Assembly (NCBI GenBank): GCA_018607835.1
Contig: JABBAS010000070.1
Location: forward strand, 9,158 to 64,353
From: Methylobacillus sp.
GTDB taxonomy: Bacteria; Pseudomonadota; Gammaproteobacteria; Burkholderiales; Burkholderiaceae_C
Reading direction: 5' to 3'
Length of the DNA stretch: 55,196 bases
Shown piece after piece: positions 1-55,196 of the stretch. Position numbers and translations under genes: made by a program. The notes beneath the pieces were generated by a model, which was not told the origin of the DNA, searched no databases, and saw nothing but the letters and a program-made list of their open reading frames with translations. The first letter of the stretch is position 1, and each line of letters starts with the position of its first letter.

Positions 1-882
1 GAGGCGCTGAATGTGCGCGGGGCCGACCTCACAACAACCACCGACGAGGCGAGCGCCCATGGCGACCCATCGCATGGCGTGCACAGCGTAAGCGTCTGGA
101 CCAAGGTCTGTGCGCACACGCAACCCCTCCACCGTGCCACCGGCTTCAAGGGCTGCGGCGTCGGTAAAGCCGTTGGCGTAGGCGCCAAACGGCAGGCCGC
201 ACGCCGCCAAAATGGGTAGGCCTTGTGTGATCGCCTCCGGCCAAGAGCAGTTGATTAAAACGGCAGTCGCACCGGCGGCGACAGCGGTCTGAACGGCGAT
301 TTCTAATGGCTCTCCGGAGCGTAGCAAGGTGCCGTCGGTGTCGGAGACGGTCATGGACGTCCAGACGGGCTTGCCGCTTGCAACGCCCGCCGCAGTGGCT
401 GTTTGCACCTCCAGAGCGGTGGTTAAGGTCTCGCATAAAAACAAGTCAACGCCTGCTTCTTGTGCCTGGACCAATCGGGTGTAATCACGGGCGCATGTGG
501 CTTCGTTGGGGACGTCCTCTGCGTGGTAGCTGCTTACCAGCGGCGGCAAGCAACCGGCAATACGCACCGAATGGCCTGGAGCGTTCTGCGCAACATGCGC
601 GCTTCGACTGGCTGTGGCAGCGGCAATCGCGGCTTGGTGTAACGACTCGAACGCATCGCCTATGCCTTGGTCGGCAAGCCGCGTTGGCGTGGCGGTGTAG
701 TTATTGAGCGTAATGACGCGTGCGCCACTTCGTATGTAGTCGCTATGGACCTCTCTCACCAAGTTTGCTTCGTCAAGCATGACACTGGCTGACCATAACG
801 GGGTGGGGGCGTGTTGCGAGCGCTTGAGTAACTCTTGGCCCATGCCCCCGTCCAACAAGACGACGCGATTAGATAGTGACAT
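1..882 (-). CDS. homocysteine S-methyltransferase family protein (3' end cut by window edge)
   Basis: The reading frame is open from the ATG at 882 down to base 1 (294 codons, no stop), so the C-terminus lies outside the window. The N-terminus has the family opening with an LLDGGMGQEL stretch (about residues 9-18). A cysteine in an NCSWPEA stretch and a GGCCEVGPAHI stretch near the end supply the three zinc-binding cysteines of Pfam S-methyl_trans proteins (MmuM/BHMT family), which move a methyl group from S-methylmethionine or a related donor to homocysteine, giving methionine in the cytosol. It lies 49 nt downstream of mnmA on the same strand and is probably the last or a late gene of that operon. 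Family assignment is firm; the methyl donor cannot be told from sequence. Confidence 0.88.
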   Translation of the reverse strand, partial: MSLSNRVVLLDGGMGQELLKRSQHAPTPLWSASVMLDEANLVREVHSDYIRSGARVITLNNYTATPTRLADQGIGDAFESLHQAAIAAATASRSAHVAQNAPGHSVRIAGCLPPLVSSYHAEDVPNEATCARDYTRLVQAQEAGVDLFLCETLTTALEVQTATAAGVASGKPVWTSMTVSDTDGTLLRSGEPLEIAVQTAVAAGATAVLINCSWPEAITQGLPILAACGLPFGAYANGFTDAAALEAGGTVEGLRVRTDLGPDAYAVHAMRWVAMGARLVGGCCEVGPAHIQRL

Positions 883-931
883 TGCCGAGATGCCTATAAA
901 AAGTGGTTGAGTGGAATTTTAGTGTTGTGCG

Positions 932-2047
932 CTAAGCGATGACGCCGCCGCCAAGACAGATGTCGCCGTCGTACAGGACGGCGCTTTGACCTGGGGTCAC
1001 AGCCCACTGAGGGGCTGGGAAGTCCAATGTAAAGACGGTATCGCTCTCGGTTTGGATGCGGCACAACGCATCGGCTTGCCGATAGCGCGCCTTGGCCGCG
1101 TAGGCTGAGGCAGCACCCGCACCCGCACCCGCTGATGGCGCATGGCCAGCAACCCAGCTAGCGTTTTGGGCCTGCAGTTGCTGACTCAAGAGCCACGGGT
1201 GGTCATGCCCTTGTACCGCCCACAGCGTGTTGGCGGCCATGTCTTTACGCGCGACAAACCAAGGCGCGTGCAGACTGGTCCCGCGGGCGTGGCCGTTGGT
1301 TTTTAGGCCGCCAATACCCAGGCCTTGACGCTGACCCAAGGTGTAAAAGCTCAGCCCGACGTGTTCGCCAATGGTGCGCCCGCTGTCATCTTTGATAGGA
1401 CCCGGTGTTTGCGAGATGTAGCGGTTGAGAAACTCTCTAAAGGGACGCTCACCGATGAAGCAAATACCCGTCGAGTCTTTTTTCTTGGCATTCGGCAAGG
1501 CGATGTCTTGGGCAATTTGCCTCACCTGCGTTTTGTGTAGCTCGCCGACTGGAAACCATGTTTTGCTGAGCTGCGCTTGGTTAAGACGGTGCAAGAAATA
1601 GCTCTGATCTTTGCTGTTGTCCAACCCTTTTAATAATTCAAATTGGGCGTTGCGTTCGCGGACACGGGCGTAATGACCGGTGGCGATGTGCTCGGCTCCC
1701 AAGCGGATGGCGTGATCCAGAAAGGCTTTGAATTTAATCTCTGCGTTACACAAAATATCGGGGTTGGGTGTCCGCCCCGCTTGGTACTCTGCGACAAATT
1801 CAGCGAAGACGCGGTCTTTGTACTCGGCCGCAAAGTTAACGTGTTCAATCTCAATGCCGATCACGTCTGCCACAGCGGCCGCATCGACAAAGTCAACGTT
1901 GCTGGAGCAGTAGGCGGAGTCATCGTCGTCTTCCCAATTCTTCATGAAGATGCCGACCACTTCATGCCCTTGCTGCTTCAGTAAGTGCGCCGTCACGGCA
2001 GAATCGACACCACCAGACAGACCAACGACGACACGAGATAAAGCCAT
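932..2047 (-). CDS. mnmA: tRNA-specific 2-thiouridylase MnmA
   Basis: MnmA adenylates U34 of tRNA-Lys, -Glu and -Gln and replaces its 2-oxygen with sulfur, giving the s2U34 wobble base; sulfur arrives through the IscS/Tus relay. The 371-residue length is normal. The ATP-pyrophosphatase P-loop SGGVDS is at residues 11-16. The two catalytic cysteines are visible: C100 in the [10 protein letters not shown] context and C196 in the [10 protein letters not shown] context. A short Ala/Gly-rich insert ([14 protein letters not shown]) near the C-terminus is encoded by three tandem GCACCC/GGGTGC hexamers (1113-1130), probably a slippage-prone spot in the beta-barrel domain. It follows the tauE-like gene by 6 nt. 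A NUDIX gene next to mnmA also occurs in E. coli (nudJ-mnmA). Confidence 0.97.
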
Positions 2048-2053
2048 ACAACC

Positions 2054-2827
2054 TCAGGCGCTTTGCCGGACAAAAAACACAACCGTCATCACGGTACCGG
2101 TGGCGATGACGATGGCGCGCACCCACTTGAGCGGCAGGCGCTTGGCTAGCTTGGCGCCGCTAAACCCACCAACGGTCGCGCAGGCCATCATGAGCAGCCC
2201 CTCGTTCCATGCAATGACATCGGCCCAGACAAACGCGGCGACGGATAGGAAAGACAGGACGAATGAGTTCACATTTTTTAAGGCGTTGACGGTGTGCAAA
2301 CGGGTCTCGCCAACCAAGCCGTACAACGCCATCATTAAGATTCCCAAGCCGCCGTTGAAGTAGCCGCCGTAGATACAAACGGCGAATAAACCAAACAAGC
2401 GCGCGCCGTGCAAATGCGTGGCTTCGGCCATAACGCGCCCGTTAGCGCGTTGCCTTGCGGCCAACCACGGCCCTAGCGCAAATAGGATGGTGGCGAAAAG
2501 TAGCAACCAAGGAACCAGCCCGGCAAATACCTGGGCCGGGGTCACGAGCAGCAGCAACGCGCCAATCAGCCCGCCACCCGAGGCAACCGCGAACTCTTGA
2601 AGCAAGAGCCGTCTGGGCAAGGCTTGCAGCTCTTGTTTGAAGCCAAAAATGCTACCCAAGTAGCCTGGGCTCACCGATAAGGCGCTGGTAGCGTTAGCCG
2701 AAATAGGGGGGATACCAACGAAGACCAGCGCGGGAAAGGTGAGAAAACTACCCCCGCCGGCAATCGCGTTGAGTACCCCGGCGCTAAAAGCGGCCGTGGC
2801 CAAAATGGCGATGGTTTCGAGCGTCAT
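2054..2827 (-). CDS. TauE/SafE-family sulfite/anion exporter (integral membrane protein)
   Basis: This is a 257-residue, very hydrophobic protein with about eight predicted membrane segments and the family hallmark AGVLNAIAGGGSFLTFPAL near its N-terminus, followed by NATSALSVSPGYLGS. TauE/SafE (DUF81) proteins export small organosulfonates, sulfoacetate or sulfite, or import other anions; the substrate here is unknown. I chose the ATG at 2827 because it overlaps the NUDIX stop as ATGA (2824-2827), with a GGAG about 12 nt upstream; an in-frame ATG at 2845 would add six residues. It is sandwiched between the NUDIX gene and mnmA in one operon. A link with sulfur handling beside mnmA is tempting but only contextual. 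Confidence 0.88.
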   Translation of the reverse strand: MTLETIAILATAAFSAGVLNAIAGGGSFLTFPALVFVGIPPISANATSALSVSPGYLGSIFGFKQELQALPRRLLLQEFAVASGGGLIGALLLLVTPAQVFAGLVPWLLLFATILFALGPWLAARQRANGRVMAEATHLHGARLFGLFAVCIYGGYFNGGLGILMMALYGLVGETRLHTVNALKNVNSFVLSFLSVAAFVWADVIAWNEGLLMMACATVGGFSGAKLAKRLPLKWVRAIVIATGTVMTVVFFVRQSA

Positions 2828-3327
2828 GTGGACTGCAAGCTCCATACCGAGGGGTGTGTGTTGACCAAGGACATGTCAAACCGCCTGCCGTCGATGTGGT
2901 CTTGGACGCTTTGCCAAACCAGCGGGCTGCGGTGCAATGGCTGTGTGTTGCGAATCTCGTCGGGTGTCATCCACACGGCCCGAATGATGCCCTTGTCGAG
3001 TTTCCGCGTGGGGTCCAGTGCGCCGACCGTGCCGCAGTAGGCAAATCGCAGGTAGGTGACATCTTCTGGACGCGCATCGACGCGCGCGCGTTGGAAACGT
3101 GCCAAGTAAATGCCGACCAAGTGGGTTGGCGTGAAGGGATAGGCCGTTTCCTCCAGCGCCTCGCGCGCGCAGCCTTGCTCCGGACTCTCGCCCGGATCTA
3201 AATGCCCGGCTGGGTTGTTTAGACGGACACCCTCGGGGGTGTGTTCTTCTACCAGCAGGTAGCGGCCATCATCGCCGGCCATGATGGCGGCGACGGTAGC
3301 GCTCGGTTTCCAGCGTTGTCGTGACAT
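2824..3327 (-). CDS. nudJ: NUDIX hydrolase, NudJ-like phosphatase
   Basis: The 167-residue protein carries a complete NUDIX box: GHLDPGE, seven residues, then REALEETAY, supplying the metal-binding glutamates. It is preceded by the LLVEEHTPEGVRLNNPA stretch typical of NudJ/YmfB proteins, which dephosphorylate thiamine pyrophosphate precursors and nucleoside di/triphosphates in vitro. The glycine usually following REUxEE is threonine here. The start at 3327 is placed by homology (MSRQRWKPSATVAA); the open frame continues upstream to 3723 but that part overlaps the divergent pnt promoter region and antisense pntAA and looks non-coding. No good Shine-Dalgarno is seen. It is the first gene of the minus-strand operon with the exporter and mnmA. 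Confidence 0.88.
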   Translation of the reverse strand: MSRQRWKPSATVAAIMAGDDGRYLLVEEHTPEGVRLNNPAGHLDPGESPEQGCAREALEETAYPFTPTHLVGIYLARFQRARVDARPEDVTYLRFAYCGTVGALDPTRKLDKGIIRAVWMTPDEIRNTQPLHRSPLVWQSVQDHIDGRRFDMSLVNTHPSVWSLQST

Positions 3328-3489
3328 AGGAGAATTATCACGCGATTCATGGCCGGTTCGCGGCGATTGCTGCAATCGATGCGCCTGAGATGCGCGATGA
3401 TCTGGTAAATTAGGCGGTGATAATGTCTTGAGCCTGCCTTTGGGGCCTGCTTGATGCCGCCGTGATGGGGCTTTTTTGGAGAAATCAAC

Positions 3490-4617
3490 ATGAAGATTGG
3501 CGTCGCTGCCGAAACCCAACGCGGTGAAACCCGGGTTGCGGCAACGCCCGAGACGGTCAAGAAATTGATCGCGCAAGGGCATGAAGTCTTGGTGCAAACC
3601 GGTGCGGGTATCTCGGCGAGCGTGCCTGACGCCGCCTACGAAGCCGTGGGCGCTCACATTGGCGATGCCGCCGCTGCCTTGGCCTGTGACATGGTGTTGG
3701 TGGTTCGGGCGCCGGATGCGCAACAGGTCAGCCTGATGCGCTCTGGTGCGGCCGTGCTCGGCATGCTGAACCCGTTTGATGCAGAGGGCCTTGCACGCAT
3801 TGCCGCCGCCGGTCTAACAGGCTTTGCCTTGGAGGCGGCGCCGCGCACGACCCGTGCCCAGAGCATGGACGTGTTGTCGTCTCAAGCAAACATTGCGGGC
3901 TACAAGGCCGTGCTGATGGCTGCCAACGAGTACCAGCGGTTTTTCCCCATGCTGATGACTGCAGCCGGCACCGTGAAAGCGGCGCGCGTCGTGATTTTGG
4001 GCGTTGGGGTTGCCGGCTTGCAGGCCATCGCGACGGCCAAGCGCTTGGGCGCAGTCATTGAAGCCAGTGATGTGCGGCCAAGCGTGAAAGAGCAAATTGA
4101 GTCTTTGGGAGGCAAGTTCATTGATGTGCCTCTAGAGACGGATGAAGAGCGTGAGGCAGCGGAAGGCGTTGGCGGTTATGCCAAGCCCATGCCCCCTAGC
4201 TGGTTGGCGAGACAACGCGCCGAAGTGGCCAAGCGCATTGCCCTGGCTGATGTGGTGATTAGTACGGCTTTGATTCCCGGGCGCCCTGCGCCTGAGCTGA
4301 TCTCGGCCGACATGGTCGCGGCGATGAAGCCCGGCGCGGTGATTGTTGATATCGCAGCTGGTCGCGGTGCTGTCGGTGGCAATTGCCCACTCACACAGAC
4401 AGACCAAGTGATTACGACAGATAACGGCGTGCGCATTGTCGGGTACACCAATTTGGCCGCCATGGTCGGCGCGGATGCCTCGGCGCTTTACGCGCGCAAC
4501 GTTTTGGACTTTTTAAAGCTGGTCATCGACAAAGAAAAGGGCTTCCATATTGATATGGAAGACGACATCGTCGCGGCTTGCTTGATGACCCGCGATGGTC
4601 AGGTGCTGCGCGCCTAA
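3490..4617 (+). CDS. pntAA: NAD(P) transhydrogenase subunit alpha, domain I part (PntAA)
   Basis: This is the soluble NAD(H)-binding domain I of proton-translocating transhydrogenase (375 residues), which transfers hydride from NADH to NADP+ using the proton-motive force. The RTTRAQSMDVLSSQAN stretch (119-134) and the Rossmann loop GVGVAG (171-176) are the expected NAD-binding elements, and DVRPSVKEQIESLGGKFID follows. In this lineage the E. coli PntA polypeptide is split into two genes; this is the first. A strong GGAG Shine-Dalgarno sits 8-9 nt before the ATG. The gene is divergent from the NUDIX operon and is followed by pntAB and pntB. Confidence 0.96.
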   Translation: MKIGVAAETQRGETRVAATPETVKKLIAQGHEVLVQTGAGISASVPDAAYEAVGAHIGDAAAALACDMVLVVRAPDAQQVSLMRSGAAVLGMLNPFDAEGLARIAAAGLTGFALEAAPRTTRAQSMDVLSSQANIAGYKAVLMAANEYQRFFPMLMTAAGTVKAARVVILGVGVAGLQAIATAKRLGAVIEASDVRPSVKEQIESLGGKFIDVPLETDEEREAAEGVGGYAKPMPPSWLARQRAEVAKRIALADVVISTALIPGRPAPELISADMVAAMKPGAVIVDIAAGRGAVGGNCPLTQTDQVITTDNGVRIVGYTNLAAMVGADASALYARNVLDFLKLVIDKEKGFHIDMEDDIVAACLMTRDGQVLRA

Positions 4618-4685
4618 GTGGGCGAAGCGCTACAGACCACGCCCCGTTTACCGCCCTTTAATTTTGAGAGATCAGTAGGAACCTT

Positions 4686-5006
4686 ATGGCACTCATTGAC
4701 CCCACCATCACCAACCTAATTATTTTTGTACTGGCTATTTACGTTGGTTACCACGTGGTTTGGACCGTCACGCCCGCGTTGCACACGCCTTTGATGGCGG
4801 TGACGAATGCGATTTCTGCCATTGTGATTGTCGGCGCCATGCTGGCGGCCGCTCTGACTGAAACGACCTTGGGCCGCACGCTGGGCGTGGTCGCGGTGGC
4901 CTTGGCCGCGGTGAACGTGTTTGGTGGCTTTTTAGTCACGCGCCGCATGCTGGAAATGTTCAAGAAGAAAGAGCGCCCAGCCGCCAAGTCGGGAGAAAAA
5001 GCATGA
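4686..5006 (+). CDS. pntAB: NAD(P) transhydrogenase subunit alpha, membrane part (PntAB)
   Basis: A 106-residue protein with three to four hydrophobic segments (for example LIIFVLAIYVGYHVVW and AISAIVIVGAMLAAAL) followed by a basic tail ending KKKERPAAKSGEKA. This matches the small membrane subunit corresponding to the C-terminal helices of E. coli PntA, part of domain II that forms the proton channel with PntB. The ATG is preceded by AGGA. The stop overlaps the pntB start by four bases (ATGA, 5003-5006), so the two are probably translationally coupled. The gene is 68 nt downstream of pntAA. Confidence 0.95.
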   Translation: MALIDPTITNLIIFVLAIYVGYHVVWTVTPALHTPLMAVTNAISAIVIVGAMLAAALTETTLGRTLGVVAVALAAVNVFGGFLVTRRMLEMFKKKERPAAKSGEKA

Positions 5007-6430
5007 GCATGAATCTGGTCACACTCCTTTATTTGGTTGCCAGCGTTTGTTTTATTCAGGCGCTCAAGGGCTTGTCGCATCCCACGACATCTATTCGTGG
5101 CAACTTGTTTGGCATGGTCGGCATGGCCATTGCTATTTTTACGACGGGTGCGTTGATCTACGAGCTGTCTAATGCATCTGCTGCTGGCTTGGCCTACGTC
5201 TTGTTGGGCTTGGTGATTGGTGGCGCTGCGGGCGCGATCATGGCGCAACGCGTTGAGATGACCAAGATGCCTGAGCTGGTTGCGTTCATGCACAGCATGA
5301 TCGGCTTGGCTGCGGTGTGTATTGCCGCTGCCGCGGCGCTAGAGCCCGCGGCGTTTGGTATTGTGTCTGACGCCTCACAGCCGATTCCCGGCGGCAACCG
5401 CATCGAGTTGGCGCTTGGGGCCTTCATCGGCGCGGTGACGTTCTCTGGATCAGTGATCGCGTTTGGCAAGCTATCTGGCAAATATAAATTCCGCTTGTTT
5501 CAAGGCGCACCGGTGGTCTTTAAGGGCCAGCACCAGTTGAACTTGGCCTTGGGAGTCTTGGCGCTGTTCTTCTGTTTTGGCTTCTGGCATTCGCAGACCG
5601 CGAGCGACTTCGCCTTGGTTACTTTGTTGGGCTTTGTCTTGGGTGTGATGCTCATCATTCCGATTGGCGGCGCTGATATGCCGGTAGTGGTCTCCATGCT
5701 CAACAGCTACTCGGGTTGGGCTGCGGCGGGGATTGGCTTCTCCTTGAACAACAGCATGTTGATCATTGCGGGTAGCTTGGTGGGTAGCTCAGGTGCGATC
5801 TTGAGCTACATCATGTGCAAGGCGATGAACCGCTCGTTCTTCAGCGTTATTTTGGGTGGCTTCGGCGGCGAAGCGGGTGATGCCGCTGCAGGCAGTGCTG
5901 TGCAACGCAACGTGAAGAGCGGTAGCGCAGACGATGCGGCGTTCATTTTGGGCAATGCCGAGACGGTGGTGATTGTGCCGGGTTATGGCTTGGCGGTGGC
6001 CCGCGCACAGCATGCGGTGAAGGAATTCGCTCACAAGCTCAGCGAGATGGGCGTCACGGTGAAGTACGCGATTCACCCCGTTGCTGGGCGTATGCCTGGC
6101 CACATGAACGTGTTGCTCGCAGAGGCAGAAGTGCCCTACGACCAGGTGTTTGAGATGGAGGACATCAACAGCGAGTTTGGTCAGGTCGACGTGGCCATTA
6201 TTTTGGGCGCCAACGATGTGGTGAACCCTGCGGCGCACACCAAAGGCAGCCCCATTTATGGCATGCCGATTTTGGAGGCCTACAAGGCTAAAACCGTGAT
6301 TGTCAACAAGCGCTCTATGGGCGCGGGTTACGCCGGCTTGGACAACGAATTGTTCTACATGGACAAAACGATGATGGTGTTCGGTGACGCCAAAAAGGTC
6401 ATCGAGGACATGACCAAGGCCCTCGATTAA
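5003..6430 (+). CDS. pntB: NAD(P) transhydrogenase subunit beta (PntB)
   Basis: A 475-residue protein: roughly nine membrane helices in residues 1-260, then a soluble NADP(H)-binding domain III. In domain III the VIVPGYGLAVARAQHA fingerprint is followed by HPVAGRMPGHMNVLLAEA and by the GANDVVNPAA and NKRSMGAGYAG motifs that hold NADP(H). Together with PntAA and PntAB it forms the inner-membrane enzyme that makes NADPH at the expense of the proton gradient. Length and motif order are standard. A hairpin resembling a terminator lies just after the stop (6447-6473). Confidence 0.97.
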   Translation: MSMNLVTLLYLVASVCFIQALKGLSHPTTSIRGNLFGMVGMAIAIFTTGALIYELSNASAAGLAYVLLGLVIGGAAGAIMAQRVEMTKMPELVAFMHSMIGLAAVCIAAAAALEPAAFGIVSDASQPIPGGNRIELALGAFIGAVTFSGSVIAFGKLSGKYKFRLFQGAPVVFKGQHQLNLALGVLALFFCFGFWHSQTASDFALVTLLGFVLGVMLIIPIGGADMPVVVSMLNSYSGWAAAGIGFSLNNSMLIIAGSLVGSSGAILSYIMCKAMNRSFFSVILGGFGGEAGDAAAGSAVQRNVKSGSADDAAFILGNAETVVIVPGYGLAVARAQHAVKEFAHKLSEMGVTVKYAIHPVAGRMPGHMNVLLAEAEVPYDQVFEMEDINSEFGQVDVAIILGANDVVNPAAHTKGSPIYGMPILEAYKAKTVIVNKRSMGAGYAGLDNELFYMDKTMMVFGDAKKVIEDMTKALD

Positions 6431-6446
6431 GCCGCGCCTTGGGTGC

Positions 6447-6474
6447 CCCTTGTTGTCCTCTGGACCAAGGGTTT
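6447..6474 (+). terminator. probable terminator of the pnt operon
   Basis: Seventeen bases after the pntB stop, CCCTTG (6447-6452) pairs with CAAGGG (6466-6471), with an inner GTCC/GGAC pairing and a TCT loop, followed by only a short T stretch. The stem is good but the weak T tract makes termination efficiency uncertain. Confidence 0.5.
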
Positions 6475-6492
6475 CCCGCGATGTGCAAGGCC

Positions 6493-6533
6493 TACTTACC
6501 TTTGGTAAAGTGGCGTCAGCTTGACGTCAGCTT
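6493..6533 (+). promoter_or_regulatory. candidate operator region upstream of fadD
   Basis: Between pntB and fadD lie three operator-like elements: TTACC-TTT-GGTAA (a 5-bp inverted repeat with 3-bp spacer, from about 6496), the perfect palindrome TGACGTCA (6522-6529), and a direct repeat of GTCAGCTT at 6515-6522 and 6526-6533, that is 11 bp apart (one helical turn). Fatty-acid degradation genes in Burkholderiales are commonly repressed by TetR- or MerR-type regulators that bind palindromes of this size; which protein would bind here is not known. Confidence 0.35.
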
Positions 6534-6599
6534 TTGCCGTGGGGGCATGACTGCGTCGACCGTAACGCGATAAAGAACAAAACAAAAGAGGAGATTCAC

Positions 6600-8282
6600 A
6601 TGACGCAAGACAACACCGAGCGCCGATGGCTAGGCGCTTACCCGGAGGGCGTGCCTGCTGACGTTGATGTCAGCGCTTACGGGTCACTTGTGGACTTGCT
6701 AGAGAACAATTTTGCTAGGTATAGCGACCGTGCGTGCGTTAGCTTTATGGGTAAAGAGCTCACCTATGGGGAGATAAATAAGGCCTCCCTGGCAATGGCC
6801 GCTTACTTTCAGAGTCTGGGCTTGGTAAAGGGCGACCGCGTCGCCGTGATGATGCCCAACGTGCCGCAGTACCCCGTGGTGGTGGCTGCCTTAATGCGCA
6901 CCGGCTTGGTAGTGGTTAACGTGAACCCCTTGTACACAGCGCGGGAGCTGTCGTTCCAGCTAAAAGACTCCGGTGCCAAGGCCATCGTGATCGTCGAGAA
7001 TTTTGCAGCAACGCTGGAAGCGTGTATTGCAGATACCGGTGTAAAGCACGTGGTGTTGGCCGCTATGGGTGACATGCTGGGCATGCTCAAAGGCGGCTTG
7101 GTCAACTACGTGGTGCGTAACGTCAAGAAAATGGTGCCAGAGTTTGACTTGCCCCATGCGGTGCGCTTCAACGACGCGCGTGCGCGCGGCGCAAGCTTAA
7201 GCGTGCGCGCTGAGAGCATCTCTGCTGATGATGTCGCGGTGCTGCAGTACACCGGCGGAACCACGGGCGTATCCAAGGGGGCGGTCTTGTTGCACCGCAA
7301 CTTAGTGGCCAACGTGTTGCAGTCAGATATTTGGAATGCGCCTGCGATGAAGGGCATGCCCGCTAACGAGCAACTGTGTGCTATTTGCGCATTGCCGCTG
7401 TATCACATCTTCGCATTTACGGTGAACATGATGTTGACCATGCACATGGGGGGTAAGACGGTGTTGATTCCCAACCCACGCGACCTACCTGCTGTGCTCA
7501 AGGAATTGAAAAATCACCGTTTCCACCTGTTCCCAGCGGTCAGCACGTTGTTTAACGGATTGGCTAATCACCCCGATTTCAATACCGTCGATTGGAGCCA
7601 CCTGCGGGTCTCCTTGGGTGGTGGTACTGCGGTGCAAAGCGGGGTTGCCAAATTGTGGTTAGAGAAGACGGGCTGTCCCATCTGCGAAGGCTACGGTTTG
7701 TCAGAGACTTCGCCGTCTGCGTGCTGTAACCCAACGACCAACAAGGTGTTTTCTGGGCACATCGGCGTGCCGATTCCGGGCACCTACATGAAGTGCTTAG
7801 ACGACGACGGCAATGAGGTACCCCTGGGTCAGCCGGGTGAAATTGCCATTAAGGGCCCGCAGGTGATGGCGGGTTACTGGCAGCGCCCCGATGAGACGGC
7901 CAAGGTGATGACGGCGGACGGCTACTTCAAGTCGGGTGACATCGGTGTGCAAAGCGAGGACGGCTCCTTCAAGATCGTTGACCGCAAGAAAGACATGATT
8001 TTGGTGTCAGGCTTCAATGTGTATCCCAACGAAATTGAAGACGTGGTGTCACAACTGGATGGCGTGTTGGAGTGCGCGTGCGTGGGTGAGCCTGACGACA
8101 AGACGGGCGAGGCCGTGAAGCTGGTTGTGGTGAAGAAGGATGAGACGTTGACCGAGGAGAGCGTGCGCACGCATTGCCGGGCCAACCTCACCGCTTACAA
8201 GCAACCCAAGACCATCGAGTTCCGACTTGACCTGCCCAAGACACCTGTTGGTAAGGTCTTGCGCCGCGAGTTGCGCGGCTAG
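6600..8282 (+). CDS. fadD: long-chain fatty acid-CoA ligase FadD
   Basis: A 560-residue acyl-activating enzyme, the same size as E. coli FadD. It activates imported fatty acids to acyl-CoA via an acyl-adenylate at the cytoplasmic membrane. The ATP-binding P-loop YTGGTTGVSKG is at residues 217-227, followed by the LPLYHIFAF stretch, the GYGLSETSP motif, YFKSGDIG and the C-terminal-domain hinge DRKKDMILVSGFNVYPNE; the KTPVGKVLRRELR ending carries the catalytic lysine region. The start at 6600 has an AAAGAGGAG Shine-Dalgarno; an in-frame upstream TTG would add 22 unlikely residues. It is convergent with corA with only four bases between the stops. Confidence 0.96.
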   Translation: MTQDNTERRWLGAYPEGVPADVDVSAYGSLVDLLENNFARYSDRACVSFMGKELTYGEINKASLAMAAYFQSLGLVKGDRVAVMMPNVPQYPVVVAALMRTGLVVVNVNPLYTARELSFQLKDSGAKAIVIVENFAATLEACIADTGVKHVVLAAMGDMLGMLKGGLVNYVVRNVKKMVPEFDLPHAVRFNDARARGASLSVRAESISADDVAVLQYTGGTTGVSKGAVLLHRNLVANVLQSDIWNAPAMKGMPANEQLCAICALPLYHIFAFTVNMMLTMHMGGKTVLIPNPRDLPAVLKELKNHRFHLFPAVSTLFNGLANHPDFNTVDWSHLRVSLGGGTAVQSGVAKLWLEKTGCPICEGYGLSETSPSACCNPTTNKVFSGHIGVPIPGTYMKCLDDDGNEVPLGQPGEIAIKGPQVMAGYWQRPDETAKVMTADGYFKSGDIGVQSEDGSFKIVDRKKDMILVSGFNVYPNEIEDVVSQLDGVLECACVGEPDDKTGEAVKLVVVKKDETLTEESVRTHCRANLTAYKQPKTIEFRLDLPKTPVGKVLRRELRG

Positions 8283-8286
8283 CGCG

Positions 8287-9270
8287 TCAACCCAACCAGC
8301 CGCGCTTGCGGAAGTACAGCATGGGCCCGAGGGCGGACGCTGCCATCATGACGAGGGCCATGGGGTAGCCGTAAGTCCATTGGGTTTCGGGCATGAAGCG
8401 AAAGTTCATGCCGTACAAGCTGGCGATCAATGTGGGCGGCAAGAGGGCGACACTGGCAACAGAGAAGATCTTGATGATCTTGTTCTGGTTGATGTTGATG
8501 AAGCCGACCGTCGCATCCATCAAGAAGTTGATCTTGTCGAACAAGAAAGCGGTATGCGAATCGAGTGAGTCTAGGTCGCGCAAGATTTGGCGCGCTTCCT
8601 CGAATTGCTCGGCATTGAGCATGCGTGCACGCATCATGAAACTCACGGCGCGGCGAGTATCCATCACGTTGCGGCGAATGCGCCCGGACATATCCTCATC
8701 TCGCGCAATGGCAGACAGCACTTTACCCGCTGTTTCGTCGGTCACGTCGCCAGACAACACGCTGCGGCTGACCGTGTCCAACTTGTCGTAGATTTCCTCA
8801 AGGGTGTCGGCCGAGTACTCTGCATCGGCGTCGAATAGCGCGAGCAATACATCTTTGGGGTCTGCAATTAAGCCGGGTAGTCGGCGTGCGCGCATGCGTA
8901 ACAAACGGAACACCGGCACGTCTTCGTCGTGTATTGAGAAAAGAATACCGCCGCTGGCGTGCTCCGTGCGTTGGTTCAAGATAAACGCGACGCGAACCGA
9001 ACGGGGGTGTTCGTCGTCATAAATCAAGAAGTCACTGCGAATGTGCATTTCGCCGTTGTCTTCCTCGTAAAACCGGGCAGACTCCTCAATGTCATCGTCC
9101 ATCGCGTCATCAGGAATACTCAGCTGGTACATCTGCTTCACCCACTGCTTTTCTTCTGCGGTGGGCTCGTCGAGGTCAACCCAGATAGGTTTGAACCGTT
9201 TTAAGTCCTCGAGCGACTCGATTTCTTCTTGAAACAGGCGGCCATTGGCCAAGGTAAACACATTGAGCAT
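8287..9270 (-). CDS. corA: magnesium/cobalt transporter CorA
   Basis: A 327-residue CorA-type Mg2+/Co2+/Ni2+ channel. The long, charged N-terminal cytoplasmic domain (1-265) is followed by two membrane helices at the C-terminus. The diagnostic YGMNF motif is at 286-290, ending the pore helix TM1 (IIKIFSVASVALLPPTLIASL), and a basic RKRGW tail follows TM2. CorA works as a homopentamer in the inner membrane. A GGGAG ribosome-binding site precedes the ATG. The gene sits alone on the minus strand; its leader region contains the hairpin at 9321-9349. Confidence 0.96.
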   Translation of the reverse strand: MLNVFTLANGRLFQEEIESLEDLKRFKPIWVDLDEPTAEEKQWVKQMYQLSIPDDAMDDDIEESARFYEEDNGEMHIRSDFLIYDDEHPRSVRVAFILNQRTEHASGGILFSIHDEDVPVFRLLRMRARRLPGLIADPKDVLLALFDADAEYSADTLEEIYDKLDTVSRSVLSGDVTDETAGKVLSAIARDEDMSGRIRRNVMDTRRAVSFMMRARMLNAEQFEEARQILRDLDSLDSHTAFLFDKINFLMDATVGFININQNKIIKIFSVASVALLPPTLIASLYGMNFRFMPETQWTYGYPMALVMMAASALGPMLYFRKRGWLG

Positions 9271-9320
9271 GGGGTGCTCCCTCTAAGGTCTCGGGTGGCC
9301 GCTGACGGTGCGCGTCAGGC

Positions 9321-9349
9321 GGGCTGAAGGGTGTGTGCGCTTTCAGCCC
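9321..9349 (-). promoter_or_regulatory. hairpin in the corA upstream region
   Basis: GGGCTGAA (9321-9328) pairs perfectly with TTCAGCCC (9342-9349) across a 13-base loop, 51 bases before the corA start. A second small repeat TGACG/CGTCA flanks it. It could be part of the corA 5' untranslated region. No resemblance to a known Mg2+ riboswitch can be claimed from the sequence alone. Confidence 0.35.
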
Positions 9350-9503
9350 GAACGTGCCCGGTGTGCCTAGCGCGTGGCGCTATATGCTAACTGAGCGAAT
9401 TTGAACTGAAAGCAAGCAACTAGGACTGGCTTCCATGGAGAATCTCCGTTATTTATCAAGCGTCTATTATTGCATTCACCGGCGACGGATTCAATTGGCG
9501 TAT

Positions 9504-9517
9504 CGACAAATGTGTCG
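9504..9517. promoter_or_regulatory. inverted repeat, possible operator of the MFS gene
   Basis: CGACA and TGTCG flank the 4-base spacer AATG, forming a 14-bp operator-like dyad about 100 bp before the MFS start. No regulator gene is adjacent, so the binding protein is unknown. Confidence 0.3.
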
Positions 9518-9620
9518 CCTTGCCAGAACATCGCTATCCGCATTGCGTTACATTCAGCGCTGCCCACCCATTCCTTGATTCCGTTTTCCTCCTTTTTAAA
9601 GTGCCCCTGCGCAGGCGTCT

Positions 9621-10862
9621 ATGTCACATACCTCTTTAACGCCGACTCGTGAGCGCATGCTGCTGCTGACTTTGGCGGGCATTCAGTTCACGTACATCCT
9701 TGATTTCATGGTGATGATGCCTTTGGGGCCGCAGTTCACGACTATTTTTCAGATTTCTGACGCCCAGTTCGGCGCGCTGGTCTCGGCCTACACGTTTTCT
9801 GCCGGCGCCTCGGGGTTGGCAGCATCCGCGTATCTAGACCGATTTGACCGCAAGCGCTTAATACTGGTGCTGTATGTCTTGTTTGCCTTATCCACTATGG
9901 GGTGTGCGTTAGCCCAGTCTTATGGGCAGTTTTTTGTCGCACGGGTATTCGCTGGGCTTTTCGGCGGCGTGCTGTCGGCGCTCATTCAAACCATACTGGC
10001 GGATGTGATCCCGTTTGAGCGCCGTGGACGTGCCATGGGCGTGGTCATGTCGGCGTTTTCAGTCTCGACGGTGGCGGGCGTACCGTTGGGGTTGTACTTG
10101 GCGGCGGCATTCTCTTGGCATGCGCCGTTTTGGCTGGTCGTGGGTATGTGCGCGGTCTTTGGGGCCATGGCCTATTGGGCGATACCGCCCTTGCGGGCCC
10201 ATTTGAATCAACCCGATCAACGTTCCGTCTGGGGCGAGATCGTCGCGACGGTTCAAGAGCGGAATCACCAGTGGTCGTTTGCCTTTACCACGGCCAGTAT
10301 CGTGACTGGCTTCATGATCATCCCCTACATCACTATTTATTTGGAAGCGAATTTGCGCGTTCCCAATACCGACATACCGCTGTTGTATCTCGCCGGTGGC
10401 GCTGCAACCCTCATTAGCGCACGCTGGATAGGAGTGCTCACAGACCGCCTAGGTAAGCGCTTGGTCTATGAGCGCCTTGCGATGTTGGTGGGGATTCCGT
10501 TGTTTGTGCTCACGCTCATGCCGCCGTCCCCTCTGTGGGTGCTCACCATCGTGTACGTGGTGTTCTTTGTCATTGTGAGCGGCCGCATGATTCCGAGTAT
10601 GGCCATGGTCACGTCGGCGGCAAACCCCAAGCGCAGAGGCACCTTCATGGCAATATCTGGCGCTGTTCAGTCTTTTGCGATGGGTCTAGCCGCTTTGGTG
10701 GGTGGGTTGCTGATCGGTCGATCGCCGGATGGCATGGTCACCGGCTACTGGCTGACGGCCTTGTTCGGCACCCTTGCCAGTTTCGCGTCTGTGTGGCTTG
10801 CGAGACAGATTAAGTTGCCTGAAAGCAGCGCGCCCCAACCCGTAAAACCCGCGGCCGACTAA
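9621..10862 (+). CDS. MFS transporter, DHA1-type drug/sugar exporter
   Basis: A 413-residue major facilitator with twelve predicted membrane segments. The loop 2-3 signature is present as SAYLDRFDRKRLIL and the antiporter motif C region as ALIQTILADVIPFERRGRAMG and FSVSTVAGVPLGLYLA, which places it among proton-driven exporters such as arabinose/drug effluxers (AraJ/Bcr-like). Substrate unknown. The start at 9621 has only a weak upstream CAGG; an ATG 12 codons later is possible. It stands alone, followed by a small CCCG/CGGG hairpin at 10874-10887 and then hpf. Confidence 0.85.
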   Translation: MSHTSLTPTRERMLLLTLAGIQFTYILDFMVMMPLGPQFTTIFQISDAQFGALVSAYTFSAGASGLAASAYLDRFDRKRLILVLYVLFALSTMGCALAQSYGQFFVARVFAGLFGGVLSALIQTILADVIPFERRGRAMGVVMSAFSVSTVAGVPLGLYLAAAFSWHAPFWLVVGMCAVFGAMAYWAIPPLRAHLNQPDQRSVWGEIVATVQERNHQWSFAFTTASIVTGFMIIPYITIYLEANLRVPNTDIPLLYLAGGAATLISARWIGVLTDRLGKRLVYERLAMLVGIPLFVLTLMPPSPLWVLTIVYVVFFVIVSGRMIPSMAMVTSAANPKRRGTFMAISGAVQSFAMGLAALVGGLLIGRSPDGMVTGYWLTALFGTLASFASVWLARQIKLPESSAPQPVKPAAD

Positions 10863-10900
10863 GGGCGAACAGCCCCGCTTTTACGGGCGCTGCGCGCATG

Positions 10901-10918
10901 TTGCACTGCAAGATTGCA
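10901..10918. promoter_or_regulatory. overlapping palindromes upstream of hpf
   Basis: TTGCA-C-TGCAA (10901-10911) and TGCAA-GA-TTGCA (10907-10918) share their central half-site, giving three TTGCA/TGCAA half-sites in 18 bp about 110 bp before hpf. This is an operator-like arrangement; no regulator can be assigned and no sigma-54 type -24/-12 element with correct spacing was found. Confidence 0.3.
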
Positions 10919-11026
10919 AAGTTTCTGGCCAAGGTGCATAGTGGGGTTGAGTTGGTCGAACTCGCTTTGGGCGGGACCGCTCATCCCGCCCTCTGACTTC
11001 TCACATTGAGCTGTGGAGGCTTCATC

Positions 11027-11356
11027 ATGAATTTGACAATCAGCGGACATCATCTCGACGTAACCCCTGCCCTGCGGGCCTATGTCACCAGCAAACTAGA
11101 CCGTATTACCCGTCACTTTGACCAAGTGGTCGATGTGAAGGTCTTGTTGACGGTGGACAAAATGAAAGAAAAAGATTTACGTCAACGAGCTGAGTGCAAT
11201 ATCCATGTAAAGGGTAAGGATCTATTTGGCGAAAGTGCCCATGCTGACCTGTATGCCGCGCTCGACGATCTGGCGGACAAAATGGACAGACAAGTCTTGC
11301 GCCATAAAGACAAAACCCAAGACCATCATCATCAAGCTGCGAAACGATTGATGTAG
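11027..11356 (+). CDS. hpf: ribosome hibernation-promoting factor HPF (YfiA/RaiA family)
   Basis: A 109-residue short-type [23 protein letters not shown] at the start, a beta-alpha-beta-beta-beta-alpha fold, a basic central helix with [12 protein letters not shown], and [28 protein letters not shown] before a His-rich tail. HPF binds the 30S decoding centre and pairs ribosomes into inactive 100S dimers in stationary phase. The ATG at 11027 follows TGGAGG and fits the family; an earlier in-frame start is not needed. In most proteobacteria hpf follows rpoN; here it is some 26 kb from rpoN and stands at the head of ptsN-hprK, separated from ptsN by two hairpins. Confidence 0.95.
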
Positions 11357-11363
11357 TCTGTTC

Positions 11364-11397
11364 ACCACTTTTTTGGGTATTGGTCCAAAAAAGTGGT
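11364..11397. repeat. perfect 13-bp inverted repeat after hpf
   Basis: ACCACTTTTTTGG (11364-11376) and CCAAAAAAGTGGT (11385-11397) are exact reverse complements around an 8-base loop, beginning 7 bases after the hpf stop. The T6/A6 content makes the stem weak for a classic terminator, but it is fully symmetrical and could act on either strand as a terminator, transcript-stabilising hairpin or protein-binding site. Confidence 0.75.
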
Positions 11398-11416
11398 AAA
11401 AATGGCGCTCTGTAAC

Positions 11417-11443
11417 AAGCCACCTAAGTTTAGGTGGCTTTTT
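11417..11443 (+). terminator. rho-independent terminator downstream of hpf
   Basis: AAGCCACCTA (11417-11426) pairs with TAGGTGGCTT (11431-11440) over an AGTT tetraloop, followed by TTT. This is a textbook intrinsic terminator between hpf and ptsN, so ptsN-hprK probably depends on read-through or on its own promoter. Confidence 0.85.
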
Positions 11444-11505
11444 CTTGATGGCGTAGCGTCGATGGTGCACACTGGCAACCCGACGCGCTGCATCAGAGGA
11501 ATTTC

Positions 11506-11976
11506 ATGAATCGTTTGTCCGCCATATTGCCGCTAGAACAAGTTACGGTTGGTTTAGATGCCACCAGTAAGAAGCGCGCGTTTGAAGAAGTGGGTCTTCT
11601 GTTTGAAACCCATCATGATTTAAATCGGTCGCTGGTCACCGACAGCCTCTTTGCGCGTGAGCGCTTGGGCTCAACGGGCTTGGGGCACGGGGTAGCGATT
11701 CCCCACGGTCGCATCAAAGGGCTGAAACAGCCCATGGCGGCGGTGTTCCAGTTGGCGGCCCCCATTGCCTTTGACGCACCCGATGAGCAAGCGGTGACCC
11801 TGCTTATTTGTTTGTTGGTGCCAGAAGCGGCGACTCAAAAGCACTTAGAAATCCTGAGCGAAATCGCTGAGATATTAAGCGACGCTGATCTGCGGGAGCG
11901 CATGAAGCGTGCGACATCCGCTGAGGTCTTGCATCAATTGGTTGCCACCTGGCAGTCAGCCCACGTCGCCGCGTAG
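11506..11976 (+). CDS. ptsN: PTS IIA-like nitrogen regulatory protein PtsN
   Basis: A 156-residue EIIA-Ntr protein. The phosphoryl-accepting histidine is H67 in GHGVAIPHGRIKGL. It ends the PtsP-NPr-EIIANtr phosphorelay, and in its different phosphorylation states it regulates potassium transport/sensing, central metabolism and stress responses rather than moving sugar. Start at ATG 11506 after AGAGGAA. hprK follows after 18 nt. Context supports an incomplete, regulatory-only PTS, as is usual in Burkholderiales. Confidence 0.95.
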   Translation: MNRLSAILPLEQVTVGLDATSKKRAFEEVGLLFETHHDLNRSLVTDSLFARERLGSTGLGHGVAIPHGRIKGLKQPMAAVFQLAAPIAFDAPDEQAVTLLICLLVPEAATQKHLEILSEIAEILSDADLRERMKRATSAEVLHQLVATWQSAHVAA

Positions 11977-11994
11977 CGCCTTACCGATCAACCG

Positions 11995-12948
11995 ATGCGC
12001 CCTATTGTTATCAGCGCAGATGTGTTGTTTGAAGACCATAGAGGGCGGCTCAAACTCCAGTGGCTGGCCGGTCGTGAGGCGGCAGAGCGGCGTTTCGACG
12101 AGGTAGCGGTTCGCGCAGCCCGGTCCGGTGCGGACCTCGTTGGTTACCTCAACTACATCCACCCCTACCGTGTGCAGATCTTGGGCGACCGAGAAATCCA
12201 GTATCTCTTGCGCGGCGAAGCGGTTGATTGTGCGCGGCGCATTGCGCGCATTGTGACTTTAGAACCCCCCGCGCTGTTTTTAGCTGACGGTCAGGTCGCA
12301 CCACCCGAGCTCACCTCTATGTGTGAGCGGGCGCACATCCCGCTCTTCACCACTACCGAGTCATCCGCCTTTGTTGTGGATGTCTTGCGCGCTTATTTGT
12401 CCAAGCACTTCGCTGAACGTTCGACCATGCACGGCGTGTTCATGGATATTTTGGGTATGGGCGTGATGATCACAGGTGAATCGGGGCTGGGAAAGAGCGA
12501 GTTGGGCTTGGAGCTGATCTCCCGGGGACACGGCTTGGTCGCAGACGACGCGGTTGACTTGTTTCGCATTAACCAGGCGACGATCGAAGGGCGGTGTCCT
12601 GAGCTGCTGCGCAACCTGCTGGAGGTCAGAGGCATTGGTTTGCTGGACATCAAGGCTATTTTTGGCGAGACAGCGGTCCGCCGGCATCTGCGCCTAAAGC
12701 TGATTGTGCATTTGGTGCGTCAAGAGACCATGGAGCGCAAATACGAGCGTATGCCCCACCAGACGTTGACGCAGGATGTCTTAGGCGTCCCGATCCGCAA
12801 GGCCGTGATACAGGTGGTAGCGGGGCGCAACATCGCCGTGCTGGTGGAAGCTGCGGTGCGCAACACCATTCTTCAGCTGCGCGGGATAGACACCTACGCT
12901 GATTTTCTCGTGCGGCAACGCGTCGCCATGGAGCGCGGCGGGGACTAG
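11995..12948 (+). CDS. hprK: HPr kinase/phosphorylase
   Basis: A 317-residue HPrK/P. The Walker A loop GESGLGKS is at 161-168 after [16 protein letters not shown], followed by [12 protein letters not shown], and [16 protein letters not shown] carries the family signature region. The enzyme phosphorylates and dephosphorylates a serine of HPr according to metabolic state; in Betaproteobacteria it pairs with the nitrogen-type PTS (ptsN immediately upstream). Its TAG stop lies in a CTAG tetranucleotide (12945-12948) whose reverse complement is also the fur stop. Confidence 0.95.
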
Positions 12949-13409
12949 TTGGGGGTGTCTGCGGCGCCACGCGCGCCGTTGCTCGCGGCGCGATGGGCGC
13001 AGTTAGGCCGGGTGCAGTGCGCATAGAGAGATAAAGCGTGCTCCTCTAAAACAAAGCCGCGTGCGTGCGCAATATCCTTTTGGCGCCGTTCGATCTCGCT
13101 GTCTACAAATTCCTCGACGCGGCCACAATCCAAGCAAACCAAATGGTCGTGGTGCTGACCTTGGTCTAGCTCGTAGACCGCCTTGCCCGATTCAAAATTG
13201 CTGCGCAGCAGCAAGCCCGCCTGTTCGAACTGTAATAAAACCCGATAAACCGTCGCCAAGCCAATGTCTGAATTCTCGTCCAGCAAAAGCCGATAGATAT
13301 CCTCGGCACTTAGGTGCCGTTGGTTCGCGTTTTGGAAGACCTCCAGAATCTTCAGGCGTGGTCCAGTGGCTTTTAAGCCTGTGTTTTTGAGCTCGTCTAG
13401 GGTGTTCAT
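12945..13409 (-). CDS. fur: ferric uptake regulator Fur
   Basis: A 154-residue Fur. The N-terminal winged helix ([20 protein letters not shown]) is followed by the metal site [16 protein letters not shown] (86-101) and a second cysteine pair HCTRPNC (131-137) before a short disordered tail. Fur-Fe2+ represses iron-uptake genes from 19-bp Fur boxes. I chose the ATG at 13409; an in-frame TTG at 13424 would add five residues. The gene is convergent with hprK, sharing a CTAG stop, and divergent from bamE, an arrangement usual in Burkholderiales. I could not make out a clear Fur box in the 175-bp intergenic region. Confidence 0.96.
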
Positions 13410-13584
13410 GGGTCGTGCCAACAAAAATGCCGATTTTGGGGAAGAAAGGGGCTGTCTCGCGCGAGCGTATCCCCCTGAACTACAATCATTCCATCATAGT
13501 CGCCCTGTTTTTAACTGGGAAGGACCGGGGTTTCAAAAGGCGATTCCAGACGGGTCGTGCCGATTTTCACGTTTCGATATTCAG

Positions 13585-14124
13585 ATGCCAAAAATTCAAT
13601 TGTTCACCCATCGCTTGACGTGTGTCGCGATCGCCGCGTTGCTAAGCGGCTGCGCCGGCCTGACCTCGACGGATTACAGCGCATCGTTGGGCATTTACCG
13701 CCCAGATGTTTTGCAAGGCAATGTGGTGACCGCTGAACAAGTGGCCGTGCTCAAGCCGGGTCTAACCCGCTCGCAGGTCACCAGGATCTTGGGTACGCCG
13801 CTGTTAAAGAGCGCCTTTCGCGATAACCGGTGGGATTATGTGTTTACCCGCACCAGCACGGATGCGCCGTCACAGCAACGTGGCTTGGTGCTGTGGTTTG
13901 ACGGTGACTTGCTGACACGTTTCGAGGGTGACGACATGCCGACTGAGCGTAAGTTCGTCGACTCACTGGTCAAACCGCTGGAAGACACCGAGCCCCCCAA
14001 GCTCACGGCAACGCCTGAGGAGTTGGCCGCCTTCAAAGCCGAACAACCCAGCGCCGCTGAGGCGGTTGCGCCCGCAGCGCCAGTGGGCAAAACATATCCC
14101 CCGTTAAATCCAGAAGGTCAGTAA
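13585..14124 (+). CDS. bamE: outer membrane protein assembly factor BamE (SmpA/OmlA lipoprotein)
   Basis: A 179-residue lipoprotein. A short signal peptide ends in the lipobox LLSGC with the lipidated cysteine at residue 23. The mature SmpA/OmlA domain includes [21 protein letters not shown] and WDYVF. BamE is an outer-membrane lipoprotein of the BAM complex that inserts beta-barrel proteins. The C-terminus is an Ala/Pro-rich extension of about 50 residues after the conserved domain. A TACAAT -10-like box is at 13481-13486. The stop overlaps the dapB start by one base (TAATG), so bamE and dapB are co-translated. Confidence 0.93.
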
Positions 14125-14945
14125 TGAGTGATCAAAAAACAATTGGCGTCGTAATTGCGGGCGCCAGCGGGCGCATGGGACGCATGTTGATCGAGGCGGT
14201 GATGGCTGATCCGGGTATGCATCTGGCCGGCGCCTTAGACATTGCGTCTAGTCCGTCGGTTGGGCAGGATGCCGCTGCCTTCGCAGGTCACGACAGCGGG
14301 GTGGTGATTACGGCCAGCGTTGATGAGGCGTTGGGCGGGGCAGAGGTACTCATTGATTTCACACGTCCCGAGGGCACGATGGCGCATGTGGCGGCAGCCC
14401 GCGCTTTGGGTGTCGCTGTGGTGATTGGGACGACAGGCTTTACCGACGAACAAAAGGCGGTGTTGCAAGTGGCGAGTCAAACCATTCCCATGGTCATGGC
14501 ACCCAATATGAGTGTCGGGGTCAACGTGACGCTTAAGTTGCTAGAGATGGCGGCGAAAGCCATGCCGACGGGGTACGACATCGAGGTGATCGAAGCCCAC
14601 CACCGGCACAAAGTGGACGCACCCTCTGGTACCGCCCTAAAAATGGGTGAGGTGATTGCGCAAGCCACGGGCCGCAACCTGAAAGACTGTGCCGTCTACG
14701 CTCGGGAGGGCGTGACCGGCGAGCGTGACCCATCTAGCATCGGTTTTGCCACCATCCGCGGCGGCGATATTGTGGGTGATCACACTGTTTTATTCGCCGG
14801 TACTGGCGAACGCATTGAGATCACGCACAAGTCTTCGAGCCGTGCGACATACGCGCAGGGCAGTTTGCGCGCCGCCCATTTTCTGTCAGGCAAGGACAAC
14901 GGTTTATTCGACATGTTCGATGTGCTGAATCTAAACCAGGCCTGA
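14124..14945 (+). CDS. dapB: 4-hydroxy-tetrahydrodipicolinate reductase
   Basis: A 273-residue DapB, which reduces hydroxytetrahydrodipicolinate with NAD(P)H on the route to diaminopimelate and lysine. The nucleotide loop is GASGRMGRM near the N-terminus, and the family signature [20 protein letters not shown] carries the catalytic His/Lys residues. Its ATG overlaps the last base of the bamE stop. It is the only lysine-pathway gene in this window. A short hairpin (14954-14969) follows before leuS. Confidence 0.97.
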
Positions 14946-14953
14946 TTTGTTTG

Positions 14954-14969
14954 GCCGCCATGTGGCGGC
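14954..14969 (+). other. GC-rich hairpin between dapB and leuS
   Basis: GCCGCC (14954-14959) and GGCGGC (14964-14969) flank an ATGT loop, 9 bases after the dapB stop and 21 bases before the leuS start. It has no T tract, so it is at best a pause or rho-assisted site, or a leader hairpin for leuS. Confidence 0.4.
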
Positions 14970-14990
14970 AACGACCAACGACTACACACC

Positions 14991-17699
14991 ATGCAAGAGA
15001 AGTTTGAGCCCCAAGTTATCGAACAAGCGATTCGAGCCAAGTGGGCGGACGCGGATGTTTACCGCGTCACCGAAGATCAAAACAAACCCAAGTTTTATGC
15101 CTGCTCCATGCTGCCTTACCCGAGTGGCAAGCTGCATATGGGGCACGTACGCAACTACACCATCAATGACATGTTGGCCCGCCATCTGCGTATGAAGGGC
15201 TACAACGTGCTGATGCCTATGGGATGGGACGCCTTCGGTTTGCCGGCTGAGAATGCCGCGCTCAAAAACCGTGTGCCACCTGCGCAATGGACGCACGACA
15301 ACATCGCCTACATGAAGCGGCAGATGCAGGCGATGGGCTTAGCCATTGACTGGTCACGCGAGGTGGCCACGTGTGATCCGAGCTACTACAAATGGAACCA
15401 GTGGTTGTTCTTGAAGATGCTGGAAAAGGGCATTGCCTATCGCAAGACCCAGGTGGTTAACTGGGACCCGGTTGACCAAACGGTGTTGGCGAATGAGCAG
15501 GTCATTGATGGCAAGGGTTGGCGTACCGGTGCGACCGTAGAAAAACGTGAAATTCCCGGCTACTACTTGGCCATTACCGAGTATGCGCCGGAGTTGCTAT
15601 CGCACGTGCAGGGCGGCTTGCCGGGCTGGCCAGAGCGCGTGCGCTTGATGCAAGAAAATTGGATCGGTAAGAGCGAAGGCGTTCGTTTTGCCTTCACCCA
15701 CACCATCGCCGATGGCAGTGGTCGCTTGATCGACGACGGCAAGATGTATGTGTTCACGACACGCCCAGACACCATCATGGGTGTGACATTCTGCGCCGTT
15801 GCGCCAGAGCACCCGCTGGCCACGCATGCGGCGCTGAGTAATGTTGCATTGCGAGACTTCATTGTTGACTGCCAGCAGGGTGGCACCACAGAGGCTGAGC
15901 TGGCGTTGAGAGAAAAAGTGGGTATGGCGACAGGACTGTCTGTCACGCACCCCATCACGGGCGAGTCGATTGCGGTGTGGGTCGGCAACTATGTACTGAT
16001 GAGCTACGGCGACGGTGCGGTGATGGGCGTCCCTGCGCATGATGAACGTGACTTCGCATTTGCCCTGAAGTACGACCTTGCCATCAAGCAAGTCGTTGAG
16101 GTACCCGGTGCCGCCGCGTATGACCCGACCGTGTGGCGGGACGACTATGCGGAAAAGGGCACGGGTATCGCGGTTCACTCCGGTATCTACGACGGTTTGG
16201 ACTTCAAAGCGTGCGTTGATGCCGTGGCAAAAGACCTGTCAGCCAAGCAGCTGGGGGAGAAGAAGACCACTTGGCGCCTGCGCGACTGGGGCATTAGCCG
16301 CCAGCGCTATTGGGGTACGCCCATCCCGATCATCCACTGCGATGACTGTGGCGCGGTGCCGGTGCCAGAAGCGGACCTGCCTGTGGTCTTGCCGCAAGAC
16401 TTGGTGCCAGACGGGAGCGGAAATCCCTTGAACAAATCGGCGGCCTTCTTGCATGTTGCTTGTCCAGCGTGTGGCAAGCCAGGCAAGCGCGAGACCGATA
16501 CCATGGACACCTTCGTGGACTCGTCTTGGTATTTCATGCGCTATTGCGACCCGACCAAATCGGATGGCATGGTGGGCGCGGGCGCAGCCTACTGGATGAG
16601 CGCGACCAACGTGGCTGGCAAACCCAACAGCCCCGGTATGGACCAATACATCGGTGGCATCGAGCATGCTATTTTGCATTTGCTGTATGCACGCTTTTGG
16701 ACCAAGGTGATGCGCGACTTGGGGCTGGTGGCAGTAGATGAGCCGTTTGCCAAACTCCTGACCCAAGGCATGGTGCTCAACCACATTTACTCGCGCCGCT
16801 CAGCGCAAGGGGGCAAAGAGTACTTCTGGCCACAAGATGTAGAGCACGTGACCGACGACACCGGCAAGGTGGTGGGCGCCAAACTCAAGAACGCGGTGGG
16901 CGAGTTGCCAGTCGGCACGCCGATTGATTACGAGGGTGTGGGCACCATGTCCAAATCCAAGAACAATGGCGTCGACCCGCAATCACTCATTGATACCTTC
17001 GGTGCCGATACCGCCCGTTTGTACACCATGTTTACGGCGCCCCCTGAGGCCACGTTGGAGTGGAATGACTCGGCGGTAGAGGGCAGCTTCCGCTTCCTGC
17101 GCCGCGTTTGGAATTTCGCAATTAAGAACGAGTCGCGCCTTCGTGCGGGTATCGCGGGCCTAGCAGGTGCGCCGGTTGGACCCTATAGCGATGCAGCCAA
17201 GGCCTTGCGCTTGGACATACACACGGTACTGCGCCAAGCGAATTTCGACTACGAGCGCATGCAGTACAACACCGTCGTGTCAGCTGTGATGAAGATGCTC
17301 AACACCCTAGAGGCAGCGCCGGTGGACGAGACACCGGCGGACCAGCATGCCTTGGCGGAGTGCTTCTCCATCATGTTGCGCGTGTTGTATCCAGCCTGCC
17401 CCCACATCAGCTGTGCGTTGTGGGATGAGTTGGGCTACAGCGCCGATGGTGCCGTTACCGCGTTGTTGGACGCCCCTTGGCCGGAGGTGGACGAGGCCGC
17501 TTTGGTGCAAGATGAAATCGAGTTGGTGTTGCAAGTGAATGGCAAATTACGCGGCGCGGTGCGGGTGCCTGCGGAGGCGAGCAAGGCGGCGATTGAGGCG
17601 GCGGCCTTGGCCTGCGACGCCTTTGTTCGTCAAGCCAATGGCGCGACGCCAAAAAAAGTGATTGTGGTTCCTGGCCGACTGGTCAATATTGTGATTTAA
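14991..17699 (+). CDS. leuS: leucine-tRNA ligase
   Basis: A 902-residue class I aminoacyl-tRNA synthetase charging tRNA-Leu. The HIGH motif is HMGH at 49-52 ([20 protein letters not shown]), and the KMSKS loop appears as TMSKSKNNG around residue 653. The CP1 editing domain is present between them ([27 protein letters not shown]), and two zinc-type cysteine pairs occur around residues 450-500. Length is slightly above E. coli LeuS (860). Followed after 4 nt by lptE; leuS-lptE-holA-proA is a conserved run in Burkholderiales. Confidence 0.98.
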
Positions 17700-17703
17700 C
17701 GTT

Positions 17704-18345
17704 ATGAAAACCTACCCTACCGTTCTTTCCTTTTGTGCGGCTGACGTGACAAGCCGCTTGGGCGCCCTACCGAGGTGGTTGCAGCGTACGCTGCTGTTGG
17801 TCGTTGCTGGGTCGACCGTCTGGTTGACGGGATGTGGGTTTCACCTGCGAGGCGAGGTGCCTAAACTGCCTTTTAAAGAGGTGGCTTTTAGTGGTCCACG
17901 CGGCGCGGTGACCACGGCTGTGATGGAGGCGATTGAGGCGCAAGGTGTGAGGCGTGCGCCGGTAGAAACGCCAATCAACAGCACAGGCACCAATGCGGAG
18001 GGAGATGCACCCGCAGAGACGGACTTGCGTATTGCGGTGAGCGTCGATCAGCGTGAGCGACAAGTGGTGGCCTCTACGATTGCGGGTCAAGTACGAGAGC
18101 TGGACCTGCGCGTGCGCTATGCATGGCAGGCCTTTGATGGCAAGGGGCAACCACTCACACCGCCCATTGATATGGTCTTGTCGCAAGAGATGAGTTATCA
18201 AGAGTCGGCTGTGCTCACAAAAGAATTCGAGCAGGAATCGATATACCGCAGCTTGCAGGCGCGCATGGTTGGCCAAATCATGCGTCGGCTGGCGGTGCTG
18301 CCCACGCGCCCTGCAGGGGCTACCAGCGAGTCACCGCCCCGCTGA
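17704..18345 (+). CDS. lptE: LPS-assembly lipoprotein LptE
   Basis: A 213-residue outer-membrane lipoprotein that plugs the LptD barrel and helps lipopolysaccharide reach the cell surface. The lipobox WLTGC puts the lipidated cysteine at residue 44, followed at once by the family start GFHLRGEVPKLPF. The signal peptide is unusually long because of about 20 extra residues before the basic/hydrophobic core; a downstream start is conceivable but no better start codon is seen. It is embedded between leuS (4 nt) and holA (17 nt). Confidence 0.92.
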   Translation: MKTYPTVLSFCAADVTSRLGALPRWLQRTLLLVVAGSTVWLTGCGFHLRGEVPKLPFKEVAFSGPRGAVTTAVMEAIEAQGVRRAPVETPINSTGTNAEGDAPAETDLRIAVSVDQRERQVVASTIAGQVRELDLRVRYAWQAFDGKGQPLTPPIDMVLSQEMSYQESAVLTKEFEQESIYRSLQARMVGQIMRRLAVLPTRPAGATSESPPR

Positions 18346-18362
18346 TAGGGGTCTCAGCCCGT

Positions 18363-19418
18363 ATGTATATCAGCCCGCCATCTTTAGAGGCCCACTTAAG
18401 CAAGGGCTTGCGCGGGCTCTACGCCGTCATGGGGGATGAACCCTTGTTGGTGCAAGAGGCGGGTGATGCCATCCGGCGTGCGGCGCGCCACCACGGTTTT
18501 ACCGAGCGGGTGGTGCATACCGTGACGGGAGCCCATTTTGACTGGAGTGGCGTGCTGGCGAGTGGCGCCGAGATGAGCTTGTTTGCAGACAAGCAGCTGA
18601 TTGATATTCGCTTACCAACCGGTAAGCCCGGTAAAGAGGGTTCGACGGCGTTGCAGGCCCTCGCCGAGATGGCGCAAAACAGCGACGAGACCCTGACCAT
18701 GCTGACGCTGCCGCGCCTAGATGCGGCCACCATGAAGAGCGCCTGGGTGGGCGCTTTGGATCAATGTGGCGTGATGATAAAAGTGGATACCGTTGAGCGC
18801 GCCGCACTGCCGGCGTGGATCGCCCAACGCCTAGCCGCTCAAGACCAGCGCGTTCAGGGGGGCGATGCGGGTCAACGCAGCCTCGCGTTTTTTGCCGACC
18901 GGGTTGAGGGGAACCTGTTAGCCGCGCACCAAGAGGTGCAAAAGCTCGGGCTGCTGTATCCGGCAGGTGAGTTGAGTTGGGAGCAAATCGAGTCGGCGGT
19001 GATGAACGTTGCCCGCTATGACCCGTTTAAATTGACAGAGGCGGTGCTGAGTGGCAAGTTGCAGCGCGTGCAGCGCATGCTCGACGGCTTAAAAGCCGAG
19101 GGGGTGTCGCCTGTTGTCGTGCATTGGGCGTTGAGCGAGGAGGTACGGGGTTTGTTTAAAGTCAAGCAGAGTACCGATGCGGGTAAGCCCCTGCCAATGG
19201 CGTTGCGCGAAAACCGCATTTGGGGCCCACGCGAGCGACTGGCGGAGCGCGTTTTACCCAATTTAGCAATCAAACAACTGGCCCAATGGTTGCAGTTGGC
19301 GCATGCAGTGGATGGCGTGGTCAAGGGCCTGCGATCCCCGGATTTGCCACAGAATCCTTGGGGAGCCCTTCAATCCCTCGCAACCACCGTCTGTCGGGCC
19401 TGTATGCGGGGGACGTAA
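18363..19418 (+). CDS. holA: DNA polymerase III subunit delta
   Basis: A 351-residue HolA, the clamp-loader subunit that opens the beta sliding clamp. The N-terminal domain shows YAVMGDEPLLVQEAGDAIR, the central part ALAEMAQNSDETLTMLTLPRLD, and the C-terminal helical domain includes ARYDPFKLTEAVLSGKLQRVQRML. Length is typical. It lies between lptE and proA, the standard order. The ATG at 18363 follows closely on the lptE stop. Confidence 0.94.
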   Translation: MYISPPSLEAHLSKGLRGLYAVMGDEPLLVQEAGDAIRRAARHHGFTERVVHTVTGAHFDWSGVLASGAEMSLFADKQLIDIRLPTGKPGKEGSTALQALAEMAQNSDETLTMLTLPRLDAATMKSAWVGALDQCGVMIKVDTVERAALPAWIAQRLAAQDQRVQGGDAGQRSLAFFADRVEGNLLAAHQEVQKLGLLYPAGELSWEQIESAVMNVARYDPFKLTEAVLSGKLQRVQRMLDGLKAEGVSPVVVHWALSEEVRGLFKVKQSTDAGKPLPMALRENRIWGPRERLAERVLPNLAIKQLAQWLQLAHAVDGVVKGLRSPDLPQNPWGALQSLATTVCRACMRGT

Positions 19419-19457
19419 ATAGCCCCCCTATTCTTTCGAAAACAAGGTGGCTAATGC

Positions 19458-19469
19458 GACAATATTGTC
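19458..19469. promoter_or_regulatory. perfect 12-bp palindrome abutting the proA start; possible -10 of a leaderless transcript
   Basis: GACAATATTGTC is fully self-complementary and ends at the base before the proA ATG (19470). Its left half, GACAAT, resembles a -10 box and is followed by exactly six bases before the ATG, so transcription could begin at or next to the start codon; a binding protein at the palindrome would then block it. There is no Shine-Dalgarno. Confidence 0.45.
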
Positions 19470-20762
19470 ATGAACTCGACGACTCCCGCATCTGACGTAG
19501 CCGCGCTAATGACCGAGATGGGGCGCGCTGCCCGCATCGCGAGCGCCCACATGGCTAAGGCAAGCGCCGCGAAGAAAAACAAGGCGCTCAAGGTGTTGGC
19601 GGCACTGTTGCGTAGCCACGTGGATGCGCTCAAGCCGGCCAACGAATTGGACTTGGCGCGTGCACGCCATGCCGGTATGGCCGCGCCCTTGGTTGACCGT
19701 CTGCGTCTGGATCAAAAAACCTTGGAGACGTGTGCGCAAGGCTGCGAGCAGCTTGCCGCCATGGGCGATGTCATCGGTGAGATATCCGGCATGATCCAGC
19801 AACCCAGTGGCATCCGTGTGGGACAAATGCGGGTGCCCATTGGCGTCTTTGGCATGGTCTTTGAAAGTCGACCGAACGTCACCATTGAAGCGGCGTCTCT
19901 TGCGATTAAAAGTGGTAATGCGTGCATCTTACGAGGGGGCTCAGAAGCCATCGAAAGCAACCGTGCACTTGCCGCGCTGGTCCAGCAGGCCTTGACGGCT
20001 GCGGATCTCCCTCCCGACGCCGTGCAATTGGTGGCAACCACCGACCGTGCCGCCGTGGGCGCGTTGATCACGATGCCTGCGTTCGTCGACGTGGTCATTC
20101 CGCGGGGTGGCAAGGGGTTGATTGAACGTATCAGTAGCGAGGCCAAGGTGCCCGTCATCAAGCACCTTGACGGCAACTGCCACACCTTTGTGGATGACAG
20201 TGCCGATATGGCGATGGCTGTTCGCTTGGCTGATAACGCGAAGACGCAAAAGTACAGTCCCTGTAACGCGACAGAAAGCCTGTTGGTCACGGTCGCTGCG
20301 GCGCCTGACTTCTTGCCAGCGATTGCTGCGATCTATGCTGAAAAAGGAGTGGAAATGCGCTGCTGCCCGCAGGCGCTCAAATGGGTATCTGGCGCGGCCG
20401 GTGCGGTGGTGACAGCGGCGGTTGACGAAGACTGGTACGCCGAATATTTGGCGCCCATTATCAGCATTAAAGTAGTCGCTGACGTGGACGCTGCGATTGC
20501 ACATATCAACACCTACTCCAGCCACCATACCGATGCCATCGTCACCAGCAACCACGTGCACGCACAGCGGTTTTTACGCGAGGTGGACTCGGCCAGCGTG
20601 ATGGTCAACACCAGCACCCGGTTTGCAGATGGCTTTGAGTATGGGTTGGGCGCTGAAATTGGTATTTCTACTGACAAATTCCACGCGCGGGGCCCCGTGG
20701 GCGTGCTGGGCCTCACATCGCTCAAGTACGTGGTGCTTGGGCAAGGCGAAATTCGTGCGTGA
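19470..20762 (+). CDS. proA: glutamate-5-semialdehyde dehydrogenase (gamma-glutamyl phosphate reductase)
   Basis: A 430-residue ProA, which reduces gamma-glutamyl phosphate to glutamate semialdehyde with NADPH in proline synthesis. The aldehyde-dehydrogenase fold shows [30 protein letters not shown] in pieces, with the catalytic cysteine C265 in [12 protein letters not shown]. Length is standard. No ribosome-binding site precedes the ATG; instead a 12-bp palindrome abuts it. proB is not in the window, as is common in this group where proB is linked to obgE. Confidence 0.97.
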
Positions 20763-20859
20763 TGCCTGCTGCCCAACTTGTAAACAGGCGTTCTGCCCCC
20801 AACTGAACCTTAACGTGGCGCGTGAAAGCGCCGATACCCTTCCGATCTAAAGGAGACCT

Positions 20860-22155
20860 ATGGTCCCGCATCTAGTCACCGCCCTGACGGGCCCTATTAA
20901 CGAGCTGGAACAGCGAATCCTGGAGTCCATGCCTGCGATTGAACGCTGGTTTCGTTTGGAGTGGATGGAGCACACGCCGCCAATCTACACCTCTGTGGAC
21001 TTGCGTAACGCAGGCTTCAAACTGGCGCCCGTTGATACCAACCTCTACCCGGGTGGCTGGAACAACCTGACCACCGAGATGTTGCCCTTGGCGGTGCAAG
21101 CGGCGATGGCGGCAATTGAAAAGATTTGCCCAGAGGCTAAAAACCTGCTGCTTATTCCCGAGAACCACACCCGCAACACGTTTTATTTGAGCAATGTGGT
21201 GCAGTTGCAGCGCATCTTTACGCAAGCCGGTCTTAACGTACGCCTGGGCACCCTGAATCCGGAGATTACCGAGCCAACCGAGGTCGCGTTGCCTGATGGC
21301 GAGTCGGTGTTACTCGAGCCTTTGGTGCGCACCAAAAATCGCCTGGGTTTGAAAAATTTCGACCCTTGCACGATCTTGGTCAACAACGACTTGAGCGCCG
21401 GGACACCGGAGGTGCTGAAGCATTTGAACGAACAGTTTTTACTGCCACCCTTGCATGCCGGCTGGTCTATCCGTCGCAAATCGACACACTTCGAAGCCTA
21501 CGAGGAGGTTGCGAAGCGCTTCGCGAAAATGTTGGGGATGGATCCGTGGCTTATTAACCCCCTGTTTGAGCGCTGTGGAGACGTGAACTTTGCAGACGGT
21601 ACGGGCATGGACTGCTTGCGCACGCACACCGAGTCTTTGCTCAACCGCATCAAGCGTAAGTACAAGGATTACGGCATTAACGAGAAGCCCTTTGTGGTGG
21701 TTAAGGCGGATAACGGCACCTACGGCATGGGCATCATGACTGTGCGCGATGTCGCTGATTTGGATGCGCTCAACCGCAAGGCCCGTAACAAAATGAACGT
21801 CATCAAGGACGGTCAAACCGTGAACGATGTCATTATTCAAGAGGGTGTCTTAACCCACGAGCACATCAACGCGACGGTCGCAGAGCCCGTGGTGTACATG
21901 CTGGACCGTTATGTTGTCGGTGGCTTTTACCGGGTGCATGCCGACAGAGGGGTGGATGAAAACCTGAACGCCCCCGGAGCGAGTTTTGTCCCCTTGGCGT
22001 TCGAGCAAGGCGCACAGTTGCCGCAACCAGGGGCTAAGCCCGGCGCTAGTCCACCCAATCGCTTCTATATGTACGGGGTGATCGCCCGCCTAGCGATGCT
22101 GGCAGCCAGTTATGAGCTGGAGGCCACCGACCCGAACGCGGAACACTACGAGTAG
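20860..22155 (+). CDS. gshA: glutamate-cysteine ligase, Acidithiobacillus/betaproteobacterial type
   Basis: A 431-residue protein of the family of glutamate-cysteine ligases found in Betaproteobacteria and Acidithiobacillus, distinct in sequence from E. coli GshA. It would join glutamate and cysteine with ATP, the first glutathione step. Typical stretches include LIPENHTRNTFYLSNV, LVNNDLSAGTPEVL, RKSTHFEAYEEVAKRFAKM and VKADNGTYGMGIMTV. A very strong Shine-Dalgarno (AAAGGAGA) precedes the ATG. gshB lies 2 kb downstream with kup between, so the glutathione genes are clustered but not contiguous. Confidence 0.93.
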   Translation: MVPHLVTALTGPINELEQRILESMPAIERWFRLEWMEHTPPIYTSVDLRNAGFKLAPVDTNLYPGGWNNLTTEMLPLAVQAAMAAIEKICPEAKNLLLIPENHTRNTFYLSNVVQLQRIFTQAGLNVRLGTLNPEITEPTEVALPDGESVLLEPLVRTKNRLGLKNFDPCTILVNNDLSAGTPEVLKHLNEQFLLPPLHAGWSIRRKSTHFEAYEEVAKRFAKMLGMDPWLINPLFERCGDVNFADGTGMDCLRTHTESLLNRIKRKYKDYGINEKPFVVVKADNGTYGMGIMTVRDVADLDALNRKARNKMNVIKDGQTVNDVIIQEGVLTHEHINATVAEPVVYMLDRYVVGGFYRVHADRGVDENLNAPGASFVPLAFEQGAQLPQPGAKPGASPPNRFYMYGVIARLAMLAASYELEATDPNAEHYE

Positions 22156-22170
22156 GATCGCGGTATTCGG

Positions 22171-22201
22171 CGGCAAGTTGTTGCGGCGCAACAATTTGCC
22201 G
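22171..22201 (+). promoter_or_regulatory. 14-bp hairpin between gshA and kup
   Basis: CGGCAAGTTGTTGC (22171-22184) pairs with GCAACAATTTGCCG (22188-22201) across a three-base GGC loop; all 14 positions pair if one G-U is allowed. It begins 16 bases after the gshA stop and is not followed by a T tract. It could be a transcript-stabilising or rho-dependent end for gshA, or part of the kup leader. Confidence 0.6.
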
Positions 22202-22248
22202 GCTGGGTAGGTTGGCCCACTAGGCATTGCCCCGACACGGGCGCAAAA

Positions 22249-22273
22249 TGCGAGTCCACTGAGCCTACTCGCA
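22249..22273 (+). promoter_or_regulatory. hairpin directly before the kup start codon
   Basis: TGCGAGT (22249-22255) pairs with ACTCGCA (22267-22273) over an 11-base loop, ending 5 bases before the kup ATG, where a ribosome-binding site would be expected. Its position suggests control of kup translation, but no ligand or protein is known. Confidence 0.45.
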
Positions 22274-22278
22274 CCCGC

Positions 22279-24174
22279 ATGTTGTCCCACGCCGCCCCTG
22301 TTGCAAAGCCGTCTAATAAGTCGTCCTTAACGGCCCTGACTATTGGTGCGCTTGGCATCGTCTATGGCGATATCGGTACCAGCGTGTTGTACGCGCTGAA
22401 GGAAGTGTTTGCTACCGGCTTGATTGCATTCACGCCACAAAACATTCTGGGTATTTTGTCGTTGTTTGTTTGGACGCTGACGGTCATCGTCTCGTTCAAG
22501 TATGTGACCTTGGTTTTGCGTGCAGACAATCACGGCGAGGGCGGTTTGGTGGCGATGCTTGCCTTGGCTTCGCAGGCCGTTAAAGACAAGCCCGCCCTGC
22601 GCCGCGTTTTGCTTGGGGTCGGCATATTTGGCACCGCATTGTTTTACGGCGACGGCGTGATCACCCCCGCAATCTCTGTCTTGTCTGCGGTAGAGGGCTT
22701 GCAGGTGTTTTCGCCCGCAATGGCGCATTGGGTGATCCCACTCACCCTGGTCATTTTGTTTTGTTTGTTCTCGCTACAAAAAAGGGGAACTGGCGGGATT
22801 GGTCGATTTTTTGGCCCATTGACTTTGGTGTGGTTCGTGACCATTGCGTCATTGGGCATTGCGCAGATTGCCACGAATCCCGCCGTTTTATGGGCCCTTT
22901 CACCACACCATGCGTGGCGCTTCGTCAGCGAAAACCCGTTGGTGAGCTTTCTTATTCTGGGTGCTTTGGTTTTGTGTGTGACTGGGGCAGAGGCCTTGTA
23001 TGCCGACCTGGGCCACTTCGGCAAAACACCTATTCGGTTGGCATGGTTCTCCATGGTCATGCCTGCGTTGGTTCTAAACTACCTCGGTCAAGGTGCCTTG
23101 TTGTTGGGCGCACCAGAGGCCTTAGAAAACCCCTTCTTCCTCATGGCGCCAGACTGGGCCCTGCTGCCGCTCATCGGCTTGGCCACATTGGCGACGGTTA
23201 TTGCGTCACAGGCCCTTATTTCTGGCGCCTTCAGTGTGACTAAACAAGTGGTTCAACTGGGTTACTTGCCTCGTTTGCGCATGCTGCACACCAGCACGAA
23301 AGACCTCGGTCAGATTTACATCCCGATCGTTAACTGGGGTTTGTTTGTGGCGATTGTGATGGCGGTGGTGATGTTTAAGTCGTCTGCCAACCTTGCGTCA
23401 GCCTATGGCATAGCGGTGACGTTGGACATGCTGATCACCACCATATTGACGTTCTTTGTGATTCGTTTTGGCTGGGGCTACCCATTGTGGCTGTGCGTGG
23501 CCGCCACCGCAGGCTTTTTCGCTATTGATATTTTATTTTTCCTGTCCAATGCCTTTAAATTTTTCGAGGGTGGTTGGTTTCCGTTGGCGATTGGCGGCAG
23601 TGTATTTGTGCTCATGATGACGTGGGCGCGCGGCCGTGACTTGTTGATGGCGAAGCAAATCGAAGAAGGGGTGGCGCTCCCTGCCTTCTTGGACGCGGTG
23701 CTCATCAACCCGCCGGTGCGGGTAGAGGGCACCGCCGTGTTCCTGACGCCTCAGGTTGGTACGGTTCCAACTGCGCTGCTACACAACCTGAAGCACAACA
23801 AGGTCTTGCATGCGCAAAACCTGTTCGTGTCCGTTCACCACCGTGAGCGACCGTGGGTGGGCTTGGCAGAGCGTGTGCGGGTGCAAGCTTTAGGCCATGA
23901 TTGTTGGCAAGTGGAACTGAGCTTTGGGTTTAAGAATGAACCAGATGTACCCAAGGCCTTGAGCGTTCTCAACGGACACGGCTGCCAATTGGACCCTATG
24001 CGAACGTCGTACTTCTTGTCGCGAGACACGGTCATACCGTCGATGGACGGCGGCATGGCTTATTGGCGCGAGAAGCTGTTTGCGCAACTGCACCGTAACG
24101 CGAGCGGTGCGGCAGACTTCCTAAACTTGCCAAACAATGCCGTGGTGGAATTGGGCAGCAAAATCGTGCTCTAG
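22279..24174 (+). CDS. kup: KUP-family potassium uptake protein
   Basis: A 631-residue K+/H+ symporter of the Kup/HAK family with about twelve membrane helices followed by a cytoplasmic C-terminal domain. Family landmarks are [19 protein letters not shown] at the N-terminus, [17 protein letters not shown], and [20 protein letters not shown]. It moves potassium inward across the inner membrane. No Shine-Dalgarno is visible; two hairpins occupy the gap after gshA. Location between gshA and gshB is notable because glutathione controls K+ efflux channels of the Kef type in Gram-negative bacteria. Confidence 0.95.
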
Positions 24175-24241
24175 CCCCAAGACCCACTGCATCGAAAATT
24201 GGCGACAATAGGGGCTGTCTTATTGATTGAGCTCTGCTGCC

Positions 24242-25237
24242 ATGACTGCCAACGCCAAATTGACGGGTGATTTTTTATTCGTCGCGGATCCCCTGTCGAC
24301 GTTCAATATTCGTAAGGACAGCACCTACGTCATGATGCGTGCCATGCAAGGTCGTGGCGCACGCATTCACCACTGCCACCCCAGCGATATCGAGTGGGAG
24401 AGTGGTCAAGCCGTTCGCGCGCGGGTCACGCCCATTACGCTCAACAACGTGACGGCTGACGAGGCAATGGCGGGTCGGACTTGGTTTGATGCCGCCGATG
24501 TCGCGACGCTTCCGCTCAAAGACTTCACCGCTGTCTTGATGCGCAAGGACCCACCCTTTGATGCGGAATACATCTACAGCACGCATTTGTTAGAGCAGGC
24601 CGAGCGCGAAGGCGCGCGCGTGTTTAACCGTCCCAGCGCCTTGCGTGATCACCCTGAGAAATTGGCGCTCATGGCGTTCTCCCGCTATGCCCCCCCGACC
24701 TTGGTTACGCGACAAGCCGAGGCTATCAAGGCGTTTCACGCCAAGTACAAAGACATCATCTTGAAACCGCTGGATGGCATGGGCGGCATGGGTATTTTTA
24801 GAGTGGGTGCAGATGGGATGAACTTAGGCAGCATCATTGAGACCTTGAATCAAGGCGGCGCGCAGACGGTGATGGTTCAGGTCTATCAGCCGGCAATTAA
24901 AGACGGCGATAAGCGGATATTGCTGATCGGGGGTGAGCCCGTGCCGTATTGCTTGGCCCGTATCCCGCAAGGCAGCGAGATTCGCGGTAACTTGGCGGCG
25001 GGTGGGAAGGGCGAGGCGCGTCCGTTGAGCGATTCTGACTGGGCGATTGCCCGCGACTTTGCGCCTGTCTTAGCGGCGCGCGGTTTGCTGCTGGTCGGTC
25101 TGGACGTTATTGGCGACAAGGTGACTGAGGTGAATGTGACCAGCCCGACTTGTTTTCAAGAGATCACGGACCAAATGGGTTTTGACGTCGCGCAGCGGTT
25201 TACCGATGCACTGGGCGATGCGTTGCGTAAAGCGTAA
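24242..25237 (+). CDS. gshB: glutathione synthase
   Basis: A 331-residue ATP-grasp enzyme adding glycine to gamma-glutamylcysteine. Landmarks: MRKDPPFDAEYIYSTHLLE, the glycine-rich flexible loop KPLDGMGGMGIFRV, and the metal/ATP-binding end EVNVTSPTCFQEI. The ATG at 24242 is preferred; an in-frame TTG at 24227 would add five residues. A GACAAT box at 24204-24209 could be the -10 of a separate promoter. It is convergent with the amidotransferase gene. Confidence 0.96.
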   Translation: MTANAKLTGDFLFVADPLSTFNIRKDSTYVMMRAMQGRGARIHHCHPSDIEWESGQAVRARVTPITLNNVTADEAMAGRTWFDAADVATLPLKDFTAVLMRKDPPFDAEYIYSTHLLEQAEREGARVFNRPSALRDHPEKLALMAFSRYAPPTLVTRQAEAIKAFHAKYKDIILKPLDGMGGMGIFRVGADGMNLGSIIETLNQGGAQTVMVQVYQPAIKDGDKRILLIGGEPVPYCLARIPQGSEIRGNLAAGGKGEARPLSDSDWAIARDFAPVLAARGLLLVGLDVIGDKVTEVNVTSPTCFQEITDQMGFDVAQRFTDALGDALRKA

Positions 25238-25247
25238 AGCCTAAACC

Positions 25248-25264
25248 GTTGCCCGCTAGGCAAC
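25248..25264. terminator. hairpin between convergent gshB and amidotransferase genes
   Basis: GTTGCC (25248-25253) and GGCAAC (25259-25264) flank a 5-base loop in the 45-bp gap between the two convergent stops. Placement fits a bidirectional terminator, though neither strand has a proper T tract. Confidence 0.4.
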
Positions 25265-25282
25265 TGCACATGTTTTGATGCG

Positions 25283-26185
25283 CTAGCTGGCTTGCAAACC
25301 CAGGTTTTGCCGATAGCGCTGCATGGCGGCATCGGCGTCAGCCTGCGCCTCAGCGATTGCTTGCCTCATGTCTACGCTGAGGTCTGCGCTAAGTTGGGCG
25401 TGTGCGGCATCTAAGTCGACGTGGATCTTTGGGGCGCCATCGACAAACGTAATGAGTTCATTGGGTTGGAATGTGGCCCATGTTTCGTCTGCCGTCAGCG
25501 GCAACGTGACGATGACGGCGGCGCGGTCTTCTGCATTGTTCAATTCTGCAAAGTTCACCGAGACGTCCTGATCCATCAGGCTTGCGCGGTTAAAGGGGTA
25601 TGCCCGCACCAAGTAGTGCAGGTGTGTAGAGCAATGCGCCCACATGGCGTCGCCGTTGCTTAAGACAAAGTTGAAGGTGCCTTTGTGGCTAATTTGCGGT
25701 ACCAACTCTGCCAAGGTCAGCGTCAACTCTTCTACCGATGGCACGCCCGCGTGTGACTTAGCAATTTCTTGTAACAACCAGCAAAACGCGTGTTCACTGT
25801 CGGTGCTGCCAATCGGGCGGAATTGGCCGTGTAGCGCGGGTACAAAGTCTTTTAAATCACCGTTATGCGCGAACACCCAATTGCGGCCCCAGAGTTCACG
25901 TACGAAGGGGTGTGCGTTCTCTAACATCACACCCCCCTGCGTCGCCTTGCGCACGTGCGCGATGATGTTTTTGCTTTTGATCGGGTAGTTGCGAATCAGC
26001 TCCGCGACGGGGGAGTGTGCGGCGCTTTGATGGTCGACGAAGTGCCGTAAGCCATTGCCTTCAAAGAAGGCAATGCCCCAACCGTCAGCGTGCTCGTCCG
26101 TGAGGCCGCCCCGCTGGCAAAAGCCCGTGAAGCTGAAGGTGGCATCGGTCGGCGTTTTGCAATTCAAGGCAAGCAGTTGGCACAT
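25283..26185 (-). CDS. class II glutamine amidotransferase, YafJ-like
   Basis: A 300-residue Ntn-type amidotransferase domain protein. The catalytic N-terminal cysteine is C2 (MCQLLALNC); other family features are TDEHADGWGIAFFEG, IIAHVRKATQG, NWVFAHNGDL and STDSEHAFCWLL. The domain releases ammonia from glutamine; for YafJ relatives the acceptor reaction is unknown, and no synthase domain is attached here. It stands alone on the minus strand, convergent with gshB. The final 40 residues are an Ala-rich coiled-coil-like helix. Confidence 0.88.
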   Translation of the reverse strand: MCQLLALNCKTPTDATFSFTGFCQRGGLTDEHADGWGIAFFEGNGLRHFVDHQSAAHSPVAELIRNYPIKSKNIIAHVRKATQGGVMLENAHPFVRELWGRNWVFAHNGDLKDFVPALHGQFRPIGSTDSEHAFCWLLQEIAKSHAGVPSVEELTLTLAELVPQISHKGTFNFVLSNGDAMWAHCSTHLHYLVRAYPFNRASLMDQDVSVNFAELNNAEDRAAVIVTLPLTADETWATFQPNELITFVDGAPKIHVDLDAAHAQLSADLSVDMRQAIAEAQADADAAMQRYRQNLGLQAS

Positions 26186-26256
26186 GTGGCAGGGGGTCAG
26201 AGGTTGGCGTAACAGCCCCTATTCTGGCACCAGGTGCAGCCGTTAGCGAACAATGC

Positions 26257-26481
26257 TTAGGCAATATCCGCGCTGGCCTCATGCTTATGCAAGCAAGCTT
26301 GGCAGATACAGGCCTTGTTTGCATATGCGGGCGGTACCTGAGCCAGCAGCGTTGGCGGGAAAACGGCTTGTACGCACCAACAAGCTGACACCGGGCTTGG
26401 CGAGTCGGCTTTTTGGGCGGCCATTTGGCATTGGTTGGCTTGTCCACACAGCGGACATTGGCAGGGGTCTATGGTGTGCAT
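26257..26481 (-). CDS. small cysteine-rich CWC family protein
   Basis: A 74-residue protein with the spacing of the cysteine-rich CWC family: CQCPLCGQANQCQMA near the N-terminus, then SACWCV, a VPPAY stretch and ACICQACL. Eight or more cysteines suggest one or two zinc sites. Function of this family is unknown. I start at the ATG at 26481 (MHTIDPCQCPLCG); a longer frame to 26517 would run through the glcB terminator. It lies between that terminator and the amidotransferase gene, on the same strand as both. Confidence 0.72.
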   Translation of the reverse strand: MHTIDPCQCPLCGQANQCQMAAQKADSPSPVSACWCVQAVFPPTLLAQVPPAYANKACICQACLHKHEASADIA

Positions 26482-26495
26482 GGTCACAGTAGACC

Positions 26496-26531
26496 AAAAA
26501 AAACGGCCCCTGCGCAAGTCAGGTGCCGTTT
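26496..26531 (-). terminator. rho-independent terminator of glcB
   Basis: Read on the minus strand, AAAACGGC and a CCTG/CAGG inner pairing form a stem closed by GCCGTTTTTTTT, with eight consecutive T residues (plus-strand A run 26496-26503). It starts about 20 bases after the glcB stop and is the clearest intrinsic terminator in this part of the window. Confidence 0.85.
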
Positions 26532-26551
26532 TCGGTCAGAGCGCCGTTGGG

Positions 26552-28750
26552 TTAAGCCGCAGCTTTTACTTTCAGGCGTGAGGCATGCAATAGCGGCTCG
26601 GTGTAGCCGCTGGGCTGGGCCAAGCCTTTAAATACCAAGTCACAGGCAGCTTGATAAGCTGCGCTGGTGTCGAAGTGTCCCGCCATGGGCTTGTACAACG
26701 CGTCGCCCGCGTTTTGCTGATCGACGACACCCGCCATGCGCTCCATGGTTTCACGGACCTGGGCCTCGCTCACGACGCCGTGGTGCAACCAGTTCGCAAT
26801 GTGCTGACTTGAAATACGCAAGGTTGCGCGGTCTTCCATCAGGCCGACGTTGTGAATATCTGGCACTTTGGAGCAACCCACGCCTTGGTCTACCCAGCGC
26901 ACGACGTAGCCGAGAATGCCCTGCGCGTTGTTGTCTAGTTCTTGCTGCTTGTCAGCATCTGACCAGTCTGGTTTTGCAACGACAGGCACTTGCAGCAACC
27001 CATTCAACAGCGTGGCGCGCTCGGCGTCCGCATCGGTGCGCTCCATCTCTTTTTGCACATCTGAGACGTTGATCTGTTGATAGTGCAACGCGTGTAAGGT
27101 CGCAGCGGTTGGGCTGGGAACCCAGGCGGTGTTGGCGCCCGCTTTGGGGTGACCGACCTTTTGAACCAGCATGTCCGCCATTAAGTCGGGCATGGCCCAC
27201 ATGCCTTTGCCAATTTGGGCACGACCGCGCAAGCCACAGTTCAAGCCGACCAACACGTTGTTACGCTCGTAGGCGGCAATCCATGCGCTGCCCTTCATAT
27301 CACCCTTGCGCATCATGGCGCCCGCTTGCATGGCGGTGTGCATTTCATCGCCAGTGCGGTCCAAGAAGCCCGTGTTGATGAAGGCCACGCGATCTGAGGC
27401 GGCGGCAATACAGGCCTTGAGGTTGACGCTGGTGCGGCGCTCCTCATCCATGATGCCCAGCTTCACGGTGGCTTCTGGCAAGCCCAAAACCTGCTCAACG
27501 CGTGCGAACAGCTCGCAGGCGAACGCCACTTCCTCGGGGCCGTGCATCTTCGGCTTCACGATGTACACAGATCCTTTGCGTGAGTTGCGGATACCGTCCT
27601 GACCCTTGCCGTTGATATCGACGAGGGCTGCGGCCACCGTGATCATGGCATCCAAAATACCTTCTGGAATTTCCGCGTTTTCGGTGCCCCAAAGAATGGC
27701 AGGGTTGGTCATTAAGTGCCCCACATTGCGAACGAACAGCAGCGAGCGACCGTGTAAGGTCAGCGCAGATCCGTCTGCTGCCGTGTAGCGGCGGTCGGGG
27801 TTTAAGCCGCGGGTGAATGTCTTACCGCCTTTGGTAACGGACTCTGTGAGGCTGCCACGTAGGATGCCCAACCAGTTACGGTAGGCCAATACCTTGTCCT
27901 CTGCGTCAACGGCCGCGATGGAGTCTTCTAAATCAAGAATGGTTGAAAGCGCAGACTCCAACACCAAGTCAGCGACCCCTGCGGCATCTGATTGGCCAAT
28001 GTCCGTGCCACGGTCAATACGAATATCCAAATGGTTGCCATTGTTCTTGAGCAAGATGCTGCTGGGCGCGCTGGCGTCACCTTGGTAGCCGACGAACTTC
28101 TCAGGCTGTGCCAAGCCCGTCGTTGCGCCACCTTGCAGCGTGACCACCAGTGCGCCGTTCGCCACGGCATAGCCGGTGCTGTCGACGTGTGAGCCGCTCG
28201 CCAAGGGCGCGGAGCCATCGAGCACCTGGCGCGCAAAGGCAATTACTTTGGCGCCACGCACGGCGTTGTAGCCGGGGCCTTTAGCGGCGCCATCGTCTTC
28301 AGAGATGGCGTCTGTGCCGTACAGTGCATCGTACAAAGATCCCCAGCGCGCGTTTGCCGCGTTGAGCGCGTAGCGGGCGTTCAAAATAGGGACGACCAAC
28401 TGTGGACCCGCTTGGATGGCGAGTTCCTCATCGACGTTGCGTGTGGTGGCCTGCACCTTGCCACTGTCGGCTACCAAGTAACCAATACTTTCCAAGAACG
28501 CTTGGTAGGCGGGCATGTCTGCGATGGGACCAGGGTGTGCGCTGTGCCATTGGTCTAGCGTGACCTGAATGGCATCGCGCTTGGCGAGCAAGGCCGCATT
28601 TTTAGGTGCGAGGTCGTTGACCAGCTTTGAAAAGCCAGACCAAAATGTGTCGGCGTTGACGCCAATGGCTGGAATCAATTCGTTGTCGATAAATGCCTGT
28701 AGCTCGCTTGCAACTTGCAGGCCATCTTTGTTGATGCGTGTGGTTGTCAT
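26552..28750 (-). CDS. glcB: malate synthase G
   Basis: A 732-residue malate synthase of the long (G) isoform, condensing glyoxylate with acetyl-CoA to malate. Conserved stretches include [19 protein letters not shown]-type residues at about 270-290 (as [16 protein letters not shown]), [43 protein letters not shown] and [15 protein letters not shown]; the C-terminal [10 protein letters not shown] is the usual end of the family. The G isoform normally serves growth on glycolate/glyoxylate. It lies 59 nt downstream of a 2-haloacid dehalogenase on the same strand and ends in a strong terminator. Confidence 0.97.
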
Positions 28751-28809
28751 GTGGGGTCTCTCTTTTCAGTCAATGGTCAAAATCGGATGTGCTGCGAGGT
28801 GCGCACGGG

Positions 28810-29541
28810 CTAGGGCGCGGAAAACAAGGTCTTGACGTCGTTTAAGTTGTTAGCAATGTGGTGGGGTTGCGCGCCCAGGGTCTCAAATGGCAGGCCTTGG
28901 CGGTTGAGCCACAGGGTTTGGAAGCCGTACCACGTCGCGGCCAGCGCGTCCCAACCATTGCTACTTACAAACAAAATGTCGCTGACTGGCAGGTTCAAGG
29001 CCTTTGGGCCCAGGGCATAGACCGCAGGGTGCGTTTTATAACAACCCACGCTGTCTGCACTTAAAACATGGTCGAGTAACTCGTCCAAGCCTGCACTGCG
29101 AATGGCCACACCGAGCATGCCCATGTCGCCGTTACTCAAAATACCGGTGGGTACGCCGTGCGCCTTCAGGGATTGTAGAACCGCCTTGTTTTCGGGGAAA
29201 GCAGACAAGGCGCGGTATTGGTTCATCAAACGCTCTTCTTTCTCTGCATCCAAAGCCACCTTTACTTTTGCACAGGCGTAGCGCAACGCGTCGCGCGTCA
29301 CGTCCCAGAAGGGCTTGTAAAACGGTGCGTCGGTCGCGCCGCCTGCCGTGGTTGAGGTGTTGATCAAGCGCGTGTACTCAATCTGCTTGTCCCGCCAAAT
29401 CACGCTGATGTTTTGCCCCTGACTGGGGAACAGTTGCTCTGCAAGCATGGACACACTGTATACATCGAACAAGGTGCCGTAGGCGTCAAAGAGTACGGCT
29501 TTAGGCACAGCCTGATTAGGGGTGGTATTTTCGAAAGTCAT
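28810..29541 (-). CDS. haloacid dehalogenase type II (L-2-haloacid dehalogenase family)
   Basis: A 243-residue HAD-superfamily enzyme. The nucleophile is D19 in LFDAYGTLFDVYS. The type II dehalogenase residues are all visible: WRDKQIEYTRL (the arginine that holds halide), ILSNGDMGML (serine), CYKTHPAVYAL (lysine and tyrosine) and FVSSNGWDALAATWYGF (Ser, Asn and Asp). Such enzymes hydrolyse L-2-haloalkanoates, for example chloroacetate to glycolate. It is immediately upstream of glcB and divergent from a LysR regulator. A residual broad-specificity phosphatase role cannot be excluded, but the motif set is that of dehalogenases. Confidence 0.88.
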   Translation of the reverse strand: MTFENTTPNQAVPKAVLFDAYGTLFDVYSVSMLAEQLFPSQGQNISVIWRDKQIEYTRLINTSTTAGGATDAPFYKPFWDVTRDALRYACAKVKVALDAEKEERLMNQYRALSAFPENKAVLQSLKAHGVPTGILSNGDMGMLGVAIRSAGLDELLDHVLSADSVGCYKTHPAVYALGPKALNLPVSDILFVSSNGWDALAATWYGFQTLWLNRQGLPFETLGAQPHHIANNLNDVKTLFSAP

Positions 29542-29623
29542 GCCTTACTCTATTACAAACCGCCAAAAGCATTAATCTCTAAAATTGTGAATAATTAGTG
29601 ACCTATTTGTACATAATGCCGTC
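29542..29623. promoter_or_regulatory. divergent promoter region, dehalogenase / LysR
   Basis: This 82-bp, AT-rich spacer must hold both promoters and the LysR operator. For the LysR gene, CATAAT (29612-29617) lies exactly six bases before the ATG, without a Shine-Dalgarno. Partial dyads such as AATTGTGAATAATT are present, but a single T-N11-A site cannot be picked with confidence. Confidence 0.5.
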
Positions 29624-30553
29624 ATGGATAAGTTGAAACAACTCGAGACATTTGTGTCCGTCACGCACCGAGGTAGTCTGACGGCTGCAGCGCTCAGCGA
29701 GGGGGTTGCACCGGCGGTTATTGGCCGGCGACTGGATGCGCTAGAAGCACGCTTGGGCGTCAAGCTCATGACACGCACGACGCGGCGCATCACGCTCACC
29801 CATGAGGGCAGTGCGTTCTTGGAGGATTGCCAGCGCTTGCTCAGTGACCTCGCCAATGCCGAAGCCAGTGTGAGTGCGGGCGGGGTGAAGGCCAGTGGGC
29901 ATTTGCGTATTACCGCACCGGCGGGCTTTGGGCGTGTGTACGTAGCGCCCTTGGTCCCGAAGTTCCGGACGCAGCACGCCGACGTGAGTATTTCTTTGAG
30001 CCTCAGTGACCGCGTGGTGGACATTGCGGGTGAGGGCTTTGACTGCGCCGTGCGGGTCGGGGATATGCCGGACTCGTCTTTGGTCAGTGTGCGCTTGGCT
30101 GACAACCGACGCCTGTGTGTGGCAACGCCGGACTATTTGGCGCGTCACGGCGAGCCCGTTACCCCGCAAGACCTGTCCCGCTTTGACTGCCTGACCTTGT
30201 CCTCCGACGCCTCGCAAAGCCGGGGTTGGGCGTTTCAGATGCCCGCATCGGCGAGCAAACAAGCGGGTGAGCTGATCCACTTGAAGCCAGGCGGTCCCTT
30301 AGACTGCTCGGATGGACAGGTCTTGCACGACTGGTGCTTGGCAGGCGTGGGGGTTGCCTGGCGCAGTACGTGGGAGGTCGAATCGGATGTGGCGGCGGGC
30401 CGCTTGGTCGTGCTCTTGGCAGACTACGCGGCCCCACCCAATGGCATTTACGCGGTTTTCCCCCAACGCAAGCACCTGGCCTTGCGTGTGCGGCTGTGGA
30501 TAGACTTCTTAAAACACCACTACGCGCAACCGGAGTTCTGGCAAGCGCCTTAG
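29624..30553 (+). CDS. LysR family transcriptional regulator
   Basis: A 309-residue LysR-type regulator of the CrgA/AaeR-like group. The N-terminal helix-turn-helix covers LETFVSVTHRGSLTAAALSE and GVAPAVIGRRLDALEARLG, and SGHLRITAPAGFGRVYVAPL marks the start of the effector-binding domain. Divergent from the 2-haloacid dehalogenase-glcB pair, so it may regulate those genes; this is inferred from arrangement only. The start at 29624 lacks a ribosome-binding site and may be leaderless. Confidence 0.88.
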   Translation: MDKLKQLETFVSVTHRGSLTAAALSEGVAPAVIGRRLDALEARLGVKLMTRTTRRITLTHEGSAFLEDCQRLLSDLANAEASVSAGGVKASGHLRITAPAGFGRVYVAPLVPKFRTQHADVSISLSLSDRVVDIAGEGFDCAVRVGDMPDSSLVSVRLADNRRLCVATPDYLARHGEPVTPQDLSRFDCLTLSSDASQSRGWAFQMPASASKQAGELIHLKPGGPLDCSDGQVLHDWCLAGVGVAWRSTWEVESDVAAGRLVVLLADYAAPPNGIYAVFPQRKHLALRVRLWIDFLKHHYAQPEFWQAP

Positions 30554-30581
30554 CCTTTAGCGGCGACGCTCGTTTAGGGGC

Positions 30582-31265
30582 TTACGCCAAGCCCGATAGC
30601 AGCACAGCGGCCGTGCCCCACATCATGAGGGCGACCGCGCCATCCAACCAGTGCCATAGGCGGGCTGACTGCATGCGGCGACCTAGCAATGAGACGGCGA
30701 TGCCAAGGGCGCTAAACCAGAAGGCGGAACCAACGATGGCCCCTACCCCAAACACGATCGCACCCTCTGCACCGTAGGCGAGGGAGGCGGTGCCAATCAC
30801 CACGGTCGTGTCGATCCAGGCGTGTGGGTTGAGCAGTGAGAAGCCCAGTGCCGTCATGACCGCGCGCTGTTTGGTAAACGCCGTTGCGGCTGCTCCCGCC
30901 GCAAACAAGGCACCCTCTCCCAACGCGGCTTGCTGCGCATGTGCGAGCAGGGGCGTCACAAACCGTCGCGCTGCTTGCCAGCCGTAGACCGTTAGAAAAA
31001 GAGCGCCTGCTCCGATCATGGCGCCCTCTAGTTTGTTGTTTAGGCCGCCGATATGCGACAGGCCCCAAACCCCGAATGCCACCAACACGATATCGGCGAA
31101 GGTGCAGGTCAGCACCGTCGTAAGCACCTGCTGGCGTAATAAACCCATGCGAATGACATGTACGTTTTGCGGCCCCAAGGCCATGATGGTGGCCAGACTC
31201 AGCGTGAAGCCTGCCAGCAAGGTGGTGAGTAGCTCGGGGCTAAACAGGTGGGCTAAGTTGGTCAT
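30582..31265 (-). CDS. LysE/ArgO family amino acid exporter
   Basis: A 227-residue membrane protein with six predicted helices. The family signature GFTLSLATIMALGPQNVHVIRMGL is at its N-terminus, in pieces SLATIMALGPQN and VIRMGLLRQQ, and LNPHAWIDTTVVIG in the middle. LysE/ArgO proteins export lysine, arginine or toxic analogues such as canavanine. The ATG at 31265 is chosen by family alignment; an in-frame ATG at 31310 would add 15 residues. Divergent from an ArgP/LysG-type regulator, the classical lysE-lysG arrangement. Confidence 0.9.
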   Translation of the reverse strand: MTNLAHLFSPELLTTLLAGFTLSLATIMALGPQNVHVIRMGLLRQQVLTTVLTCTFADIVLVAFGVWGLSHIGGLNNKLEGAMIGAGALFLTVYGWQAARRFVTPLLAHAQQAALGEGALFAAGAAATAFTKQRAVMTALGFSLLNPHAWIDTTVVIGTASLAYGAEGAIVFGVGAIVGSAFWFSALGIAVSLLGRRMQSARLWHWLDGAVALMMWGTAAVLLSGLA

Positions 31266-31315
31266 GATCGGGCGGTATGGAGTGGCGCAAGGTCTGCGTG
31301 TAGGCGCCATGATGC

Positions 31316-31379
31316 GTCTAATTGGTTAAAAGTTAAAACAAATTTAAATTAACTAAAGTCGTTTTAAAATAACTCAATC
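31316..31379. promoter_or_regulatory. AT-rich divergent promoter/operator, lysE / argP
   Basis: About 64 bp before the regulator start are almost entirely A and T (TTAAAAGTTAAAACAAATTT, then AAATTAAC and GTTTTAAAATAAC), in sharp contrast with the GC-rich surroundings. TAAAAT (31365-31370) is a plausible -10 for the regulator. Such low-melting regions are where ArgP/LysG proteins bind and bend DNA at their target promoters. Confidence 0.55.
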
Positions 31380-32312
31380 ATGAGTCCCCACCTCGACCCC
31401 AAGCAGCTGGACGCCTTGTTGGCGGTTGCCGAATACGGTAGCTTCTCTAAAGCCGCTGTTGCGCTGCGCCTGACCTTGTCGGCGGTCTCTTTGCGCGTCG
31501 CGGCACTCGAGTCAGCGTTGGGTCAGCGCTTATTGGTGCGTGGCAAGCGCATTGCCATTACGCCGGGGGGCCACCAGTTGTTGGCGCACGTTCGCAACGT
31601 GCGTACGCTAGAAGCGGATTTCTTGGCGGGCTTTCATGGGCAGTCGGTTCAGGGCCAGCGCCGACCCATGCAGACGCTGAGCGTTGCGGTGAACGCCGAC
31701 TCACTTGCCACCTGGTTTTTAACCGGCGTGCGTGACACCTTAAAGCGGCATCGCTTGTTGTTAGACGTGCTGATTGACGACCAAGACTACACCTTAGAGG
31801 CGCTGAAGCAGGGCGAGGTCGTGGGATGCGTAACGTCTGCGCGTACCCCACTAGCCGGTTGTGTGACCGTGCCTTTGGGCGTGATGCGCTACCGCTGTGT
31901 CGCTAGCCCCGCGGTGATTGATCGATGGCGATTACCCTCGGGCCGGGTGTCGGTGCACCGCATGTTGGCGAGTCCGGCGGTGGTTTTTAACCGCAAGGAT
32001 GGCTTGCAAGACCTGTTTTTAAACACCCACTTTGGCCTGACGCATGCCGCGTATCCTCGCCACTTTATTCCTGCCGTTGACGGGTTTGAGCGGGCCATTG
32101 AGGCGGGCTTGGGTTGGGGCATGGTGCCGGAACTCAGCCTTCAGACGCGAGGCGATACGCTGGGGGTGGCCGAAGTCTTTCCTGATTGTGTGGTGGACGT
32201 GCCCTTGGTATGGCACCACTGGCAACGTGCGTCGACCTCCACCGTCTGGCTAACCAAGGCGATACAGCGTGAAGCCCAAGCGCAGTTGCAACCGCTATCG
32301 CCCCCGTCCTGA
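31380..32312 (+). CDS. argP: LysR family regulator, ArgP/LysG (IciA) group
   Basis: A 310-residue LysR protein of the ArgP/LysG branch: LDPKQLDALLAVAEYGSF, AVALRLTLSAVSLRVAALES (helix-turn-helix), QRLLVRGKRIAITPGGHQLL, and an effector domain with AVNADSLATWFL and GVTSARTPLAG-like segments. These proteins sense lysine and arginine and activate the divergent exporter gene, here the lysE-type gene. The regulated partner and the AT-rich spacer fit this role. Symbol by family; not tested. Confidence 0.87.
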   Translation: MSPHLDPKQLDALLAVAEYGSFSKAAVALRLTLSAVSLRVAALESALGQRLLVRGKRIAITPGGHQLLAHVRNVRTLEADFLAGFHGQSVQGQRRPMQTLSVAVNADSLATWFLTGVRDTLKRHRLLLDVLIDDQDYTLEALKQGEVVGCVTSARTPLAGCVTVPLGVMRYRCVASPAVIDRWRLPSGRVSVHRMLASPAVVFNRKDGLQDLFLNTHFGLTHAAYPRHFIPAVDGFERAIEAGLGWGMVPELSLQTRGDTLGVAEVFPDCVVDVPLVWHHWQRASTSTVWLTKAIQREAQAQLQPLSPPS

Positions 32313-32399
32313 TTGGCGGTGAGACCTAAATGGCGAACTTTTTGCACCTTGCGAGACGTTTTCTTAAATGACGTGCCGCGCCGCCCCTAAAATTAGCCC

Positions 32400-34085
32400 A
32401 TGATCGCAATCAAAGAACAATTGTTAGCTGCCGTTCAACAGGCGCTGTCGGTGGTGGCACCTGAGTCCACGCTGGTGCCCGTACTGGAGGTTCCTAAAGT
32501 CGCGTCCCACGGCGACTTCGCGTTGACCGCAGCCATGCAACTGGCGAAGCCGCTCAAGAAAAATCCGCGCGACGTGGCGACGGCGATAGAAGCCGCCTTA
32601 TTGGCGCAGCCTGCGTTCGCTGAGTGGGTCGACAGCACGGCGTTGGCGGGGCCGGGCTTCATTAATATTCGCCTCAAGCCATCGGCCAAACAGCAGGTGG
32701 TGCGCGAGGTGTTGGCTGGCGGGGCGCAGTTTGGTCATGCTGCATCGGGCGACACAGCCACGAACAAAAAACTGTTGGTTGAGTTCGTGTCCGCCAACCC
32801 AACGGGACCCTTACATGTGGGGCACGGGCGCCAAGCAGCCTTGGGAGACGCGATCTGCAATTTGTTTGCCTCGCAGGGCTGGCAGGTTTGGCGCGAGTTT
32901 TACTACAACGATGCGGGGGTGCAAATACAGACCCTCGCCAACTCGACCCAGGCGCGCGCACGCGGCATTCAACCTGGCGACGCGGGTTGGCCAGAGACCG
33001 CCTACAACGGCGATTACATTGCCGATATCGCCACGGATTTTTTGGCGAAAAAAACCGTGACAGCCGATGACCGCTCGTATACCGCGAGTGGTGATGTCGA
33101 AGACATCGACAGCATTCGCCAATTTGCAGTGGCCTATCTGCGCCACGAACAAGATCTCGACCTCCAGGCCTTCCACGTCTCGTTCGATCACTATTATCTT
33201 GAGTCAAGTTTGTACACCGACGGCCGTGTGGATGCGGCGGTGGCGAAGCTGGAAGAAGCGGGTAAGACGTTTGAAGCAGATGGTGCCTTGTGGTTGCGTA
33301 GCACCGACTACGGGGATGACAAAGACCGGGTGATGCGCAAAACCGATGGGGCCTACACCTACTTCGTACCCGATGTGGCCTATCACATCGCGAAGTGGGA
33401 GCGGGGTTACCAGAAGGTCATCAACATTCAGGGCATGGACCACCATGGCACCATCGCCCGCGTGCGTGCGGGTTTGCAGGCCGCCAATGTGGGCATTCCC
33501 GTGGGCTATCCGGACTATGTGCTGCACACCATGGTGCGTGTGATGCGGGGTGGAGAAGAGGTCAAAATTTCTAAGCGGGCCGGTAGCTACGTGACGTTGC
33601 GCGACTTAATTGCATGGACCAGTAAAGACGCGGTGCGTTTCTTCTTGTTGAGTCGCAAGCCCGATACGGAATATGTATTTGACGTTGATTTGGCGATTGC
33701 CAAAAACAACGACAACCCCGTGTATTACGTGCAGTATGCCCATGCGCGTATTTGTTCTGTACTCGCTGCCTGGGGCGGTGATCGCTCGGTTTTGGCCGCT
33801 GCCGACTTGTCTGTTTTAGACGGTGTACAGGCGCAAGCGTTGCTGATGCAGTTGGCCAAGTATCCCGACATGTTGCGCGACGCGGCGACAGGCATGGCGC
33901 CGCACGATGTGGCGTTTTATCTACGCGATCTCGCAGCAAGCTACCATAGCTACTACGACGCCGAGCGTATTTTGGTTGAGGACGAACGGGTGAAGACCGC
34001 TCGCTTGGCTTTGGTGGCCGCGAGCGCGCAGGTCCTGCGCAACGGCTTATCAATTTTGGGTGTTGATGCGCCAGAACGCATGTAA
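32400..34085 (+). CDS. argS: arginine-tRNA ligase
   Basis: A 561-residue class I synthetase. The HIGH motif is HVGH in [25 protein letters not shown] is degenerate as [14 protein letters not shown], normal for ArgRS. The N-terminal tRNA D-loop domain and the C-terminal anticodon-binding domain (ending in [11 protein letters not shown]) are complete. The ATG has no Shine-Dalgarno, but TAAAAT (32388-32393) lies exactly six bases before it, so the transcript may be leaderless. Followed by the SPOR-domain gene and dsbA, a run seen across Burkholderiales. Confidence 0.97.
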
Positions 34086-34127
34086 GCTCAACCCTTAAAT
34101 GGTTAGATCCTTTTGAAAGCACACGGC

Positions 34128-34826
34128 ATGCACAAACAATTTGGCGGCACTTTTTTCGGATTGGTGTTGGGCGTCTTGCTTGGGTTGGCTGGCGCACTCG
34201 CGGTAGCTGTCTATGTAACCAAGGTGCCGATACCCTTTGTCGATCGCGGGATTGCGGGCGATCCAGCGACCGAAGAGGCGGAAAAAAGCCGCAACAAAGA
34301 CTGGGATCCCAATGCCAGTTTGGGCAAAGTCGAGGCACCCAAGGCGTTGGACCTGGTGAAGCTGCCCGAAGGCCTGGACGCAATGCCTTTCGCGCCCGTA
34401 GCCAATACGGGCGGCGCCTCTGGGACCGACATCCCCGCGCCAGCGGTCATTGCGGATCCACTGGGCAACTTGGCACGTGCCAAATTGGCGGAGGACGGTG
34501 CCGAGGGGGAGGGTGCGCGCTCAGACGTGTCTGCGGTCGCGGCGCTTCAGGTGCCACCCGCGCAACCGGCCCGCGATAAACCCACGGGCCCGCCCGTCTT
34601 TTTTGTGCAAGCCGGGGCGTTTACAGATATGAACGAGGCCGAGTCGCAGCGCGCCAAATTGGCGATCATGGGCGTTGACGTCCGCGTCACAGGCACCGAG
34701 AAAGACGGCATCACCTATTACCGCGTGCGCTCAGGCCCCTACCGCGACCGCGCATCTGCGTTGGCTGTGAGCAAGCGCTTAACCGCGATGGACATCACCA
34801 ACGGGCTGGTCGCTAGCCGGCCCTAG
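34128..34826 (+). CDS. SPOR domain-containing cell-division-type protein (FtsN/DedD-like)
   Basis: A 232-residue bitopic protein: short cytoplasmic start, one membrane helix (FFGLVLGVLLGLAGALAVAV, about 7-27), a long Pro/Ala-rich periplasmic linker, and a C-terminal SPOR domain beginning FFVQAGAFTDMNEAESQRA and ending KRLTAMDITNGLVASRP. SPOR domains bind denuded peptidoglycan glycan strands at the septum, so a role at division is likely. I start at ATG 34128; a TTG at 34113 is also in frame. Between argS and dsbA. Confidence 0.87.
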   Translation: MHKQFGGTFFGLVLGVLLGLAGALAVAVYVTKVPIPFVDRGIAGDPATEEAEKSRNKDWDPNASLGKVEAPKALDLVKLPEGLDAMPFAPVANTGGASGTDIPAPAVIADPLGNLARAKLAEDGAEGEGARSDVSAVAALQVPPAQPARDKPTGPPVFFVQAGAFTDMNEAESQRAKLAIMGVDVRVTGTEKDGITYYRVRSGPYRDRASALAVSKRLTAMDITNGLVASRP

Positions 34827-35018
34827 GCAACAGGCAACGGAACTTATGCGGGATCACGGCCTCGTATTAACCAAGCGCTCTTTTTTCTCTAATCTTTTTC
34901 GCTTTCTTTTTATCAGCTATCAGCCATCGGCGATGGGCAACAGCACTTAGCAACCAGCCAACTGTTCGTTGTCCCTGCCGTGTTATTCAAAACCAAATTA
35001 GCGTGTGAGGAACCCCCT

Positions 35019-35669
35019 ATGCAACCGATGATTAACCGCCGTCACTTCACCATTGCGACCACCTTGGGTGCGACGTCCCTAGGTGCGCTCAGCCTCCTGC
35101 CACTGTCGGCTCAGGCGGCAACTTCCTTTAAAGAGGGCACGCATTACATGCGCTTGAGTAAGCCAGTTGCCATTGACGCTGCGACCGGTCAGGTTGAGGT
35201 GTTGGAGTTCTTCGCCTACACCTGCATCCATTGCTATCGTTTTGAGTCCGACTTTGACCGCTGGGCCAAGGCACAGCCCAAGCAGGTCGTGGTCAAGCGG
35301 GTACCGGTCGCTTTTAATCCAGCCATGGAACCGTTGCAGCGTTTGTATTACGCGTTGGAAACCATGGGTGAGGTCGAGCGCCTGCATACCAAGGTGTTTG
35401 CCGCCTTCCATAAGGACCGGTTGCGTCTGCTGGATGACGCCAGTATCACGGCGTGGGTGGCCAAGCAAGGTGTTGACATGACGGCCTTCAACGCCGCGTT
35501 TAAAGGCTTCTCCGCTGGCGGTCGCGCGCGGCGTGCGTCGCAGTTGGCCGATGCGTATGGCTTGGAGGGTACGCCTGCCTTGGGCATCAATGGTCAGTTC
35601 TATATCCCCGGCCAAGGCCCCAAAACCCTAGAAATTGCCGATGACCTGTTGGCCTCTATTCGCACCTAA
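35019..35669 (+). CDS. dsbA: thiol:disulfide interchange protein DsbA/DsbL-like
   Basis: A 216-residue periplasmic thioredoxin-fold oxidase. The active site reads FFAYTCIHCYRFE, so the redox motif is CIHC instead of the usual CPHC. The cis-proline loop EGTPALGINGQFYI is present. The signal region MINRRHFTIATTLGA contains a twin-arginine RRxF motif, followed by a mild hydrophobic stretch and a SAQA-A cleavage site, so Tat export is possible. Chosen start: ATG 35019 with GTGAGGA upstream. A stem AGCCCC/GGGGCT (35671-35699) follows the stop without a T tract. Confidence 0.92.
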   Translation: MQPMINRRHFTIATTLGATSLGALSLLPLSAQAATSFKEGTHYMRLSKPVAIDAATGQVEVLEFFAYTCIHCYRFESDFDRWAKAQPKQVVVKRVPVAFNPAMEPLQRLYYALETMGEVERLHTKVFAAFHKDRLRLLDDASITAWVAKQGVDMTAFNAAFKGFSAGGRARRASQLADAYGLEGTPALGINGQFYIPGQGPKTLEIADDLLASIRT

Positions 35670-35744
35670 GAGCCCCGCCTAGCCTCCGGGGGAGGGGCTG
35701 GCCATGTTGCACGGCGGACGACGTGCTTTTTTCGGAGCAGGCCG

Positions 35745-35774
35745 TTGCAACGCTTCCGCCGTAGCGGCTACAAT
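35745..35774 (+). promoter_or_regulatory. sigma-70-type promoter of lptA-lptB-rpoN
   Basis: TTGCAA (35745-35750) and TACAAT (35769-35774), 18 bp apart, are good -35 and -10 boxes just before lptA. The transcript start would be near 35781, only about eight bases before the first lptA ATG. Confidence 0.6.
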
Positions 35775-35788
35775 GACAAGCAATATTT

Positions 35789-36418
35789 ATGCCGCTACTG
35801 ACCATGCCCTTTTTGTCCAGATGCCTGATGAGTGTGGCGCTAGCCAGCGCCACCTTGTTTAGCAACGCCGTTTTTGCAAAGGCGTCCGACCGCGATCAAC
35901 CGTTGTACGCGGAGGCAGATAAGCTCACAACCGATGACCGCACGCGCGTGAGCGTGTTTGTTGGCAATGTGATCATCACCAAGGGCACCATAGAAATTAA
36001 AGCGGACCGTTTTGAAGTCCACGAAGATGCCGAGGGCAACCAAATTGGTATCGCCACGGTCACAGGCGACCGCCGAGCGACCTTCTCTCAGGAACGGGAC
36101 GTCGTGGGTGAGACGGTGAATGGCGAGGCCACGCGCATCGATTACAACAGCGCCACACAATTACTTGAATTGACTGGCCGCGCCGAAATGCGCCGTTTAC
36201 GCAATGGCCAGATCGCCGATGAAACGATGGGCCATAAGATCCGCTATTTTGGTGACGATGGTAAGTTTTTTGTGGTGGGTCAAGACGACAAGAAAACCGG
36301 TCGTACGGGTCGTGTGACTGCCGTCATTGCGCCGCGCGCAGCGACGGCAGCGCCGAATGCGGGCACCGCAGGTACAGCAGCCAACCCGCCCCCTCCTCCA
36401 GCCGCTGCGGAGAAGTAA
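35789..36418 (+). CDS. lptA: lipopolysaccharide transport periplasmic protein LptA
   Basis: A 209-residue periplasmic OstA-family protein of the Lpt bridge that carries lipopolysaccharide between membranes. A signal peptide ([15 protein letters not shown], cut before [14 protein letters not shown]) is followed by the OstA beta-jellyroll, with [21 protein letters not shown] Pro/Ala tail ends the protein. In-frame ATGs occur at 35789, 35804 and 35828; none has a Shine-Dalgarno, and the first sits almost on the predicted transcript start. lptC and the kds genes that normally precede it are absent; lptB follows after two bases. Confidence 0.92.
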
Positions 36419-36420
36419 GC

Positions 36421-37188
36421 GTGAACAACCCCGTGCCGCCGACTGAAAAAAAGAAGTTACTGGCAACGGGTCTTCGCAAAGCCTATGGCGGGCGCCAAGT
36501 CGTGAAAGACGTAACCCTTTCTGTGGAAGAAGGTCAAGTGGTCGGATTGCTTGGCCCAAACGGCGCGGGCAAAACGACTTCCTTTTACATGATTGTTGGG
36601 CTGGTGCGTGCCGACGGTGGCACCATCACCTTGGACGGCGAGACCATACACAAGCTGCCGATGCACAAGCGCGCTGAGCGTGGCTTGGGTTATCTGCCGC
36701 AGGAAGCGTCCATTTTCAGGCGGCTAAACGTTGAAGACAACGTCCGTGCTGTGCTGGAGTTGCAGCGAGACGCCGATGGCAAGCCATTCAGCAAGGAGCG
36801 TATGGATGCGCGGCTCAACAGCTTGCTCAAGGAGCTACGGGTTGACCACCTCAAGGCATCGTCTGCTACGGCGCTATCTGGTGGCGAGCGCCGGCGTGTT
36901 GAAATTGCGCGTGCGCTAGCGACAGATCCCCGTTTTATTTTGTTGGATGAGCCTTTCGCTGGCGTCGATCCGATTGCTGTGATCGAGATTCAGCGAATCA
37001 TTCAGTTTTTAAAGGCGCGCGGTATTGGGGTGCTCATCACGGACCACAACGTACGCGAGACCTTGGGTATTTGCGACCATGCCTTCATCATCAGCGATGG
37101 TGCGGTGCTTGCCGAGGGCTCGCCTGACGTCATTATTCAAAATGCTGACGTTCGCCGGGTGTATCTGGGCGAAAACTTCAGAATGTAA
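36421..37188 (+). CDS. lptB: LPS export ABC transporter ATPase LptB
   Basis: A 255-residue ABC ATPase that powers LPS extraction by LptFG at the inner membrane. Walker A GPNGAGKT is at 45-52, the signature [15 protein letters not shown] near 152, Walker [14 protein letters not shown] near 172, and the switch histidine in [10 protein letters not shown]. It begins with GTG two bases after the lptA stop, and rpoN follows after five bases. Confidence 0.97.
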
Positions 37189-37193
37189 GGCGC

Positions 37194-38792
37194 ATGAAGC
37201 AAGGACTATCTCTTAGAGTTTCGCAGCACCTTACGCTGACGCCAGCGCTTCAGCAGTCTATTCGGCTATTACAGTTGTCGACGCTTGAGTTGTCGGCAGA
37301 GGTCGAGCAAATGCTCGATGAAAACCCTTTTCTTGAGCGTGCGGATGAGACCGCCGAGCGCGAGGCCTTTGGCGTAGAGCAAGCCGATGCGCAGGTTAGT
37401 GCCGGCGACACCGTTGCGGAGCAGGCGGATGCCTTAGATGCGCCCACGACAGGCGATAACTCGGCCGAGCCGGTCGTCGGCCAAGAGGCTGTTGGCTCAC
37501 CCCTAGACAGCAGCGCCCCGTCTGATGCGGGCGATGCGCCCGCTGATGCGGCGGACGGCTCGCCAGACGCCGACTGGGACGGCGATGGCACGGTCGAAAT
37601 CGCCCCTAACGACTCAGAGTGGGGTAGCGATGCACCGCCGAGTAAGCCGTCGTCCGGCTCGGGTGACGGTGAGACCTCCGCGCAAGATTTAGCCAGTGCC
37701 CATGTCAGCTTAACCGACCATCTCCACCAGCAAGCGCTCACCCTGCGCTTGAGCGAGGTAGAAAAAGCGGCCTTAGAAATGCTGATTGAGTCCTTAGATG
37801 AGGACGGTTACTTGGCGGACAGTTTGGCTGATTTGGCACGTGGCTTGGCCGGTGATGACTGGGTCGCCTACGATGACTTGATGGTCGTATTCCAAGATGC
37901 CTTGGAGCATCTTCAAGCGATGGAGCCGGTGGGCGTTGGTGCGGCAGACCTGAGTGAGTGTTTGACCCTGCAAATTGGTGAAATGCGCAACACGCCCGTC
38001 GCCCAAGCTGCGTTGAAAATTTGCGCCCAACCGCTGGAGTTGCTGGCCAAACGCGACGTCAAACGCCTGTCTCAACAGGTGGAGGTTGACGAGGCATTGG
38101 TGCGCGAAGCCATTGGCTTGATCCAAGGGTTGGAGCCGAAGCCCGGACGGCGCTTTATTGAAACCGACCGCAATGTGGTCATCCCCGACGTCATCGTGAC
38201 CAAAGCGAGTCAAGGGTTCAAAGTGGCGCTCAACCCGGCCGTGATGCCGCGTTTGCACGTTCATGAGCTCTATGCGGGTGCTATCAAGGGAGCTAAAGGT
38301 GATAGCGGTGCTGGCCTGCAACAGCGCTTGCAAGAGGCGCGTTGGTTTATAAAAAATATACAGCAGCGCTTCGACACCATCTTGCGTGTATCGAGCGCCA
38401 TTGTGGATCGCCAAAGCCAGTTTTTTAGCCACGGTGAGTTGGCGATGAAGCCCATGGTGCTTCGGGAAATTGCGGAAGAGCTTGGCTTACACGAGTCCAC
38501 GATCAGTCGCGTCACAACGGCCAAATACATGGCGACGCCACACGGTACCTTCGAGCTCAAATACTTCTTTGGCTCTGGCTTAGGTACGGAATCCGGGAGC
38601 AACGCATCGAGCACGGCGGTGCGCGCGCTCATTAAACAGTTCATCACGGCAGAGGCCCCTAAGAAGCCACTGTCGGACAACCAACTCTCTGAGTTGCTAC
38701 GAGAAAACGGTATCGAATGCGCCCGCCGTACTGTCGCCAAATACCGTGAAGCGATGCGTATTGCGCCTGCTAACTTGAGAAAATCCCTTTGA
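37194..38792 (+). CDS. rpoN: RNA polymerase sigma-54 factor
   Basis: A 532-residue RpoN. Region I (1-48) is the Gln/Leu-rich activator-interaction segment HLTLTPALQQSIRLLQLSTLEL. Region II is an unusually long acidic linker of about 115 residues, rich in Asp, Ala, Ser and Gly. The core-binding region follows, then the helix-turn-helix LHESTISRVTTAKYM and the RpoN box ARRTVAKYRE (510-519). Sigma-54 directs activator-dependent transcription from -24/-12 promoters (nitrogen, motility, other functions). The stop overlaps the next gene's TTG start as TTGA. hpf-ptsN, its usual followers, are far upstream in the window. Confidence 0.97.
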   Translation: MKQGLSLRVSQHLTLTPALQQSIRLLQLSTLELSAEVEQMLDENPFLERADETAEREAFGVEQADAQVSAGDTVAEQADALDAPTTGDNSAEPVVGQEAVGSPLDSSAPSDAGDAPADAADGSPDADWDGDGTVEIAPNDSEWGSDAPPSKPSSGSGDGETSAQDLASAHVSLTDHLHQQALTLRLSEVEKAALEMLIESLDEDGYLADSLADLARGLAGDDWVAYDDLMVVFQDALEHLQAMEPVGVGAADLSECLTLQIGEMRNTPVAQAALKICAQPLELLAKRDVKRLSQQVEVDEALVREAIGLIQGLEPKPGRRFIETDRNVVIPDVIVTKASQGFKVALNPAVMPRLHVHELYAGAIKGAKGDSGAGLQQRLQEARWFIKNIQQRFDTILRVSSAIVDRQSQFFSHGELAMKPMVLREIAEELGLHESTISRVTTAKYMATPHGTFELKYFFGSGLGTESGSNASSTAVRALIKQFITAEAPKKPLSDNQLSELLRENGIECARRTVAKYREAMRIAPANLRKSL

Positions 38793-40093
38793 ATCTTTAT
38801 CAGTTATTTTTGCCTTGTCCCGCCGGTGTCGAGCCGTATTTGGCAACCGAGGTTGCGCGGATTTTGGGCGAAGTGCCCGAGGCTGTCGGCACCGTTCGCG
38901 GTGGCGTGCGTGTGGAGGCGTCGTGGCGAGAGATGATGCTGCTCAACTTGCACGTGCGCTTGGCACAGCGTGTGTTGGTGCAGTTAGCTGATGTGCCCTA
39001 CAAGACTGAGGATGACGTCTACGCCGCCGCCAATGAGGTGGTGTGGGAGTCATGGTTTACGCCCAAGCAACGTTTTCGCGTTGACATCACCGCCCAACAC
39101 TGTCCTTTGCAAAGCTTGAACTTTGCGGCACTGCGTGTGAAAGATGGCTTGGTCGATCGTCTGCGCCAGCACTTCGGAACACGCCCTGATGTGGATACCC
39201 ACCAGCCCCATGTGCGTGTCCACGCCCACCTAGACGCGAGCCACATCACGCTGTACATGGACACCAGCGGTGAGCCGCTGTTTAAGCGTGGTTGGCGTGA
39301 AGACAAGGGCGACGCCCCGCTCAAAGAAACGCTGGCTGCCGCCATGATTGCCGCGACCGAGTGGGACGCTGCCGAGACACCCTTGTATGACCCGTGTTGC
39401 GGCAGCGGTACGATCGCCATTGAGGCCGCGCAGATTGCGTGTGGCATTCCAGCGGGTTTGCTACGCCGCTTTGCCTTTGTCAACCTGCTGCCCCACGAGG
39501 CTCCTGCGTGGCAGAGTGTGCTGGGCGAGGCCCAGGCCAGCGTTGCCGAACAGGCATTAACGCGCCAAGAGGTCCGGGTTTATGGCAGCGATGTGTCCTT
39601 TCGTATGGTCGACTTTGCCACGCGCAATGCCGAGCGGGCGGGGGTCAGCCATGCGTTGGAGTTGCGCGGTGGCGACGCCTTACAGCGTAGCGCCCCAACC
39701 GATAGGCCGGGCATTTTGTTGCTCAACCCGCCGTATGGCGAGCGCATCGCCGCCGCCGGCGTTGCCGGTCACCGAGCACAAGACGGTGCAGCGAATCGCG
39801 GTGTGCGCGATCGCGAGCGCGACCGTGACCGTGTGTGGCGCGAAGCCGCCGATGTCGACGGCGAAGCCGATAGTGGTGAGGGCGACGCCTTCTTTGACCG
39901 CTTGGGAACGCATTGGAAGCACCACTTTGCAGGGTGGCGCGCATGGCTGCTAACCCCGGACATGAAGTTGCCGGGTAAGCTGCGGATGAAGGCGGCACGG
40001 CGTGTGCCGATGTGGAACGGACCGATCGAGTGCCGACTGTTCCGGTTTGATCTGACGGCCTTGGGTCAACGCCACGGTACTGCCGCAGAGTGA
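38789..40093 (+). CDS. THUMP domain class I SAM-dependent RNA methyltransferase (RlmL N-half type)
   Basis: A 434-residue protein with an N-terminal THUMP RNA-binding domain (about 1-165, starting LYQLFLPCPAGVEPYLATEV) and a Rossmann methyltransferase domain. DPCCGSGT (201-208) is the SAM-site motif and NPPYGER (313-319) the catalytic N6/N2-adenine/guanine-type motif. It resembles the N2-guanine rRNA methylase half of RlmL/YcbY. After NPPYGER comes a 40-residue Arg/Asp-rich insertion (RDRERDRDRVWRE) before the fold resumes at DAFFDRLGTHWKHHFAGW. The start codon is TTG, overlapping the rpoN stop; the stop overlaps the next GTG. Target base not known. Confidence 0.88.
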   Translation: MNLYQLFLPCPAGVEPYLATEVARILGEVPEAVGTVRGGVRVEASWREMMLLNLHVRLAQRVLVQLADVPYKTEDDVYAAANEVVWESWFTPKQRFRVDITAQHCPLQSLNFAALRVKDGLVDRLRQHFGTRPDVDTHQPHVRVHAHLDASHITLYMDTSGEPLFKRGWREDKGDAPLKETLAAAMIAATEWDAAETPLYDPCCGSGTIAIEAAQIACGIPAGLLRRFAFVNLLPHEAPAWQSVLGEAQASVAEQALTRQEVRVYGSDVSFRMVDFATRNAERAGVSHALELRGGDALQRSAPTDRPGILLLNPPYGERIAAAGVAGHRAQDGAANRGVRDRERDRDRVWREAADVDGEADSGEGDAFFDRLGTHWKHHFAGWRAWLLTPDMKLPGKLRMKAARRVPMWNGPIECRLFRFDLTALGQRHGTAAE

Positions 40094-40506
40094 TTGCTGA
40101 GAAGGTCGTTATCGACACCAATACGGCGTTGGACTTTTTGGTTTTTGAAGATCCGGGCGTACAGGCCCTTTACGAGGCGGTAACCCGTGGTGCCACGCAA
40201 TGGTTGGTCTGCCCACCCATGCGCGTGGAGTTGGCGCGTGTGCTCGATTACCCGCTGGTGGCCAAGCGGCGTGAGGCCCGAACACGGTCGGTGTCTGATG
40301 TGATGCAACGCTTTGATACGCTCACCACATCGGTCGCGGTCGCCCCCAAAGCCGTCTTCACCTGTAAAGACCCAGATGACCAAGTTTTTATTGACTTAGC
40401 CGTTGCCCACGCCGCCGCTCTTTACAGCAAAGACCACGCGGTCTTAGCCCTGAAGGGGCGGCTCGCACGCTTAGGTATTGCGGTGATTAAACCCGCGCCC
40501 CGCTAG
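40090..40506 (+). CDS. PIN domain nuclease, putative toxin family, without adjacent antitoxin
   Basis: A 138-residue PIN domain protein of the family annotated as a putative toxin component. The acidic residues expected of the metal-dependent ribonuclease site are present: D9 in VVIDTN, E47 in MRVELARVL, D97/D102 in DPDDQVFIDLA and D115 in YSKDHAVL. It begins with GTG overlapping the methyltransferase stop (GTGA). No small antitoxin gene is beside it. Its stop shares a CTAG tetranucleotide (40503-40506) with the convergent FMN gene. Coupling to an RNA methyltransferase suggests a housekeeping RNA role rather than a true toxin. Confidence 0.85.
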   Translation: MIAEKVVIDTNTALDFLVFEDPGVQALYEAVTRGATQWLVCPPMRVELARVLDYPLVAKRREARTRSVSDVMQRFDTLTTSVAVAPKAVFTCKDPDDQVFIDLAVAHAAALYSKDHAVLALKGRLARLGIAVIKPAPR

Positions 40507-42143
40507 CTTTGCAGCGCAAAGGTCTCTGGTTGTGCACGTTCCCAAAAGTTCAGGAAGACCGGCGGTAAATCCGCAAGGTTGGCCTTGTACGCTTTGTTGC
40601 TGATGAGCGCGCCGCTGGGCACAGACGGTAGCAGGGACGACAGCGGTGCGATTTGGCTGGCGTTGATGCGTCTCAGGACATGGTCGGCTGAAATCTGTGC
40701 CGGGTCTTCTAAGCCGGCAGCCCCCACAAGATCAGCCAGTGAGCGCATGGTCTCTCGGTGGAAACTGGCGACCCGTTGGGCCTTGCTAGGCACTACCAAG
40801 GCTTGCTGACGAATGGGGTCTTGCGTGGTCACGCCAGTGGGGCAATGGCCCGTGTGGCATGCCTGGGCTTGAATGCACCCGAGGGAGAACATGAAGCCAC
40901 GTGCGCTGTTACACCAATCGGCACCCATGGCGATCACGCGGGCCATATCGAATGCGCTCACAATTTTTCCGCTCGCACCGAGTCGAATATGCTCTCGTAA
41001 ATTCAGCCCGACCAGGGTGTTGTGTACCAATCGCAACCCGTCTTGCAGGGGCATACCGACGTGGTCAGAAAACTCCAGCGGTGCCGCACCGGTGCCGCCT
41101 TCTGATCCATCCACTACGATAAAGTCGGGATAAATACCCGTGGTTTGCATGGCCTTGGCGAGTGCAAACCATTCCCACGCATGGCCAACACAGAGCTTGA
41201 AACCGACGGGTTTGCCATCGCTCAACTCACGCAGTTGTGCGATGAATGTCAGTAACTCTATGGGCGTGGAAAACGCGCTGTGGCTAGCGGGTGAGATGCA
41301 ATCGACCCCAACCGGTACGCCCCGCGCGAGCGCGATCTCTGGGCTGACCTTCTCCCCGGGTAGCATGCCACCATGGCCTGGTTTGGCGCCTTGGCTCAGC
41401 TTCACTTCGATCATCTTGACTTGCGGGTTCTGTGCGTTTTCCTGAAAGCGCTCCGCGTTGAAATTGCCCGCATCATCGCGGCAGCCGAAGTAGCCGGAGC
41501 CAATTTCCCAAATGAGATCGCCACCGTGTTTTTTGTGGTGTATCGATATGGACCCTTCGCCGGTGTCGTGTGCAAAGCCCCCAATCGCCGCACCTTGGTT
41601 CAGTGCTTGAATGGCGTTCGCACTCAGCGCGCCAAAGCTCATGGCCGAGATATTGAAGAGACTCAGTGCATAGGGTTGTTTGCACGCGGCGCTGCCGACG
41701 GTGACCCGAAAGTCTGATGACGCCAGATGTTTGGGCACCATGGCGTGGTGCAGCCACTCGTAGCCCGGTCCATTCACGTTGAACTGGGTACCAAATGGCC
41801 GCTTGTCAGGCTCGCCTTTGGCGCGCGCGTAAACCAGCGAGCGTTGCGCGCGTGAGAAGGGGGTTGCCTCCGTGTCGCTTTCTAAGAAGTACTGGCGTAA
41901 CTCTGGGCGTATGGCCTCGAGCATGTAGCGGACGCGGCCAATAAGCGGGTAGTTGCGCAGGACCGCGTGTGCGTTTTGACGCATGTCATGAATACCGAGG
42001 GCCAACGCACTGCCAAAGAAAAGGAAGGCCCATCCACCGACCCCTGCGATCAACCAAGCGGCCAAGAAAACAATGCTTAGGAAGGCGCATAGCAAGACCA
42101 CGCTGTAGCGAACAGGGTAGTAACGGTTTAAACGGTCGAGCAT
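40503..42143 (-). CDS. membrane-anchored FMN-binding glutamate synthase-like protein
   Basis: A 546-residue protein. Two N-terminal membrane helices (VVLLCAFLSIVFLAAWLIAG and GGWAFLFFGSALALG) precede a full FMN-binding alpha/beta barrel homologous to the synthase domain of glutamate synthase: SQGAKPGHGGMLPGEKVSPE, VVDGSEGGTGAAPLEF, and the cysteine cluster CIQAQACHTGHCPTGV for an iron-sulfur centre. It lacks the glutaminase domain, so it may be a stand-alone oxidoreductase; the physiological substrate is unknown. The ATG at 42143 has an AGGAGA Shine-Dalgarno. It is convergent with the PIN gene. Confidence 0.9.
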   Translation of the reverse strand: MLDRLNRYYPVRYSVVLLCAFLSIVFLAAWLIAGVGGWAFLFFGSALALGIHDMRQNAHAVLRNYPLIGRVRYMLEAIRPELRQYFLESDTEATPFSRAQRSLVYARAKGEPDKRPFGTQFNVNGPGYEWLHHAMVPKHLASSDFRVTVGSAACKQPYALSLFNISAMSFGALSANAIQALNQGAAIGGFAHDTGEGSISIHHKKHGGDLIWEIGSGYFGCRDDAGNFNAERFQENAQNPQVKMIEVKLSQGAKPGHGGMLPGEKVSPEIALARGVPVGVDCISPASHSAFSTPIELLTFIAQLRELSDGKPVGFKLCVGHAWEWFALAKAMQTTGIYPDFIVVDGSEGGTGAAPLEFSDHVGMPLQDGLRLVHNTLVGLNLREHIRLGASGKIVSAFDMARVIAMGADWCNSARGFMFSLGCIQAQACHTGHCPTGVTTQDPIRQQALVVPSKAQRVASFHRETMRSLADLVGAAGLEDPAQISADHVLRRINASQIAPLSSLLPSVPSGALISNKAYKANLADLPPVFLNFWERAQPETFALQS

Positions 42144-42291
42144 GTGGTGATCTCCTGAAGCACGGCTGAGGCGAAGGCCCTCTGTGCCATGCACAATACA
42201 CGGTAAAGTGTCATTCTCCAACCGGGTGCGTTGTGCAAGTCATTGCCGTGCGGCGTATTCATGGCACACACCGCTTCCTTCTGACCCTTGT

Positions 42292-42313
42292 CTACCCCCT
42301 ACCTACCCCCTAT
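42292..42313. repeat. tandem 11-bp repeat before the YecA-type gene
   Basis: CTACCCCCTAC is followed directly by CTACCCCCTAT, a near-perfect tandem copy just upstream of the ribosome-binding site of the next gene. It probably arose by slippage and could alter leader length. Confidence 0.6.
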
Positions 42314-42315
42314 TC

Positions 42316-42319
42316 GGAG
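42316..42319 (+). promoter_or_regulatory. ribosome-binding site deciding the TTG start at 42326
   Basis: GGAG lies six bases before TTG 42326, and the frame upstream of that codon has no family resemblance. This supports the TTG over an in-frame GTG at 42233. Confidence 0.6.
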
Positions 42320-42325
42320 CCTACT

Positions 42326-43126
42326 TTGAGCGAAACAAAACAGCCACCTGACCCAATAGACTCTGACGCGCTGACTTCGGAGGAGTTCGATGTGTTCGAT
42401 CAGGTGTTGGACGACATGCGCACGCGTGATGACGAGGTGCCGCAATGGGAGTTCTGCGAGGGCTTTATGACCGCGGTCTTATGTACCCGTCGTACCCTTG
42501 CGCTTGATGAGGTGTTAGAGGTCCTGCTGAGCAGCGGCGATGATGCGGCCACCATCGCCTTCCGTGATGCCGCCCAACGCAGCGTCTTTGAGACGTTATG
42601 GAACAAGCGTGCAACGGAATTGCGCTCGCAGTTGATGACTTCTGTGCAGGCGTTGGACGAGGAAGGTGCGTTGTCGCCTGAGGTGATGGATGTGCGCGGC
42701 GCCATTGCCAGCCTGCCCGAGGCGGAGCGTGCCGCCATCCCTGCGAGTGACATCCCGTCGTTCGGCCAAGTGTGGGCGCTGGGTTTTATGTTCGCCGTGG
42801 AGGCGTGGCCAGATGACTGGGAGTTGCCGCGTGACAAAGAGGCTGCCAACTTCATTGATGAGGCGTTAGAGCGCATTGTGGCGTTGACAGAAGACGACAC
42901 GGATGAACCCGTCATCTCCATGCTCGACGACGAAGGTGAACCGAGCGTGAGCCAAGAGCGCGCCAATGCCTATGGTGAGGCGCTGTGGGCGGTGTACGAC
43001 TTGTTTCAGGCGTGGCAGGCGCTTGGGCCTAAGGTGGCGCCCGTTCGCAGTGGCGTAACGGTCGGTCGCAATGACCCCTGCCATTGCGGCAGTGGCAAGA
43101 AGTTTAAAAAGTGCCACGGCGCGTAA
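42326..43126 (+). CDS. UPF0149/YecA family protein with C-terminal SEC-C zinc motif
   Basis: A 266-residue acidic protein. The N-terminal two thirds is a helical YecA/YgfB (UPF0149) domain, starting [16 protein letters not shown] and containing [11 protein letters not shown] and [20 protein letters not shown]. The last 20 residues, [18 protein letters not shown], form the SEC-C zinc motif that in SecA binds SecB and ribosomes. The role is unknown; relatives may interact with translation or secretion machinery. Start codon TTG, supported by a GGAG. It is divergent from the FMN gene. Confidence 0.85.
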
Positions 43127-43175
43127 GCCGCTGCAGCCAACAGGCTATGGGCGCGGCCCCTTGCCTAGCCCTTAG

Positions 43176-44081
43176 CTAGTCCTTGCCGCGCATGAAGGCG
43201 CGTAAGGCATCGGCGCAGGCTTGCGGTTGCTCCTCTGGCAAGAAGTGGCCGCACGCCAAGGCCGCACCCTCGACCGTGCCGGCGCATTGCGCTTGCCACA
43301 AGGTCATGGGGTCAAAGAGCCGTTGCACGATGCCGTTGGCACCCCATAACACGAGGGTGTCGCAACGTATTTTCTCCCCTTTGGCCCGGCTTTCACGGTC
43401 GTGGTCTAAGTCCACTCCCGCGCTGGCCCGGTAGTCTTCGCACATATTGGCAATAACGGTCGGCGTGAACGCCTCTTCGTAAACGGCCAAGGCCTCGGGC
43501 TCTATGTGGCTGATGCCGCCGGTACCCCAACCGCCTAGCTTGGCGTGCAAGTACGGGATGGGGTTGCCTCCGATCATTTGCTCAGGAACGGGCGCGGGTT
43601 GTATCAAGTGAAACCAATGGTAGTAGGCGCGTGCAAACGCCATGTCGGTTGCGGCGTACATGTCGAGCGTGGGTGCAATGTCCATGACACATAAGGCAGT
43701 GACCCGTGACGGGTGATCAAGGGCTAAGCGGTGCGCCACTCGGCCGCCGCGGTCGTGGCCGCAGAGATAAAACCGATCAACCCCTAGGGCGTCAGCCAGC
43801 TGAACCACGGCCTTAGCCATCACGCGTTTGCTCATCTGCTGGTGGTCGTCGCTGGGCGGCGGTGCCGTGCTGCGGCCGTAGCCGCGCAGGTCAGGGATGA
43901 TGAGGTGGAAATCATCGCGCAGCGCCTGTGCAACGGGGTGCCACATGACATGGGATTGCGGAAACCCGTGCAATAACACCAAGGCGGGTTTGTTGCCTTG
44001 GGGTGTTGCGGACGTGCACACATGTACTTGCTGGCCGTCGATGGCCAGTGTCTTCGTCTCAAAACCGTTAAACCAGCTCAT
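43176..44081 (-). CDS. alpha/beta hydrolase, fluoroacetate (haloacetate) dehalogenase-like
   Basis: A 301-residue alpha/beta hydrolase. Residues described for fluoroacetate dehalogenases appear in place: D110 nucleophile with R111 and R114 (GHDRGGRVAHRLALDHP), D134 acid, H155-W156 of the halide pocket (YYHWF), W185 (KLGGWG), Y217 (MCEDYRA) and H279 base (ACGHFLPEE). The expected reaction is haloacetate plus water to glycolate plus halide; epoxide hydrolases share the fold but not the HW/Y pocket. It overlaps cinA by four bases (ATGA) and is last in the antiporter-thiL/pgpA-cinA operon. Confidence 0.87.
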   Translation of the reverse strand: MSWFNGFETKTLAIDGQQVHVCTSATPQGNKPALVLLHGFPQSHVMWHPVAQALRDDFHLIIPDLRGYGRSTAPPPSDDHQQMSKRVMAKAVVQLADALGVDRFYLCGHDRGGRVAHRLALDHPSRVTALCVMDIAPTLDMYAATDMAFARAYYHWFHLIQPAPVPEQMIGGNPIPYLHAKLGGWGTGGISHIEPEALAVYEEAFTPTVIANMCEDYRASAGVDLDHDRESRAKGEKIRCDTLVLWGANGIVQRLFDPMTLWQAQCAGTVEGAALACGHFLPEEQPQACADALRAFMRGKD

Positions 44082-44611
44082 GATGCACCCTCCTGTCTGT
44101 TGTCTAAGTGTTGCCGCAATTGCCCAATGGCGTAAGCAACGGCTTGGGTCCGCACAGCCGCCCGGTCTCCGCTAAAGTCGCGCCGCTCTGTCCAGACTTC
44201 TGTGCCGACAGACCACGCAAACCAAACCAGGCCAACGGGCTTCTCAGGCGAGCCGCCAGTGGGGCCTGCAATGCCTGTGGTGGCGATGGCGATGTGTGTA
44301 TGGGCGTGGCGCTGGGCGCCTATCGCCATGGCCCGGGCAACGGGCTCGCTGACGGCGCCGAACTGGTCGATAAGTGCTGCGTCAACACCGATTTGGGCGG
44401 ACTTGGCTGCGTTGGAGTACGTGACCCAGCCACGGTCAAACCAGGCACTTGAACCGGATACATCGGTGCAGGCCGCCGCGATACCGCCACCGGTACAACT
44501 TTCAGCCGTGGCGAGTAACCAGCCGCGTGCGACCAGATGGTTAGCGATGGCGCTTAGGTCAGCAGACCAGTCGAGTGGGGAAGCGGGTGAGGAAGCGGGT
44601 GGGGTGGTCAT
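44078..44611 (-). CDS. pncC: CinA C-terminal domain protein, nicotinamide-nucleotide amidohydrolase
   Basis: A 177-residue stand-alone CinA amidohydrolase domain, which deamidates nicotinamide mononucleotide in the NAD recycling pathway. Family signature: LLATAESCTGGGIAAACTDV, SNAAKSAQIGV, ATTGIAGPTGGSPEKPVG. The competence-associated N-terminal domain is absent, as in E. coli PncC. It follows the thiL-pgpA fusion by 13 nt and precedes the hydrolase with a 4-base overlap. Confidence 0.92.
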   Translation of the reverse strand: MTTPPASSPASPLDWSADLSAIANHLVARGWLLATAESCTGGGIAAACTDVSGSSAWFDRGWVTYSNAAKSAQIGVDAALIDQFGAVSEPVARAMAIGAQRHAHTHIAIATTGIAGPTGGSPEKPVGLVWFAWSVGTEVWTERRDFSGDRAAVRTQAVAYAIGQLRQHLDNRQEGAS

Positions 44612-44624
44612 GACGGGTCCGAGG

Positions 44625-46190
44625 TTAGCGCGGCCAGAGGGTGGGCAACCAATGCAAGCCTAGCGCCCAGACAAACAAGGTTAGACCAGCGGCGATGAGG
44701 TCATCGAACATGACGCCAAATCCACCGACCCACCCAAAACCTTTAAAGCGCTGGTCTGCCCACTTGGTCGGACCGAACTTCACCGCATCAAAAAATCGGA
44801 ACAAGCCAAACGCGAGCAATTGGGCCAGTAGGCCAGCGGGCATGATCAGCCACAACACCAGCCAGAACGCGATGACCTCATCCCACACCATATGACCGGA
44901 GTCGGCGATGCCCATGTCTTTCGCGCATTGCTTACAGGCCCAACAGCCCAAGAAAAATCCACCCGTAATCAGCCACAGCCAGTGGGTTGAGGACAGCAAG
45001 GGGCTCAGGGCCAAAAAGGCAACCCACGCCCACAACGTGCCGACCGTGCCGGGTGCAAACCGCGTCAAACCGGAGCCAAATCCCAAAGCCAGCAAGCGTG
45101 CAGGATGACCAAACATAAATCGCCATGTGGGACGCACGGCGGAGGTGTCTGTCGGCGACGGCGTTGCGTTGTTTGTAGGGTCTGAAGCCGTGGGCATAAA
45201 GTGATCATAGCCTCGGTAGGCGTTGGGCAAAACCGCACCGGCATGGTCTCGCAGCACCAACTCGGTCGTTTCGGTGGTCTGCCCGATACGCGTGAGGGGC
45301 AGCCCCAGGGCCAACGACAGATCGGCCATTGCGGCGCGTTGCGTGGGGGGTGCCGTAAAAAGCAATTCGTAGTCATCACCACCGGCAAACGCGATGCGTC
45401 GCCGTGTGTCCGGTGCCATGAGGGCCAACACCTCGCTACACGGGAGGCTATCCAGGTCAATCTGCGCGCCACAACCACTTGCACGTAACAAGTGCACCAA
45501 GTCGCCTGCCAAGCCATCGCTCACGTCCATTGCCGCGCTGGCGAGTCGGCGCAAAGCCAGCCCCAGTTCGATACGAGGGGTTGGCGTCTCCATGCGGGCA
45601 ATCACCGCGTCGATTTGCTTGCGTGATAAGAGGCTACGCACCATGGTGTCATCGGGGTGGTTCGCCGTCCATTGCAACGCCAACGCGGCGTCACCTAGCG
45701 TACCGCTGACGTAGATGTCCTCTCCAGGCTTGGCGCCGTCGCGGCGAAGGGCATGTTCTGGCGCAACCTCCCCCATCACGGTGATCGCAATGGTTAAGGG
45801 GCCGCGCGTGATATCGCCGCCGATGAGGGCGCACTGATGGACATTTGCCAATTGCATCAAGCCCTGGGAGAAGGCTGCCAACCACGCATCGTCGGTTTGC
45901 GGGAGGGCGAGGGCGAGCGTAAAGCTCTTGGGCTCTGCCCCCATCGCCGCCAGATCGCTTAAGTTTACGGCTAAGGCCTTGTGCCCGAGCTTGGCCGGTG
46001 AGACGTCTTCAAAGAAGTGGCGTCCGGCAACCAACATGTCGCTGGACACGGCCAGCAAGTCGCCGGGGCGGACCTGCGTGAGCGCGCAGTCGTCACCCGG
46101 GCCCAGTGCAACATGCGACGCACGCGTTGGGCCACTGCCCAACGTGTTGGGCGTGATGAAGTGGCGTCGAATGAGGTCGAACTCGCTCAT
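44625..46190 (-). CDS. thiL-pgpA: fused thiamine-monophosphate kinase / phosphatidylglycerophosphatase A
   Basis: A single 521-codon frame holds two complete enzymes. Residues 1-331 are ThiL, which phosphorylates thiamine phosphate to the pyrophosphate: GPGDDCA (31-36), GGDITRG (124-130), DVSDGLAGD (222-230), GGDDYELLFT (270-279). After a Ser/Thr/Pro-rich linker (332-353), residues 354-521 are PgpA, which dephosphorylates phosphatidylglycerol phosphate: FGSGLTRFAPGTVGTLWA, MVWDEVIAFW, FRFFDAVKFGPTKWAD and GGFGVMFDDLIAAG, with several membrane helices. In other proteobacteria these are separate neighbouring genes; here the membrane domain would tether the kinase to the inner membrane. It starts 11 nt after the antiporter stop. 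Confidence 0.93.
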   Translation of the reverse strand: MSEFDLIRRHFITPNTLGSGPTRASHVALGPGDDCALTQVRPGDLLAVSSDMLVAGRHFFEDVSPAKLGHKALAVNLSDLAAMGAEPKSFTLALALPQTDDAWLAAFSQGLMQLANVHQCALIGGDITRGPLTIAITVMGEVAPEHALRRDGAKPGEDIYVSGTLGDAALALQWTANHPDDTMVRSLLSRKQIDAVIARMETPTPRIELGLALRRLASAAMDVSDGLAGDLVHLLRASGCGAQIDLDSLPCSEVLALMAPDTRRRIAFAGGDDYELLFTAPPTQRAAMADLSLALGLPLTRIGQTTETTELVLRDHAGAVLPNAYRGYDHFMPTASDPTNNATPSPTDTSAVRPTWRFMFGHPARLLALGFGSGLTRFAPGTVGTLWAWVAFLALSPLLSSTHWLWLITGGFFLGCWACKQCAKDMGIADSGHMVWDEVIAFWLVLWLIMPAGLLAQLLAFGLFRFFDAVKFGPTKWADQRFKGFGWVGGFGVMFDDLIAAGLTLFVWALGLHWLPTLWPR

Positions 46191-46201
46191 AGCCCTGCAG
46201 T

Positions 46202-47491
46202 TTAAGGGACGCGCGGCGGCTCGCCAGTCTCTTCCGTCTCTGTTGTTTCTGTTGCAGGCTCGCCCGGGTGCGCGTGCGCTACGGGGGGCGATGACGTGCC
46301 TACGGCAGGGGCATCCCCCGACCAGCGAAGGGCTCGGGCGACGATGGGAGGGCCCATCGTTTCAAAAATTGCCACGGCGGCAAAGATGACCGAGGCTACG
46401 GTGGCTCCCGCGTAAGGGAATTGCGCGGTGGTGGTGTTGGCTAATCCAATCGCCATGCCTGCCATGGGTAAGAGGTTGAGACCCGCGTTTAAATTGGTCT
46501 TGCGTGGCCAGTGCATCAAGGTGCCCGTGGCGGCGACACCGACCCACTTTGCCGCGCTACGGGCCAGCACAAAAATCAGTGCCGCTGGCGCGAAGGCGAG
46601 CATTTCCTTTAAGTGCAAGTTGGCGCCGGCGTAAACAAAGAGTGCAATAAAGAACAACTCAAATGCGGGGCCAAACTCCATATCTGCCAGTAAGTCCTCG
46701 CGCTCGAGCGAGGCCACAACAGCGCCCAAAACCAAGGGCGCAAACAACACGGATAGGTCAAAGGTGATGGCCAATCCCAAGGTCATGCTGACTGCCCCCA
46801 CGACCAAGGCCAAGCTGTACTGCGCCGCGCGTTTGGTGGTGCGAGCGACCCGGTGCAGGGCATAGCCCATGACGCAACCTAAAAAAGTGGAGCCCAATAA
46901 TTGATAGGCTGGTCCGCCGATCATGGTCTGCAACGGTGCGTTGGATTCGAAGTACAGCAGTGGTAGCAGTCCGGCGAAGACCAAAAAAGCAAACATGTTG
47001 TTGAGTGCAACCAACGCTTCGGAGCGGTCGGTGGTTAAGCCTTTAGCGCCTAGCTCGTGGGCCACGTGCAGCAAGACAGCGGGTGACGATGAAATGGCGA
47101 TGGCCGCAATGACCGCGCTGGGCAATTTTGGAATGCCAAAGAGGCTGAGTGCGAAATAGACGGCTGCAAACGTCAATGTGCTCTCAACCAAGGACACGAT
47201 CAGCAGGGCCTTGTCCTTGAGCATGCTGCGCACGTCGATACTCAAGCCCAAGCGGTACAAAATGAGAGCAAGCGCGATATCGATGACGATTTTGGCGCGT
47301 TCTAAGGTTTCGTATCCAAACAGATGTAGGCCGTTTGGCCCTGTGATAATCCCGACCAGCATGAAGCCCGTGATACTGGGAATCCATTCAATACGGTGCG
47401 CCAAATAGCCGCCCAGCGCGCCACAAAAAAGCAGCAAGCCAAAGAAAAACAAGGTGCTAACTTGCAGTGGTAGAGCGGGTAAAAAGTCCAT
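46202..47491 (-). CDS. cation:proton antiporter, CPA2 (Kef/NhaS-type) membrane protein
   Basis: A 429-residue membrane protein with about twelve helices. It begins with GALGGYLAHRIEWIPSITGFMLVG and contains AIAISSSPAVLLHVAHELGAKG, a region where CPA2 antiporters carry their ion-binding residues. There is no C-terminal RCK/TrkA-N domain; the tail after residue 390 is a disordered Pro/Thr/Glu-rich stretch. It would exchange Na+ or K+ for protons. It is the first gene of the minus-strand run thiL-pgpA, cinA, hydrolase. Ion specificity unknown. Confidence 0.87.
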   Translation of the reverse strand: MDFLPALPLQVSTLFFFGLLLFCGALGGYLAHRIEWIPSITGFMLVGIITGPNGLHLFGYETLERAKIVIDIALALILYRLGLSIDVRSMLKDKALLIVSLVESTLTFAAVYFALSLFGIPKLPSAVIAAIAISSSPAVLLHVAHELGAKGLTTDRSEALVALNNMFAFLVFAGLLPLLYFESNAPLQTMIGGPAYQLLGSTFLGCVMGYALHRVARTTKRAAQYSLALVVGAVSMTLGLAITFDLSVLFAPLVLGAVVASLEREDLLADMEFGPAFELFFIALFVYAGANLHLKEMLAFAPAALIFVLARSAAKWVGVAATGTLMHWPRKTNLNAGLNLLPMAGMAIGLANTTTAQFPYAGATVASVIFAAVAIFETMGPPIVARALRWSGDAPAVGTSSPPVAHAHPGEPATETTETEETGEPPRVP

Positions 47492-47669
47492 GAGATAGCT
47501 TAATTAGTAGCGTAAGGGGCGGCATCACACTCAGGGTGACGGGTGCTTGTAGCAGGCAGGCGCACGCCATGACGGCGCGCAGTAGGCGCTTGATTAGGGT
47601 TACACGGTGGGTGTAGGTGTCAGTATCAGTATGGGTGTGGACGCGATAGACGCGGGCGATGTCACCGCG

Positions 47670-48059
47670 TCAGTGCAACAGGCCGGGGGTCGATCCGGCG
47701 GCTTGCAACACAAAGGGAGGCACGGTGGTCTCGAAGCGTGTGCCGTCGACCGCAACGAAAAAGAAATGGCCACTCATCATGCCGGCATTGGTGCGCAGTT
47801 GCGCCCCGCTGGTGTACTCAAACACCTGCCCGGGCTGTAGCAACGGTTGCTTGCCAACGACACCCAAGCCGTCCACCATCTCCACTTGCCCGCTGGCGTC
47901 CTCGATCTCCCAGTGCCTGGAGATGAGTTGCACGGCCACATCACCCTCGTTGGCCACCGTGATGGTGTAGGCAAAGGTGTACAGCGACTGCGCCGGTTGT
48001 GACTGCTCGTCTATGTACCGTGGCGCCGCCTGAATGCGGACGGAATAATTTGCTGACAT
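47670..48059 (-). CDS. apaG: Co2+/Mg2+ efflux-associated protein ApaG
   Basis: A 129-residue ApaG-fold protein (E. coli ApaG has 125). The family core is visible as [51 protein letters not shown] in pieces, followed by [21 protein letters not shown]. Function is still unclear; linked to magnesium/cobalt tolerance and to pyrophosphate binding. ATG at 48059 chosen by family length; a longer upstream frame overlaps the rpe leader. Divergent from rpe, as is usual in Burkholderiales. Confidence 0.93.
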
Positions 48060-48101
48060 GCTTGCTATGGTATCGCCGAACCACGCCATTCGTAACACTG
48101 C

Positions 48102-48107
48102 GACAAT
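48102..48107 (+). promoter_or_regulatory. probable -10 box of rpe
   Basis: GACAAT in the context TGCGACAATATG, 29 bases before the rpe ATG, resembles the -10 boxes before proA and gshB (GCGACAAT). No clear -35 is seen. Confidence 0.4.
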
Positions 48108-48136
48108 ATGGGCTGCAAAAAAACTTTCGCCTAAAC

Positions 48137-48823
48137 ATGACGACCTCAACCTACCGTATTGCCCCGTCTATTTTGTCCGCTGACTTTGCCAAACTGGGAC
48201 AAGAAGTCAGCGATGTGATTGCCGCTGGTGCCGACTGGATTCACTTTGACGTGATGGACAACCACTACGTCCCCAATCTGACCTTCGGCCCCATGGTATG
48301 CCAGGCACTCAAGCCCCACGCGAAAACAGCGCAAGGGGTTGCGGTACCCATCGATGTGCACCTCATGGTGAGCCCGGTCGATAGCTTGGCTGCAGCGTTT
48401 GCCCAAGCGGGAGCGGATTTGGTGAGCTTTCACCCCGATGCCTCCAGCCACGTGCATCGCAGTGTCCAGGCGCTGAAATCTCACGGCGTTCAGGTGGGGC
48501 TAACGTTTAACCCCGCCGAGCCGCTCGATGTGTTGGACTGGTTGATTGACGACATTGACCTGGTGCTGATCATGAGCGTTAACCCGGGCTTTGGTGGTCA
48601 GAGTTTTATTGATTCCGCCTTGCGCAAGATTGCAGACGTACGCCAACGCATAGACGCGTGTGGAAAAGACATCCGTTTGGAAGTCGACGGCGGCATCAAG
48701 ACCGAGAACATTGCCCGTGTTGCGGCCGCTGGCGCCGACACGTTCGTGGCGGGTAGCGCTATTTTTAGTCAACCGGACTACGCTGGCGTCATTCGTGACA
48801 TGCGCCAGGCGCTGGCCAAATGA
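48137..48823 (+). CDS. rpe: ribulose-phosphate 3-epimerase
   Basis: A 228-residue TIM-barrel epimerase interconverting ribulose-5-phosphate and xylulose-5-phosphate. Motifs: [33 protein letters not shown] (metal/catalytic Asp), VDVHLMV-type [21 protein letters not shown], and LEVDGGI. The stop overlaps the gph start as ATGA. rpe-gph-trpE is a conserved order in Burkholderiales. Confidence 0.97.
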
Positions 48824-49524
48824 GTACGCCCAATATGCCCGACGCATCCGTCCCGGGCGGACGCTACAGTGCCATCTTGTTAGACCTAGACGGCACCATG
48901 GTCGACACGATCGGAGATTTCGTTCAGGCCATGAACCGGACGTTTGAGGAGTTGGGGCAGCCGACGGTTGCGGCGGACCTCGTGGCCACATGGGTGGGTC
49001 GCGGTGGACCGCACCTAATTAATGAGGCGCGCTTGCACGCCGGCCTAGCGGCGGACCAAGGTGATGTGATGCGCGAGGGGTTTTTCCGTCATTACGGATT
49101 AATCAACGGACAGTACAGTGCCACCTTCCCCGGTGTTGAGGCCGGCTTGACGCGTTGGCAAGCCGCTGGCGTTGGTCTCGCCTGTGTGACCAATAAGCCA
49201 GAGGCGCATGCCAGAGAGTTGCTTGCTTTGAAGGGCTTGGACCGATTTTTCGGTGACCGTGTCTGGGGTGGCGACACCTTGGCGGAGCGCAAACCGCATG
49301 CCCTGCCACTGCTGACGGCCTGTGCGGCCTTGGGCGTCCCCGCCTCTAAGGCCTTGATGGTCGGCGACAGCCACACAGATGCGCATGCCGCCCAGGCCGC
49401 GGGTATGGACGCTGCGTTGCTGTCTTGGGGTTACAACCACGGCAAACCGATTGAGGCATTGCCCGCGGTGCTGCATGCCGATGCCTTTGAAACCTTGGTT
49501 GATTTTTGGGCGTCGTCACCATGA
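48820..49524 (+). CDS. gph: phosphoglycolate phosphatase
   Basis: A 234-residue HAD phosphatase. The nucleophile motif [12 protein letters not shown], the cap domain, [16 protein letters not shown], and [17 protein letters not shown] are in order. It removes phosphate from 2-phosphoglycolate, made in DNA repair or by Rubisco, yielding glycolate. Translationally coupled to rpe by a 4-base overlap and followed by the trp leader region. Confidence 0.93.
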
Positions 49525-49590
49525 CGCCCCTCCGTGGTGTAGGGCGCATCTCACGACCAATACCACGGTCAATGCGCCTAGCCCTTGCGC

Positions 49591-49596
49591 TACACT
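49591..49596 (+). promoter_or_regulatory. -10 box of the trp operon leader
   Basis: TACACT lies exactly six bases before the leader peptide ATG at 49603. The -35 region is weak (GTCAAT around 49568). Confidence 0.45.
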
Positions 49597-49602
49597 AACC
49601 CT

Positions 49603-49683
49603 ATGTTTTTTCACCGATCCATCACCTCAGGTTGCAACGACCGGGGAGCCTGGCCTTGGCGTAGCCACGTGCGGCGCGGCTAA
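49603..49683 (+). CDS. trpL: putative trp operon leader peptide
   Basis: A 26-codon frame beginning ATG at 49603 and ending TAA at 49681-49683, in the 295-bp gap between gph and trpE. It contains two Trp codons at 49651-49653 and 49657-49659 in the peptide context GAWPWRSH, tryptophan otherwise being rare. The Trp codons lie inside GCCTTGGC (49653-49660), which can pair with GTCAAGGC (49718-49725). This is the layout of a ribosome-mediated attenuator: Trp starvation would stall the ribosome and change downstream folding. Too short to identify by homology; call rests on position, codon content and RNA structure. Confidence 0.6.
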   Translation: MFFHRSITSGCNDRGAWPWRSHVRRG

Positions 49684-49717
49684 ACGCTGCGCAATGTCTG
49701 TGGGTGCGTGGACTTGA

Positions 49718-49792
49718 GTCAAGGCTTTAGCGACGTACCCAATTCGTGATTGGTACGCGGGGAGCAATAACTCCCGCACAGCGCCCGCGCTG
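49718..49792 (+). promoter_or_regulatory. trp attenuator-like RNA structures before trpE
   Basis: After the leader peptide three hairpins follow: CGTACC-C-AAT (49734-49743) with ATTGGTACG (49749-49757); GCGGGGAG with CTCCCGC around CAATAA (49757-49777); and CAGCG/CGCTG (49779-49792). CGCGGG (49756-49761) can instead pair with CCCGCG (49784-49789), so alternative, mutually exclusive folds exist. No U tract follows, so control may be at translation of trpE (AGGTG site at 49807-49811) or rho-dependent. Confidence 0.55.
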
Positions 49793-49819
49793 GACGTGCC
49801 AGGTTTTAGGTGCTTACAC

Positions 49820-51319
49820 ATGTTGACGCAAAAAGAATTCAATGCCTTGGCTGCCCAAGGTTACAACCGCATCCCCTTGATCGCGCAGGCGTTTGCCGAT
49901 CTGGAGACCCCGCTCTCGCTGTACCTCAAGCTGGCCCATGTGCAAGACGGTGGCAAACACAGCTTTTTGCTGGAGTCGGTGGTGGGCGGTGAGCGTTTTG
50001 GCCGCTATAGCTTCATCGGATTGCCCGCTCGCACGCTATTGCGTGCCACCGGCTTTGGTGCGGCGGCCCAAACCGAGGTCGTCACCGACGACGTGGTGGT
50101 TGAGACCCATAAGGGGAATCCGTTGGATTTTGTCGCGGCGTATCAGCAGCGATTCAAGGTGGCCATCCAACCCGATATGCCGCGATTTTGTGGCGGCCTT
50201 GCCGGCTATTTTGGGTACGACACGGTCAGGCACATGGAGAAAAAGCTAGCGGCCTCGTGCCCACCCGATACGCTCGGCTGCCCAGACATCTTGCTGCTGC
50301 AAACCGAGGAGGTGGCCGTGATCGATAACTTGTCTGGCAAGCTGTACCTGATGGTTTACGGCGACCCGGCACAAGACGACGCCTACAGCCAAGCCGTGAC
50401 GCGCCTAAACAGCCTGAAGGCCCGTTTGCTCGTCCCCGTTAGCTTGCCCGCGATGACCGGGCACCCGCCCACAGAAATTCACCATGAGTCGCAACAAGCC
50501 GACTATGAAGCCGCCGTCAAGCGGGCGCAGGCACTGATTGCGGACGGGGAATTCATGCAAGTGGTCATTGGACAGCGTTTGCAAAAGCCGTTCGATGCAC
50601 CGCCGCTGAGTTTGTATCGCGCCTTGCGCTCCATGAACCCCAGCCCGTATATGTATTACTACCATCTGGGCGACCACCACGTGGTGGGCGCATCGCCTGA
50701 GATTTTGGTCCGCCAAGAGGCTGTTGCGGAAGGGCAAAAAATCACCATTCGTCCCTTAGCGGGTACCCGCCCGCGTGGCGCCACACCAGAGGCGGATGCG
50801 GCGGCGGAACAAGCGTTGTTAGAAGACCCTAAAGAGCGAGCGGAGCATGTGATGCTGATTGACTTGGCGCGCAACGATATTGGCCGTATCGCCAAGATCG
50901 GCAGCGTCAAAGTGACGGAGTCCTTTGCGGTGGAGCGATACAGCCACGTGATGCACATTGTGAGCAACGTGGAGGGTCTGTTGCGTGACGGCTTGTCCAG
51001 CATGGATGTGCTGCGCGCCTGCTTCCCCGCGGGGACCTTGAGTGGCGCGCCCAAGATCCACGCCATGGAGCTGATTGACCAACTCGAGCCCACCAAGCGC
51101 GGCATTTACGGCGGTGCTTGCGGCTACCTCAGCTACGCGGGCGACATGGACGTGGCGATCGCCATTCGAACCGCCGTGATTAAAGACAAAACCTTGTATG
51201 TGCAAGCAGCCGCTGGGGTGGTGGCCGACTCGGTTCCTGCCCTCGAGTGGGCTGAAACCGAGCACAAGGCCCGCGCCTTGTTGCGCGCGGCCGAGTTGGT
51301 CGAGCAGGGATTGGAGTGA
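49820..51319 (+). CDS. trpE: anthranilate synthase component I
   Basis: A 499-residue TrpE, which makes anthranilate from chorismate using ammonia from TrpG. The N-terminal feedback-binding region has HSFLLESVVGGERFGRYSFIG, and the chorismate-binding domain shows PLAGTRPRGATPEAD, ERAEHVMLIDLARNDIGRI, CFPAGTLSGAPKIHAME and GGACGYLSYAGDMD. The ATG at 49820 follows AGGTG. First structural gene of trpE-G-D-C. Confidence 0.97.
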   Translation: MLTQKEFNALAAQGYNRIPLIAQAFADLETPLSLYLKLAHVQDGGKHSFLLESVVGGERFGRYSFIGLPARTLLRATGFGAAAQTEVVTDDVVVETHKGNPLDFVAAYQQRFKVAIQPDMPRFCGGLAGYFGYDTVRHMEKKLAASCPPDTLGCPDILLLQTEEVAVIDNLSGKLYLMVYGDPAQDDAYSQAVTRLNSLKARLLVPVSLPAMTGHPPTEIHHESQQADYEAAVKRAQALIADGEFMQVVIGQRLQKPFDAPPLSLYRALRSMNPSPYMYYYHLGDHHVVGASPEILVRQEAVAEGQKITIRPLAGTRPRGATPEADAAAEQALLEDPKERAEHVMLIDLARNDIGRIAKIGSVKVTESFAVERYSHVMHIVSNVEGLLRDGLSSMDVLRACFPAGTLSGAPKIHAMELIDQLEPTKRGIYGGACGYLSYAGDMDVAIAIRTAVIKDKTLYVQAAAGVVADSVPALEWAETEHKARALLRAAELVEQGLE

Positions 51320-51322
51320 ACC

Positions 51323-51952
51323 ATGTCTAACGCGTTACCCAACCATTTTCCTGGCGTTCGGCCCGCAGGCGCCCCCGTGTGTCGCTTGGTCATGATCGAT
51401 AACTACGACAGCTTTACCTTCAACTTGGTGCAGTACTTCGGTAGCCTGGGCGCAGACGTGTGGGTCTTCCGAAATGACGACATTGACTTACCGGGCATCG
51501 CGGCCTTGCAGCCAGACTGCTTGGTTATTTCTCCGGGTCCGTGTTCCCCCAAAGAGGCCGGTATCTCGGTCGCGGCTATCCAACACTTCGCCGGCAAGCT
51601 GCCGATTCTGGGCGTCTGTCTTGGGCATCAAGCCATAGGCGCTGCCTTTGGTGGCACGGTAGGGCGGTCACAGCAGTTGATGCACGGTAAGACCAGTGTG
51701 CTAACCAGCACGCGCCAGGGCGTGTTTGCCAATTTGCCCAAACAATTTGTCGTGAACCGATACCACTCCCTTGCCGTGCAAGAAGCCGATTTGCCTGCCG
51801 AATTAGAGGTGACCGCTTGGACAGACGATGGTGAAATAATGGGCTTGCGCCACAAGCAACTCCCGATTGAAGGGGTGCAGTTCCATCCGGAGTCGGTGTT
51901 GAGTGAGCATGGCCACGCGTTGTTGGCTAACTTTTTGGCGCAAGCGTCTTAA
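51323..51952 (+). CDS. trpG: anthranilate synthase component II (glutamine amidotransferase)
   Basis: A 209-residue class I amidotransferase supplying ammonia to TrpE. Motifs: [18 protein letters not shown], the nucleophile in [11 protein letters not shown], and the His-Glu pair in [14 protein letters not shown]. It begins about 23 residues earlier than typical TrpG; that start (51323) has GGAG seven bases upstream, whereas the internal ATG at 51392 has none, so the N-terminal extension looks real. Three bases after trpE. Confidence 0.96.
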
Positions 51953-51970
51953 CCGATAGAGGAGAATCTC

Positions 51971-53029
51971 ATGCCAGCAGCCCTGAGGGCCATCACACCG
52001 CAAGAAGCGTTGCAACGTGTCATCGAAGGTCGAGAGATTTTTCACGATGAGATGTTGCACATCATGCGGCTCATCATGCGCGGCGAGATGTCGCCGGTGA
52101 TGGTCGCGGCAATCGTCGCCGGTTTGCGCGTCAAAAAAGAAACGATCGGTGAGATCACGGCGGCCGCGCAAGTGATGCGTGAGTTTTCGACCAAGGTCGA
52201 GATCGCGGACACCACGCACTTGGTCGATATCGTCGGCACAGGGGGTGACGGTGCGCACACCTTCAACATCAGTTCCTGCGCCATGCTGGTTGCGGCCGCG
52301 GCAGGTGCCAAGGTGAGCAAGCATGGCGGGCGAAGTGTGTCGAGTAAGTCGGGCAGCGCCGATGTATTGGAGCAATTAGGCATCGCCATTGACCTCAGTC
52401 CGGCGCAAATTGCGCGCAGTGTCGCTGAGGTGGGCATTGGTTTTATGTTTGCGCCCAATCATCACCCGGCCATGAAAAATGTGGCGCCAGTGCGCAAAGA
52501 ATTGGGCGTACGGACGCTGTTCAATATCTTGGGGCCGCTAACCAACCCGGCCCAAGCGCCCAATATTTTGATGGGCGTGTTCCACAGTGATTTGGTGGGA
52601 ATACAGACGCGGGCGTTGCAGCGGTTGGGTGCGACCCATGCCATCGTGGTCTACGGCTGTGATGGCTTGGACGAGGTCTCTCTGGGTGCCGCCACGTTGG
52701 TGGGCGAGCTCAAAGACGGCGTTGTCACGGAGTATGAAATTCACCCAGAAGATTTCGGCTTTGCCATGACCAGTACGCGTGCCCTGCGTGTTGAGACACC
52801 AGAGGCATCGCGCGACATGTTGATGGGGGTGTTGGAAAACAAGGCAGGGCCCGCTCGCGATATCGTGGTCTTTAACGCCGGCGTTTCGCTATACGCGGCG
52901 AACGTTGCAGATAGCATGGCCGCAGGCATCGTGCTGGCCGATCAGGTCTTGGCATCGGGCGCTGCGCTGGACAAACTCAACCAATGGCGAGCCTTCTGCA
53001 CCGCGGCTAAAAACAGTGGCGATGCGTGA
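51971..53029 (+). CDS. trpD: anthranilate phosphoribosyltransferase
   Basis: A 352-residue TrpD attaching phosphoribosyl to anthranilate. The PRPP-binding motif [17 protein letters not shown], then [38 protein letters not shown] and [14 protein letters not shown] are present. Strong Shine-Dalgarno (GAGGAGA) before the ATG. 18 nt after trpG. Confidence 0.97.
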
Positions 53030-53059
53030 GGACTTGCCTCACTTTTCTTGAGAGAACAC

Positions 53060-53854
53060 ATGGATATTTTGGAAAAAATTGTTGAGGTAAAGCATCAAGA
53101 GGTTGCTGCCGCCAAAAAGCGTAAGCCGCTGGCTGCGATGCAGTCGGAAGCCTATGGCCGCGTCTTGGTGCGTGACTTCGAGGCCGCCTTGCGGGCCAAG
53201 ATGGACCAGGGGCAATCGGCGGTGATTGCAGAGGTCAAAAAAGCCAGTCCCTCCAAGGGCTTGTTGCGCGCCAATTTCGAGCCCGCGGATATTGCGCAGA
53301 GCTACGCCGAGCACGGTGCTGCTTGTTTGTCGGTGCTGACGGATACCGATTTTTTTCAGGGTAGCCCCGATTACTTAAAGCAAGCGCGTGCGTCGTGCGA
53401 CCTGCCGGTTTTGCGCAAAGACTTTATGGTGGACGCCTATCAAATATTCGAAGCGCGTGCTATGGGCGCGGATGCTATTTTGCTGATCGCGGCCTGTTTG
53501 GATGACGCCCAAATGGCTGAGTTTGAGGCCATCGCCAACGACTTGGATATGTCGGTATTGGTCGAGGTGCACGACCGCGCCGAGATGGACCGTGCCTTGA
53601 AGTTGCGCACCGCGCTGTTGGGCGTCAACAACCGCAACCTGCGAACCTTCGAGGTGGACTTGAACACCACGTTGTCGCTCAAGGCGCATTGTCCAGTCGA
53701 TAAATTCATTGTGTGCGAGTCTGGTATCGCCGACCCCGCCGATGTCGCGCGGATCCAAGCTGGTGGGGTGAACTGCTTCCTAGTGGGCGAGGCCTTTATG
53801 CGAGCCGATGACCCTGGGCAGGCCTTGTCCGCTTTGTTTCAGGCGGCTACCTGA
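53060..53854 (+). CDS. trpC: indole-3-glycerol phosphate synthase
   Basis: A 264-residue single-function TIM-barrel TrpC that closes the indole ring. Motifs: [16 protein letters not shown] (catalytic lysines), [39 protein letters not shown] and CESGI. The ATG at 53060 is chosen (after GAGAG); an upstream in-frame codon at 53048 would add four residues. The remaining trp genes (F, B, A) are not in the window. Confidence 0.97.
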
Positions 53855-53908
53855 GGTGCGGGCGGTCGGCTGAAACCGAGTGAACGCGAGACCACACCCT
53901 ATCGTCAG

Positions 53909-54673
53909 ATGCCACCCAAGCCCGCAGCCATCGCCGACGCGCCGCAGGGACAGCTGCACACAGTCGACCCCACGCAGTGGCTGTGCGATGCGAGTTGGCA
54001 GCCCCTCATCGATCATTTTTTTGCTGAACCGGTGGGGAACGCGCTGTTACAGCGCCTGCAAGTTGCCATGGGGCAGGGGTTGGGGCCTGCTAACGACGGC
54101 AATCCCATCTATCCGCCGCAGCCCCTGCGTGCCTTGTCGCTGACGCCTTTGCCTGCGGTGCGCGTGGTGGTGTTGGGTCAAGACCCGTATCACGGGCCAG
54201 GGCAGGCCAACGGCCTGGCCTTTTCAGTCGCACCCGGTGCCCGGATACCCCCTTCACTGAGAAACATCTTTAAGGAATTGACGCGTTGCGGCATGCCTCC
54301 GCGCCACGATGGTTGCCTGGATGACTGGGCGCGCCAAGGGGTGCTGCTGCTCAATACCGCGCTGACCGTCAGTCGCGGCCAGCCGGGGAGCCACGCCAAA
54401 TGGGGCTGGGCGGTGTTAACCGATCGCCTGATTCAGGCCATAGCCAGTCAAGCGGGTCCGGTGGTGTTTCTGTTGTGGGGCGCCCATGCGCAGTCTAAGG
54501 CCGCGTTGATCGCGGCCAACTCGCCGCCGCATGCCCAACGATTGACGCTGTCTTCTAACCACCCTTCACCGCTGTCAGCCAATCGGGTGCCGACGCCGTT
54601 TATCGGCAACCACCACTTCGTAATGGCTAATCAGGCCCTGACATCCTGGGGCCAAGCGCCGATTGCTTGGTAG
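53909..54673 (+). CDS. ung: uracil-DNA glycosylase
   Basis: A 254-residue family 1 uracil-DNA glycosylase removing uracil from DNA. The water-activating loop GQDPYHGPGQANGLAFSV has its catalytic Asp at residue 92, and the DNA-intercalation loop SSNHPSPLSA carries the catalytic His. A short N-terminal extension of about 15 residues precedes the fold. It follows trpC by 54 nt, the usual Burkholderiales order. Confidence 0.97.
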   Translation: MPPKPAAIADAPQGQLHTVDPTQWLCDASWQPLIDHFFAEPVGNALLQRLQVAMGQGLGPANDGNPIYPPQPLRALSLTPLPAVRVVVLGQDPYHGPGQANGLAFSVAPGARIPPSLRNIFKELTRCGMPPRHDGCLDDWARQGVLLLNTALTVSRGQPGSHAKWGWAVLTDRLIQAIASQAGPVVFLLWGAHAQSKAALIAANSPPHAQRLTLSSNHPSPLSANRVPTPFIGNHHFVMANQALTSWGQAPIAW

Positions 54674-54685
54674 CGCATCGCAATG

Positions 54686-54711
54686 TTGAAAAAGCGTTGA
54701 GGGCTTTTCAA
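54686..54711 (+). terminator. weak hairpin after ung
   Basis: TTGAA-A-AAGC (54686-54695) pairs with GCTTTTCAA (54703-54711) with one bulged A, 12 bases after the ung stop. It is A/T-rich, has no T tract, and overlaps the presumed -35 of the tRNA promoter. Confidence 0.35.
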
Positions 54712-54734
54712 AACCCAAAAAACCGTGGCATAAT
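54705..54734 (+). promoter_or_regulatory. promoter of the tRNA-tuf cluster
   Basis: TTTTCA (54705-54710) and CATAAT (54729-54734) with an 18-bp spacer stand 13 bp before tRNA-Tyr. The strong -10 fits a stable-RNA promoter. Confidence 0.5.
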
Positions 54735-54747
54735 CCTAGGTTCGTTG

Positions 54748-54833
54748 GGAGGAGTGCCCGAGTGGCTAAAGGGGGCAGACTGTAAATCTGTTGGCTTACG
54801 CCTACGTTGGTTCGAATCCAACTTCCTCCACCA
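54748..54833 (+). tRNA. tRNA-Tyr (anticodon GTA)
   Basis: An 86-base gene including encoded CCA. The 7-bp acceptor GGAGGAG pairs with the 3' end (one G-U), the anticodon GTA is at 54782-54784 in ACTGTAAAT, a long class II variable arm is present, and the T arm contains GGTTCGAATCC. Length with variable arm is typical of bacterial tRNA-Tyr. First of three tRNAs ahead of tuf. Confidence 0.97.
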
Positions 54834-54885
54834 ACGATCCGAATATGCGTGCTGGCGACAGTGTTTACACGTTGTCAGTGGTTTG

Positions 54886-54959
54886 GCGGGAGTAGTTCAA
54901 TGGTAGAACCTTAGCCTTCCAAGCTAATGATGCGGGTTCGATCCCCGTCTCCCGCTCCA
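54886..54959 (+). tRNA. tRNA-Gly (anticodon TCC)
   Basis: 74 bases with encoded CCA. Acceptor GCGGGAG pairs with CTCCCGC; the anticodon stem TTAGC/GCTAA encloses the loop CTTCCAA, giving anticodon TCC (54918-54920) for GGA/GGG codons. T arm GGGTTCGATCCCC. Confidence 0.96.
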
Positions 54960-55018
54960 TGTTGGATGTGATAGATCGCAATGTGCGCGTACCCGAAGGG
55001 GTGTGTTGGCAGTGAATT

Positions 55019-55093
<75 letters not shown>

Positions 55094-55145
55094 AATTTCT
55101 TGGGTTTCGTCAATTTTGGTCAATTTTGTAAAGCGGAGCTGAAAA

Positions 55146-55196
55146 ATGGCAAAAAGCAAATTCGAACGTACAAAGCCCCACGTCAACGTGGGCACA
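55146..55196 (+). CDS. tuf: elongation factor Tu (5' end only)
   Basis: The last 51 bases of the window encode MAKSKFERTKPHVNVGT, the N-terminus of EF-Tu just before its GHVDHGKT P-loop. EF-Tu delivers aminoacyl-tRNA to the ribosome. The position after tRNA-Thr confirms it. The rest lies beyond the right edge. Confidence 0.95.
   Translation, partial: MAKSKFERTKPHVNVGT

Follow-up and report, generated by a model that had tools for sequence, protein, structure and literature searches.

ThiL (thiamine-phosphate kinase) catalyses the final step in making the vitamin B1 cofactor TPP, and PgpA (phosphatidylglycerophosphatase A) is a membrane phosphatase. In Escherichia coli, thiL and pgpA are neighboring genes (b0417/b0418) that overlap by 23 nt, and the thiL and pgpA pairs of proteobacteria specify two separate proteins. 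At the E. coli locus (L138:1635-5501), the other strand carries yajO and dxs next to thiL/pgpA, and the annotation gives each of them as a 1-deoxyxylulose-5-phosphate synthase. According to the available part of one report, E. coli PgpA is modelled with five transmembrane helices and uses soluble triose phosphates as substrates on the cytoplasmic side, with D86, D93, E94 and R121 as putative catalytic residues and C75 as a redox switch (PMC13148334). The accessible text of a second report describes an E. coli reporter that TPP represses: its signal rises when pgpA is deleted, even in cells whose thiL is intact, which is read as lower TPP, and falls when pgpA is supplied on a plasmid; the hits of the LB agar screen described there did not include the thiL mutant itself (PMC11143247). 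The view, held in the original prediction for the locus described here, that the two enzymes belong to unrelated pathways needs qualifying in the light of the effect on TPP (PMC11143247) and the activity on triose phosphates (PMC13148334), as far as the available parts of these sources go.

The locus studied here lies in the window (the whole stretch of Methylobacillus sp. DNA that was analysed, 55,196 nucleotides) and has both enzymes, in the E. coli gene order, in one reading frame instead of two. At a probability of about 78%, we consider this a real ThiL-PgpA fusion that arose on the species' own branch, with a 521-residue product that would tether ThiL to the inner membrane; the evidence comes from one assembly of one strain.

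A single frame carrying ThiL and PgpA

The frame of 521 codons fills window positions 44625-46190 on the minus strand, from ATG to a single TAA, and the plus strand of the same interval is interrupted by stops. One ThiL-PgpA protein of this length had been predicted here with the strand left unstated, and both the frame and the domain matches bear it out. The features of the locus are as follows.

46202..47491, minus strand: upstream gene of the Na+/H+ exchanger family (PF00999), 11 nt before thiL
45198..46190, minus strand: codons 1-331, the ThiL half, with the conserved DHF at its C-terminal end (TIGR01379, Pfam AIRS and AIRS_C, aligned to E. coli ThiL and to relatives)
45211..45215, minus strand: CGAGG, Shine-Dalgarno-like, 13 nt ahead of ATG332 and a possible signal for an internal start (best anti-SD duplex -5.9 kcal/mol; also encodes R-G before YDHF)
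45195..45197, minus strand: codon 332, an ATG at which the halves join and pgpA probably once began (abuts DHF; in the sister L052 the pgpA ATG overlaps the thiL TGA 5 nt further on)
45135..45197, minus strand: residues 332-352, S/T/P-rich N-terminal extension of PgpA, predicted disordered (pLDDT; comparable tails in split relatives)
44628..45197, minus strand: PgpA half, codons 332-521 (Pfam PgpA 101.2 bits; catalytic/redox residues; modelled helices)
44625..44627, minus strand: TAA, the only stop codon in the fused frame
44078..44611, minus strand: downstream gene of the PncC/CinA family (PF02464, TIGR00199), 13 nt past the fusion stop

The downstream pncC gene and an alpha/beta hydrolase gene share a 4-nt stop/start overlap at 44078-44081.

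Three Pfam domains scored above their cut-offs in the fused protein, namely AIRS (residues 32-142), AIRS_C (154-314) and PgpA (367-509), the last (PF04608) at 101.2 bits against a cut-off of 28 and with profile positions 2-138 of 141 covered. The NCBIfam model TIGR01379 (thiL) matched residues 21-331 at equivalog level, with 320.7 bits against a cut-off of 184.15. Two further models scored below their cut-offs on the fused protein, NF004350 (ThiL; 315.1 against 441 bits) and NF008288 (PgpA equivalog; 90.3 against 226 bits); we infer, from the score of this protein and not from scores of split relatives, that NF008288 is tuned to enteric PgpA. In alignments that included E. coli ThiL and split relatives, the ThiL half keeps the C-terminal (Y/F)DHF and the conserved motifs, including the GDD, GGD, SDG and GGDDYEL stretches common to relatives. 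In the PgpA half, E. coli residues C75, D86, D93, E94 and R121 align with C419, D430, D437, E438 and R465, all of them kept, and the position of E. coli C69 is occupied by F413. The claim that both halves keep their conserved motifs thus agrees with the profile matches and the alignments. The protein is alike to known ThiL (TIGR01379, 3mcq) over nearly the whole ThiL half and differs from it by the C-terminal PgpA domain, and it is alike to PgpA (PF04608) over nearly the whole profile and the residues and differs in having its N-terminal tail joined to ThiL. In a sequence search of solved structures, ThiL 3mcq was the best match, and no PgpA structure was matched at E 0.001.

Because two full conserved domains meet exactly where ThiL ends and PgpA starts, a chance open frame is ruled against. 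Within its own genome the fused protein had a single other match, of 30.8 bits, in a 784-aa frame that would be PurL, judged by its length; a PF04608 search gave no place besides the fused frame, and no second separate copy of ThiL or PgpA was found in the assembly (2.42 Mb, 76 contigs, 99.79% complete), which elsewhere holds one TMP-TENI place and one PAP2 place.

An AlphaFold2 model (14 rows; mean pLDDT 82.4, pTM 0.62) gave two mostly confident domains, the first a folded ThiL, with a disordered join at 333-351 (pLDDT below 50), and because pTM is only 0.62, it is uncertain how the halves lie relative to each other. Helices are indeed present in the PgpA half, at 380-398, 401-426, 436-449, 454-470 and 489-512 (14-26 residues each). 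In a Kyte-Doolittle scan just two regions, within 434-467 and within 491-516, exceed 1.6; neither of the first two helices of the model reaches this value, and the helix 436-449 is short. With five helices in the model against two hydrophobic regions in the scan, insertion of the PgpA half in the membrane is likely rather than certain, and by the anatomy of the fusion ThiL would be anchored there with it. ATP and TMP are found in the cytoplasm, and with the N-terminus of PgpA on the cytoplasmic side, ThiL would stay in the cytoplasm, beside both substrates.

The junction and its possible origin

The ThiL half ends in D329-H330-F331, the conserved terminus in relatives, and the codon directly after it, 332, is ATG. 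The closest relative is L052, a Burkholderiaceae MAG that apparently underlies the sister genome G004, which has the same junction; its identity is 65.6% in ThiL and 82.8% in PgpA. In L052, thiL and pgpA are two genes and the junction reads CACTTTCCCTCATGAGCG, with the thiL TGA overlapped by the pgpA ATG (ATGA), whereas the fused frame reads CACTTTATGCCC. The start of PgpA is MSDATEETTAPPIGRPTW in L052 and MPTASDPTNNATPSPTDTSAVRPTW in the fused frame. Since ATG332 follows DHF and matches the L052 pgpA start, the supposed linker is the N-terminal tail of PgpA: in place of the dedicated 22-residue Ser/Thr/Pro linker of the original prediction there are 21 residues, from ATG332 to V352, that belong to PgpA itself. 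Split relatives carry comparable PgpA tails ahead of an RPTW/KPNW-like stretch. Their thiL tails beyond DHF are mostly 1-7 residues long, with larger values of 11 and 19, plus a mis-located 321; in a further set of rows the tail was not found.

In the ancestor, thiL and pgpA would have overlapped or nearly so, probably through a 4-nt stop/start overlap like that at 44078-44081. A small indel in the variable C-terminal tail of thiL could have brought the pgpA ATG into the thiL frame and, in the same step, removed the stop from that frame; relative to the thiL tail of one sister sequence, a net loss of 5 nt would suffice. The product would consist of a cytoplasmic ThiL (making TPP from TMP and ATP), some 20 flexible residues from the PgpA N-terminus, and the helical PgpA domain with its active site facing the cytoplasm, as in E. 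coli, so that ThiL would be tethered to the inner membrane in a one-to-one ratio with PgpA. Translation of the whole frame, activity of both halves, the membrane location and the exact mutation all belong to this proposed course of events, by which one gene probably yields a single protein at the cell membrane.

The fused frame might, compatibly with a real fusion, still use ATG332 as a start, so that both the fusion and free PgpA are made. ATG332 does sit at the likely former pgpA start, and the CGAGG upstream of it, at -5.9 kcal/mol, is the second strongest signal of the 15 internal in-frame ATGs scored. Nevertheless, we think this dual output unlikely: the 13-nt spacer between CGAGG and ATG332 is long, CGAGG is simply the R-G codons before YDHF, and termination-reinitiation would have been lost together with the stop. 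The internal-start signal is also weak because the ATG at codon 258, which has no known role, outranks it (-7.3 kcal/mol).

Relatives, and the case for a sequencing or assembly error

The fused protein was searched against 10 genomes of the genus (nine with a match, including its own; G006 without), two sets of the family (150 genomes, 148 with a match; 399 genomes, 390 with a match), and sets of the order (399, 382 with a match), the class (369, 338 with a match) and the phylum (398, 361 with a match), these sets overlapping and their genomes being labelled G000 to G1504. The original prediction had proposed a search for proteins with both domains and a tree. Among the matches listed in the genus, family, order, class and phylum searches, outside which a weak-scoring or long-linker fusion could fall, no second clean ThiL-PgpA fusion appeared, so the fusion draws no support from conservation, and the only matches spanning both domains without a stop between the parts were those of the window and of G611. 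The G611 frame (L115:1453-2964, from another family of the class) was rejected as an independent fusion: TGN stands at its junction and N occurs in five more codons, as would be expected of a frame-patched draft, and its family offered no second genome for comparison. Three further loci (L058, L064 and L068), flagged from matches overlapping across frames, proved split when their junctions were read.

Junctions were read at top-scoring loci, a sampling that favours pairs in the same frame. A first set of 137 loci comprised nine without the ThiL end, 19 without pgpA in the stretch, three non-adjacent pairs and, by subtraction, 11 duplicates, which leaves 95 distinct adjacent junctions, 93 of them split, one that of the window and one that of L115. 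A further set of 17 loci gave 14 readable junctions, all split, so that 107 of the 109 junctions read are split and the window and L115 are the two exceptions. Where both genes could be read, pgpA adjoins thiL at 95 of 98 loci (top-scoring and hence a biased set), in keeping with the earlier statement that the two are neighbours in other proteobacteria. At L032, L037 and L057 the two genes do not adjoin, and pgpA follows thiL at a distance of about 950 to 1850 nt. A 29-mer spanning the junction had no matches (0) in viral contigs.

In a tree of 16 rows the window groups with split G004 (support 100/98), and because this pair is nested within split lineages, the fusion is derived. Synonymous differences from the sister have reached saturation (pS 0.74 and 0.77), which deprives dN/dS of meaning for selection since the fusion. 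Among papers on thiL and pgpA, judged mainly from literature listings, none describing a ThiL-PgpA fusion was apparent.

The rarity of the joined frame raises the question of whether the true genome holds two genes and the fusion is an artefact of sequencing or assembly. The eight genus mates that have both genes, i.e. the sister and seven others, are all split (one of them, L010, with a run of N inside thiL), and the doubtful L115 fusion has its TGN junction codon. The same genome, moreover, joins ThiE (TMP-TENI) and ThiD (Phos_pyr_kin) in one frame of 501 codons (G000:C46:1097-2599, seen as L136:1097-2599 and L156), with a ThiM-like gene for hydroxyethylthiazole kinase upstream of it; in the sister G004, ThiE and ThiD are separate frames overlapping at stop/start. 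As in ThiL-PgpA, adjacent genes are joined at the second gene's apparent own ATG, here the likely former thiD start (CTGATG), but both partners belong to the thiamine pathway and a one-base indel would split them. Since such an indel brings a stop three codons on, the ThiE-ThiD frame may itself be an assembly error, and some assembly error in this genome is therefore conceivable. The ThiL-PgpA junction, however, behaves otherwise. In the other two frames after codon 332 the first stops come only after 42 and 86 codons, so that, with thiL tails of the usual length, no single inserted or deleted base would give a stop near the ThiL end and restore an ordinary gene pair. Over codons 322-355, single substitutions create a stop only at Y325, R326, Y328, S336 and S345, and the first three would clip the conserved end of ThiL. 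The whole window contains no N (count 0), and its other 4-nt stop/start overlaps of open reading frames, e.g. 44078-44081 and 48820-48823, stay split. We consequently regard an artefact at this junction as very improbable.

Chance joining or functional coupling

Given a real ThiL-PgpA fusion, there is the separate matter of why it exists, and we lean towards a neutral event, a chance indel between tightly packed genes that brought no functional coupling with it. Joining would be harmless since the PgpA tail is disordered and faces the cytoplasm, the junction falls in the variable tail, an ATGA overlap can give rise to a fusion in a single easy step, and among the matches listed the clean fusion occurs in one species only; in the available text on the E. 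coli LB screen that linked pgpA to TPP, too, the thiL mutant was not a hit (PMC11143247). Against this stand the E. coli data that tie pgpA to the TPP level, as far as that part of the report extends (PMC11143247), and the 95 of 98 loci, from the biased, top-scoring set (with 19 more lacking pgpA in the stretch), at which pgpA adjoins thiL. By analogy with E. coli, a functional tie between ThiL and PgpA in this organism is no more than possible. Its strongest form would be a true partnership, in which the cell benefits from making TPP at the membrane next to PgpA, PgpA supports TPP formation in E. coli too, and the lineage has joined its thiamine enzymes into two bifunctional proteins, ThiE-ThiD and a membrane-bound ThiL-PgpA, the latter with a domain whose E. 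coli counterpart responds to redox state and has triose phosphates as substrates; we hold this to be improbable.

A natural ThiL-PgpA fusion would provide evidence of the Rosetta-stone type for a link between the two enzymes, as well as a handy object on which to test it, and the case illustrates how genes that overlap at stop and start may fuse through one small indel.
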